Shown: one piece after another, positions 1 through 64,000 of the stretch
Layout: each line of letters starts with the position of its first letter
Position numbering within the stretch: the stretch's first letter is position 1
From: Lampris incognitus
Taxonomy: Eukaryota > Chordata > Actinopteri > Lampriformes > Lampridae
DNA: 64,000 nucleotides
Assembly (NCBI RefSeq): GCF_029633865.1
Contig: NC_079223.1
Coordinates: 32,676,923-32,740,922, forward strand
Reading direction: 5' to 3'
Program-made: the position numbers and the translations under genes
The notes under the pieces: model-generated
What the model was told of the DNA's origin: nothing
The model's input: the letters and a program-made list of their open reading frames with translations, nothing else
Databases searched by the model: none

Positions 1-137
1 GGGGAAGTTGCATTTTGTATTTACGCCCCAAGTAGATGGAACACCCTGCCTGAGGACCTGAGAGAGGCCCCCACACTGGACACATTTAAAAGTAGGTTAA
101 AACCTTACTTTTTAAAACAGCCTATGGCTAAGTTCTT

Positions 138-209
<72 letters not shown>

Positions 210-462
210 GTATATTTTCCTATTTTTATATATTGTACTCCAATTGTTGTTACTTTCAATTAATCCGTTTTTGTGGCATTTTTATCTATTTTACTAACTC
301 AGTTTTAAACGTGTCTGTACTTTTATTTAAAAAAAATTGTCTGTACTTTTATCTACCTTATTTTATGCTTTTATAATGCTTTTTTTTCCTCTTATCTTTT
401 GCCTGTAAAGCACTTTGAATGACCTCTGTGATAAGGTGCTATACAAGTAAACTTGCCTTGCC
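1..462 (+). mobile_element. L2-like LINE, 3' end
   Basis: The first 130 bases encode the end of a non-LTR reverse transcriptase (a 'W-N-x-L-P-E-D-L-R' stretch followed by 'F-K-S-R-L-K'), as in fish L2-type LINEs. A (GT)n tract follows, then a 3' tail with a 'GTGCTATACAAGTAAACTTG' type end at about 438-457. The same kind of tail closes the LINE ending near 5791. The copy is cut by the window start. Confidence 0.75.
139..206. repeat. (GT)n microsatellite in LINE 3' region
   Basis: About 34 uninterrupted GT units. They separate the LINE coding end from its 3' tail, so the array expanded inside the retroelement copy. Confidence 0.95.
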
Positions 463-839
463 TACAGATGGAGAGTACACTGTCACTTCACAGGGCAATG
501 CGTTCTGCCACTTTTTGCTTTGCATATTTCCTTAGCTCTGACATGTGCCTCTTCCCATCGCTGCTGATGAACCGCAAGTCAGTCAAGTTTCCTATCTCCA
601 GGAAGTTCATTTGCAAGAAAGTGCATCAACTGGAAGATGTGGTTCCACCCCATTGAGTAAATAACATGGGGAGTTGTTGCCTCCTGACTAGATTGCTTGT
701 GTTGTACACGGTGCCAGTGTGTGCGGCGAGCCGTCTGTCAGGTTTGTTTGGCGTAGGTTGTTATTGTTCTGTTTTGCCACATATGCTGTCATGATGTCTT
801 TGCTCTACTCGTATATGATCGCCAAGCGCTTCTCAATAT
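463..839. other. No recognised feature
   Basis: Unique-looking sequence between two LINE copies. A 67-codon open frame here has no recognisable motif. The 5' part of the next LINE may begin inside it. Confidence 0.4.
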
Positions 840-1826
840 CTGAGCGTCCCATGAGTTGCTGTTAAAGCACAATTTGGGAGATCCATCTTCAAACCTTCCT
901 CCATTGCTATCGGCTATACCGGCATACCTGTGCCGCCCACCTTGTGTCATTCCCCGTAGGAAGCACCCTAGAAGACAGGGAAAGTGGGGTGGTGTTCGGG
1001 TGAAAATCGAGGCTTACCTAACATCCTCCCATGGAAATGATCCTCACCTCCTTCACAGTGGATATCACTTTTTTCCGATTTGATTGATCCTGCCTGTTGT
1101 TCTAGGCCAACATCAATTGCCGGTGGAGGCTCCTCTTCCCAGACAGACGCGAGCCCGCAGAGGTGGCGTGGATTACAGGAACCTTCGCCCACTGGATTGT
1201 GCACCAGCATCGGACAAAGATGAGATTACTGTCCGTCTGCCCCTCATCAATGCTAGATCGCTAGCTAATAAGACATCCCTGCTTAATGACTTCTTTACCT
1301 CTCAGGAATTGGATTTTATGTTTCTGATGGAGACCTGGCTTCACGTTGGTGAGTTCACCCCATTTTCTTAACTCCTTCCCCCTGACTGTTTATTCATCAG
1401 CTCGCCTCGGACCACTGGCAAAGGTGGAGGTCTAACTTCTGTATTTAAATCCAGCTTCCACTGCCAACAGACTGTCTGTCAGCTTCTCCAGCTTCGAGCT
1501 GCAACTTTTTGAAATAAAGTGTAATTGTCCCGTGCTGTGCACAGTGGTCCCGTGCTGTGCAGTGGTCTGCCGCCCACCACACTTCATTCAGGAATTTACA
1601 GACTTTGTGGCGGGGACTATAGTGAACTACGACAGTTTCTTAATTGTCGGTGATTTTAATATCCATGTCTGTTGTGAATCTCACTCAATTGGTGACTGGC
1701 CCGACGCATGAGAAGGGTCACACACTGGAACTTGTGTTGGCCTTTGGTTTAAGTGTATGCATCAGTGAAATATGTGATATACGTATATCGGACCATTTGC
1801 CTGTGTTATTTAATGTGACGCTGCCT

Positions 1827-2222
1827 CATGGCCGGATTAACCCAACAGGGGGCCCCAGGGCACGCACGTCCATTGCCCCCCCCCACCCCATCAGATAGGC
1901 TACGCAAATAATACTAAACATTGTTAAATGAAAACGAATGCAAATAGCCAACATGGTAGTCGACGCTATGCCAATCTGCATCAATAGAGACTTTGTAGCT
2001 TGGGGCTCTGCATCAGTAGAGACTGTAGCTTGGGGCCCCCGCATCAATAGAGACAAGCTTGGGCCCTGCATTGCAACACAAGGTTGGAACAAACGTCCCT
2101 TGTAGGATATGATTGGGGATCCCTACTATACGTGAACACAATACCCCTGACCTTTTGGGGCCCCTCGTGGTCCGGGGCCCCGGGGCACTCGCCCGGCATA
2201 CCCGGTCTATAATCCAGCCTTG
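1827..2222. mobile_element. Non-autonomous hAT-like MITE
   Basis: A 396-bp non-coding insertion in the LINE. The ends are CATGGCCGGATTA and, inverted, CAAGGCTGGATTA (11 of 13 identical). It is flanked by an exact 8-bp duplication CGCTGCCT (1819-1826 and 2223-2230), the duplication length of hAT elements. Inside, about 1977-2070 holds three tandem units of roughly 30-35 bp sharing 'GCATCAATAGAGAC' and 'AGCTTGGG'. Confidence 0.85.
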
Positions 2223-4356
2223 CGCTGCCTTGTTCTCAGGTTAAATCGTGCGCCCCGGCACGCTCCCTGTGCACAATTAACCCTTTGATGGCGTCTCAGT
2301 TTTCTGTTGCTCTTAAAGATTCTATGCTTCACACCCTAGATGACTCTTGTAATCTCAGTGCTGATGACATTACCACTCTTTTTAGCTCTACCTGCACTGA
2401 CATACTGGACTTGGTTGCTCCTGTTGCAACCAAATGCCCTAAACCAGTGACAGAACCATGGCTCAATGATACCACCCACGTTCTTAGATACACATGTAGA
2501 CGCGCTGAGAGAAAGTGGAAGAAAGACAAACTTCATGTTTCCTTAGGAATTCTAAGAGACTGTTTATCAGAGTAACAGAGAGCCATTAAATCTGCAAAAA
2601 CACAGTTTCTATCAAACCTTGTGTCCAAGAATTGTCATAGGCTCAGGTTCTTTTTAATACTTTTAACTCTTATAAATCCATGCGATTCTCCTTGCATTGT
2701 GCCAACACCCACACTCTGTGAAGAATTTCTTAAATTTTTTTACAGATAAGATCTCTGCTATTAGGACCTCACCATCTTCTTTGGCCTCAGATCCTGTTTA
2801 TTCTATGTGCCCAACTGTCTTAGAGCAGTTTGAGCTCATGTCCCTCTCCTTTATATCTGAGGTAGTTAACCATTTGAGGCCTTCACATTGCCCCCTTGAC
2901 AGTATTCCATCCAGACTGTTAAAGGATGTTTTCACTACTGTTGGGTCTTGTATTGTATATTTGATAAACACCCCTCTTCTCTCAAGGTGTGTTCCAGCTG
3001 CTTTCAAACATGCTGTAGTACAACCCCTCATCAAAAACAGCAACGTTGATCCCTCTGTTCTTTCTAATTTTAGGCCAATTTCTAAGCTGCCTTTTCTTTC
3101 AAAAGTCTTAGAGAACACAGTTTATGTACAATTACAAACGCACCTAGAAATTAATAGCATTTCTGAAAAGTTCCAGTCTGGTTTCAAATCATGTCACAGC
3201 ACTGAAACAGCCCTTTTAAGAGTTTTTAATTATCTTCTTTTAACTATGGACTCTGGGAACTCTGCTCTTCCAGGGCTTTTGGACCTGACTGCTGGCTTCA
3301 ACACGGTTGCCCATAATATTCTTTTATCATGTCTTGAACTGTGTGTAGGCATTAAAGGCACTGCCCTAGAATGGTTCAAGTCTTATCTGTCAAATAGAAG
3401 CGTTTCTGTCCATATAGACCAATTCTCTCCAGCTGCAGCCCCACTTAACTGTGGGGTCCCTCAAGGCTCCATTTTGGGCCCCATTCTCTTCTCATTGTAC
3501 ATACTGCCCTTAGGGTCAATTTTTAAAAAAAAAAACATAAGTCTTTTCATTGTTTTGCTGATGATTTGCAAATCTATCTGCCTATAAAACAAACAGCAGA
3601 GATTCTATACAGGCTTTGCTTAGTTGTTTCAAGGATGTCAACACATGGATGGAGTTAAACTTCCTGAAACTAAATCAAAATAAGACTGAAATTATTGTAT
3701 ATGGACAACCTGATCTTTTGGATGGTTATGATAGCGCTCTTGGCCCTTTAGCTTCCTACAATCACTCTTCTGTTAGGAATCTTGGTGTGCGTTTGGACAG
3801 CTCTTTTAACTTTGAAATAAGCTAAGTAGTTAAAACAATTTTTTTCAATTGCAACTTCTGGGGAAAAGTACAGGCCTACCTCCCTGCAAATGATCTTGAA
3901 AGGGTAATCCATGCATTTATTACCTCTAGTTTGGATTATTGTAATTCATTGTATGTTGGTGTAGCTCAGTCGTCACTTCATCACCTGCAGCTTGTACAAA
4001 AATGCAGCTGCTCGCCTTCTGACAGGAAAGAAACAACGTGACCACATAATGTCTGTACTGGCCTCCCTTCATTGGCTTCCTGTCTATTTTAGGATCCAGT
4101 TTAAGATTGTATTACTTGTTTTTACATCTTTAAATGGGCTGGCACCATCTTATTTATCTAAGCTAATACATCATCATACACCAGTCAGAGCACTCAGGTC
4201 AACAAACAAGATGCTCTTACATGTTCTGAGATCTAGGCTTAAGAATAGGGGCGGCAGAACCTTTGCATTGGCTGCCCCTGATCTCTGGAACAACTTACCA
4301 GTACACATAAGATCTGCTCAGACCCTAGAGACTTTTAAATCTTTGTTAAAGACCTA

Positions 4357-5553
4357 CACTACCGTTCAAAAGTTTGGGATCACCCAAACAATTTTGTGTT
4401 TTCCATGAAAAGTCACACTTATTCACCACCATATGTTGTGAAATGAATAGAAAATAGAGTCAAGACATTGACAAGGTTAGAAATAATGATTTGTATTTGA
4501 AATAAGATTTTTTTTACATCAAACTTTGCTTTCGTCAAAGAATCCTCCATTTGCAGCAATTACAGCATTGCAGACCTTTGGCATTCTAGCTGTTAATTTG
4601 TTGAGGTAATCTGGAGAAATTGCACCCCACGCTTCCAGAAGCAGCTCCCACAAGTTGGATTGGTTGGATGGGCACTTCTTTGAGCAGATTGAGTTTCTGG
4701 AGCATCACATTTGTGGGGTCAATTAAACGCTCAAAATGGCCAGAAAAAGAGAACTTTCATCTGAAACTCGACAGTCTATTCTTGTTCTTAGAAATGAAGG
4801 CTATTCCATGCGAGAAATTGCTAAGAAATTGAAGATTTCCTACACCGGTGTGTACTACTCCCTTCAGAGGACAGCACAAACAGGCTCTAACCAGAGTAGA
4901 AAAAGAAGTGGGAGGCCGCGTTGCACAACTGAGCAAGAAGATAAGTACATTAGAGTCTCTAGTTTGAGAAACAGACGCCTCACAGGTCCCCAACTGGCAT
5001 CTTCATTAAATAGTACCTGTTAGAGCCTGTTTGTGCTGTCCTCTGAAGGGAGTAGTACACACTGGTGTAGGAAATCTTCAATTTCTTAGCAATTTCTCGC
5101 ATGGAATAGCCTTCATTTCTAAGAACAAGAATAGACTATCGAGTTTCAGATGAAAGTTCTCTTTTTCTGGCCATTTTGAGCGTTTAATTGACCCCACAAA
5201 TGTGATGCTCCAGAAACTCAATCTGCTCAAAGAAGTGCCCATCCAACCAATCCAACTTGTGGGAGCTGCTTCTGGAAGCGTGGGGTGCAATTTCTCCAGA
5301 TTACCTCAACAAATTAACAGCTAGAATGCCAAAGGTCTGCAATGCTGTAATTGCTGCAAATGGAGGATTCTTTGACGAAAGCAAAGTTTGATGTAAAAAA
5401 AATCTTATTTCAAATACAAATCATTATTTCTAACCTTGTCAATGTCTTGACTCTATTTTCTATTCATTTCACAACATATGGTGGTGAATAAGTGTGACTT
5501 TTCATGGAAAACACGAAATTGTTTGGGTGATCCCAAACTTTTGAACGGTAGTG
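4357..5553. mobile_element. Tc1-like fold-back element
   Basis: A 1197-bp element with ends CACTACCGTTCAAAAGTTTG in inverted orientation and a duplicated TA (4355-4356, 5554-5555). The arms 4357-4891 and 5019-5553 are near-identical reverse complements. The left arm includes the 5' region and the start of a Tc1 transposase (ATG at 4736, 'MARKREL', with a helix-turn-helix 'SMREIAKKLKISYTGVYYSL'). The 127-bp centre continues that reading frame ('SGRPRCTTEQEDKYI') before sequence turns back on itself. There is no catalytic domain and no second half of the transposon. It sits in a TAC codon of the LINE C-terminus. Confidence 0.93.
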
Positions 5554-5796
5554 TACCTCTTCTCACTGGCATTCAATTTAAGTTGAGCTTGACACCGTAA
5601 TTTTATTGGGCAAATATACTCGTATGTTTTATTGTTTACATTTTATACTCTTTATTTTATTATGTCTTCTTTACATCTATTTTTATATTCATATGTGTCA
5701 CTTATTTTATATTGTATTTTACGCTTGTGCAGCACTTTGGTTCAACTGTGATTGTTTTAAATGTGCTATATAAATAAACTTGACTTGACTTGTAAT

Positions 5797-5851
5797 AACT
5801 CTCAGATGTATGTCGCTTTGGGTAAAAGCGTCTGCTAGATGAAAGTGTAAA
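5797..5851 (+). mobile_element. SINE 3' fragment
   Basis: Contains 'GTCGCTTTGGGTAAAAGCG' followed by 'TCTGCTAGATGAA', a widespread fish SINE/LINE 3' tail. A fuller copy of the same tail is at 40895-40939. Confidence 0.6.
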
Positions 5852-6815
5852 TTTCTCAGTACTCGCATAAGCTGAATTGAAATTTGTCCTCTGGGGTGTC
5901 AGCTCTCGGCAGTTCAACAGCAACCAGAGTGGTGAGCCTCCTCAAAAATCCTCCGCAGCAGGATAAATACGAGACACTCGAGGCTCACCTGTTGAAAACG
6001 TTTTAACTTTCTGACGCTGAGCGGGTCAGCCGGCTTTTCTCTCTACAAAGCCTCGGTGACAGTAAGCCGTCTGAACGTATGGACAGGATGCTGGATCTCC
6101 TTGGGGAGCACAAGCCCGACCTCCTCTTCATCTAACTGTTTCTGCGACAGCTGCCTTCTCAGGTACGGGCTGCTTTAGCCAACACCGCCATCACTGACTG
6201 TCGTGCTCTGGCCGAGGAGGATGATAAATTTTTCCTGGCTGGTCGTTTTTTCCTGCCCAAACATTTCCACCACTGCCTGGAGACACAAAAGTTGCGGCCG
6301 CAGCTGCAGCTCCTCAACGGCGACAGGACCACGGCCTGTGTTTTTACCACGCAAAGTTTGGACCCAAGGCCAAGTGGTGCCGATCTCCACGCAGTTTCAG
6401 CGCGGGCGGGAAACGCCAGATTTTGTGGCGTCGGCGGTGATTTCCCGCAATACGAACTGCGCTTCTGTCTAGGCGAACCAAGCCGAGGCGGACGACTCTC
6501 AGAACTGCTTGCAGAACTGCTGCAGCTTGAGAGAAACTGCATTAGTCGTCATGTTCAGAAAGAGTTGTCTCTGGAAACGTCCAGCAGACAAACGTCGGGG
6601 TCACTGTTATGTCTGCACACATCGACAGTGCCGCATTTGAGTTGGCGCTGTTCTATTGTGCTGGGATCGATTGGTGATGCCTGCGGGCTCTGGGTTGTTT
6701 GATCGGGTCTGCCTGTGACGCTGTGTCAGTAAGAATAAAGAATGCAACGCATAGATTGTGTCGAGCGACAGCGCTGTGTCCTGATTTCTAAACACAATAG
6801 TCACCATTGTAAAAA
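5852..6815 (+). pseudogene. Ty3/gypsy-type gag remnant
   Basis: Frames around 5930-6480 give stretches typical of a fish gypsy-type gag/capsid: a leucine-rich start, 'ERVSRLFSLQSLGD', 'FLRQLPSQVRAALANT', then a 'CFYHAKFG' segment. They are broken by stops near 6005 and 6134 and by frameshifts. No protease, RT or zinc knuckle is visible. An AATAAA at 6734-6739 in the following sequence could belong to a degraded LTR. It is an old, inactive fragment. Confidence 0.65.
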
Positions 6816-7087
6816 TTGCAGGAAATTACAGTCGGCCAATTTCTCTCATTGACTACACGAACACGTGTCTCTCTTTTTTTTTTTGTATCAACCAACAGCG
6901 AGAGCAACATGGCGCTGCTCCAACAACCATCGTCGTCGCTCCACCCTCAATCCGGAAACACTCTCTTAAAGCGATCGTGGCTACCTACCTACCGCAGAAC
7001 AGATTATGGTGAATTATGGTGAATTATGTCCATAGAGTCCGCTACACCTCCACATTTAGCCCTTCTTATACACTAGCAAAAAGACGT

Positions 7088-7600
7088 GAAAGTCAGTCTA
7101 CTTAAAGCAGTCGACTGGCCAGTGTTGTCATATGGAGCTGAAAGTTGGACATCGAAGAAAGCGACGGTAAACAGGATTGAGACTGCAGAGATGCTTTACC
7201 GTAGGATGCTTCGAATAAATTGAACAGAGAAACGAATGAATGCGGGCATCCTTAATGAATTAGAAACAAAAATGGGACTAATTGCACATACAACGAAAAG
7301 AAGGCTATTATTCTTTGGCGTACCTGTCGTCCAGGTGGAAGTAAATTAACGAAGACCGCGATTTTGGGAACGACACCAGCAAAGCGCAAAAGAGACCGAC
7401 CAAAAAAGCAGTATCATGATGACATCAAAGAATGGCTTAGTCTGTAAATATAGGAGGCAACAAGATCAGCTCAGGACAGAAAGAACTGGGGGAGACTTGT
7501 TTGGCAAACATGTCATCCTGATGGTGCTGGTGTGACCGGCGTACTTTTTCATTTGCGTTGTGTAGGAAAGACAGGACAACTTCTCTCATGCATGGGATCT
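7088..7600 (+). mobile_element. RTE-like LINE, RT C-terminal fragment
   Basis: Translating from about 7098 gives 'PVLSYGAESWT', 'AEMLYRRMLRI', 'RLLFFG' and, in another frame, 'KRKRDRPKKQ', the conserved tail of RTE-like reverse transcriptases. Stops at about 7219 and 7347 and shifts in frame make it a pseudo-copy. The miniature LTR element at 7605-8032 is inserted directly after it. Confidence 0.75.
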
Positions 7601-7759
7601 GTATTGTAGCGAATTCGGGGGGCAGTCCGAGATACCGTCGCCACAACCGGGACGGGAACCCGTATCTCCTGCACCGCAAGCGACAACGTTAACCAGTCGA
7701 CTAAAGGGTCCGACCCGTTAGTCAAGGACCAACGTGTCTACTTATCCATGCACGTTACA

Positions 7760-7773
7760 CTACCCCCTCCTTC
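7760..7773 (-). promoter_or_regulatory. Polypurine tract
   Basis: On the minus strand the sequence is GAAGGAGGGGGTAG, directly abutting the TGTAAC start of the 3' LTR. This is where plus-strand DNA priming would start. Confidence 0.7.
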
Positions 7774-7856
7774 GGGAAGCGCGTCCCCGCGCCTAAGCAT
7801 ATCAGCTCCTTCACGCCTCAGGGCGCATACGCTTCCGATGGCCTTACGGTCGCTCC

Positions 7857-7874
7857 ATCCCACTTCTGACACCA
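7857..7874 (-). promoter_or_regulatory. Primer binding site (tRNA-Leu type)
   Basis: On the minus strand the sequence is TGGTGTCAGAAGTGGGAT, one base after the 5' LTR. From memory of vertebrate tRNA-Leu 3' ends (ATCCCACTTCTGACA plus CCA) this is an 18-of-18 complement. Confidence 0.75.
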
Positions 7875-7919
7875 ATGTAGCGAATTCGGGGGACAACGCA
7901 ACCACAGGAACTGCCGCGG

Positions 7920-7980
7920 CCGGAAAGCGAACCCGTATCGCCCGCACCGCAGGAGACATCGCTAACCGCTCGACTAAAGG
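7920..7980 (-). promoter_or_regulatory. tRNA-like A and B boxes inside the LTR
   Basis: On the minus strand TAGTCGAGCGG (7966-7976) fits the Pol III A-box consensus TRGYNNARNNG at every position. GGTTCGCTTTCC (7922-7933) differs from the B box at one key base. Spacing is about 33 bp, as in a tRNA gene. The 48428 copy has the same two boxes (TAGTCTAGCGG, GGTTCGCTTCC). Confidence 0.6.
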
Positions 7981-8104
7981 GTCAGACCCGTTAGTCAAGG
8001 ACCAACGTGTCTACTTATCCATGCACGTTACAGTATTCTGTCGCTGTCGCCTGTCGCATATAAACAAAACAGGACAGGTTTCAGGAAACTCCAGATCAGC
8101 TCCT

Positions 8105-8580
8105 GCTGTAGCCTACGCAAGAACTGGGACCCACATTAGACATAAGACACATTAGGAATGGATAAAATAAATGACAGGGGCAGACAAAAATGAACACATA
8201 CCGCTTTCTACATGTCCATAGCGGGAAAGAGGCAGAGGTCAGGGGGCACATACGTTTTGGGGCCACTAACAGGAAATGAGGTCACAACAGGGCGGGCTAC
8301 TATAAGCGTTTCCTGATGATATAATAAAATAATAATGTTAGCAATGAAAATAATAATAGTAATCATGTGGTGATACTTTGTGTAATTATACAACATATTT
8401 TGGTTATGACATTTTTAACCATGCTACACTGGCAACCCTCGCTAACGAGGAAGCCCTGAATAAGAAGATACACTAGCAGCAGTGGGCGGGGTCAAAACCA
8501 GTTCCAGGTTCCGTTAGCTATTAGCCATAGGGTGTTTTAGACTTATAGATTTATAAAATGTTATAGACTGGAAAGGGAGA
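8105..8580. other. No recognised feature
   Basis: AT-rich sequence with no gene, splice or repeat signal that I can name. Confidence 0.4.
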
Positions 8581-8584
8581 CCGT

Positions 8585-8770
8585 TTCCTATAATAATAAT
8601 AATAAATTAAACTTATATAGCACTTTTCTAACACTCAAAGTCGGTTTACAATAAACGGCGGTGAAACAAGACAACAGACAAATATAGCAAAAACATACAG
8701 GGGTGGATGGGAAGGGGGGGCTACAGGAGGGAGAAGCGGCAGCCACACGACGCCAGCAGCATTCTCCGAC
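8585..8770 (-). mobile_element. SINE/LINE tail with (TAA)n end
   Basis: On the minus strand it ends in 'AAAAGTGCTATATAAG' followed by (TTA)n. The body includes 'CAGGGGTGGATGGGA' and 'AGAAGCGGCAGCCAC' on the plus strand. A second copy at 63027-63215 matches along its length. Confidence 0.7.
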
Positions 8771-9369
8771 TTAAACAGATACAAAAGGGCAAGAAAATCA
8801 AAAAACAGCAGTACATCACAGGAAACAGCACAAAGACGTGATGCTGAGGCACAATGAGTCTTTCCTCGACTTTGATTTTGCAGTTGCACAACATTTTACA
8901 GTGTACAATAATATGTTTTTCATTTAAATTTCTATCTTTGTCCTTTTGTAGTACTGTATTTTTATGCAAGTGCTGAATACCGCAGACATCCAGTACTGTA
9001 TTACTTGCAGTGTTTACAGTACACAATATTTTCAGTATACTAAGTTGAGAATATACCTTTAAGAAAATGCTAAATGCATTTATTATACCAAATAAACATT
9101 TTTTTCTGTAGCTCCATGCCCTGAACTCTGTTTTCATGTTCTGATGTGGAGTATGAGGAATGTGTATATATATATCGACCGGCTGTGTCTGATCTGAAAG
9201 CACTGTTTGATTTTGCCAGAAGAGTCAGAAGTTTTGTGACTGTAGTTTGAAAAGTGGGTTCAGTGTTTACAGTTTTGAGAAAAGGGTGGACGGTTTCAAG
9301 AAGCAATTATGAAAAGCTGCAGAGTCTGCAAGCTGTTTACAAATACTTGGACTCATGTCAAAAAATTTC
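8771..9369. other. No recognised feature
   Basis: AT-rich sequence. A 160-codon minus-strand open frame (8721-9203) overlaps the SINE tail and has no domain signature. Confidence 0.4.
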
Positions 9370-9384
9370 AGTATTTCAAGTCCA

Positions 9385-9754
9385 TCCATTATCTGAACCG
9401 CTTATCCTGCTCCCAGGGTCATGGGGATGCTGGAGCCTATTAGGCGGCAGATGGGGAGACACCCTGGACAGGCCACCAGGCCATCACAGGGCCCACACAC
9501 ACACACACACATACACACACACACTCATACCTAGGGCCAATTTAGTATGGCTGAGTCACCTGACCTACATGTCTCTGGACTGTGGGAGGAAACCAGATCC
9601 CCCGGAGGAAACCCACGCAGACATGGGGAGAACATGCAAACTCGACACAGAGGACGACCCGGAATGACCCACCAAGGTTGGACTACCCCGGGGCTCAAAT
9701 CCAGGACCTTCTTGCTGTGAGGCGACCATGCTAACCACTGCGCCACCGTGCCAC
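9385..9754 (-). mobile_element. tRNA-derived SINE (family B), full length
   Basis: On the minus strand a tRNA-like head ('GGTTAGCATGGTCGCCTC', then a B-box region near 9700) leads to 'TTCTCCCCATGTCTGCG', 'GGTTTCCTCCCACAGTCC' and an 'ATGGATGGA' tail. A 15-bp duplication CAGTATTTCAAGTCC flanks it (9370-9384, 9755-9769). A (CA)n tract has grown inside. Confidence 0.88.
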
Positions 9755-10298
9755 CAGTATTTCAAGTCCTCACCTGTATTTTGATTCCATTTATACTGTT
9801 TATAATATGAAGGCATCTTAAGAAAAATTACACACACTTTGTGGCTTTACCGTTTTGCAATTGACTATGTAAGCATGGCTCCAACAGATATGAGGGAAAA
9901 GCTTTCCCACGCAAGCTTTCCCACGCCAAGTTGGCTTTCAGATTTTGCTGAATGTGCAAGTGATGTCTTCATCCTGACACGTCCAACGTTTATGCTTCTG
10001 TAATTGCATTTTAAAAGCTGTTTGGATCAATGACTTTCATTTCTGATGACCCATGAAGACATTTTATTTCCCACGTTACCGTGTGACACCATAGAACTAA
10101 CCTGGTCTGAATGGGCTGAGGATGGTGTTTCACCAACATGGGGAGGAGGTTTTCTTGAATACCTGAGCCCTGAATAACAACACGTCCCGACTATTTTAAC
10201 AGTTTCACTTTTTCTGGGCTGATAAAAGCATCCAAAGTCTTTTTATTTCATTCCAATTAGTTTTAAAAATACTAAATTAATGTTCATTTAAATGTTAT

Positions 10299-10430
10299 CC
10301 ATCCATCCATCCATTGTCTTAACCGCTTATCCTGCTCTCAGGGTCACGGGGATGCTGGAGCCTATTCCAGCAGTCATTGGGCAGCAGGCGAGGAAACACC
10401 CTGGACAGGCCGCCAGGCCATCACAGGACC
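10299..10430 (-). mobile_element. SINE family B, 5'-truncated
   Basis: Only the 3' 130 bp of family B is present ('ACCGCTTATCCTGCTCTCAG', 'CCCTGGACAGGCCGCC'). Exact 14-bp duplications CATTTAAATGTTAT lie at 10285-10298 and 10431-10444. Confidence 0.9.
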
Positions 10431-10481
10431 CATTTAAATGTTATAAGAACTAAAATAAAAAACACATTCAAAACTCGGCCT

Positions 10482-10513
<32 letters not shown>

Positions 10514-10734
10514 GTGTGCAGGGGCATGCATGTGTGTGCATTTATTGTAGCGACAGGAAAGAAAATAATACTGCGGATCTGGAATATTCATCTGAGAGGA
10601 GTTGGACTGAAACTACCAAGAACGAGTCACACAAAATTCTTTCCATTGTTGCCGCAATGAGTGTGTGTGTTGTGTGTGGGGGGTGACTTGCTGAGTCCAA
10701 ACTGACCTGGTTTCCTGTTTTTGTTCACCCACAC

Positions 10735-10738
<4 letters not shown>

Positions 10739-10823
<85 letters not shown>
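10739..10823. repeat. (CA)n microsatellite
   Basis: About 42 CA units without interruption. A shorter (GT)n tract lies at 10484-10512. Confidence 0.97.
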
Positions 10824-10827
<4 letters not shown>

Positions 10828-11450
10828 TGTGTCCAGTTAAACAACCCACTGCCGAGAGAATGGCCAGTCTCATGTGTCTCACCGTATTTCTGACTGAATA
10901 TCGCCATATTGATAAAGGGATGATATTTAGAGGATGTCTACTTGTTCTTCCATGAACATGTTGATAAATGATCATTAGTAATGTGGATATGATGACCAAG
11001 CAGGTAGAGACATTCATTGCTCATTTCAATAAAACAGTGGAATAGGTTCAGAAACTGTCTCCCTTTACTGTAATGCAGCCTTTAAGACCAGGGAATGACA
11101 ACATTTAAGTTCTATCACCATATTAGCAGAACCACAATCCCACAACACATCTAGTCACACCACCATATATACACATTCTAATGATATATAGACCAGCTCT
11201 AGTCCCACTACACTACCAACCCCAGCCATCATGGTCGCTGTTTTTCAGAGAAAAACATCACTTCATCCTTCATCTGGCTGTGTGACTCTGTAGAAACTCA
11301 TTTTGATGCGTTGAGATTTTCTCTTTAATTTCTGTCTGTCTGTCTGTCTGTCTGTAAACAAACACTAAAGGTATTTCTTACTGAGATATGAAACCCCATA
11401 AACACACCTACAATGGAGTCAACTCAACAGCCTCGCAGTGCTATGAAACA

Positions 11451-11454
<4 letters not shown>

Positions 11455-11538
<84 letters not shown>
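11455..11538. repeat. (CA)n microsatellite
   Basis: About 42 uninterrupted CA units. A short (GTCT)n tract precedes it at 11333-11355. Confidence 0.97.
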
Positions 11539-11540
<2 letters not shown>

Positions 11541-11622
11541 TCAAACGATCACACCCAGAAAGATGGAGACAAATTTTTATTAATCTCAGATTTACACTAA
11601 CAAATACTCCATCTTATTCTTC

Positions 11623-11763
<141 letters not shown>

Positions 11764-12267
11764 CATTTCATCTGAGCTGAGAATGATCACACATCTGTGT
11801 TACTGCTATTCTAGCCAGTGTGCTCTGACATCTATATGTAAACTACAGCTACATTACCAGACACACACACACACTTGTTTTGCTATGCTTAAAAAATGAA
11901 TAAGGGAACTGGTTGAAATGGAAATGTGTACATTGGACGCGTTTTGCTTTGCTTTCCACTCCTACCAGTGCCCCTCTCCAGTTAACTGTTTTAATATCAG
12001 TCAGCTTTTGATTGAATCGTGCAGATTAAAGTCTAAAATTGAGATCCAGAAACTTTTACAATCCAACTGTTTTCTCAGAAACTCTGGAAGCAAAAAAAAA
12101 CCCAGATGTGTCAAGCATCAGGATGACCTACCAACAAAAATCAACCAGCTAACAGCATGACAGTTACATTTACACCACAGGGGTCTTAATCACCAGAAGA
12201 CAGTGAACAAGAGAATTATAGCAGATTTACATTGACACATTTCAGTGTAACAGACATCTAATCAATT

Positions 12268-12700
12268 GTTAGGCCTGCCATGCTCTATGGTATAGAAGCA
12301 TTGACAACAACAGAGAGGCTAGAATCTACATTCCAGGTAGCAGAGATGAACATGCTGCACTGGTCCTTGGGAATGACTCGAAAAGACAGGAAGAAGTGAG
12401 AGCTGCGTTCAAGATCAAAGGAATGGATGAGAAGTTGAGAGAGACAAGATTGAGATGGTTTGGACATGTACAGAGAGGAGGCATAGACTATATAGGAAAG
12501 AAGGTATTGGACCTGGAAATACCTTGCAAAAGAAAAAGAGGAAGACCAAGGAAAAGATGGAGAGACCAGATAGAGGAGGACATGAGGAGGGTTGGACTGC
12601 GAAAGAGGAATGCATCAGACAGAAAGCTATAGAGGGCAAAAATCCACTGTGGCAACCCCTAAAGAAACAGAGAACATGCCAAAAGAAGAAGAAGAAGAAG
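12268..12700 (+). mobile_element. RTE-like LINE 3' end
   Basis: 'RPAMLYGIEALTTTE', 'EMNMLHWSLGMTR', then 'LRWFGHVQRGG' and 'KRKRGRPRKRW' are the C-terminus of a non-LTR reverse transcriptase. The copy ends in 'TGTGGCAACCCCTAAAGAAA' and (GAA)n, the tail type also seen at 40755 and 51945. It is 5'-truncated and frameshifted. Confidence 0.85.
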
Positions 12701-12999
12701 ACATATAATCACCATAAGAATATAAAATGGAAGGAGGACACTGACAATAATGGTGCTTAAGTCAATGGGGGGATAATAGTAACAGCACACAACAGTCATA
12801 TTAGTTGATTGGTATTAGTTGGATAGTGCCAATAGAAACCATATGAGGATGAATTGGCCTGGTGCAACTGACCAGTGACTACCATCTCAACTGGTTGGCT
12901 CAGCATGTTTGAAGATTTTTAATTATTCATCAGAATCGAGTTTCTATAAGTTTCTACCAGAGGTTCCTAAAGTTTGTCACGCCTTGTTTAGGGACACTT

Positions 13000-13047
13000 C
13001 CAAGTACTAACCAGGTGCAGGCCTGGTTAATACTTGGATGGGAGACC
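13000..13047 (+). repeat. 5S rRNA-derived hairpin
   Basis: 13022-13047 matches the internal control region of vertebrate 5S rRNA ('CCTGGTTAATACTTGGATGG' onward). Immediately upstream, 13000-13015 is the reverse complement of its first 16 bases (one mismatch), with a 6-base loop. It is too short to be a 5S gene. Confidence 0.7.
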
Positions 13048-13377
13048 CATAAGCTATCAAGTATTTTGTGCAGTAAAATAAGCGATGAATTCTCATTATC
13101 GGTCAAAAAGACAGATAATTTACAAAATAAAGAAAAAACTGTTCATCAGCCACACTTTGTATCATAAAGTATAATTACAAAACAGAATTAAATGTTTTCT
13201 ATACCGTGGATTCCCAAATTTGTTTTATGTCTTCTTTGCCTCCTTCATCAACGTGTTTTTTTTTTCTCTTGCCAGGCAGAGTTTCCACTGTCACTTCGGT
13301 TGTTCCACACTCTCCCATTTCCACTACTGGGGATAGCTACCAAATCCTACTGGGGAAAACAAAAGCACTATCTTTTC

Positions 13378-13761
13378 GTCCGCGGTGGCGTAGCGGTCTA
13401 AGCATCGGCTTTGTGTCAATGCAGTTGCCCACTGGGGACTGGGGTTCGCGCCCGGGTCTCGTCAGATCCGACTATGGCCGGACTCGATGAAGCAGCGATC
13501 ATTGGCAACGCTGTCTTCGGGAGGGGGGCGGAGTCGGCTTGTGTTCGTCACGTGAATGCGTCTCTGTGTGTGTCGGAAAAAGCAGTGGTTCGGCCTGGAT
13601 TCGCCTTGTCACGAAAGTGGGGAGGCGTCTCCTTCGAGACTGCCGGCCAGAGAGATGCAGTTGGAGAACGCATGCAGTACGAGGGTGGGTGTCTGAATTA
13701 AAATAGAGATCGATTGGCGACTAAATTGGGAGAAAAAAGGGAAAAATCAAAAATAAATTTA
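13378..13761 (+). mobile_element. tRNA-derived SINE (family C)
   Basis: Starts with 'GTGGCGTAGCGGTCTAAGC' (A box) and a B-box-like 'GGGGTTCGCGCCC', and continues to 'ATTGGCGACTAAATTGGGAG' and an A-rich end. Flanked by a near-identical duplication around AAAGCACTATCTTTT (13361-13377, 13764-13780, two differences). A truncated relative is at 41822-41990. Confidence 0.8.
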
Positions 13762-15443
13762 GAAAAAGTGCTATCTTTTTCCTATTTTGTTGGCACGACG
13801 GTTGATGCACTTCCTTTGTGCCGTAAATCGAGCCTTCATTTTCCTGCGAGATCGTACCCGGTGGCAGACAGAATTGCATAGTGAAAGCAAGTGAAAGCGA
13901 GGATTATAGGGAACCAATATAAATGCTGATGGTGTCATTATTCTCTAGCCTTTATATTGTGCAATCAACATTTACTTCAGGCTGTGACGTCTTATATCAG
14001 CTTCTGTGAGACAGCTATGTACCATCAAGCACCAGGGATAGTTAAAATAATGACAAACCCTGGTTTACAGCTAAACTCTTACAGCTTAGGTTGGAAAAGG
14101 AGGAAGCGTTTAGGGGTGGGGACAAGGTCCGATTTAAAGAGCCTAAATACAGGTTTAGCAAGGCAGTGAGAGATGCAAAATGACTGTACTCTGAGATAAT
14201 TCAGCAGCAGTTCTCAGAAAACAACTCGGTCTCTGTCTGGAAGGGCCTCAGATAGATCACCAACTACAAACCGAAAGCCCCCCCCCCTCCACAAATGACT
14301 TGCACCTGGCTAACAATCTGAATGAGCTTTACTGCCAATCTGAAAGAGTCAATTGAATAGTCCAGACACCATGTCACTCATGTCTCCTGACCACCAGGTC
14401 CTCCTCCCCCCCTCAGCAGAGGGCCCAGGCCTCTCCACAACTGCCCACCTTAGAGGCCCCCTCCTACCACAAAGACAACTCTCTCCATCCTGGAGAGGTA
14501 TGTTAAAAGGCTGTTCAAGAGACAGATCCCCAAAAAAAGCTGCTGGACAAGACTCTGTCTCTCTCTCCACCCTGAAGCACTTTGCTGATCAGCTGTCTCT
14601 GGTGTTCACAGACATTTTGAACATCTCACTGGAGACATGCCACGTACCAGCCTGCTTCAAGACCTCTACCATCATCCCCATCCCCAAAAAAACAAAGCCC
14701 ACAGGACTCAGTGACTACAGATCCATCGTCCTGACCTCTGTGGTAATGAAGTCTTTGAGTGCCTTGTTCTGTCCCACCTTAAAACTGTCACTGACCCACA
14801 CCTGGACTCCCTGCAGTTCACCTACAGAACCAACAGGTCTGTGGACGATGCAGTAAACATGGGCTCCACTTCATTCTCCAGCACCTGGACTCTGCAGGAC
14901 CCTACACCAGGAATATGTTTGTGGATTTCACCTCCTCCTTCAACACCAGCATCTCGAATCTGCTGCAGGACAAGCTCTCACAGCTGCACGTGCCTGTCTC
15001 CACCTACAGGTGGATCACCAACTTCCTATCTGACAGGAAATAGCATATGAAGCTGATGAAACATATCTCTGACTCCCAGACCATCAGCACCGGTCCCCCT
15101 CAAGGCTACTCTTCTCCCTGTATACAAACAGTCACCAGTCAGTCAAGCTCCTGAAGTTTGCTGGTGACACCACCCTTATTGGGCTCATCTCTGGTGGGAG
15201 ATTGACCACCTGGTGTCCTGGTGTGGCCAAAACAACTAGGAGCTCAATACTGTAAGGACAGTTGAGATAATTGTGGACTTCAAAAAGTACCCTGCCCCAT
15301 CTCCAGTTGACACAGTGGAAACCCTACGCTTCCTGGGCACCATAACCACCCAGGAACTTAAGTGGGAGCTGAACACTGAACATCAGCTCCCTCACCAAGA
15401 AGGCACAGCAGAGGATGTACTAGACTAATGCCATGCACTTCTT

Positions 15444-16080
15444 ACTGGTTTACCCCAAAAAAGTATCGATAGGCTGCAACTAATACAGAACGCGGCAGCA
15501 AGGGTCTTAACAAAAACCAGGATCACATTACTCCAATTTTAGCATCTTTGCACTGGCTTCCTGTAGCATTGAGGATTGATTTTTAAATTATTTTACTTGT
15601 GTTTAAAGCTCTACATGGTTTAGCACCCTCATACCTATCTGACTGCTTATCTGATTATGCTCCGAGCCGCTCTCTTAGATCCTCTGGTGCTGGCCTGCTT
15701 AATGTCCCTAGAATGAACTACAAAAAGTATGGCAAAGCAGCGTTTTGTTTTTATGCACCGATGGCTTGGAATAGACTCCCCAATCAAATAAGACAAGCAA
15801 CGTCCATAGATAGTTTTAAGAATCAGCTCAAGACCCATTTTTATGCTCTTGCTTTTAATTAATTCCACTTTATATTTCTTTTTATTCTTATTTTTTATCT
15901 TGTACTGTGGTTTTATTTTTTGCCTTTTTTATGCTTTTTTTATTGTTTTTAACTTATTTTATCTGTATTGTTGAGTTTAATTGTTTCCCCTGTTTTTAAT
16001 GTAAAGCACATTGAGCTGCATTTTATGTATGAAAGGTGCTATATAAATAAAGTTTATTATTATTATTATTGTTATTATTA
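15444..16080 (+). mobile_element. L2-like LINE 3' fragment nested in Rex1-like LINE
   Basis: Encodes the RT C-terminus ('NAAARVL'-like start, then 'FKALHGLAPSYLSD' and 'AWNRLPNQIRQA') and ends 'GGTGCTATATAAATAAAG' plus (TTA)n. The Rex1-like frame resumes right after it. The bases ACTTC occur at both junctions, a possible short target duplication. Confidence 0.85.
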
Positions 16081-16660
16081 CTTCCTGCCACAGCTGAGAA
16101 AGCTCAAACTGCCAAAGCCAATGATGGTGCACTTTTACACTGCCATCATTGAGTCCACCTCACCTTCTCCATTACTATCCGGTATGCTGCTGCCACTGCT
16201 GCCACTGCCAAGGGTAGTGGAAAAAGACAAGGACAAGGACAAAATACACTGGGCAAGGGCAGACTGCAGTACATCATTCACTCTGCTGAGAGGGTGATTG
16301 GCTGCAATCTCCCGTCCTGCAGGACCTGTATGTCTCCAGGACACTGAGGCAAGCAGGAAAGATCATGGTCCACCCTTCCCACCCAGGTCATGGTCTCTTC
16401 AAAACACTCCCCTCTGTCAAGAGGCTAAGGTCTATAAAAACCAGAACATCGCGCCACAAGAACAGATTCTTCCCTACAGCAGTAGGCCTTTCTAACAAAT
16501 CCCCAGATATCCACAGATCCTGATATTACCATCCCCTTTTATCTCCCATACTGTGCTCTCTGTATATGGACACCCTCCATAAAAGCTGCACTACCTTGTA
16601 AATAACTCTTATTCTGTAATGAATTAGGGGCTGCCACGTGGTCTCATGTTCAACTGAACC

Positions 16661-17690
16661 ATTACATTACATTAAATTACATTACAGTCATTTACCCTAC
16701 GCTTTTATCCAAAGCAACTTACAATAAGTGCATTTAACATAGGAAATCAGGAGAACTACTTGTCATCAGAGGTCATAAGTGCATCTTCTCTCTAAACAAG
16801 CATCTAAGAGCAAAACCAGTGCTAAAGTAAAAGTGCAAGAAAGCGATTTTTTTTTCTATGAGTGAATACAATAAGTGCTAAGAGCAAGTAACAGGGTAGT
16901 AGTTCTTGAAGAGGTGAGTGGTCAACCTGCGCCGAAAGATGGGCAGCGACTCCGCTGTCCTGACATCAGTGGGGAGTTCACTCCACCACTGTGGGGCCAG
17001 GACAGAAAAGAGCCGTGACCGGGTCGATCGGCAGCAAGGGCCTCTGAGCGACGGGGCAACCAGGCGTCCCGAGGCAGCAGAGCAAAGTGGTCAGGCAGGG
17101 GTGTAGGGCTTGACCATGGCCTGGAGATAAGAAGGAGCTTTTCCTTTCACTGCGCTGTAGCAGGGGCGGATCTACAGGGTGGCAAGGGGTGGCAGCTGCC
17201 ACCTCTGGGACACAGTCTTGCCACCCCTGTTGCCACCCCATTTATAAATCAGATAATATGTTTTTAAAGTACATTTTATGTACATGCATGGTGAAGGTCA
17301 ATGAGACCCGCGCCAAACTCATCTCAAACAGAAGTTGCTGATTTAGAATCCCCCTCCCCCTCACAGGCGCGGATCTACAGGGTGGAAAGGGGTGGCAGCT
17401 GCCACCTCTGGGACACAGTCTTGCCACCCCTTTGCCACCCAGGAAAAAATCTCTAGATCAACCACTGCCCTGTAGGCTAGCGCCTGAGTCTTAAACTGGA
17501 TGTGAGCGGCTACTGGGAGCCAGTGTAGGGACATGAGAAGGGGAGTTGTATGGGAGAATTTAGGGCAGTTGAACATCAGACGAGCTGCAGCTTTCTGAAC
17601 AAGCTCCAGAGGTCTGATGGCCGATGCCGGGGCACCAGCAAGGAGGGAGTTGCCGTAGTCCAGCTGGGAGATGACCAGTGTTGATTGTAC
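16661..17690 (-). mobile_element. L2-like LINE 3' fragment, antisense, nested
   Basis: On the minus strand it encodes 'LDYGNSLLAGAPASAIRPL', 'QKAAARLMFNCPKFSH' and 'LHWLPVAAHIQFK', then a 3' UTR ending with TGTAA-type repeats at 16661. It splits the 3' UTR of the Rex1-like LINE: the sequence before it (to 16660) and after it (from about 17691) align with the uninterrupted copy at 36700-36760. Confidence 0.82.
17161..17467. mobile_element. Non-autonomous hAT-like element
   Basis: Ends CAGGGGCGGATCTA and, inverted, CAGTGGTTGATCTA. Flanking 8-mers CGCTGTAG (17153-17160) and CCCTGTAG (17468-17475) differ at one base. About 75 terminal bases are repeated inside in direct orientation (17163-17235 and 17370-17443). 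It interrupts a coding part of the antisense L2-like LINE. Confidence 0.78.
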
Positions 17691-17857
17691 CTTATTGCAC
17701 CTTACTTTTTTATTTTATTTTATCTTGTATATTTTATCTATTCTTTTTAACTTTTAACTTTACTATTTACTGTTAGTTTTCCCTCTTGCACCAGCAAAAT
17801 GTCCTTGTATGTTCTTGCACTTGGCAAAAAATATGACTCTGATTCTGATTCTGATAA

Positions 17858-18586
17858 GTTAAAACAATACAGTTGCCTACTGCCACTTTAATTATGTTTG
17901 AGAACACAGTTAAATCATTGCAGCGTTCACACTAACCCAAAAGCATTTTTGAGACAACATAGTTGTATTTTCTTCTCTGTCTCCAAACAAAATGTGTTTA
18001 TTGTGACGTCCCGCAACCCACACGTAAGTCACAACCCACAGTTTATACCCAGTGGTTTAAACAGTAATACATATGTGATACAAAAGCAACCATATAAAAA
18101 ACAGTATTATATTGCATCGTTTCTAAAGTGAGTTTTACAAGTGTTAGAAAATGTTTAGGCTTCACATTATAGCCAAACATCCGTCCGTCCAGTCCATCCA
18201 TGTCTAAATCCAGTTCAGAGCCACATGGTACTACACATGCAGTATTCTGGTACACATCTCTTCCTTTTCCATTCCTCATTTGTATTTCATGTCTGATGAA
18301 GGTGTGGATGACTGAAATGTATCATGCTTTCTAAAACTAAACTATATTTTTATATGTTTTTATATATGGACACAGTATTGCGCTTCATCTTTTATGGATG
18401 TTTACACTTATCTAAGCAACACCTTTAGTCTGGTTCTTTGACCATGAATCCACCGACCATTTCAAATTCACTCATCTATGAAATTCCCATTAAAAACATT
18501 ACAAGCATTGAATCATGATGTTAAAATTCAAAATGAGCCATGTGGGTGATCGATTTATGGCTTACAAAGCTGAAGAGTGGGAGCTT

Positions 18587-18587
<1 letters not shown>
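17858..18587. other. No recognised feature
   Basis: AT-rich sequence with no exon-like or repeat signal that I can name. Confidence 0.4.
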
Positions 18588-18630
<43 letters not shown>

Positions 18631-18662
18631 TGAGAGAGAGAGAGAGAGAGAGCGAGAGCGAG

Positions 18663-18693
<31 letters not shown>
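18588..18693. repeat. Compound (TG)n(AG)n microsatellite
   Basis: (TG)n switches to (GA)n with a few GC interruptions. Similar short compound arrays occur at 19155-19240 (GT, TA, GA). Confidence 0.95.
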
Positions 18694-18697
<4 letters not shown>

Positions 18698-20179
18698 CTT
18701 GGCAGTGAAATGTGGCACCCTCCATTTCCTGTTAGTCACCAGACAGTCATGTAATGTGATGTAAGAGACACTGAACGCTCTGTTGTCGTACTGTCAGCAG
18801 ATTTACCCAACACGACCTGAAGACATCACTGGTTTCACCCTAATTATCCGGAGTAACGTCAAGACCTAAACCCAACATGTCTCTTGACGGTCCTGACACA
18901 CGACCAGTTTGTTTTCTTTGTTGTTTTGTCAATTCATCTCATTCATTCTGATGACACAACATAGGTCACAGAGAACCATCAGACCACCCACCAGAAACAT
19001 GACGACTTGGGACAGTCTGACATGAACAAACAAGATGCACAGAAAAAAAGGTAGAGAGAGAGATGGGGGGGGGGGTCACACATCGCTACTGTTTAACTGT
19101 TTGATGGAAACTTCCAATCAGAAAAGAGGAAAACAGAGCTTGAACTCTGTATGTGTATGTGTGTGTGTGATATGTATATATATATATATATATATGAGAG
19201 AGACAGACAGAGAGCGAGAGAGCGAGAGAGAGCGAGCAGTAGACAGAGAAACAGATGTGTGTTGTGTGTAATGTGACTGTTGACTCTTTCATTTACCGTT
19301 AGTTAAGCTGTCCTGTACAAAGCCATAAGAGTATTGCAGTTTGGGCAGAGGTTCGTAGATGAACTGCTTTAAAGCAACATGTCTGCCAAACAGGAAAACC
19401 AACAAGTTCAGGTGAACTTGCAAAAGGTGGATGAAACTTAAAACCAAGTGAAGGGTGGAGGATTGTCTGTCCATCATGTGGTTAATTCAAGATCATCTTT
19501 TGCATATTGTCCCTCCTATGAGTGTGGAGCTGCAGCCACCTTAGAGACTGCAGTGAGCATGCCGTCCATCCTACATGGAGGGAACTTACACAGGCAAAGG
19601 CAGGAAACTCATTTGGATTTCTTTTCTTTCTTTTACTTTTTTTCTTTTTTCTTTCTTTCTTTCTTTCTTTTTTTTTGCAGAAAAATCTGACAGCCCATTT
19701 TATTTTCCTGGAAACGCGCTGTGGGTCCCGGAGCCAAACTTCAAACTGACAAGTTCTTTTTTTTCCATATGTTTTACTTGAATACCAGTCGCATGCCAGT
19801 GACTTCTGCTATCCAGGCCTCCGTTTTTCCACCAAACCAGCCAGCAGAGTTCAACCAAACGCTGCCTTTCACCTTGTCTGCCAAATAAACCTGCATGCTA
19901 AGAAAGGAAAGCGTTTTGCTGTTGTGGTCCCTGGATTTAAAAAAACCTTCATCATGTCAACCACTGATTTCATCTTTAGAGCACCTCTTACTTTTATTTA
20001 TTACGTCTTCATCCGTTGACCTATCACGGTTCTAATTTAATCATCTTGCTGTGATTCAAGTCATTTTAATTTATCATTCTTCCATAACTCGTTTTACATA
20101 TGTTCTCTTTATCGTTTTTGCCTGCATACTTTCCCTTCCTCCCAAACCTGGAAGCTAAGCTCTGGCGGTCAGGACGGGT

Positions 20180-20312
20180 TGGACCACTGCTCCACTCTGG
20201 ACCTCCACTCTGGACCTGTCTGTGCCTCAAGTTTGGACCTGTCTGGGCCTCCACTCTGGACCTCCACTCTACCTATCTGTACCTCCACTCTGGACCACCA
20301 CTCTGGACCAGT
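20180..20312. repeat. Short minisatellite (CTCCACTCTGGAC units)
   Basis: Several degenerate 12-13-bp units ('CTCCACTCTGGAC', 'GGACCTGTCTG') are arranged in tandem. They lie just inside the putative intron of the minus-strand exon at 20337-20400. Confidence 0.75.
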
Positions 20313-20336
20313 GTCGCTGGTGGACTGGGCTCTTAC

Positions 20337-20400
20337 CTGCCAGCAGCGCGGCGGGAAGCAGGACGCAGTGCAGCAGCACGAGCGCCACCTGCAGGTCCAT
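20337..20400 (-). CDS. First coding exon of an unidentified secreted or membrane protein
   Basis: On the minus strand an ATG at 20400-20398 opens 21 codons, 'MDLQVALVLLHCVLLPAALL' then A, with a hydrophobic core and small residues at the end, as in a cleavable signal peptide. The exon stops in phase 1 at a consensus donor CAG|GTAAGAG (20336-20331). Upstream sequence (20400-20900) is comparatively GC-rich, as expected near a promoter. The next exon would lie at lower coordinates, but I find none in the repeat-filled 8-20 kb region, so intron 1 may leave the window. The family cannot be named from 21 residues. It could also be a chance ORF with a good donor. Confidence 0.5.
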
Positions 20401-21712
<1,312 letters not shown>

Positions 21713-21874
21713 TTAAAAAATACCTTTATTCAGATTACATTACAGTCCAACCGCTGATATTCAGACATACTCACCTCTTTATAATCCAGCTCATACAAAG
21801 AAAACAGTCAGGGGAAAAAGACAATCGAGTAGTCTAAACAAGCATTTGTAACGACAAACAGAATTTCAAACTTA

Positions 21875-22150
21875 AATAGCCCAACATAACAAACACAAAA
21901 TTCGTCTCAGGGGGGGTTGCGGCAACACAACATCCTGTCCTTAGAGCCTCGCATCGGACGAGGAATAACTCCCTAAAAAACCCCTTTAACAGGGAGAAAA
22001 ATAGGAAGAAACCTCAAACCAACAGAGGACGGATCTCTCTCCCCACACTCCCAAGACGGACCACGTGCAATGGATGTTGTGTTTACACAATTTACATAAC
22101 AAAATAAATAAAACAAAGCCAATGATACAGCCAGGACTTTCCCTTGTTAC
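21875..22150 (-). mobile_element. Repeat 3' region (GAGGTTTCTTCC type), antisense
   Basis: On the minus strand it contains 'GAGGTTTCTTCCTATTTTTC', 'CCCTGTTAAAGGGG' and 'GATGCGAGG'. A forward copy at 29240-29512 has the same order and ends 'ATTGGGCTATATAATTAG'. It is a common fish retroelement 3' end; the family is uncertain. Confidence 0.65.
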
Positions 22151-22622
22151 ACAAATTAGAAAAAAATAAAAGAAAACCAGATCTTCATCAACTACCGCTA
22201 AGCACAATACTACCCCAAGTAATGGGGGGGGGGGGTCATTCCCGTGTGGATGCTCTGCTCCCGTCGCAGGCCCCTCATCATCTTCAGCTCCTCTTCAGAC
22301 AGTTTTTTAATCCGTTACTTTAAAAAGTCTCTTTTGCGGCATGTAGACCTCGTGTTGAGCAGCTGAGCTACTGCCTCGGTGTAGTCAAGTCTCGATCCTG
22401 CTGCAGCCACTATGCACTGTAGGGTGATGTTCCTGGTGGAAACCAGTTTCTGGGGAAGTCCTGGAGAGAGCACCAATGGTAGACATCCAGCCTGGCTCCA
22501 TCAGTGGCTCCTCCAGCAGCAGTAAGAGGGAGATCACCCAGTGCAACACACTCATCATGACCTAATTTACTGAGCCTTTAACCTTTAACAACCCTTTTCT
22601 TTTATTGGCCTTATGCAACTTT

Positions 22623-23470
22623 CTAAGAGCTGTTATGCGTTTTCTCATCCAACAAATCGAACCCAACTAATTTCTGCACAGTCAACACGCTTTCAATAAA
22701 GTTTTCACTATCTGGAAAATACTTAGATACCTTCACAGATTTTCCAAAGGTGTCATCTAGAAAACCTTTCATTTCCTCAAGTGAATACCGATCTCCAATT
22801 TGTGACTGTGAGTCTGTAACAGAGATAGTCAGAGTCAGTGTCCTACCCCAGCAATACTCTCCATAACGCAAGACTCACCCTTTCTCCCCTTTGCACCACC
22901 AGCCTGACTATGGTCAGGTCCAGCTGCTGGCCCTTTTCCGCTGCTTTACCCTGGTGCCGGTTTCTCCTCTACTTTCCTTTCGTCTGTTTTGACACTCGGG
23001 ACAGCCGAGCTGTAATCAGTTACATCCTTACTCGCCGTTTCCCTTCCTGATTATCTGCCTGCCCGCTGTATCCCTCTCCTGCCTCGGGCTCAGTCGGCAG
23101 GGCGCCATCCCCCCGCGGAGCAGCGGCGTCCGATGGCTCCTCAGCCAGCGGAGCACCGATGTTAGTGTGCCCCTCGGCCGGTCCGGCCCCCGGTTCAGGC
23201 CGCCCCTCGGCCGGCCTATGAGGGCAAGCGTTCCGCTTGCGCCCCACATCCCCACACTCAAAACATGTAATGCCTCCTGTGCTGGCGTACACCATATAAT
23301 GTCTCTCCCCATGTTTCACTCTGAAGGAAACCCCCAGCGTATGTGACGGACAATTCAGATGCATAAAAACCTAGTCTCCGGAGGGATTGGACATGTTTAA
23401 CTTTATCGTCCGTACAGCCCAACCCCAAAGTTCCCGAAACGCCGAAGCTCCCGCTCCAACGCCTCATTGG
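22623..23470 (-). pseudogene. L1/Tx1-like LINE ORF1 fragment
   Basis: The minus strand gives a segment with 'FRVKHGERHYMVYAS' and a zinc-knuckle remnant 'CFECGDVGRKRNACP', in which the expected histidine is lysine, followed by a Pro/Glu-rich linker. A second segment (22623-22871) has 'SLEEMKGFLDDTFGKSVKV' and 'YFPDSENFIESV'. Both fit the nucleic-acid-binding first ORF of L1/Tx1-type LINEs of fish. Frames are broken between the two segments. Confidence 0.65.
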
Positions 23471-23489
23471 GAATGAATGGGGGAACAGT

Positions 23490-23662
23490 GGGCTACCCCC
23501 TGCACTGCAAAAGTTCTATGTTGGCCAGCTGCACCAAGGCCATCCCGGCATCGACGCCACCAAACGCAGAGCTCGGGAGACAATGTACTGGCCCTCAGTG
23601 TACACAGACATTGAGAGGGAAGTGTCTCGCTGTGCGGCCTGCAATGCTCTCTCTGTACCTTA
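23490..23662 (+). pseudogene. Gypsy-type integrase zinc-binding fragment
   Basis: One frame reads 'LHQGHPGIDATKRRARETM' and ends 'RCAACNAL', an HHCC zinc-binding domain of an LTR-retrotransposon integrase. No catalytic core follows. It is an isolated remnant. Confidence 0.65.
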
Positions 23663-23778
23663 TTAGTTACACATGTCATCTCATCTTTTTCTAGCGGGTG
23701 AGTTTGTCAGGTTCCTGTTATATGCTGTTGTGTTCAGGGATCTGTGCCATTCAAGTTGTAACCTGAGTGAGAGAATAT

Positions 23779-23951
<173 letters not shown>

Positions 23952-24465
23952 ATAGAAATTTAGTGGATACACAGTACATTTACTGATATGTTTTATTTTT
24001 AAACCCCGTCAGTAGAAATCCCCTCACTATGATGGCTCTATAGTTTAACGAGGATAAGTCGTTTTCTATTCGTGTGTGCGTGTGCGTGTGTGTGTGTGTG
24101 TGTGGTTTGTTCTCTTTAGAAATAAGTTATTGTATTTTGATGACTGGATAGAAACCAATCTATGGTCTGTTGTGCCTTATGCCTGATGTGGCATGAAATG
24201 CTTTCCTTCCATGAACTGCTTTCCACAAATTTGACTTATTGTAAATCAAATAAAAGTGAACAGATTTGTGAAGAAAAAAAAGTTATTTAAATTAGAGATA
24301 ACTTCATCGGGGAATCAAAGTAATGTTTGTTTCTGTCCTCTGTCCTGGCTCCTCGGTGACTCCTGCACTGTATCAATTACACCAAAAGGCGGCAGCAGAA
24401 TGGTGGAAGAAAGAGGAGGCGGGAAAGGACGTGAAGTCATCAATCGGGGGCGTGGTTTGTTTAGA

Positions 24466-24477
24466 TTTCGCGCCAAA
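24466..24477 (+). promoter_or_regulatory. E2F site upstream of CDT1
   Basis: TTTCGCGCCAAA is a perfect bidirectional E2F consensus, 120 bp before the CDT1 start codon. CDT1 is an E2F-controlled G1/S gene in other vertebrates. Confidence 0.8.
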
Positions 24478-24596
24478 GGTTCATCTTCCGGAACGCGTCG
24501 GGTGGCGTATTGATACACTTACGAATCCTCGCTGAAGTTCATTTTGCTTTTGTTGTTCTCCGTTTAAGGCAGTTTGAGTTTGTGATTATTGTAATT

Positions 24597-27500
24597 ATGG
24601 CTCAGTCTCGAGTCACAGATTATTTCTCTCAGAGGAAACACAGCGGCATCGAAACAGAGACGAAGGGTAAAGGACCGAAAACTACGGCGCGACACAGAAG
24701 CGTGTTCGTGGACGAACCGAGAACAAGAACACGGTCTAAAAACACCGATAAACCCGCGTCTTCCAACTCCGTCCACGAAGAGTTCTTGCGGGTCATCGAG
24801 GAGGCGTCTGGAACTCACGGAGGACAGACGAAGAATGCCGCAGCCACCCCTTCCAGGCTCCGGACACAGAAGCGCCCCTCGGCCGACGCCGGCTGCGAAG
24901 CAATTGATCTCGGCGCCACGATGTTAAGCACCACCACCGAGCACAGCACGCCGAAGAGACGGCGGCTGGAGGTCAAAACCAACACAACGAGGATTGCCGA
25001 GAAGAAACTGAACTTCTGCAGAGACAGTGGGGCGGTAGAACAGGTCAGCTTGTCTTCATCTGAACCGGGGGTGGGGAGATGGGGGGCTGTCTGACATTGA
25101 GCTAACGTTATACGACTGTAAAGTCCCCTGGGACTGAAGTGTGATATATTTTTTGAGTTTTATTTGTCCTTAGAAATATGAAGAGAAAAAAAACATAAAT
25201 ATGAGATCAGGTGATTTATTAACAGCGCTGAGCTGCTGCTTCAGCAGTATGTATAGAGGTGGTATGCATAGCCGTTGTTTTGAGATATTTAGGCTATAAG
25301 TCTACATTATACAACTTTACCTCCAAAAGTTTACTTTTTGAACTCACGACAGAAGTTGTCTTATAAAATACTGCGGCTGTGTTATTTAACAAACGATATT
25401 TCCATAGCATAATAGGGTTTAAGGTTAAAGGTTGTTAGTTATGGTTAATTTGAATATTTACTAACAGCACTACATTAAGGTGTATGGTAGTAGTAGTAGA
25501 CAGGATATGAGTGATTGATCATCTCAGATTAACAAACGTAAACTGAACATTTCTAACCCTGTAATTGTGAACAATAGGGACTGATAGGATTGCAGACTAA
25601 AGAGGTTACCATCTGAATTGCCCTCGACAAAAAAAGGGTACGGTAACACACAGACTGGGCATGAGTAGGTTAATCAAATGGCACGTAATCAATTCCTGTA
25701 ACTGCATAAATATGTTATTCAAATAGCTAAAAGTGTACAAAAACTTAGATTTATAGCTATTGTTGTCTTGATGCATGCTCAATAATCCAGGTAAGGAAAT
25801 CACAGAAAGTTGAATCAGTTGATCCGATTTCCTATCCAGGGACACTCCCTAGCCACTGGTTCAGATTTGTGGATGACACCTGGGTTAAAATTAAAGCTCA
25901 GGATGTACCACATTTCACTGACCACGTCAATGCTGGAAAACCACATCAAGTTTCCAGGGAGGATGTGAAAAATGACAGGTTGGCCTTCTTAGACTGAAAT
26001 TGCATTTAATGATGGGGGACGTTTAATTGTGTATGTTTACTGTAAACCAACATTTATTGATCAATACTAAAGATTTGACTCTCAGCCACTGGAGCACAAA
26101 CTAGGAGTCATCAGAACACCGTACCACTGAGCTGACAACGTCCCCACTGACACATCGGCCTGGGAAGGGGAGAAATCCTACATTAAACAGGCCCTGGTTA
26201 AGTGTGTTTATCCTAACTGGGCATTTTTCAAAGCCAGGAAGATGCTCAAAACAGCGCACCAGGCAATCGAAGCGAGGAGAAGGAAAACAGCTGCCTAAGC
26301 ATAAACCAGTTGTGATTCCATATGTGGCGGGAGTTTCAGAACAGTTCAGACGTGTATTTTCCAAACACCGTGTCTCAGTTGCGTTCAATCCCCAAAACAC
26401 GCTGTGCCAGAAATTGGTCCACTCCGAGGATCGGGTCCCCTAGCACAAACAGTGCTGGGAGGATTGCTGTGACTTGTACATGGCGAGAAACCAAACATGC
26501 TGGCGAGCTGTCAAAACACAGAAGAGCTACCTCGTCAGACCAAGACTCTGCAGTCTACACCCATCTACAGAACAGTGGCCACTCTTTCAATGATGAGGAT
26601 GTGCACATCCTTGATAGGGAGGAACACTGGTGTGAACAGGGAGGCAAAGACGCCATCTATGTGAAGAGGGAATGACCATCACTGAACCTAGGGGGTGGGG
26701 GCTAAGAGCACATCTGTTGCCATCTTACAATGCTGTGATTGCAACTATTCTCCAGTCCTCTGTGCCATTGTAACCCTATTCAATGGTCACGGCAATTTGC
26801 ATATGAAACCCATCGTTGGGTTCAGTCATTATGCAACTGTGCTGTTTATAAGGGTGGGGATGCCTGCTGTCAGTTGAGACTGACGAAGTTACTTAGATGA
26901 GTGATGAAACATTTCTCCCAATAAACGTGTCCAGATGAACTGGTTCAACTTTCTGTGATTGCTACTATTGTTATTAAAGAAATAGCTACTTGTTATTGTC
27001 TTCCTGTGTTTTTACCCAATTTGTTTTCTTTTCCTCTTCCTCCTGTCTCCAGACTGCAGAGTTGAGTGGTGTGGCTAAGCCTGCTGTACATCTCCCTGCT
27101 AATCCTGGGACACAGGGCAGCATCTCGCCACATGGAAGCCAAAACACCCTGCATTCAGCTAAAGGGACTGGCAAAACAACGGTGTGTTGTAATTCAGAGT
27201 GGATTGGTATATTGCACCACATACTGATCTAGGACAGCAAGATTCAATCAGTTTTTAAAGATATGTGAATCTGACATGCTGACCTACATTAGGCCCTGGT
27301 TGATTTTAATGTTTATAAAATGGTTTTAACCTGCATTGAGATTTTAACATGATGCTATTTTCTCCTCCTCTCTCAGGCCTTGTCTAAAAATGATGTTGCA
27401 GCACTCAGGTCACGTCTTCATAAGATCAAGAAACAAGCAGAGAAACTGTCTAGTGCTGCACCTCCTTCCTCTTCCTGCTCCACTGTCTCCATACCAGAGA

Positions 27501-30500
27501 AAAAGCCCCTGTCCAGAACCCCAGACTCCACCACAGCTGAAGCTGTCGGCCTGAAGGCCACCATAGCACGGGCTAAGGAGCTAGCCGTCATCCAAAAGAA
27601 GAAGAAAACTGAGAAAGAGGACAGAAATCAGACAGACTCACATCCACAGGACAGGTGAGATGTGTGTTGGTTCGTTTATCAGGGAGTAAATGAATCACTT
27701 TCCCAGAGCAAAAGAGCATCAGCTTTCACTGTAACTGACTTAGTTGTGCTGTTATGCTAACTCCCTTTTCCCTCCACTGTTCTCTACTAGTGATCAAGTT
27801 CCAGCCTACCAGCGCTACCATACTTTAGCCCAGCCGGCGGCACCAGGCCTGACCTTACCTTACCAGTACAAGCTGCTGGCGGAGATGTTCAGGTGTCTGG
27901 ACACGATCGTTGGCATGCTTTACAACCGGTCAGAGATCATTACATTCGCCAAGGTCAAACAAGGAGTTCAAGACATGATGCGCAAGTATGTGAAATGCTT
28001 TTTAACCTTCAAATTCTGTTACTTACATTATTGAAATATCAAATCTATTTGTGTATGCTGTACAGAAGGATGATGGTTGCAGGTGTGGTGCTGTAGCTGG
28101 AAGGGCTCATTCCACTTATATTTAACTAATGTCATGTTCACATTTTTCCAGGCGTTTTGAGGAGAGTCATCTGGGCCAGATAAAGACAGTGTTTCCTGAT
28201 GCCTACACTTTTAGACAAGAGAAGAACATTCCCAACTTCAGCTGCAACATTAAGAAGGGCAGCTACCAGCTTACACTGGATCCTGTCATCCATTCAGGTA
28301 CCAACCAGCTCCTGGATCATAGTAATAGTTTGACTGTCAGGTCTACATGGTGGTGGTGGTCACGTGGCTCAGGTCCTAGGCTGTTCTGGTGCCATCTGGA
28401 CACTGCTTGGCATTCTCAACAAATTCTTCATACATATATCTTATAGTTCTGTTAAATTAAATGATTAATTCTGGGCAGCATGTTGGCCCAGTGGTTAGCG
28501 CTGTTGCCTCACAGCAAGAAGGTCATGGGTTCAAACCTCAGGCCGTCCCAGGTCCTTTATGTGTGGAGTTTGTATGTTTTCCCCATGTCTACATGGGTTT
28601 CCTCCGGGTGCTCTGGCTTCCTCCCACCATCAAAAAGACATGCATGTTAGGGTTAATACTCCTGTCTGTACCCCTGACCAAGACAATGATAATGAAAAAA
28701 AGAACTGGCGTTGGTCCCCGGGCGCTGGGTTGGGTTAAATGAAGAAGATAAATTCACTGGGCATCCGGGTAGCAATTTGTGTGGTGCTGTCTATTTCATT
28801 GCCTACCAACATGGGGATCGCCTGTTTGAATCCCCGTGTTACCTCCAGCTTGGTCAGGTGTCTGTACAGACACAATACGCCGTGTCTGCAGGTGGGAAGC
28901 CGGATGTGGGTATATGTCCTGGTCGCTGCACTAGCTCCTCTGGTCAGTCTGTTTGGGGGGAGGGGGAACTGGGGGGAATAGCATGATCCTCCCACGCGCT
29001 ACGTCCCCCTGAAGAAACTCCTCGCTGTCAGGTGAAAAGTAGCGCCTGGTGACTACATGTATCGGAGGAGGTAGTCTGCAGCCCTCCCCTGATCAGCAGA
29101 GGGGGTTGAGCAGTGACCGGGACGGCTCGAAAGATTGGGGTAATTGGCCAGGTACAATTGGGGAGGGGGATTTTTTTTTTTTTTAAATAAAAGAACATTG
29201 TAACCTGTACAATGACAAAAATAAAGTAGCTTTTTTTCTGCTTTATCCTCTTTCAGTGTTGCGTTCTATAAATTTTGTTTTATTCTGTACACACAACATC
29301 CATTGCACGTCTGTCCATCTTGGGAGCGATCCTTCCTCTGTTGCTCTGCCTGAGGTTTTTTCCTATTTTTTCCGTGTTAAAGGGTTTTTTTAGGGAGTTG
29401 TTCCTTATCCGATGCGAGGGTCAAAGGACAGGATGTTGTATTGCTGTAAAGCCCCCTGAAGCAAATTTTTTATTTGTGATATTGGGCTATATAATTAGAA
29501 TTGACTTGACTATCTGATGGATTGAGGTTTCATCTTGTTATGTTGGGTATCACTTAAGTTATAGTCTTTAGTTGGGACATAATGCTTCATATATGCAAAA
29601 AATAAGGCCTACTATTACAAGATGATTCATAGCATAAATTATGTTGGAAAGATATGTTTTTGAAGTATTTGCCTGAAGTAATAATAGTAATAATCATTAC
29701 ATTTATATAGCGGTTTTTAGACACCCAAACTTGGTTAAGACATTGTAACGTCTTTTCTAACGATCCTCTAAATATTTACAGGTGTTTTTAATGTTGAATT
29801 TCAGTGTTTTTCTTATCCAACCATCAGTACTGTAATGGAGATGCAGTATTTTCACCTCTACTTCGTGCTCACAGTGTTGGGCTTAATTGAACCCTGTAAA
29901 GAGTCCTCTACTTTGTTTTTTTTTTCTTGTTTCCAGACCAGAATGAAGCTCGTCCTCTCCTGTTAGCCTCTCGACTCGTGGGGAGAAGATGCATCTTCCA
30001 CCAGAATCTGGTCTCTATCGTCAAACAGCACCACAAGGTTAGGGGCCAGTGGATCTCCAGTATGACATCTAACAGTCTACCTTAGTCGGGATTGTAGCTG
30101 AGGAAAGAGTGAACCCTGTGGATGTGGGTTGATGGGACATTTCAGTGGAGTTTCCTGATTTAGCTGGTACTCAATTAGTAATTACACATATGACTATCAA
30201 AAGACCATTTAGGCTGTGGTAACATACACATCTCAATGGCAAACGGCTAAAAGATTCTATGTGTATATCAACTTTCCTAGAGCATAACAACTAGCAATCA
30301 ATACCAAGTGGCACTAATTGAAACAAAGCAAACGGCTCACACGTTGTTAATGTTCACACCTCTTAACAATGGATGTCAGGTTTCAGGAAGAATTGCACAC
30401 GGCACCTTTTTTGAAGAAGGAAATTGAGTGTTGTAATGGGGCAAATAGTAAATCTATAAACTATGATCAAGAAAAATCTTTAAACTGTGTCTCTCATACC

Positions 30501-32107
30501 TATATTATTTCTTTTGATTTGTGTCTCCAGAATTTCCTGTCCTCACTGGTTCCTCCAATGTTTGTACCAGAAGACAAGCTGACCCGCTGGCATCCTCGCT
30601 TCAATGTGGACACGGTGCCGGCGGTCCAGATCAGTCCACTGCCTCAGCCGCCACATGCTGGGAAACTCTCCACGGCACAGGAGGTCCTAGACAAGGCCCG
30701 TTCCCTCATGACACCCAAGGTACGAGATTGAATAAGGGGATTTTTACTTTTGCTCCCAGAATCTAAATTACTTAGAGACAAACTTAGTTTCACAACAGCG
30801 CTGTTCTATTTCACAACTGTTTCAAATGTCAGCAAAAAACATGGAAGTTTTGCTGTTTCCTCAATGCTCTTGTTCTGCTTTTCTATCTTTTAGATGGAGA
30901 AGGCCCTCGCTCAAATGGCTTTAAAAATGGAGGAAGCAGTAGCCAGTAAAGAGTCAGACCTGGATTCTACCCTGACCTCCTCAACTGTTACCCCTACAGC
31001 TGCCCCCCCTGAGGTTCAGGTCCCAAGTGCTCTTAAAGGAGTGTCCCAGTCTCTGCTGGACAGGGTAGATACCGTAATAAACCTATACAAAGTAGAGCAC
31101 ACACATCCAGACCAATGATAATATCCAGGAAAGACGCCGCATCGAAATGACATCACAAATTGGACCAAACCATTTAGTAAATAGGAATGGTTTCTGTCCA
31201 TATAACGCTTCTGAGTAATATGATTGGTTCGCTAAATGCTGTGGCATTGAGACTGTCTGGTTGTGACTGATTGGTTCATGTTCTATTGTCAGATTCGGGC
31301 AAAAGAGGCCCAGAAGCTGCAGGTGGCCATGACTCGGGATCCCGCCAAAGAGGAGCGTCTCCTGATGATGTCACGGCTTGGCGACCTGGCCAGGTTTCTG
31401 CGCAACCTCTTTGTTTCAGAGAAGAAACCAGCTCTGGTGATAGAACTGGTCTGTACCAGGATGGTGGCTAGCTACGGGCCTGCTCTAAGCACAGGTTGGT
31501 AGAAAATATTTTTAGGAATGTAAGATAATGACTGAATGCTCAGTCACTGTCACTGCCTTAACCTGCTTATGATCGAAGAGACGGTCTGTTAAGATGTGAA
31601 AGTTGATTTGTTTTAGCTTATTTCCCCAGTCACATTATGCACTTACTCAAAAACCTTTGCCAAAAAAAATCAAATTGTTTAGATTTTGATGGGAAAAAAA
31701 GTCAGCTTAACTTCCTCTAAAACAAACAGATTTTTGTGATTGTCACCAAGTCTGAGCAATATTCCAACCAATAATATCAAATGTTTTGCACCATCAAATC
31801 ACATCCCTCCCTGTTGTCCCATTCTAATATCCTGTTTTACTTGGAAATATGTCAACATTACTGAAGAGAGATGCTGTCTTTAAGGTTACAGGTTGCGGCT
31901 TGTTTCTATTCTGATGTATGCCTTTTTTTATCTTCCTGATCAGGTGAGATGGAGAAGCACATCCATATGCTGGCAGAGCTGGCTCCTGATTGGTTGACAA
32001 TTCATAAAATCAGGAAGGATTTCTACCTGAAGCTGGATAAGAACATGGAGCTGAACGATGTTGTGAACAAACTGAACACCCGACTCAGAGAAGCGGAGCG
32101 AGTCTGA
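24597..32107 (+). CDS. cdt1: DNA replication licensing factor Cdt1
   Basis: Cdt1 loads the MCM2-7 helicase onto origins in the nucleus and is inhibited by geminin. Ten coding exons give 673 aa: 24597-25043, 27053-27181, 27377-27654, 27791-27985, 28152-28297, 29937-30037, 30531-30719, 30894-31064, 31293-31494 and 31944-32107; all introns are GT-AG and phases agree. Residues 3-10 'QSRVTDYF' with Lys14 form a PIP degron for CRL4-Cdt2, and 'RRRL' at 121-124 is a cyclin-binding motif. The geminin-binding fold begins near residue 296 ('[16 protein letters not shown]'). The C-terminal MCM-binding winged helix is in the last two exons ('[10 protein letters not shown]'). The ATG is chosen because the PIP box is normally at the very N-terminus; an in-frame ATG at 24510 would add 29 unlike residues. 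An E2F site lies upstream. Confidence 0.95.
25771..26965 (+). mobile_element. Penelope-like element in CDT1 intron 1
   Basis: The RT catalytic block reads '[15 protein letters not shown]' near 25860. A later part has '[17 protein letters not shown]' and a GIY-YIG-region end ('[20 protein letters not shown]'). The 3' end is 'AGATGAGTGATGAAACATTT' and 'AATAAACGTGTCCAGATGAA'. The reverse complement of the final 40-50 bp occurs at 25771-25815, an inverted terminal piece typical of this class. It has many stops. Confidence 0.8.
28478..29235 (+). mobile_element. SINE family B2, split by another SINE
   Basis: Head 'CCCAGTGGTTAGCGCTGTTG' and body to 28757; tail 'AATGACAAAAATAAAGTAGC' at 29211-29230. 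The uninterrupted antisense copy at 37465-37835 shows the two parts belong together. Lies in CDT1 intron 5. Confidence 0.78.
28759..29186 (+). mobile_element. tRNA-derived SINE (family A)
   Basis: 'GGCATCCGGGTAGC' head, a B-box region 'TGTTTGAATCCCC' at 28825-28837, 'CTGGGGGGAATAGC', 'CTACGTCCCCCTG' and a T-rich end. Family A has five copies in this window (also 34310, 56257, 57838, 59424). This one is nested in family B2. Confidence 0.88.
29240..29512 (+). mobile_element. Retroelement 3' tail
   Basis: Same repeat as 21875-22150 but sense: 'GAGGTTTTTTCCTATTTTTT', 'GATGCGAGGGTC', ending 'GGGCTATATAATTAGAATTG'. In CDT1 intron 5. A short antisense copy is at 34064-34135 and an unrelated SINE tail at 29676-29740. 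Confidence 0.65.
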
Positions 32108-33822
32108 GGACGTTTTTACTGTTCCTTCTTAAAATGAATAGCAGAAGTACAATGGAGATACCTTTAACATCAATACTAGGTACCAATGAGAATTTAACAA
32201 GATTTTTAGCGCTCAGTTTGGGGGACAACAGAGACTTGACCACCTGAGCCAAATTTTAGTTTTAAATCCATTTTTGGGATTGACTGGTCTTGTCTGATGT
32301 AACTGAAAAGATTGGATTTTCTCCTGTGTTGCACTCTGTACCGACAAGAAAGCTTTCAAGTAAACTTTCAAGTAAAGAGGGAGGTTTTCAAATGTCATCT
32401 ATTTTGGGGTTTTTTTTTTTTTACATCAGATGTTGTTCAGTTTAGTATTTTTTAAACAAATTTGACACTTTGCTCTACAGTCCAGAAATAATGTTTGATG
32501 GCGATCAATCTTTCTAGTAAAAATGAATGTCTGAAACTACTTTCATCTTCAATTTTAAATTCCTCAGTTCAAAATGCTGTTCAGTAATTCTAATGCCTAC
32601 ACTGAAAGGTAACATTAAAATCTCGGAATAGATTTTTTTTTTTTTCCTTGATGGGAAGGCAGACATATTTGGTCTTGGCACACAGTTCCTAGTTCAGTCA
32701 TAAATCAAATTAGAAGGAATGGTAAAGACTTATCCGGTGTAAAATAGCCACACATCAGCCAAATCATTTCGTTCCCTGAAGACGACCTTTAAGATCTAAT
32801 TTTGTATAAGCAGAAAATTGATCAGTGGCACAGATAGGACTTTATTTCGGTTTCATTAGACATCATATCATATGATCCACAACAGAAAATTAACGTACTG
32901 TTTAAATGAAAACTGCTTTTAGTTTATTACTTTCTCATTTCAACATGAAATGCATATTTCAGCACTACCATACCATGAACCTCGTTTACTGTCATTTAAA
33001 GAAATTTGAACACGAGTAAGTCATTGAATCTTAACTCAGACAAAAACCTTAGTCCTATATTGAATGAACAATTCCTGAACACGCATAAAAAAATCCTGAA
33101 GCTTATTAGCAATGTTGATTCCAGAGAATCAACTTGAATCAACGTAAGACAAAGACATACAACTGACACGACTTATAAACTGGTAGTCATGGTAAAAATG
33201 CATTCAGTAATTTGAAAACCGTTAATAATTACTCATGTTTCCATTATACAGCGTCATGCAGACAAATGAACCTTAGCTGAAAAAATAAATTTGCTTCCAT
33301 TATTTTTTTTTTACATTAAAAACATTTCATAATTTGAACCCATTTTAAGGTTTACTCCAGCCTTTTATAAAGCTGCAGGAAAATTAAAATTAGTAATAGT
33401 TTTCGTTTTTATCAGAGCTTGCTGCTAAACCTTTGTAGCACAGTTCAAGCTTTTATTTCAAGCTAAACATGAGCCACTTGTTAACATGAGGACTTATAAA
33501 ATGAAAGGTACCAGTGGCTCATTCAGCTGCATTGTACTGCCTTCACAGGAGCCTCATTTAAAAGACATGGAGGTTTATAATTTAGACAAGCCCAGAGGAG
33601 CTTATGAGATCCGTTAAAGCAGACCACTGCATTTAGAAAACTCAGTTTAGGAATTAAAATGATGACAGTGAATTTACTGACTTGAATTAACATTTGAAAG
33701 GTTTTTCATTGCCCCTCAAAGTGGAGAAATTCAGTGAGCTAATAATAAACCAAGTAGACTTGACGCAAAAGCTAGAAAAGCCCTCAGATGACGGCAATGG
33801 TTGCTTGTGTCTGTTGAGTTGG
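32108..33822. other. CDT1-APRT intergenic space (both 3' UTRs)
   Basis: AT-rich convergent 3' region with no recognised transposon. Candidate poly(A) signals: AATAAA at about 33284 on +, and TTTATT (AATAAA on -) at 32841 and 33453. Confidence 0.5.
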
Positions 33823-36061
33823 TCAGTACTGCACCAGAGAGAAGACGGTGTGCGGTTTGACTTTTTCTGCTCCATTTAAATCTTTGAGTTCGACGAGGAC
33901 CAAACACCCGAGAATCTCCGCCTGCTGCCTCGTCATCAACTCACAGGCTGCATTTAAAGTCCCTGGAAAAGAAATGAACACACACAGTTACATCTAATAG
34001 ATGATATCAAGAGAACTGCGTCATCAATAATTAGCATGACCTTTGATCTCCTTTACTCCAAGTCAAGTCCATATCACAAATTGCAAATTTGCCTCAAGGG
34101 GCTTTACAGCAACACAACTCCCACAAATAGCGAAATTGCGAAAGCAGAGCCCCAACATCACGACTACTTGTAAGATCATCTTTTTTTAATAAGTGTAAAA
34201 CTGTCAGAGGATTTCATCTTGACAGATTTTAGCTGGATGCTCTGAGTTTAGCCACAGAAAACAATGCAAGCATGGATTCATTGATCTCTTAAGGAATCCA
34301 GGAGAAATACGGGGATCGGCGGTTCGAATCCCCGTGTTACCTCCGGCTTGGTCGGGCATCCCTACAGACACAGTTGGCCGTGTCTGCGGGTGGGAAGCCG
34401 GATGTCGCAATGTGTACTGGTTGCTGCACTAGCGCCTCCTCTGGTCAGTCAGGGCACCTGTTCAGGGGGGAGGGGGAACTGGGGGGAATAGCGTGATCCT
34501 CCCCCATGCTACGTCCCCCTGGCTAAACTCCTCACTGTCAGGTGGAAAGAAGCGGCTGGCGACTCCACATGTATCGGAGGAGGCATTTGGTAGTATGCAG
34601 CCCTCCCTGGATTAGCAGAGGGGGTGGAGTAGTGACCAAAACGGCTCGGAAAATAGGGTAATTGGCCGGATGCAATTGGTGAGAAAAGGGGGGGGGGTGT
34701 AAAAAAAAATCCAGAAGATGAAATTTAAACCCAACTTTTAACAGCAGTAGTGAATCTCGTATCATTTGAGACCAGACTCAAATTCTGGGTTTTTACTGGG
34801 ATGGCTACTTTAATCTAAACAAGTCTACAGATAAAAGTCCCGGATTATTGGTCCAAAATAAGGAGCATCAATCTTTCCAGATACAGTTACAGACAGAATC
34901 TTCCTGGAACTGTGAACGGGTTGACAAAATCCAAGGATTCTGATATTTGAACATATTTTTGACAGCATAGCATTAAAGGTACAATCCGTAACGTCACGCT
35001 CCGTCATGGCTATGTGGAGTTGTGTGACAACACCAACGCTGTGCTGATGAGAAACATGATGCATCTCTCCACCAGGTCCACATTGAGTGTTTGTTTGAGA
35101 AACGGATGACTGAAAGCCTCAAAAGGAAGTGAAAGCGATGAGAGATCAGCTGGTTTTCTCATTCACAAGTAATTAAGTGAACATTTACAAAGTGGGGCAG
35201 ACAGACACTGTATGCATTATTTGTGGACTCTGCCTTTGACCAATAAAAATGCACATCCATATTCTGTCAGCATAAAGACAAGATAGCACGTGGATTTTTT
35301 TTTTGTCATCAATCGTATTTTTTTAAATCATCAATCTTATGATATAAAATCCAGGAAAATTCCAGGATTTGGTCTGAATGAGGTTCACCATTAAAAATTA
35401 CATTTCTTACCTCCAGTTGCCAACAGGTCATCGATGAGCAGGACCTTCTGTCCAGGACTGACTGAATCCTCTTGGACCTCGACTTCAGCCTGGGGAGGAC
35501 AGATGCCATTAAAATAATTTGAAATGTCTTACAAATGGAGATTGAGCAAGGAAAAGGTCGTTTAAATGTCTTTTCTACATCACATCACATATTTACAGGT
35601 TTGACCACATATCTTGGTTTGACTGTGGTTTAGGAGGTAAAGCTGGTCGTCTGGTAACTGGAGGTTGCCGGTTCAGTCCTCGGCTCCTCCTTAAATATGG
35701 AGGTGTCCTTGAGAAAAACCCCCAATTGCTCCCGATGAACTAGTTGTGTTGCATGGCAGACACTGCCGTCGGTGTAATAGTGTGTGTGTAAGTGAATGAA
35801 TGTGAGGCATTCATTGATTGTAAAGCGCTTTTTGAGTGGCTGTTGCAGCTAGAAAAGCGCTATATAAATGCAGTCCATTTACCATCTTTATATCTGTATG
35901 TATGTGTGCGTGTGTCCTACCTGGCCATATTCCAAATTGTATACCACAGAAACGGTTGGTCCCGGCAGTTTGCCCTTCTTCCTGACCAGGACAAATCCTG
36001 CTCCTAACCTCTGGGCCAGAAGAGGACCAAACAGAAAACCACGAGCATCTAGACCTGCACG

Positions 36062-36097
<36 letters not shown>

Positions 36098-39000
36098 TAT
36101 AAAAATCAAAGACTGATCAAATTTGGAAATTGTCTAAGCTAATAAACGTAGCAGTTTAATAGTTGGATAAGAATGAGAGCCACCATTTTAGGATGAGTTA
36201 AGGTCAAGCAAAGGCCTTTTTCTGTCTGTTGACAGCAGTAAAACCCTCAAAGCTGGAGGTGACATCGTATCTTCTAACACGTCATAAACATTGTTAATGG
36301 GCAGCCCTGCGTGTGGTTAAAAGTCTTTTATCCAGTATACCATATGGAAAACCAGTTTACATTTGCAGTTAACATTCCATTACAACCTACCGACAATCAG
36401 ATCAACCTGAGGGTGCATCTGTCTCACGTGTTCTTCAAAAAGGTCCATCACTGCTGTCAGAGCGGCTGGATCCTTCATGATGGGACAGATGTCTCTGCAC
36501 ACAATAGAATCAGAATCAGATTTATTGCCAGGTAAAAGAAAATACAAGGACTTTATCTTGGTATGTTGGTGCAAGAGGGAAAAAATAACATTAAATAGTA
36601 AAGATAAAATTCAAAAAGAATGATAAATTAAAATATATATATATATATATACACAAGATAAAATAAAAATGAAAGTAAGGTGCAATAATCATCGGTTCAG
36701 AGTTGAAAATGAGACCACGTGGTAGCCCATGATGCCTGGCACTGGCTGAGAGCTGTATTTACAAAGTTAAATGAAAATTTTAAGAAGTCATTTATATAAC
36801 TTCTTAAAATTCTCATTTGACTTCAATATAATAAGAGTTATTTACAGGTTACTGAAGGTTTTATGCAGGGTGTCCATATACAGAGAGCACTGTAGGGAAG
36901 ATAAAAGAGGGGGAGGCGGTGGCAATATCAGGATCTGTGGGTGTCTGGGGATTTGTTAGAAAGGCCTACTGCTGTAGGGAAGAATCTGTTCTTGTGGCAT
37001 GAGGTTCTGGTTTTTATAGACCTTAGCCTCTTGGCAGAGGGGGGAATTTTGAAGAGACCATGACCTGAGTGGGAAGGCTGGACCATGATCTTTCCTGCTC
37101 GCCTCAAGTGTCCTCGAGGCGTACAGGTCCTGCAGGGATGGCAGGTTCCAGCCAATCACCCTCTCGTTAGAGCGAATAATACGCTGCACTCTGCCCTTGT
37201 CCTTGACAGTGGTAGCAGTGTACCAGATAGTGATAGAGGAGGTGAGGATGAACTCAATGATGGCAATGTAAAAGTGCACTATCATTGGCTTTGGCAGGTT
37301 GAACTTTTTCAGCTGCGGCAGGAAGTACACTTAATTTCATTGTACAGCTGTGCAATGACAAATAAAGGCATTAATTAATTAATTAATTCACCCATTCATT
37401 CGTTCATTCATTCATTCATCCATCCATCCATTCATACATCCACTGCTGTGCCTTCTTGATGAGGGAGAAAATAAAGAAAGAAAAGAAGAAAGCCACTTTA
37501 TTTTTGTCAGTGTACAGTTTACAACTAAATTTGTTCTCTGCAATTACCCCTTCCTATTGTATAGGAGCAGTGAGCAGCTGCAGCATCCGGGGACCAACTC
37601 AGTTCTTCTTTCCATTGCCTTGGTCAGGGGCACAGACAGGAGTATTAACCCTAACGTGCCTGTCTTTTTGATGGTGGGAGGAAACCAGAGCACCCAGAGG
37701 AAACCCATGCAGACACGAAGAGAATATGTAAACTCCACCCAGTAAGGACATGGGATGGCCTGGGGTTCGAACCCAGGACCTTCTTGTTGTGAAGCAACAG
37801 TGATAACCACTGGGCCCCCATACTACCCTACAGTTGATGTTCAGTGGGTTCAGATCCCACTTGAGGTCCTAGGAGATTATGCTACCCAGGAAGTGGAAGG
37901 ATTCCTCAGTGTCGACTGGGGAGCCACACAGGGTGATGGGGGCGGGTGGGGCTGGGTACAAGTCCACAACCATCTCCACCGTCTTCAGAGCATTGAGCTC
38001 CAAGTTGTTTTGGCCACACCAAGACACCAGATAGTCAATCTGGTGTCTTATCATCCCCACCAGAGATAAGGGTGGTGATCAGCAAACTTATGGGCCTTGA
38101 CTGATTGGTGACTGGAGGTGCAGCTGTTCGTATACAGGGAGAAGAGTAAAGGGTAAAGGACACATCCTTATGGGGAACCGGTGCTGATAGTCCAGGAGTC
38201 ATAGACATGTTTCCTCAGCTTCACGTGCTGCTTCCTGTCAGATAGGAAGTCGTGATCCACCTGCAGGTGGAGACAGACAGGCACATTCAGCTGGGAGAGC
38301 TTGTCCTGCAGCAGATCCAGTATGATGGTGTTAAAAGCAAAGCCAACATCCACAAACAGGATCCTGGTATAGGTTCCTGTAGAGTCCAGGTGCTGGAGGA
38401 TGACGTGCAGCGTCATGTTTACTGCATCGTCCACAGACCTGTTGGTTCTGTAGGTGAACTGCAGGGAGGCCAGGTGTGGGACAGTGATAGTTTTAAGGTG
38501 GGACAAAACAAGGCACTCAAAAAACTTAATTACCAGAGGCGAGGGCAACAGGTCTGTAGTCATTGTGTCCTGTGGGCCTTGGTTTTTTTGGGGGATGAGG
38601 ATGATGGTAGAGGTCTTGAAGCAGGCTGGTATGTGGCATGTCTCCAGTGAGGTGTTAAAAATGTCTGTGAACACCGGAGACAGCTGATCAGCAAACTGCT
38701 TCAACCATACAACATAGCTGGTCTCACAATCATCTTGTAAACCTTCCCTTTAACTCTTGCTGGTACCCTTTTCTCGCAAATCACTCCTGACATGCTTCTC
38801 CACCCACTCCACCCTGCCTGCACTCTCTTCTTCACCTCTCTTCTGCACTCCCCATTACTTTGAGCAGTTGACCCCAAGTATTTAAACTCATCCACCTTCG
38901 TCACCTCTATTCCTTGCATCTTCACCATGTATTCTATCTTGCGCCTGCTGACTTTCATTCCTCTTCTCTCCAGTGCATATCTCCACCTCTCCAGGCTCTC

Positions 39001-42000
39001 CTCGACCTGCTCCCTATTCTCACTACAGATCACAATGACATCTGTGAACATCATAGTCCACGGAGACTCCTGTCTGATCTTGTCCATCAATCGGTCTACC
39101 ACCATTGCTAACAAGGGCTCAGAGCCAATCCTTGATGTAATCCCGCCTCAAACCCATTAGTCATTCCTACCACACACCTCACCACTGTCACACTGCCCTC
39201 ATACATATCCTCATACATACTTCTCTGCCACTCCCGACTTCCTCATACAATAGCACACCTCTTTTCTCGGCACTCTGTCATATGTTTTCTCTAACTCCAC
39301 AAAGACAATGTAACTCCTTCTGACCTTCTCTATACTTCTCCATCAACATTCTCAAAGCAAACATCACATCTGTAGTGCTCTTTCATGAAATGAAACCATA
39401 TTGCTGCTTGATAATCATCACCTCTCCTCTTAAACTAGCTCTTTACCATATCTTCATGCTGTGGATGATCAACTTTATACCTCTATAGTTACTACAGTTC
39501 TGCACATCACCCTTATTGCACCATAAACATTGATGTACTTTAAATGACTCGGTCAGCAGAGCAGAATGTGTCTAACCCTAACCAAACAATGAGGTATAAA
39601 GCATGGCTGATCGGATCCACTTATTGTGAAAACGAACCATGACAGTTTTGCGGGACCAGGCCAAAATGTCAACCAACTTGAACGTTTTCCTACAGCCTCC
39701 CACCAGAACCTCAAAGCTGAAAGCTGTTATACTCATCTTTACAGATGTTCAGTTCATAAATGTACGAATCAGCAATGAAAACAGCAATAATGCACATTTA
39801 GCAACTGCACACAGAAGTCATGAACAGCTTTTCTTTGATTTCCAGTCCATCGTAGTGGTCACCTCATAATGGTCACCTGAATCTGATGCGTTAACTACAT
39901 AGTCGTTTGTAATATAAATTGAAATTATTTTTAATTGTAGTGGTTGGATAGCTCCAACCGTGGACTATGGTGTTTGCAGATGACATTGTGATCTGTAGTG
40001 AGAGTAGGGTGCAGGTTGAGGAGAGCCTGGAGAAGTGGAGGTATGCAATGAAGAGAAGAGGAATGAAAGTCAGTATGAGCAAGACGGAATACATATGCAT
40101 GAATGAGAGGGAGGACAGTGGAATGGTGAGGATGCAAGGAGTAGAGGTGACGAAGGCGTATGAGTTTAGATATTTGGGGTCAACTGTCCAAAGTAACGGG
40201 GAGTGCAGAAGAGAGGTGAAGAAGTGAGTGCAGGCAGGGTGGAGTGAGTGGAGAAGTGTCAGGAGTGATTTGCGACAGAAGGGTACCAGCAAGAGTTAAA
40301 GGGAAGGTTTACAAGATGGCTGTGAGACCAGCTATGTTATATTGTTTGGAGACAGTGGCACTGACGAAAAGACAGGAGGCAGAGCTGGAGGTGGCAGAGC
40401 TGAAGATGCTAAGATTTTCATTGGGAGTGATGAAGGGCAGGGTAGGATTAGGAAAAAGTATATTAGAGGGACAGCTCAGCTTGGATGGTTCAGAGACAAA
40501 GCAAGAGAGGCAAAATTGAGATGGTTTGGACATGTGTGGGGGAGAGATGCTGGGAATATTGGGAGAAGGATGTTTCTTTTCCTCTTGCCAGACAAGAGGA
40601 AAAGAGGAAGGCCAAAGAGGAGGTTTATGGATGTGGTGAGAGAGGACATGCAGGTGGCTTGTGTGACATAGGAAAATGCAGAGAACAGGAAGAAAGGGAC
40701 ATGGATGATCTGCTGTGGCAACCCCTAACAGGAGCAGCCAAAAGTAGTAGTAGTAGTAGCAGTTGGATAGCTCATTAGATAAAAATGACGGCTTTCCTGC
40801 TGAAGATCACGGGTTGCAACCCCGGTTTGGACAAGTCTCCTAGTAAGAATCCGTGGCTTAAACTCTGATGCTATACAAGCCAACTACCTTTCAGATGTAC
40901 GTCGTTTTGGATAAAAGCGTCTGCTGAATGAAATTGTAAATCGTAGTTTTGCAACCCAAGAACATCAGCATATAGTTCATATCTTAATGTTAAGATTCTT
41001 ATTTCAGCTTTTTTTTTCTGTCACACCACACTAACTTTCTACCTCATGTACAATAATGTAGTGACCGGGGGAGGCGGTCGCTCTGACTCTTGCCGGCTCC
41101 GCTCTAGTGGAGCACAGGGGCTCATGGGACTGTTGATGTTAGTTGAAACTGTTGATTTATGTGTTTAAATGTTGTGTTCATGTTTTGGTTATTGTGTTGA
41201 TTGTTTGGGGGTTAGATTCGGACTGGGTAGAGGACTGTTACTGACTGACTGACCTTAGGACCGTGAATTATACTGATGTCGCCAATTATGACATTGGGGG
41301 GAAGTCATTGTGTGTTGTCAGTTCTGGTCCGTTCTGGCCAGTGTGAAAATAAAAGAGCACTCCTGGGGTCGTGCAGTATATGGGACATAGGACCTGCCAT
41401 TGAAATGAGATCTCTGCCTCTCAACTCATTCTTCCACCCTAGCTCGCCACAATCTCTTGAAAGTCAAAAATTAAAAAAATTGCAAATGAAATCAGGGATA
41501 CTACTTCTTGTTTATTCTATAATATTTCATCTATTCATACCTCATCTCATCATCAGCCGCTTCTCCGGGGTCGGGTCGCGGTGGCAGCAAGCTAAGTAGG
41601 GCACTCCAGACGTCCTTCTCCCCAGCAACACCCTCCAGCTCCTCCTGGGGGATCCCAAGGCATTCCCAGGCCAGATGGGACATGTAGTCCCTCCAGTGAG
41701 TTCTGGGTCTACCCCGGGGTCTCCTCCCAGTTGGATGTGCCTGGAAAACCTCCAAAGGAAGGCACCCAGGGGGCATCCTAATCAGATGCCCGAACTACCT
41801 CAACTGGCTCCTTTCCACACAAAAGCAGTGGTTCGGCCTGGATTCGCCTTGTCACAGAAGTGGCAAGACGTCTCCTTCGAGACTGCCGGCCAGAGAGATG
41901 CAGTTGGCGAACGCATGCAGTACGAGGGTGGGTATTTGAACTAGAATAGGGATCAATTGGCCACTAAATTGGGAGAAATCAGGGGGGGGGACGTTTGTTT

Positions 42001-43175
42001 CTTTAAATTGTAAAAGTCTGGACTGTTGTATTGTTTCTGCTACACAACATTCCCTTCATTGTTAGACGTAATTTTCTATGAGAATCCAGTTGTGACTGTT
42101 TATCACTTCTTGAGGTACTGTCGGTAAGGCGAGTGTTGTCTGAGCTCCACCCCTTTTCCTTAATCAAAGAGGAATATAGTCCATCCATCCATTATCTGAA
42201 CCTCTTAGCCTACTGTCAGGGTCGCAGGAGCCTATTCCAGCAGTCATTGGCAGGTGGGGAGTCACCCTGGACAGGCCGCCATGCCATCACAGCCCCCCCC
42301 CCCCACACACACACACACACACACACACCGATTCATACCTAGGGACAATTTAGTATGGCCAATTCACCTGACCTACATGTCTTTGGACTGTGGGAGGAAA
42401 CCGGAGCCCCCGGAGGAAACCCACGCAAACACGGGGAGAACATGCAAACTCCAAACAGAGGACGACCCGGGATGACCCACCGAGGTTGGACTACCCCGGG
42501 TCTTGAAACCATGTCTTCTTGCTGTGAGGTGACCGCACTTACCACTGCACCACCCGTTTCATCTATCGTATATCCCAATTCATAGATCATATATCAATTC
42601 ATATATTCTGGTGACTACAAAACGAATATCAATAAACAAACGAAAGAAACTAACATAAAACAAACAAACAATAAGGAATTGATAATGGTATAGGACTTGT
42701 TGGTTTTACTTATTTATTTCGTTTTATTATTATTTTATTTTTTGTAGCCTAATTAAATCTCGTTTGACCCACGTGGGTTTTAAGGTACCGTCGGTGCGCA
42801 CCGTCCGGCAGAAGCACAACACTCCGGTTCCGCGAGGCGGTGGACTTACATTCAAAAGAGGACCCGATAAGCGGCCAGGATCACAGGACCAGGTTTGACC
42901 GCCATGCCCCAACTCCAACCGGTCTCATTTTTAACATCCACTGATTTAGACTACTGACAGTGTCAAATCCAAACGTGGAATATTGGACACGTTTTCCGTC
43001 TTTACCGGACACGATAACGTCACGCACTACTTCCTTATGCCACTTAGCTAGCTTAACCCTGACAAATACATTCAGCCACATACCTGAAAAGAATTCCTTT
43101 ACATGGGAAGTCTGGAAACGCTCTTATGTGTCTGGTCACCAGTTGTAGTTTAGAGTCTCTACTTGTCTGTGCCAT
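33823..43175 (-). CDS. aprt: Adenine phosphoribosyltransferase
   Basis: Cytosolic purine-salvage enzyme: adenine + PRPP gives AMP + PPi. Five exons on the minus strand give 182 aa (human about 180): 43084-43175, 36391-36494, 35921-36054, 35411-35489 and 33823-33962; all junctions are GT-AG with matching phases. Exon 1 starts '[20 protein letters not shown]' and ends in '[11 protein letters not shown]'. Exon 2 holds '[10 protein letters not shown]', exon 3 '[15 protein letters not shown]' and 'KKGKLPGPT'. The PRPP-binding loop '[13 protein letters not shown]' is at residues 126-138 across exons 4 and 5. The protein ends 'FSLVQY'. Intron 1 is 6.6 kb and packed with LINEs and SINEs. The gene is convergent with CDT1. 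Confidence 0.95.
34310..34700 (+). mobile_element. SINE family A, slightly 5'-truncated
   Basis: Begins at the B box ('GGTTCGAATCCCCGTG') and runs to a G/A-rich end. Sequences AATCCAGGAGAAAT (left) and AATCCAGAAGATGAAAT (right) look like a decayed target duplication. Antisense to APRT, in its last intron. Confidence 0.85.
35624..35885 (+). mobile_element. tRNA-derived SINE with L2-like tail
   Basis: Head 'GGTTTAGGAGGTAAAGC' and B box 'GCCGGTTCAGTCCTCGG'; tail 'TAGAAAAGCGCTATATAAAT' matches fish L2-type 3' ends. Lies in APRT intron 3, antisense to the gene. A (CA)n tract follows exon 3 at 36066-36093. Confidence 0.75.
36506..38704 (-). mobile_element. Rex1-like LINE in APRT intron 1
   Basis: The minus strand encodes '[20 protein letters not shown]', '[15 protein letters not shown]', '[12 protein letters not shown]' (38168-38704), then '[13 protein letters not shown]' and '[13 protein letters not shown]' (36956-37330). 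The 3' UTR ends in a TCTGATTCTGATTC tail at 36506-36525, 12 bp before APRT exon 2. A SINE B2 (37465-37835) and a tail with (ATTC)n (37335-37445) interrupt it. Sense with respect to APRT. Confidence 0.88.
37465..37835 (-). mobile_element. SINE family B2 nested in the Rex1-like LINE
   Basis: On the minus strand: 'CCCAGTGGTTATCACTGTTG', B box 'GGGTTCGAACCCC', 'GGTTTCCTCCCACC', 'GGTCCCCGGATGC' and tail 'GACAAAAATAAAGTGGC'. The Rex1-like sequence resumes on both sides. Confidence 0.82.
38701..39530 (-). mobile_element. RTE-like LINE fragment (antisense copy)
   Basis: The minus strand gives '[20 protein letters not shown]', '[15 protein letters not shown]', '[20 protein letters not shown]' and 'RPAMLYG', the RT thumb region. 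It stops exactly where the Rex1-like LINE starts at 38704. Sequence further upstream (39115-39530) continues the RT with stops. Confidence 0.82.
39960..40755 (+). mobile_element. RTE-like LINE 3' end (sense copy)
   Basis: Same family as 38701-39530 in opposite orientation: '[20 protein letters not shown]' (catalytic FADD), '[19 protein letters not shown]', '[10 protein letters not shown]', '[13 protein letters not shown]', '[10 protein letters not shown]', then 'CTGTGGCAACCCCTAACAGG' and (AGT)n. Frameshifted near 40230 and 40480. Confidence 0.85.
40756..40939 (+). mobile_element. tRNA-derived SINE (V-SINE-like)
   Basis: A box 'TGGATAGCTCATTAGATAA', B box region 'CACGGGTTGCAACCCC', central part, and the 3' tail 'GTCGTTTTGGATAAAAGCG' plus 'TCTGCTGAATGAA'. 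It directly follows the (AGT)n end of the LINE. Confidence 0.75.
41057..41451 (+). mobile_element. Probable solo LTR
   Basis: A 395-bp segment beginning TGTAGTGACCGGGGG and ending AGCTCGCCACA, with an AATAAA at about 41348 as in an LTR R region. No clear flanking duplication. The assignment to a gypsy-type LTR rests on these features alone. Confidence 0.5.
41531..41800 (-). mobile_element. Non-LTR RT C-terminal fragment
   Basis: The minus strand encodes '[20 protein letters not shown]', '[17 protein letters not shown]' and '[16 protein letters not shown]', a common end of a fish LINE reverse transcriptase. Confidence 0.8.
41822..41990 (+). mobile_element. SINE family C, 5'-truncated
   Basis: Matches the 3' half of the SINE at 13378-13761 ('GCAGTGGTTCGGCCTGGATT' to 'CACTAAATTGGGAG'). 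Confidence 0.85.
42181..42556 (-). mobile_element. SINE family B, full length
   Basis: Same order of blocks as 9385-9754 with an internal (CA)n and an ATGGATGGA tail on the minus strand. Lies in APRT intron 1. Confidence 0.87.
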
Positions 43176-43222
43176 CGTTAAAACAGCAAGTCTTCGGTAA
43201 GGTGGCGTCGGCTAGCTCTTCT

Positions 43223-44175
43223 GCTGCGTTCCTTTCAACTATGGAAGTCGGCGGTTTCAACGAACTCACTGAAGACGTAGAGCGCTCCCCTTAGACGGGA
43301 ACTCCTGTGAAGACGCGCCATATTATACATCTAATTTCCGTTTCCACCATTACACGATAGTTACTTACACGACAAGTCACCGTTTATGAAGTCCTGCCCT
43401 GCTCCCATGCTCCTCGGTTACTGTTGCTAAGTTTGACGATCTATAACATTAGACTCCGTTTCCATTGAAAACCCCTGTTGGTTTACATAACATATTTCTG
43501 TTGATTTCCTTCAAAAATATTTCTCTGTGATAAGAAACGATGTGGACACAATACATTGAGCGTTATGTGAATTGTCTTAAAACTGGTGAAAAACCACAGA
43601 TAGTTTTTCTGACGTCTATCTGTCATGACTGCCCCTGGGGTAACTGCTGACACTGTCTCTCCTCCACAGACTTATCTTTTCAATCTATCCGTGACCAAAT
43701 TTAGAGCCAAGGGTCTCTAACATATTCTAAATGTCGGCAACGGGACCATCAGAATGCCATGCGGCGTTATATGCATGATTAAACATTAGCCACGCCTGTA
43801 AACTAAATGTATAAACAGACTAACGGACATTAGTAATCCATCCATCCAGCCATTCATCCATTATCTGACCCGCGTATCCTGCTCTCTGGGCCGCGGGGGT
43901 CCCCGCGACATTAGTAATGTATACATCAAATTGAGCCCTCAAGCTGGTGGGTCAGCAATCCAATCAAATGACAAAGAGAGAGTCAGTTGGTTAATCCTAA
44001 TTATTTTGAATATTGTTGCTCTGTGTTTGCTAATTTGCTGATTCAATTTAAAAGGGCTTTTGGATTATCCACTGTCCCAGTTTCTCTATGAAATATTGCA
44101 CTGGAGCACGTCTAACGGGGGGGGGGGGGTGAACTGATGAAAAATCCTGACTTTCCAAATTGAACGGAACGCAGC
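43223..44175. mobile_element. MITE-like element next to APRT exon 1
   Basis: The end at 43223 reads GCTGCGTTCCTTTCAACTAT and the inverted end at 44175 reads GCTGCGTTCCGTTCAATTTG. No ORF. TTCT borders both sides (with one extra base on the right), so the target duplication is uncertain. A SINE fragment (43838-43906) sits inside. Confidence 0.65.
43838..43906 (-). mobile_element. SINE family B, 69-bp 3' fragment
   Basis: Only the tail part of family B, with exact 12-bp duplications GACATTAGTAAT (43826-43837, 43907-43918). Confidence 0.88.
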
Positions 44176-44258
44176 ATTCTCTTCATACTGGGCGGGGCGA
44201 GCGCTGTGGCCCGCTCCCCCCGCCCAGTACCGTAGCGCAACACCAGCAAATCTAAAAC

Positions 44259-45675
44259 ATGCGCGTCTTACAACATGGCTCCATACTTGGAACAGTTTTG
44301 TTTTCTTTATACATTAATGATCTGCCAAATGTATGTCAAAACATAAATATCCACATGTATGCGGATGATACAGTAATCTTTCCATCCAGCCATTATCTGA
44401 ACCGTTCATCGTTCATCCTGCGCTCATGGGTCGCGGGGATGGTGGGGCCTATCCCAGCAGTCATTGGGCGGCAGGCGGGGAGACACCCTGGACAGGCCGC
44501 CTGGACAGGCCGCCAGGCCATCACAGGGCAGTAATCTTTACACATGCAAAAACTGCCCAAGAAGCCTCACAAAATCTTACATCTGCACTGACCCATGTAC
44601 AGAAACGGCTTACCAATTCAGGCCTGTTATTGAATCTAAATTAAAAAACAAAAAAAACGTATGCATGATGTTCTCTAAACAACCAATAGAAAGGACACAT
44701 TCTAACATATTTATGGAAGGGGAAGAGCTCGAAACTGTTCAAGAATTCAAATATCTTGGGTTTTACATTGGACTCCTCATTATCGTTTAAGAATCATGTA
44801 AAAAAGATATCAAAAACGATTAAATTCAATCTTTATAATGTTAGGCAAATTAGATCATCATTATCAGAAAACGCAGCTAGGATGTTTCTTCACTCGATGA
44901 TTTTTTCTCATTAAATACCGTTTTACAAACTGGTCATTTACAAGTGCAACAACACTCAAACCAACAGTATCAACTCTTTAAAAAAATACATACAAATCTT
45001 CGACAGAAAACCTTCTTTTTTTCACCACTGCAATATTCTAGAGAAACACAATCTTCTAAATTTCGAGGAATTTTAAAACATTCAAATATGGCTGCTCTGT
45101 ATACAAGTCACTGCATGGTCTTGCCCCACCTCGATTAAATGAATACATTAAAATAAGAACAAGCAGTACTAGAATAACTACAAGGGCCTCCATTAGAGGG
45201 GGCTGTGAGGTACCCTTCAGACGCATCACTTCCAGTCAAACAGTGTTATCAGTTAAGGGCACTAAGATCTGGAATAACATACCATCTGCAATAAGGGAAT
45301 GCCCCACATTCCCAACTTTTAAAGCCCATTTTAAAAAATGGCTCGAATTACACCAAGTTGATCATTTTTAATCGGTGCGAGCTCAGTCCAGCTTTGTCCT
45401 TCTGATTATATCAGTCACTTGTGTGTTATGAGTTCCATTGTATTATGTTGTATTGTATGGTTTTGTGGGGTGTATAATGTTACATTGTATGTATTGTTGT
45501 GTGTTTTAGTGTTACTGTATTGTGTTGTGGTGTACCACATCGGTTTTTATTGTTTGCTTTGACCTGCCTAGGGACAACAGATGTAAATTAGCAGTATTGC
45601 TACAATCCGGCATGTTTACATGTTTATCTGCGATACCAATGTTCATTAATATGCACTGTCCCTATTCAAATAAAA
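44259..45675 (+). mobile_element. LINE RT 3' half
   Basis: 'GSILGTVLFSLYINDLPNVC' and 'HMYADDTVIF' carry the RT catalytic motif; then 'LQEFKYLG'-like sequence near 44740, 'LWNN'-like end at 45270 and a 3' UTR with an A-rich end. A SINE (44381-44528) is inserted just after the YADD codons. Confidence 0.85.
44381..44528 (-). mobile_element. SINE family B, 5'-truncated, inside LINE RT
   Basis: Exact 10-bp duplication CAGTAATCTT (44371-44380, 44529-44538). The LINE frame continues across the duplication. Confidence 0.9.
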
Positions 45676-46896
45676 AAAAATGAATACAAAAATGATAAAT
45701 ACTGTCCAGAAAGGATCACAACCACAGAAGTGCAAAAATATGAAACAAGTTCCTAAGTGTGGGACAATTTTCTTCTCAACACACTGTGGATCAAAGTCAG
45801 TTAATCAAGGTTCAAGAGTCAATCAATAAATGTCCAATAATTACAAGTCTGATGTGAGTAGGTTTATTGTTAATAGTCCACAAAAGGACACAACAGTATA
45901 CCGAGCTGATCCATGGAGCAACCTGTCCAAAGCACTCTCCTATATACTGTATCTTGACCGCCACCTATTTGTGGAGCTTAACTTTAGACCACACCTTTGA
46001 TTCTAAATCATGACTCACTATACACCATTATTTTCTTGTTAAGACATTGTTCTGGGTTTCCAAAATCTACTGGCGTCTCAACCTTCTAGGTCTAGGCAAT
46101 GTGGTCTAATGTGGCCTATTACACGGACTGCCATCCAGTGGTCTTGTCAGTATACTACAATTCTTAGCCTGCTACACCTTACACCATTATTTCCACAATT
46201 CTCCTTTAGTTAATAAAAAAATTGATTACCTATAATTATAATCCAACATTTGATTCTTGGGTAATAAAAAGAGTCACACATTGTATAAAATAAGCCTATT
46301 GATTGAAGATGCTTAAATTATCTCCCACACAAGACACGAAGAAGGCAATGTGAAAGGCTTAGCGACTGCAAATCATAAGGCAAATGTACAGGTGTAAAAA
46401 GATCGTCTCTACATTAAACTAATGTTGGAATGGTTTGCTTTCATTTATACCATAATAAGCCTTTGCATTTCATGTGATTTGATAAATGAAATAATATTTT
46501 TAACCAAAAACTTCTTTCCCTCCACAAAAGTGGTTTAATTATTAGCATTTGATAATAGTACAGGACAGATTATGAGGACAGTGGATGAGGTCAGAGTCGG
46601 TAGAGACACGTGTGTCATTTTTTTAGGACTTTTTTTCTTTTATTGCAACTTCAGAGCCGTGAGACGTGACAGGCACAGAACACTACACCAACACACTAGA
46701 CGCTTCACAACAACCCCACTTCTTACACCAGAATGTCACACAATGGTATAACCAATGGGATTCCCTGTGACTAAAAATGTCCAAATATGCTTCAGAACAG
46801 TACGCAGCTTGTCACGTTTGCATCACGTCACACAATATTGCATTATATTATGCTATCACATGAACCTATCTTAGCTAGCTAGCTGGCTAACATATA
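45676..46896. other. No recognised feature
   Basis: AT-rich sequence without coding or repeat signals that I can identify. Confidence 0.4.
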
Positions 46897-47112
46897 CAGT
46901 GCATCCGGAAAGTATTCACACCCCTTCACTTTCCCCACATTTTGTTATATTACAGCCTTATTCCAAAATGGATTAAATTCCTTTTTTTCTCATCAGTCTA
47001 CATACAATACCCCATAATGACAAAGTGAAAAAGGTTTTGTAGAAATTTTTGCAAATTTATTAAAAATAAAAAACTGAAATATTGCATGCACATAAGTATT
47101 CACACCCTTTAC

Positions 47113-48132
47113 TCAGTACTTGGTTGAGGCACCCTTGGCAGCAATTAGAGCCTCAAGTCTTCTTGGGTATGAAGCTACAAGCTTGGCACACCAATATTTG
47201 GGGTATTTCTCCCATTCTTCTCAGCAGATCCTCTCGAGCTCTGTAAGGTTAGATGGGGAGCATCGCTGCACAGCTATTTTCAGGTCTTTCCAGAGATGTT
47301 CAATGGGGTTCAAGTCTGGGCTCTGGCTGTGCCACTCAAGGACATTCACAGATTTGTCCCGAAGCCACTCCTTCGTTGTCTTGGCTGTGTGCTTAGAGTT
47401 GTTGTTGTGTTGAAAAGTAAACCTTCGCCCCAGTCTGAGGTCCTGAGCGCTCTGGAGCAGGTTAACATCAAGGATCTCTCTGTACTTTGCTCCATTCATC
47501 TTTCCCTCGATCCTGACTAGTCTCCCAGTTCCTGCCGCTGAAAAGTATCCCCACAGCATGATGCTGCCACCACCATGCTTCACTGTAGGGATGGTATTAG
47601 CAAGGTGATGAGAGGTGCCTGGTTTCCTCCAGACGTGACGTTTGGCATTCAGGCCAAAGAGTTCAATCTTGGTTTCATCAGACCAGAGAATCTTGTTTGT
47701 CATGGTCTGAGAGTCCTTTAGGTGCTTTCTGGCAAACTCCAAGCGGGCTGTCATGTGCCTTTTACTGAGCAGAGGCTTCCGTCTGGCCACTCTACCATAA
47801 AGGCCTGATTGGTGGAGTGCTGCAGAGATGGTTGTCCTTCTGGAAGGTTCTCCCATCTCCACAGAGGAATGCTGGAGCTCTGTCAGAGTGACCATCGGAT
47901 TCTTGGTCACCTCCCTGACCAAGGCCCTTCTCCCCCGATTGCTCAGTTTGGCTGGGCGGCCAGCTCTGGGAAGAGTCCGTGTGGATCCAAATTTCTTCCA
48001 TTTACGAATGATGGAGACCACTGTGCTCTTCGGGACCTTCAAAGCTGCAGAGATTTTTTTGTACCCTTCCCCAGATCTGTGCCTCGATACAATCCTGTCT
48101 CGGAGGTCCACAGACAATTCCTTTGACTTCAT
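47113..48132 (-). pseudogene. Tc1 transposase, full length with lesions
   Basis: 339 codons from ATG 48132. N-terminal paired-like helix-turn-helix ('YKKISAALKVPKSTVVSII'), an AT-hook-like 'GRPAKLS', and the DDE domain: first Asp in 'LWSDETKIELFG', third acidic residue in 'SPDLNPIEHLW'. The block normally written QxDNDPKHT reads 'QHNNNSKHT', so the second catalytic Asp is Asn. A TGA at 47221-47223 (after residue 303) precedes 35 more in-frame codons ending 'AAKGASTKY'; it fits a CGA-to-TGA change. The enzyme would be inactive. Confidence 0.93.
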
Positions 48133-48427
48133 GGCTTGGTTTCTGCTCTGACATGTACTGTCAACAGTGGGACCTTATATAGACAGGTGTGTGCCTTTCC
48201 AAATCATGTCCGATCAGTTGAATTTACTACAGGTGGACTCCAATCAAGATGTAGAAACATCTCAAGGATGATCAGTGGAAACAGGATGAACCTGAGCTCA
48301 ATTTTGAGTGTCATAGCAAAGGGTGTGAATATTTACGTACATGCAATATTTCAGTTTTTTATTTTTAATAAATTTGCAAAAATTTCTACAAAACCTTTTT
48401 TCGCTGTGTCATTATGGGGTATTGTAT

Positions 48428-48584
48428 TGTAACGTGCATGGATTAGTAGACACGCTGGCCGCTGGCTGGCGGGTCTGACCCTTTAGTCTAGCGGTTAACG
48501 ATGTCTCCTGCGGTGCGGGCGATACGGGTTCGCTTCCCGGCCGCGACAATTACTGTGGTTGCGTTGTCCCTCGAATTCGCTACA
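48428..48584 (+). mobile_element. Solo LTR of the miniature element, in Tc1 arm
   Basis: TGTAACGTGC...GAATTCGCTACA, 157 bp, flanked by GTAT (48424-48427, 48585-48588). The other arm of the same Tc1 (about 47003-47020, reverse complement) shows the empty site with a single GTAT, which proves the duplication. Confidence 0.9.
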
Positions 48585-48688
48585 GTATGTAGATTGAAAA
48601 AAAAAAAGGAATTTAATCCACTTTGGAATAAGGCTGTAACTTAACAAAACGCGGTGAAGGGGTGTGGATACTTTCCGGATGCACTGTA

Positions 48689-50198
48689 TATAGGGAGCAG
48701 GCTACATGCAAGATAACGCCTCAGTTACGACCATTACATCAAGTGTCCGTTCTGTAGCGCTACGGGGATCTGATGGTTTTGACTGTTGACTCATGCTAGA
48801 TTAGATATTGTTTACAGTCAGTATGAAACTACATGTGTGCGAACCAGAACAATCTATTATCATTTGTATGCTTTTACATCGTATTATTTTACACAAAGCA
48901 AAGTTGATGTATGTTTTGTTCAAATAGCAATATGTTCCTGAAGGTTAACTTCTTGGCTGCTATCACCTACAGTTGTAGTTATGCTCTTTTCACACAGAAG
49001 AACCAAATGTTTTTTATAAGGCTGATTTCAGTTGTGAAACATTAAGGACGATGCACAGTCATTTGCAACATGAAATGATTCATAGTTGTGTGGGTTGGGG
49101 GTTTGCAGGCTGGAATAGTTGGAGATGGTAGGAAGGCACGCACAAAACCTCATAATTTGTCATACACAAGTCATATGAACAGGCCTTGTTGTTATAGTCT
49201 TGCTATTGTTGGGGCTAATGTGTTGATACCCCCAAACTTCAACAGATGCCTTAATTTCTTTTTCTATAAAATGTATGTATGTCTGTGGAGTGTCTTTGTG
49301 ACAAACACTTTGTTAAAGTGCAATAAAAAAAATCGAATTGGATTAAAAAGAATGATAGCATTTTTCCTGGCACTATCTTTTATCATATTGTCTCTGGAAA
49401 TGTCACTGACAGACATCTTTATTATTGTAGTTGTAACGGGGGCAGTTTAACCTGGTTACATAGTCCAGACATTCCGTGGTATTCATTCATAGAGATATAA
49501 GTACAATGAATTACTTGGTTTTGGATGACACGGTTAATTTAAACTGTACTGTACATTGTACGTATACTGGTGCACTCTGTCATGTCCTTCTACCTCAGGC
49601 ATGTGTATGCAAGTAACCTGCTAGCATCTATTTCAGCATTTCTGATATATTCTCTGCACTATATCACCTCTTATTTTGCCTGTATAAGTCAATCCTTGTG
49701 AAGATTGTTGTGTTGTTGTTCTATGTTAAGCACACAGAGAGCCACGAAACGAGAGTCAAATTCTATGTGCAAACCTACATGGCCAATAAACATGAATCTG
49801 ATTCTAAAGTATATTAAATTTCCAGTGACTCGAACTTGTAAGAGCTACTTTTACATTTTTACTTTACATGATGTATACAATATCAACTCATAATCATGTG
49901 AGTTCAAAGAGTTTATGTTTTAAGTTTGAATATGTAGTTTTCACTTTTTTGGTTTCGCAAATGTTTCCTCAAAGTTTGAATGCTTTACATAACTTCTGCT
50001 GTCTATAACAAGTAATAAAATAAAGGATAATTTGTGCCATGTTGAAACAGTGTGATCTCCATCCAGGTACACATATTTTACGATCAAATTGATGGATGGC
50101 AATGTTAAGCTCAAGACGCAAGACGCTGCCTAAACTAGTTTACAAGAAACTATATCTTAATATGTTAACTTACACTAACCGTATGCAGTTTTTTTTAA
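48689..50198. other. Mostly unrecognised; LINE-like tail near 49800
   Basis: AT-rich. 49770-49806 has 'GGCCAATAAACATGAATCTG', like a Rex1-type 3' tail. No exons seen. Confidence 0.4.
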
Positions 50199-50200
50199 TT

Positions 50201-50427
50201 TCAAAGTTGAATGAGTTCATCTGGACACAACGTTTATTGACAGAAACGTTTCATCACTCATCTAAGTGACCTCTTCAGTCTCAGCTGACTGCAGTATCCC
50301 CGCCCTTACAAACAGTACAGGGCGGGGATACCTGCAATCAGCTGAGACTGAAGAGGTCACTTAGATGAGTGATGAAACGTTTCTGTCAATAAACGTTGTG
50401 TCCAGATGAACTAATTCAACTTTGTGA
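50201..50427. repeat. Penelope 3'-end palindrome
   Basis: Arms of about 106 bp (50201-50306, 50321-50427) are near-perfect reverse complements around a 14-base centre. Each arm is the Penelope 3' end also seen at 26862-26965 ('AGATGAGTGATGAAACGTTT', 'AATAAACG', 'TCCAGATGAA'). Confidence 0.88.
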
Positions 50428-51027
50428 TTTTATCTGAATTATTGAGCATGCATAAAGACACCTTTTTTTAAATGTCATTAATCTTTAAAATTTAAAACAA
50501 TTTGTGGTTAGTTAAATGACAAATTTTTTCACCATTCAGCTACATGCTAATGAGTGATACCTAAAATCGGGGAGCGGGCGTTCAGGTTGGAGCAACAGCC
50601 CTTCTGTCTGTGCACGTCCTTGCCATTTCCCCATGTACTACACACCAGATACGTTCAGTGAATTATTTAGTTTGTGTGTTCCTGTTGTATTATATTTAAT
50701 TCTGTGTATAACCTTCATTTGAGGGAAAAAAGGTCTGTAAACAAAAGGCTCAACGATACGTCCGGCTGGGCAGCCACTAAGTGAAGACAGAAGAACATAA
50801 ATTTGAGTTTGAGATGCGGCCCTAGAACTGGTCAAGACCCGCCCTCTTCTGTTTCTGATTGGTCAAACGTACTGATTGTCAAACCCAAGCTGTCGTGGCG
50901 TATCTCACCCAGCTATAGGTCGGGGTCCTCAGCCGTCACTTCCTCTCCCAGTCGAAAACGAAAACAAATGACGACGATCTCTTTCGGCCTAGTTTGGTTG
51001 CTGTAGAAGTGATCAGATATTTGAGAC

Positions 51028-54000
51028 ATGTTCGTTTCTTGTACGTACCTGAAGTCATTATGGAGATCTTTGAATCACGTTTCCTCCCGGTTCTGTAAAT
51101 TAACAGCAGAGCACCCGACGTGCACCGGAAGACTCGTGCACACTAAAACCAACAGCAGGACCGGTCCATTCAACACAAGTAAGTGCACACCTGGCTCAGG
51201 TTTAGGAAGTGCCGACATAGCGCTACATCCGTGGTTCTCAACTGCTAGTTTTAGTGATGCATATTTGCAGTCAGGTACTCAAAAAAAAAAGTTAAATTGA
51301 GGTTCGCTGCCAGGGAGTCTCGTGTCATGAGAGGCGGATATATTTAACATAATACATGTACAACTATACAGGTACATTGTCATTTACCATATAATAATGA
51401 TGACAGGCTCTGCGTTTGAGAATGGGTCACTGGAAAATCTAACATGTCTTCACATGCAAGTACTGCTCCGTTCAGCTGCACCTGTTAGGAGCTCAGGTTT
51501 AGGAGGTGTTGGTTCCTGCTGCACCCCGAGCAGCTACCGCACCACGCCAGCGTAGTGCTGCATCCGTGGTTCTCAATCAGGTCCTCGGGAACCTGCAGTA
51601 ATGCTAGATTAGTTCGTTACTACCTTCACCTGTTGTTCCACGTGTAAAACCTCCCAGATTGGAGGCTGAATATCTGGAACAGCAGGTGAATGTAATGAAC
51701 TAAAACCAGTAGTACTAGTGGTACCTGAGGACCCGATTGAAAACTACTGCTTTGCAATATTACTGTATAGTGCCAGAGATGCTTTCAATATTCAAATGCA
51801 TTCAACGTTTAACATTTGTACAGAGGAAGACGCAGAAGACAGGAAGAGATGGAAACTGATGATCCGCTGTGGCGACCCCTAACGGGAGCAGCCGAAAGTA
51901 GCAGTAGTAATAGTAGTAGTAGTAGTAGTAGTAGTAGCAGTAGTTACATGTTAAGACAAGTTAGATTTTCCAGTGACTCGTTCTGAAAGGCAGAGCCTCA
52001 TCATTCTAATATGGTAAATATACATGTATGATGTTAAATGCATTGGGCTGTCACGACATGAGACTCCCTGGCAGCGAAGCTGAATTTAATTTTTCATGAG
52101 TACCTGACTGCAAATGTGCATATCTAATATTAAAAGCGTGACAAACTGGGACATTCCGCTTTATCAGCCTTCCACCTTTAATATGGAATTTGCAACTCAA
52201 GAATCGATGAAGACTAGAAGACTCATGAATACGTGAAATAAACAGCCAGCACACACACTATAAATGTTCAATAGTTTACTAACGGCCATCCATGAGAAAG
52301 TGGGTGCGGTTTGGATGCATGACTACACATTTTGACCCCAAGTTGGGTCATTTGGTGCCAAATGTTGGCTGTTAGCATCCCACAGTACAGATCTCTCAAG
52401 TCATGCTTCACGTTGGGATTGCATTTCCATCGATGTGTCAGCTCAATGGGAAAAAGTCATGAAAATGTGAAAAGATGTCTGTTCAGGGGTGCTGTTAAGA
52501 CTGTTGTATTTTTTGCTGTTGTTTGAAACCAATTTGCCTGCCGAGTCTGTAAACCTCCATTATTACCCTGGACCCTTTCTGCACCTCTCTGACCCGAGTC
52601 TCTCCTCATTTTATTGTCTTACTGTTTTCTTTCCAAGGGAAGCTGATGCGAAATGGGGAAGAAAAGAAACCAGTGGTAAGTCTTCACCCGTTTCACTGGT
52701 GATTGATTCATGAACGCACCCCGTCCATTCGTTTCTGTGGGGGATTTTCCCTTTTCAGTCACTGATTTATGTGTTATTCTGGTCGACCACTATATACACC
52801 TGAGACTGCTACGCTGAGATCACAGTATTTTGTTTCTGTAATTCTAATCCCAAATCTACAATAGATTATCCTACATTGTAAGCACACAGAAAACACCAAC
52901 AGTTCATGAAAGCATTCATCTGTAAATGTCTAAGAGCCAACACGTCAGATGCTGTTCAGTTTTAAGTAACTGTCAATGAGAATTAATTTTCTGCTTTAGC
53001 CACAATTGCTTTTTTTTAAACACTCAAAATCTGTTACAACAAATTCATTAAAACCCGTTAATCTTTTTCTGTTTCCATTTGGAGATCTGTGTTGAAGGGA
53101 ACATTGCCAGTGGAAAGTCAACATGTCTGGAGTATTTCAATAAAACCAGTAACATGGAGGTAAAACAAAGCTAAGTTGTTTTTTTTGTTTTTTTTTTTCC
53201 AATTGTGGTTGGTGGTCAGGAACTAGGGGTGGGATGATTTACAAATCTCACGATTCAGGGCTCATAATTTCGATTCAGTACGATACAGTGGATGCCTTGG
53301 TAAGCAAGAGACAAAACACCATTGCAGTTGTCTATTTTTCATTTATTTTAAGAATTAGGCCCAACAATTTGGCATTATCAAGGCACGTATTCAAACGTAA
53401 TGCAAGTGCAAAAGGTCTAACAAAATTTTGTGCAATCTTTTCTTGTAACACAATTGCTTTATTTTAAAACTTTAAACACTACTAGAATGACCAAAGCGGT
53501 CATTTTCACCATTCTGGATTTTCAAACTTTAATTACTTTGTGGGGGAAAAAAAAAGAAAAAGATACAGACCTGCTGCTCCCTGAATGCTCCTAAAATTGC
53601 ATATATTTGCATTAAAATGAGTTTTAGATCAATTGCACAAAAAAGTTAAGATATACCTAAAACGACCACAAGTGGTCAAAAGGATCGTGCGTAATTTGCG
53701 CGTCATCATGCGCGTCATGTCACTATTTATGATGTGTCTTGGTCACATTTCCTTCACAACGTTCAGTTCTTTTTTTTTTTACATTTCACGTTTTATAGGC
53801 CTTGTTATGTTTGTTAGATTAGCAGTATATGTTTTCCGTTTTGTTTTTCAGGTATTATTTCCAGCATGTATGGGTACAGCCGCCGTTTCAGACGCACCAT
53901 GATTACCATCGAGGCATTGCAGTATTTACAGGCGTTGGACAGCTGCGATTTTGAATTGTTTGAAAAATAGTATTGTAAAGATCACGGATGTGTAGACTTG

Positions 54001-57000
54001 CTAGCCCTTTGGCTAATGGGTCAGACCCTTTAGTCAACTGCTTAACGTAGTCGCCTGTGGTGTGGGAGACCCAGGTTCACATCCTGTCTGCAGCGGTTCC
54101 CGGCTGCCCCCTGAATTCGCTACAGTATTAAAGTTGTTAAAATGGTAATTTTGGTGTCAGTCGTTTCTTAACCGACATACTAACACATGTAATGCATTAA
54201 TATCTCAGTTGGGTATTTATCTTGACAGAATACAGAGTTTAAACACCAGCGGTCAATTTAGACAGGAGTGAAGTCCCTGTCGTTCTAGTGTTAATAACAC
54301 ACGGTCTCGCGAAATGGGCAGCATCTCGAACCGTGAAGACTGTATCGAATGATTTGGAATTCGATCCAGTATCATCCCACCCCTATCAGCAACTATTATT
54401 TACTTCTTGGGAAGTAAGAAGTTTTGCTGCAAAGACATTTGACCGAATCTTTGCTCAGTAGCTTGTTCTCAGTCTGCACGCTGCAGAAAACAGAAACTGA
54501 ATTTGATGAAGGCGTTCAGAATTTATTTTTTTATTTTATTTTTTTTGCTTGAAATCAGAATTAGAAGTTGAATGGAATGAAAAAATTCAATTAAAAACAA
54601 TATATTCAATTAGTTCGATAAAATTTTAAATAATGTTATTCAAATCCACTTTGAGCACAACAATTCAGTTTTAAGAATAATAAATTCATTTTACTCAGTC
54701 TGTGTGCACTGATACCCGGCCATAGAAATGGCCATCTTTATACTGAACTGGTCCATTCCAGGTCATTCCAGCCTTCTTTAATCAGAAACGTTACATTAGA
54801 TGAGGAAAACAAAACTTTCTATATTGCTTGTTCTCTTTTCTTTCATGTCGTTTCAGGTCCTGATAGAACCCGTTTCCAAATGGAGGAACGTCCATGGCCA
54901 CAACCCTCTGGTACCGCATATGACCTTACTGACTGCATATTAGTGGTCCCTGCCTTCACTTTATATTTGTTTCCATCTCAGTTTTGTTTTAAATCACAGG
55001 TCAGTTCTGAAAATGGATGCCAGTAGGTCAACAAATGGCAAAACTAATATTAATTTAAATGAACCAGTACTTCAGAAAAAGAGAGACACATTTGTCAGTT
55101 ATAGTCCAGCCAACTGGGCATCAAAATTAATTGGACTATTGTAGAAAAATACATTCATGGTAGCCGAGGTGGAAGCATCATTGGCAGTCAATTCTTTACA
55201 GTAACACAAAATGCCTCAACATTAATCCAGAAGCCATAGTCTCAGTCTGACCCTCCCTTCACCTGCAGCCATTGTGTTTTGGGTGTGTTAGTTTTGTGTC
55301 TACGTGTCTCCCTGCAGGGTCTGATGTATCAGGATCCTTCACGTTGGGGGATCACACTGCAGACGTACATACAACTCACAATGCTGGACGGACACCTGTC
55401 CACCATAGTAGGTAGACTCAACCACCTCAACACACAATCACTTATCACAGAAATTCAACGCTTCAACACCTGAGGAACAGCATTCAAGCTGTCTCTCATA
55501 AACCACTTCTGAACCGACACGGGGCCGGTGCTGACTGTTGAACCAAATCTGGACTGTTACAAAAAACAACTTGGTTCTTGGCCGGCGAAGTTGGCTTCGT
55601 TCAGGCACAGTTTGCCGTTCGATCTGGACAGTAGGAACCCGTGACGTCGAGGTTGGGTAACTTCACCACCTCAGAATACATCCACACTAACATGTACTAA
55701 TTGGGAAAACACATTTTCCCCTGTAATTCGGCCTTCCATCCACATTAATCCACCGTACGTGACCACTAAAATGGAAACGCCGATCTGGTGTTGTGTGGAC
55801 GGTGTGAACAGCTCTTTGAAGATGCTGATGTGTTGTCATGTGATCAGTGTAAAGCTGCTGGCTCATGTGACATGTGCTTGGCAAATAAAAGACTTCAGCA
55901 TTTGTTTTCTGTTTCGGTGTTTCAGTGTGGATGACCATCTTTTCAAAAATGATCCCAAAAGCAAGTGTGGACGGAAAATTCTTATCTGTGTTCGTGTGGA
56001 CGTACTCTAAACCAATGTCGCCACAATCTCACCAACATACCGTCACCACTTGACTGATTTCATATGCTGTCAGTAGTGAAAAGTACAAACACATTAGTGA
56101 TTTCTGATGGTGTTGATATAAAAATTAAAGTCTCGGCAAATGGAAGCAGTGATTACAGGTCAGTCTTCGCTCGAAGTAAAAACCAAAAGTCATTGCGACT
56201 GACCACCAGATGTAAATATTGCTGGTGGCAGTGGTGACAAGTAACCATGAACTGACTTTTTTTTTTTTTAATTTTCTCCCCTTTTCTCCCCAATTGTATC
56301 CGGCCAATTACCCCACTCTTGCTCCACCCCCTCTGCCGATCTGGGGAGGGCTGCAGACTACCACATGCCTCCTCCGATACACATGGAGTCGCCAGCCGCT
56401 TCTTTTCACCTGACAGTGAGGCGTTTCGCCAGGGGGATGTAGTGCATGGGAGGATCGTGCTATTCCCCCCAGTCCCCCCCCCCGAACAGGCACCCCGACT
56501 GACCAGAGGAGGCACTAGTGAAGCGACCAGGACACATACTCGCATCTGGCTTCTCATCTACAGTCACAGCCAATCGTGTCGGCAGGGACACCCGACCAAG
56601 CTGGAGGCAGCACAGGGACCCGAACCGGGATCCCGTGTTGGTAGGCAATGGAATAGACCGCTACGCTACCCGGATGCCCCCTGCCCCATGAACTGACCTT
56701 TAACGTGAGCAGCAGAAATGACGAAATAAAGAAAAACGTTATGGCTAACTTAAGGCCAGTTCATACGCACTTGGGTTTTGCATTTGTACAGTAAGACATC
56801 TGGTTAACACTGTCATCTGGTTATGTAATCATTCACCCATCAAAATGGTGGAGCTGTGGGCTGGTTGGTGAAAAGGTATGTGGGGTCTCTGGAGGACCAC
56901 CAGCTCTGCGCTGGCCCCGTGTCGGTGGAAAAGGGTATTTGTGTTAGTAGGTGGATCTTAGCCTCAAATAAAGGTGAAAAGCTCCATGAGTCTTTTCCTG

Positions 57001-60000
57001 TTGTTTCTGAATCACGTTGTGTTTCTCTCTCTGGTTCCAGTCAGCTCCAGTCAGGATGATGGAGAGATCCATTTACAGCAGCAAGTACATCTTTGTGGAG
57101 AACCTTTACAGAAGGTTTGTAAACCAGCTGGAAGACCAACGGGAGAAGATCCAGGGACTGCTCTCAAATTCAGAGCACAGATAATTGTGGCAGAATGTGT
57201 TGCTCTGATTTTTAGTTCAACCCAGACAGGAAACGACAGCCATTATTGTAGCTCTATTGTAGACTGTGATGCTAAAGTGGTTTACTGTTGATTATGATAA
57301 AACTTCATATAGAATCCACTGCTAAATGAAGCCACTGTTCAGATGAATGTTAGAAAAACAAAACCTTCCCTATATCGGATGACGGACTAGATCGGGACCT
57401 TCCATACAAACATGCTGCTTTTCAGATTAACATGCAGCACAGATCCTGTCCAGCATCTTCTCCTGCAGTCATATTTCTCCAGACTTCTGTTTCCTGAGAA
57501 TGTGAGTCTGGCTTCCTGGTTGATGGAGGTTTATGTCTGTTGTTTTTCAGCGGGAAGATGCCAGAGGTGGACTACATCATTCTGACCAAGTGGTTTGATT
57601 GGATTATTGATAATATCTCTATTACTGTTGATCTGATTGGTAAGGAAACATAAATCAGGACATGTACACACAGAATCAACTTTGAATTATTTGTTTAAAA
57701 TGTTTGAAATTATTATAGTAATTAAAGTAATTTTATTATTTATGATTATAATTATTAGAAAAAGCAAGGCTCTATGGTATCAATTTTCCCCCAAATTCTG
57801 GGTTCCCCACCCCCCCCAATTTTTGTTTTCTGGGAGGGGTTTTTTTTCACCCCTTTTGCTCTCCAATTGCACCTGGCCAATCACCCCACTCTCCAAGCCG
57901 TCCAAGTCACAGCCCCACCCCCTCCGCCGATCCGGGAAGGGCTGCTCCGATACATGTGGAGTCGCCAGCTGCTTCTTTTCACCTGATAGTAAGGAGTTCC
58001 ACCAAGGGGACATAGCACGTGGGAGGATAACGCTATTCACCCCAGTTCCCCCTCCCCCCTGAACTGGCACCTTGACCAACCAGAGGAGGCGCTAGTGCAG
58101 CGACCAGGACACATGCCCACATCCGGCTTCCCACACACAGACACAGTCAATTGTGTCTGTAGGGACACTCAACCAAGCTGGAGGTAACACGGGGATTCGA
58201 ACCAGCGATCCCCGTGTTGGTAGGCAACAGAATAGACTGCTACACTACCCAGGCACCTTCTGTTATTTTTTTTCATTCAGATTCTTGTCTCTTTTTTTAT
58301 GCCTTTTATCACACAGCGACAGTGAAGAGGCAGACAAAAAATGTGTGTGGGGGGGGGCTGGATGACATGAAACAGGTCACTGGCTAGAACTGAACCGGCG
58401 ACTGTGGTCATGTGGTCTGAGATGTAACCATCCAGCTATAGAGGCATTCCAGATTTCTGTCTTTTTACCCATTTTCACTATAGGAAAATTTATTTTAATC
58501 ATCAAATACAAAACAAATCCAAATGGCCATGTTTCTTTGTTTGTTCTTTTGACGTCTTCTGTGATGTTGGTCATGTCAACATTTTTTGCGTTAAGTGACG
58601 TGCATGCTGTGAAGGGCACACTCACATGCACAAAGACAAAAGCGGGACAGATGATCCGACGACAAATTACTTTAAATTCCTAAGAAGTTAACAAATTTGT
58701 GTCATACTCTTCCTCAATTTTCTAAATTCTGCACACTAACGTGTTTATATCGAAAATCCATTCTCAGTGTCTTTTATTCCATTCCGTGTTTTTGGCATCG
58801 CGTAACTCTTAGGGACCTAAAATGGGTTTGACTGTGACCACCCGTGATGGCGGTCTGATGCTTTAGGAAAGGAAAAACAAAAATCTGATCTGACCTGTTC
58901 ATCATGATGGATGATGTTGAGTTAGATTGTTATTCTTCCTCTCGTTCTCTTTTTTTTTTCCTGCTGTCTCGCCACTCATCTTCTTGCCTCCTCCTCTTTT
59001 CTCCTCCAGTGTACCTCCAGACCTCCCCGCTGACCTGCTATCAGAGACTGAAAGAAAGATGCAGAGAAGAAGAAAAAGTCATTCCTGTGGTGAGTCTGCA
59101 CCATGCCAACCTTTAAGACATCTATTAGGTGGAGTCTGATCAGAGTACTACAATACAATTACCTACATATACTACACTGATATGTACTGCTTTTAAACAA
59201 GTGATGAATATATTGTGATTCTGAATTCGGAGTAAGATGTTAACAATTCAGTACTTATTAATGAATGCTTAAGCTGTCTGTCTGTCTGTCAGGAGTACTT
59301 GCAGTCCATCCACCAGCTGTATGAGGACTGGCTCATTAACAAAGCTAAATTCTCTTGTCCTGCTCCTGTTCTGGTGAGTTATCAGTAACAACTCTGCAAA
59401 ATAACATAAAAAAAGATGCTAGCGGGGTGTCCATGCAGTGTAGTAGTCTATTTTGTTGCCTACCAACACGGGGATCGCCAGTTCGAATCCCCGTGTTACC
59501 CCTGGCTTGGTTGGGCGTCCCTACAGACACAATTGGCCATGCCTACGGGTATATGTCCTGGTCGCTGCACTAGCGCCTCCTCTGGACAGTTGGGGCGCCT
59601 GTGCAGGGGGAGGGGGAACTGGGGGGAATAGCGTGATCCTCCCACACGCTACGTCCCCCTGGCAAAACTCCTCACTGTCAGGTGAGAAGAAGCGGCTGGT
59701 GGCTCCACATGTATCGGAGGAGGCATGTGATATTCTGCAGCCCTCCCCGGATCAGCAGAGGGGGTGGAGCAGCGACTGGGACAGCTCAGAAGAGGGGTAA
59801 TTAGCCGGGGGGGGGGGGTTTAAAAAAAAAAGATGCTAGCTATAAATACACCTATGTATGTATGTGTGTGTGTGTGTGTGTGTCTGTGTCTGTGTGTCTG
59901 TGTGTGCATGTGTATGTCCAGGTGATCCCAGCTGACCATGACCTTGAAGAGATGCTGCGCCTGTATGAAGAGAATAGACACAAGATTTTAACGACAACCA

Positions 60001-60008
60001 GCCACTGA
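51028..60008 (+). CDS. tk2: Thymidine kinase 2, mitochondrial
   Basis: Phosphorylates thymidine and deoxycytidine for mitochondrial dNTP supply. Ten exons give 272 aa (human 265): 51028-51178, 52638-52675, 53085-53159, 54857-54910, 55318-55407, 57041-57114, 57551-57639, 59010-59089, 59293-59373 and 59922-60008; all GT-AG, phases consistent. Exon 1 is Arg/Lys/Ser-rich without acidic residues early, as in a mitochondrial presequence. The P-loop 'GNIASGKST' is at 68-76, 'EPVSKWRNV' follows, the 'ERS' motif is at 144-146 and the LID 'RCREEEK' at about 207-213. '[17 protein letters not shown]' and 'GKMPEVDY' are family signatures. CCAAT (reverse, near 50860) and a GC box lie upstream. ATTAAA at 60425 is a candidate poly(A) signal. 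The exon 1 start is the least certain part. Confidence 0.94.
51561..51753. mobile_element. Small MITE in TK2 intron 1
   Basis: Terminal inverted repeats around 'GTGGTTCTCAATCAGGTCCT' and, inverted, 'GTAGTTTTCAATCGGGTCCT'. No ORF. A half-copy of its left flank and end is repeated at 51193-51242. Confidence 0.7.
51825..51948 (+). mobile_element. RTE-like LINE 3' tail with (AGT)n
   Basis: 'GATCCGCTGTGGCGACCCCT' and 'AACGGGAGCAGCCGAAAG' then (AGT)n, the same tail as the LINE ending at 40755. Confidence 0.8.
53476..54290. mobile_element. piggyBac-like non-autonomous element
   Basis: TTAA on both sides (53472-53475, 54291-54294). Inner ends 'ACACTACTAGAATGAC' and, inverted, 'CACTAGAACGAC'. The superfamily call rests mainly on the TTAA duplication. 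Confidence 0.68.
53974..54124 (+). mobile_element. Solo LTR of the miniature element
   Basis: TGTAAAGATCACGG...GAATTCGCTACA, 151 bp, flanked by GTAT (53970-53973, 54125-54128). It shares 'GACCCTTTAGTC', 'GTTCACATCC' (B-box position) and the ends with the other copies. Confidence 0.88.
56257..56685 (-). mobile_element. SINE family A in TK2 intron 5
   Basis: Full length, antisense. Exact 12-bp duplication CCATGAACTGAC (56245-56256, 56686-56697). Confidence 0.92.
57838..58255 (-). mobile_element. SINE family A in TK2 intron 7
   Basis: Full length, antisense, from a T-rich end to the tRNA-like head at about 58255. Target duplication unclear. Confidence 0.88.
59424..59824 (+). mobile_element. 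SINE family A in TK2 intron 9
   Basis: Sense orientation. Duplication AAAAAAAGATGCTAGC (59408-59423, 59825-59840). Confidence 0.92.
59860..59921 (+). promoter_or_regulatory. UG-rich splice acceptor of TK2 exon 10
   Basis: A TG-repeat tract with interspersed C runs directly into the acceptor 'GTATGTCCAG' in place of a normal pyrimidine tract. Confidence 0.7.
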
Positions 60009-60509
60009 TATTACACACTCATACACACGCCATGATTAAGACGTCAAACTCCAAGTAAACTTTAAAACAATAATAATAATTTTGTCACAAAGCTTTTAGG
60101 TTACCGGATTTTACTTTCTGCTGTTACTGGTATGTTCTTTTTGTTTCACTGCAGGGCACGTACACCGATTTGTCCCGTTTAATTTCCAGAGATAATTTAT
60201 TTCCATTGTTTTGAGGCCCAGTTGTGTTCCAGTGTCAACCATGTTACATCAACTAATGATATGCATTTGCTGACCTAATTCTTATAAGTCTTTCTCTGTG
60301 TGATGTACAGTTTAATGTTTGAGGTTAACATTCTTTATGATCTTGTAATATTTTTATCATCTTTATCTGTGGTGCACTTCTCTTAATAATGTCTGACCAA
60401 AGAAGTCACGTCTTTTTCTGGACCATTAAAGGTAGAGCAAGTGGGATTTGCTAAAAATCAATCTATAGACTCTTACAAAAGTAACAGCTCTCAATCATCA
60501 CTTATGACC

Positions 60510-61040
60510 CACTAGACGTGTGTGGCGGTGTCTGTATCTGCAGAGACCCTGTCCTCTGTCTGTGTTTTCTTATTTGTGTACGGGACGTTTCTGGGCGTTA
60601 ACCTTTGGGCAGCGGGACTCTACGTAGCGACCAGGGGCCAGATCGAGATCGTAAGCACGCATTCAAGAGGAAGCTATGACAATGGTGGACACAATGCCGA
60701 AAAGATGCAAAGAGAGCGAGACGAAACACCAAGCGGACAAAGCGCATTCCAAAATGAGAGTGAATCTGGTGTTGGCTTTCGCCCGCTGGCGAGCACTGAA
60801 GGAGAGGATGGGAATGAAGAGCGATGCGGAGTTGGCCCGTACACAGGGATGTGTTCTGGTACCTGCGGTCAGGGGGTGTGCCCTACTGGTGACATTAAAC
60901 TGGGGGAGGGGCCAACTTTTAATGCGTTTACAAACTGCAACCGACAAATCCTACTCGTTCTACCTTTAAGGTTTCTACCACAGGGTCTATTATCACATTA
61001 TTTCTCAGCTGGTCTGATAGTTATTTTTTTTCTTTCTAAA
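60510..61040 (+). other. Unclassified sequence with open frames
   Basis: Two overlapping frames are open: 60522-61043 and 60676-60969. The second starts 'MTMVDTMPKRCKESETKHQA' and has a basic stretch 'FARWRALKERMGMKSDAEL' that I associate with repeated fish sequences. No splice sites or known domain. Most likely part of a repeat; not called as a gene. Confidence 0.35.
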
Positions 61041-61599
61041 TAAAACTATTTTACCCTAAAGCCAGATACCTCCTAATGAATATTTGAATGATTTGTCAGT
61101 TTGGTCCAGATATAAATTCCTATCGGTCTCATGTCAGCCGATGGTGTCTTACTGAAAAGCATTACAGAAGTTATTTAATGGCAATAGTCCTTTGTTCATT
61201 CAAGTTATTTGGTTTGCTGTATAATCTTTGGAAATTACTCTAAATACTTTTTACTGTTTGCTGATTTTGTTCTGGACAAAGTTCAACATTTTTAGATAGT
61301 TTAAAGCTAGTTATTTATGTAAAGCTTTTGCTCTGCTTAGTAAAGGTCAAATTGAGCCGAATGCTTTCATATTCTGCACAAACCATAACCCCGAGTCTGG
61401 TCTAAAAAAGGTTAAAAATGTAATTTGCCATTGTTTGAATAAAATAAATGAAGTATAAATAAGATGGTCTCATTTCCAGGAGGAGGAGGATCATTGCATG
61501 TTATAGCTTTACATAAAGGACAAACAAATCTATTCTCCTACTTAAACCTATGTAAAGAATACTTTTAATATTCAAATACAAGATTTCACTACATCAAAT

Positions 61600-61740
61600 T
61601 CAACTACATTACAGTCATTCAGCCAACGCTTTTATCCAAAGCCACTTACAATAAGTGCATTTAACGTAGGAAATCAGGAGAACTACTAGTCATCAGAGGT
61701 CATAAGTGCATCTAAACAAGCATAAACTATAAATCTTAAA
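61600..61740 (-). mobile_element. L2-like LINE 3' tail, antisense
   Basis: Matches 16676-16790 ('CGCTTTTATCCAAAGC', 'AATAAGTGCATTTAAC', 'AGGAAATCAGGAGAACTACT'). Confidence 0.8.
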
Positions 61741-62199
61741 TCACAAACTAGATATATAAAACACTATATTCATACATTTTATAAATCTATAATCTTGGAT
61801 GGAGCGCTGCATTGACGCCGTCTAAGGAACTAATTTAGCTTTTAATGAAGCCACTCAGTAAGCAAACTTAAAGGCTTGTTCCTAAAACATTATTTCTTAC
61901 TTTCAGATCAAGCTACTGCTCATTTCTATCATTATTAAACTTACAGCTTAAAACGTAACTCATATAAAAGAAAGATACCACCAGCTCCTGTTTAACAGAA
62001 ATTAATGACTTTAATGAGTTTGACCTTTGGGCTGAAGGGCAATGTGATAGTCAATGTGACGTCCATGATAAGAGTGTGTGTGTGTGTGTGTTTCGCACAG
62101 GGCGATGTATTTGCATCTAGTGCAGTAGGTGGAGGGAAGATTCATGCTTGCTTACCGCCTGCTTTTCTAATCTCTCGCTTACAGCTTGCTGCTGCTGAA

Positions 62200-63024
62200 T
62201 AGCCCTTGTGGTGAACAAGGAAGCAGCCCAGTGTGTAAGCCTTCACCCGTCAGTACATAGCCTCTCCTTCACCAAGACCTCCGCCAGGCCTCCTCGTGGT
62301 CACACACAGTAACTGGGCACCTCACGACCTCAGACTAACTTAGTCGGGGATCTCGGAGCTGCAGTGGTCCCCAGATGCTGTTTATGGCCAATCACTACCC
62401 CGCTGCCTTGTGGGAAGTCTACTGAGACAAAGGCTAGAGGAGCTTATCCTGAGAGAAAAGCAATGTGTTTGGCGGCACACATTAGGCAGTTCTTCGACAG
62501 CCTGGAGTTTTTGGCAGCCTCCTGCAGTCATGATGGGTGACTGATCGTCCTGGGTATAAACCCTTGCCACCAGGACCAACCTGTCATTGCAAAGATACTG
62601 CTACTGAGGACTGCGCACCTCCTGTCGCACTCTAAAAACCTCCTTGCGTAGGTCTCCACCGCTGACCTTGGTGTACAATATTTGGCCTTACATCCGGTTG
62701 AAGTCTGGTGGCACTGGAGTGTCGACAGCAGCAGGGTAGAATGGCCTGGGAGCTCCTAGCCAGAGCCCTGCACATGAGCGGCACGGGGTATATGGTCTCT
62801 AGCAGTGGGGATTGAGTGGCAGCTGCTTTTGGCAGACCCCCATGTGACTGAGCAGCACTATTTAGGGACCACACTGCACCCCAATTGGGGAGGGGCCTAG
62901 AAAAGGTGGCCTAAAAATTGTCCATTCAACCAACCACCTCCTTGATAGGTTACCGCACTTACCGGGAATTTGATCCTGCAGTAAAAACAAAAAAATGATT
63001 CCATTCAAATTGGAAACATGGAAT

Positions 63025-63064
<40 letters not shown>

Positions 63065-64000
63065 CGATCTTATATAGCGCTTTTCTAGTACTCAAAGTTG
63101 CTTTACAATAAATGGAGTGAATCAAGATGACAGATGAACATAACACAGACATACAGGGGTGGATGGGATGGGGAACTACGAAAGGGAGAAGCGGCAACCA
63201 CACACGACACCAGCAGTACTCTCCCTGATAATGATGGCAGCAGACCCCATCAAAGGACCGCGCTGATTGCTGAGGAACCAAGATGCTACAACGTGGACAT
63301 CGCTGCTCTCAGCAAAACCAGACTCCTGGGTGAAGGTTCCCTGAGAGAGGAAGGAGGTGGGTACAACTTTTTCTGGAGAGGCTCTCCCCCTGGCGGACAA
63401 CATCAGCATGGTGTTGGACTAGTAATCAAGAATAGCATTCTACCCAGCCTCACTGAAACACCTAATGGACTAAGTGAGAGGCTAGTGACCCTCCGTATCC
63501 CCCTAGCAAAGGCAGGCTATGCAACTATGTTAAATGCATATGTGCCAACACTACCATCTGACAATGGTGTGACAGACAGTTTCTGCCAGCAGCTAAATGA
63601 GGCCCTTCATCATATCCCAAAATAGGACAAGAACCTTCTTCTAAGAGACTTTAATGTTAGGGTAGGAAAGAACAAATGTACATGGAGTGGAGTATTGGTT
63701 GGGCATGGGGTTAGTTAGGTTAATGCAAATGGTCTGAAGCTACTAACACTCTGTGCATAGCATGACCTCACCATTAAAAACATACTCTTTCAACAGAAAA
63801 CCATATTCAAAACATCCTGGATGCAATCACGATCTAAACACTGGCACCAGATTGATTATATCATAACAATATGTATTGACACTAGTGATGTCTTGCTGAC
63901 CCAGGCCATGAGAGGTGCAGAATGCTGGACAGATCACCTCCTGATCATCACCAAACTCCACATCAAAGCGCGCCCCCCACAGCTTCTCAAGAAACCCATA
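62200..64000 (+). mobile_element. LINE 5' region and AP-endonuclease, runs off the window
   Basis: 62200-63020 is a probable 5' region without a clear ORF. 'LETWNI' (63010-63024) is cut by a SINE-like insertion, and the endonuclease resumes: 'YNVDIAALSKTRLLGEGSL', 'HGVGLVIKNSILPSLTETP', 'LRDFNVRVGKNK' and 'IDYIITICIDTSDVLL'. A stop at 63623 and others break the frame. The RT would lie beyond 64000. Confidence 0.78.
63025..63215 (-). mobile_element. SINE/LINE tail inserted in the LINE
   Basis: Second copy of the repeat at 8585-8770: (TTA)n end, 'GAAAAGCGCTATATAAG', 'CAGGGGTGGATGGGA'. It separates 'LETWNI' from the rest of the endonuclease. Confidence 0.78.

Follow-up and report, generated by a model that had tools for sequence, protein, structure and literature searches.

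The locus examined here, 428 bp without genes in DNA of the fish Lampris incognitus, raises two questions: what kind of mobile element it represents, and why its two LTRs do not match. The window, that is, the whole stretch of DNA that was analysed, comprises 64,000 nucleotides of contig NC_079223.1 (assembly GCF_029633865.1, positions 32,676,923 to 32,740,922), and all coordinates given without a locus label refer to it, apart from positions within the LTR (1-157). The best explanation for the whole, to which we assign a probability of about 0.9, is a Helenus-type terminal-repeat retrotransposon in miniature (TRIM; TRIMp3) on the minus strand, with a cycle that would depend on Pol III and borrowed proteins, and with the window copy as a mixed product.

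Anatomy and tRNA-like promoter

Direct reading and a repeat search of the window delimit a gene-less retroelement at 7605-8032, formed by direct repeats at 7605-7759 (155 bp) and 7876-8032 (157 bp), both with TG...CA ends, around an interior at 7760-7875 (116 bp). It is assigned to the minus strand because its primer-binding site (PBS) and purine tract fit that strand only. Its parts, its target duplications (TSDs) and the related pieces elsewhere in the window are as follows, with the LTR sub-families a and b described further below:

7605-8032, minus strand: whole element, LTR-interior-LTR, 428 bp (from reading, repeat search and own-genome copies)
7876-8032, minus strand: 5' LTR, 157 bp, downstream part of sub-family a, with b-type (H1) bases at 28-42
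7966-7976, minus strand: box A-like TAGTCGAGCGG in the 5' LTR (from sequence)
7923-7933, minus strand: box B-like GGTTCGCTTTC in the 5' LTR (from sequence)
7875, minus strand: spacer T, one base, between 5' LTR and PBS (direct reading)
7857-7874, minus strand: PBS TGGTGTCAGAAGTGGGAT, 18 nt, complementary to the tRNA-Leu(CAA) 3' end plus CCA
7760-7875, minus strand: interior, 116 bp (from locus annotation and interior alignment)
7763-7773, minus strand: polypurine tract GAAGGAGGGGG, followed by TAG and then the 3' LTR (from reading and interior alignment)
7605-7759, minus strand: 3' LTR, 155 bp, sub-family b (from LTR comparison)
7693-7703, minus strand: box A-like TAGTCGACTGG in the 3' LTR (from sequence)
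7650-7660, minus strand: box B-like GGTTCCCGTCC in the 3' LTR (from sequence)
7601-7604, no strand: TSD GTAT, left (direct reading)
8033-8036, no strand: TSD GTAT, right (direct reading)
23779-23852, minus strand: LTR fragment of the same family (family match)
48428-48584, plus strand: solo LTR of type a with GTAT on both sides, in the apparent terminal inverted repeat of a Tc1-like transposon
53970-54124, plus strand: older solo LTR with GTAT on both sides (family match)

The lengths of the repeats and interior, the TG...CA ends and the outside GTAT are as an earlier note on this DNA had given them, and its 18-nt PBS candidate one base past the 5' LTR is borne out on the minus strand, where it matches two tRNA-Leu(CAA) genes of the same genome (L121 and L122, both intron-bearing as judged by eye and neither followed by CCA). 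The purine tract, which the note had set directly against the 3' LTR, is present, but TAG lies between GAAGGAGGGGG and the LTR, so that the tract does not strictly abut it. What the note missed are the strand of the element, the abnormal, non-matching state of its LTR pair, and the tRNA-like Pol III promoter in each LTR, the feature that defines Helenus.

To score this promoter, we used the box A consensus T-R-G-Y-N-N-A-N-N-N-G on 136 LTR records, made up of 134 from 67 LTR pairs and two solo LTRs (131 distinct sequences, with some middle LTRs of arrays counted twice). GGTTC stands exactly 32 nt after box A in 114 of the 136 records and in none of 5440 shuffles, and at any gap of 20-60 in 117 records, compared with 0.5% of shuffles. 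The Rfam tRNA model gives no match in the window element or in 10 of the loci, and ARAGORN at default settings finds no tRNA in the window; for this reason, the promoter is a tRNA remnant at most. TTTT, present in 35% of shuffles, occurs in 2/136 LTR records and none of 40 interiors, but this scarcity is weak evidence, as the copies are kin and GGGG is equally strongly depleted (7/136 records, 67% in shuffles). A hairpin over the presumed transcription start, GACTAACGGGTC-x-GACCCTTTAGTC, is kept in most of the 136 records; we make no claim for it, because the common variation, A to G, affects one side only. As a separate observation, positions 1-260 of locus L119 hold a satellite-like array of ~27-bp units similar to the LTR stretch (GACTAACGGGTCGGACCCTTTAGTC-like) in which Pol III is presumed to start.

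Copies, target sites and the probable primer tRNA

A search of the own genome (1.48 Gb) with the whole element gave a first sample of 40 matches scored out of 4627 candidates, of which 39, the window copy included, cover at least 411 of the 428 bp at 90-100% identity and one covers 374. When annotated with LTR and interior probes, these loci resolve into LTR-interior-LTR units and some longer arrays, with exactly two whole LTRs in 33 of them. A second sample came from a search with the interior alone (40 scored of 2031 candidates; 37 loci fetched, the window copy and L023 being already in hand), and LTR sequence lies close on both sides of the interior in 35 of these 37 loci. Together, the own-genome copies and the flanking LTRs of the interior-only loci indicate that the element is not a chance arrangement. 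The interiors are near-constant in length (117 or 118 bp in 32/40, range 107-125), and the exact 18-nt PBS is kept in 31 of the 40 interiors of the first sample.

Among the first-sample loci, 39 groups have three parts or more, and 29 of these carry exact 4-bp TSDs, distributed over ATAT (14), ATAC or GTAT (8) and seven others, with NTAN in 28 of the 29. Across loci, the flanks share only scattered stretches (nine matches listed, most simply dispersed repeats; ~200 bp in common between L001 and L026, arranged differently), and the insertions are therefore taken as independent. The full LTR-interior-LTR copies in the host genome and the solo LTRs in the window are both of the kinds that the earlier note had proposed to collect, and together with the anatomy they support its reading of the element as a TRIM with PBS, purine tract and TSD.

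The solo LTR at 48428-48584 also provides an uninterrupted site. It interrupts the right end of the Tc1-like transposon, which spans 46993-48640, and adjoins a transposase ORF at 47221-48174 (minus strand, 317 aa, open; HTH_SB 1.3e-27). The uninterrupted counterpart is the other terminal repeat, at 46993-47013, reading GGGGTATTGTATGTAGACTGA; removal of the solo LTR and one GTAT restores the same 21 bases with one difference, which supports a true 4-bp duplication.

In 200 kb sampled at round coordinates (20 pieces, one of them beside the window, with 5200 bases N), we found no full copy, only older pieces. In two sequence collections that do not hold vertebrate genomes as such, an exact 24-mer of the tRNA-like core had no match (viral_contigs and genome_contigs), nor did a 25-mer of the PBS region (viral_contigs). 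At L055, positions 1756-2911 are an array in which older LTR starts, covering about LTR positions 1-122, are joined to the interior's purine-tract end; LTR end and PBS seem to be lacking.

The earlier note had named copies existing only as single 155-bp units as the mark of a SINE; instead, the LTR-interior-LTR arrangement recurs with 4-bp TSDs. That the element is a tRNA-derived SINE lying twice in tandem by accident is thus highly improbable: its LTR does have a SINE-like tRNA head, and single units and fragments exist, but interior-only loci carry LTR sequence at both sides (35/37), the near-constant interiors contain PBS and purine tract, 4-bp TSDs lie outside the pair, and the ends are TG...CA.

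Some LTR ends carry longer copies of the same tRNA, beyond the 18-nt PBS. A 29-base pattern (the LTR end ACA, the spacer and 25 nt of tRNA complement) occurs at 11 places exactly and at 26 with at most two mismatches, and a 39-base pattern (35 nt of tRNA complement) at four and 12, respectively, while the reversed controls give 0 in both cases. The last 22 bases of tRNA-Leu(CAA) have 39 exact copies in the genome, 13 of which coincide with LTR-type places of the 29-base pattern. Five of the 26 places were read (L119 and L123 to L126, three of these being among the 12), and in all of them the tRNA sequence comes after a Helenus-type LTR end, with uninterrupted matches of 29, 35, 33, 28 and 26 nt. 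Read by eye, the tRNA copy in L123, L124 and L126 passes into LTR sequence in inverse orientation, at a join that in L126 sits at T-loop sequence, which resembles box B, and in L125 it is followed by purine tract and LTR start. These extended copies are probably fossils of tRNA priming, in which the primer would have been copied beyond the usual 18 nt before a template switch; with five places read, they could instead represent a longer PBS inherited in one sub-family.

In class, the element is an ordinary member of the known kind Helenus, placed there by its features; the tRNA-like Pol III promoter in each LTR is what makes it one. Helenus elements are TRIMs of 311-1263 bp, defined in 2024 by features of this sort and described from six animal phyla, ray-finned fishes included, with hosts such as coelacanth, sterlet, paddlefish, zebrafish and other Ostariophysi (Kojima 2024, PMC10886601), so that the earlier statement that TRIMs are described mainly in plants is outdated. 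In vertebrates, their PBS matches tRNA-His, -Leu or -Lys, their TSDs in animals are 4 bp long, fish families have been aligned with tRNA-Val, zebrafish LTR-11_DR forms tandem arrays, and Gypsy has been inferred as the helper from PBS likeness (Kojima 2024, PMC10886601). The present element is likewise short and without coding capacity (428 bp, two LTRs of 155 and 157 bp, interior of 116 bp), with boxes A and B within its LTRs (114/136 records, though the Rfam tRNA model is silent), a PBS to the 3' end of a tRNA, here tRNA-Leu(CAA), GAAGGAGGGGG and TAG before the 3' LTR, 4-bp TSDs (29/39 groups) and solo LTRs. It differs in its mixed sub-family LTR pairs and extended tRNA copies, neither of which is mentioned in the accessible part of that description. 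With the plant TRIM Cassandra it shares a Pol III promoter within the LTRs, the lack of genes and tandem arrays (Kalendar 2020), but Cassandra is 5S rRNA-derived and has an LTR terminator, whereas nearly all LTRs here are without a four-T run. With tRNA-derived SINEs (SINE2) it has in common the type 2 Pol III promoter and the tRNA origin; unlike it, these lack LTRs, PBS, purine tract and an integrase-type TSD.

Insertions with LTRs of two sub-families

The LTRs fall into types a and b. Most of the differences between them lie at positions 62-142, and a haplotype at 28-42 is linked to each, H2 to a and H1 to b. In these terms, the window copy is H1a-H1b: its 3' LTR is of type b, and its 5' LTR has b-type bases at 28-42 and is of type a from about position 49 onwards. 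The two agree at 131 of 152 aligned bases (86.2%) and belong to two sub-families, which is not what an origin of both from one template would give, although they may have changed later.

Over both samples, 67 LTR pairs comprise 23 aa, 11 bb, 29 ab and 4 ba, with exact TSDs at 13, 7, 20 and 2 of these, respectively. The pair rule demanded that both LTRs be longer than 135 bp and close to the interior, and so left out, from the interior-only search, L064 (ba by a looser count), L077 and L023 (type a paired with a truncated b) and further loci whose LTRs are truncated. These counts are biased, as the ab and bb pairs were all taken from the first sample, picked by likeness to an ab element, that of the window, and the aa pairs all from the interior-only sample. 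The latter holds 23 aa, 2 ba and 1 ab (the window copy), hence three mixed among 26 pairs, a proportion that is no genome-wide rate because the absence of bb from this sample shows that interior-based picking favours sub-family a.

Minor variants distinguish matched from mixed pairs. The LTRs of aa pairs share them at 1-25, 26-48, 49-61 and 62-142 (p 0.0005-0.0025; 143-157 not significant), and those of bb pairs at 62-142 (13 compared with 2.18 expected, p 0.0005), with too little variation elsewhere to tell; both patterns are in line with canonical reverse transcription. In ab pairs, variants are shared at 1-25 (6 compared with 1.74 expected, p 0.0005) and not at 26-48, 49-61 or 62-142 (at the last, 9 compared with 8.77, p 0.57). 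In composition, the 29 ab pairs are 15 H2a-H1b, 13 H1a-H1b and 1 H2a-H2b, and no matched H1a pair occurs in either sample (0/23 aa). Judged from their sequences, mixed pairs with intact TSDs recur in both orders and are not a product of canonical LTR retrotransposition. Among the papers listed in a literature search, no title or beginning of an abstract dealt with TRIMs that have mixed LTR pairs, which is not proof that there is no such paper.

As to how they arise, we lean towards a change that postdates insertion, either gene conversion or recombination between neighbouring LTRs within a b-a-b array. Arrays of this form exist in L002, L013 (with an extra partial b) and L017, next to an a-b-b-a array in L025, and L013 and L025 have exact TSDs outside; recombination of the first two LTRs of b-a-b would leave a-b with the original duplication. 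The first 25 bp, at which ab pairs share variants, behave like the outer LTRs of an array, and the switch points in mixed 5' LTRs vary, largely within stretches where a and b are equal, which favours recombination and gene conversion. Against this weighs that a second event is required for each mixed copy and that double-switch mosaics are few, the 3' LTR of L020 being the clear case. Three-LTR complexes can arise by template switching (Sabot and Schulman 2007), and our arrays resemble them in their outside TSDs and alike outer LTRs, as in L013; those complexes, however, are found mainly in large Copia elements, and the two-LTR mixed pair is untreated in the accessible part of that paper.

An origin in reverse transcription is possible but rather less probable. 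Here, a and b RNAs would be packaged in one particle, and the first strand would continue beyond the PBS, enter the second RNA at its 5' end and then make another jump, so that the two LTRs would derive from different RNAs; more rounds would yield arrays. The exact TSDs at 22 mixed pairs (20 ab, 2 ba), the occurrence of both orders and the cases in which a strand has switched from tRNA primer sequence to an inverted LTR are consistent with such a course, and the absence of matched H1a pairs, together with a switch at 42-49, where a Pol III start would lie, in nine of the 13 recombinant (H1a) 5' LTRs, favours RNA strand switching. No single fixed RNA end is seen, however, since the switch lies at 28-32 in L009, at 23-28 in L028 and further downstream in L006 and L011; base 49 does not separate the types in every case, as 4/55 b-type LTRs have the a base there; the 3' LTR is H1 with b in 28 of the 29 ab pairs, which would need an extra switch in the interior; and the ab pairs all stem from the sample chosen by likeness to an ab element.

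A wider form of this idea, which we regard as doubtful, is that the LTRs of one insertion would often be built from two co-packaged RNAs, owing to the lack of a Pol III terminator and hence of a defined RNA 3' end. Mixed pairs, arrays and primer-copy fossils would then all be its traces.

A proposed cycle and the search for a partner

Taking the element as a Helenus-type TRIM, its sequence suggests the following cycle. Pol III would act through boxes A and B of the 5' LTR and start just 5' of box A, and the transcript would extend into the 3' LTR across an interior that lacks a T-run terminator. The RNA would be packaged by proteins of another LTR retrotransposon, probably of Gypsy type; tRNA-Leu(CAA) at the PBS would prime the first strand and the purine tract the second, and a borrowed integrase would carry out insertion at NTAN targets, duplicating 4 bp. 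Mobilisation in trans by another LTR retrotransposon, as the earlier note had proposed, is thus something that we still infer.

The note had also suggested looking for an autonomous partner with the same LTR ends and PBS; no such partner was found among 20 candidate places examined. Pattern TGGTGTCAGAAGTGGGATH occurs at 1082 places (reversed control 0), from which those on the first contig were listed and 20 fetched. By eye, five of these look like Helenus variants (L099, L102, L105, L107 and L113) and 15 like other Leu-primed sequences. L118, the region around L106, contains a retrotransposon that is Leu-primed and damaged and has RT and RNase H domains (RVT_1 3.4e-34), in our judgement a Gypsy element from its domain order, for which no LTR pair was found within 7 kb. 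We do not call it the partner, because its likeness to the element is limited to the PBS and eight of nine bases of the LTR end. At positions 2392-4056 and 5121-7001 of L118, this retrotransposon adjoins frames that, by eye, resemble gag and protease of another element. The window has RT matches of its own at 2676-3587 (plus strand, RVT_1 3.9e-17) and 38168-38749 (minus strand, 2.8e-06, under the family cut-off).

The own-genome copies, their TSDs and the uninterrupted site support the spread of a tRNA-promoter TRIM in an animal genome. Beyond what the accessible part of the Helenus description covers (Kojima 2024, PMC10886601), this genome adds probable fossils that name the priming tRNA, and a minority of insertions whose LTRs either never matched or ceased to match. 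Such mismatched pairs matter because elements of this kind are usually dated by how far their LTRs have diverged: if it is true that their LTRs come from two RNAs, the identity of LTRs at birth, on which LTR dating is based, would fail.
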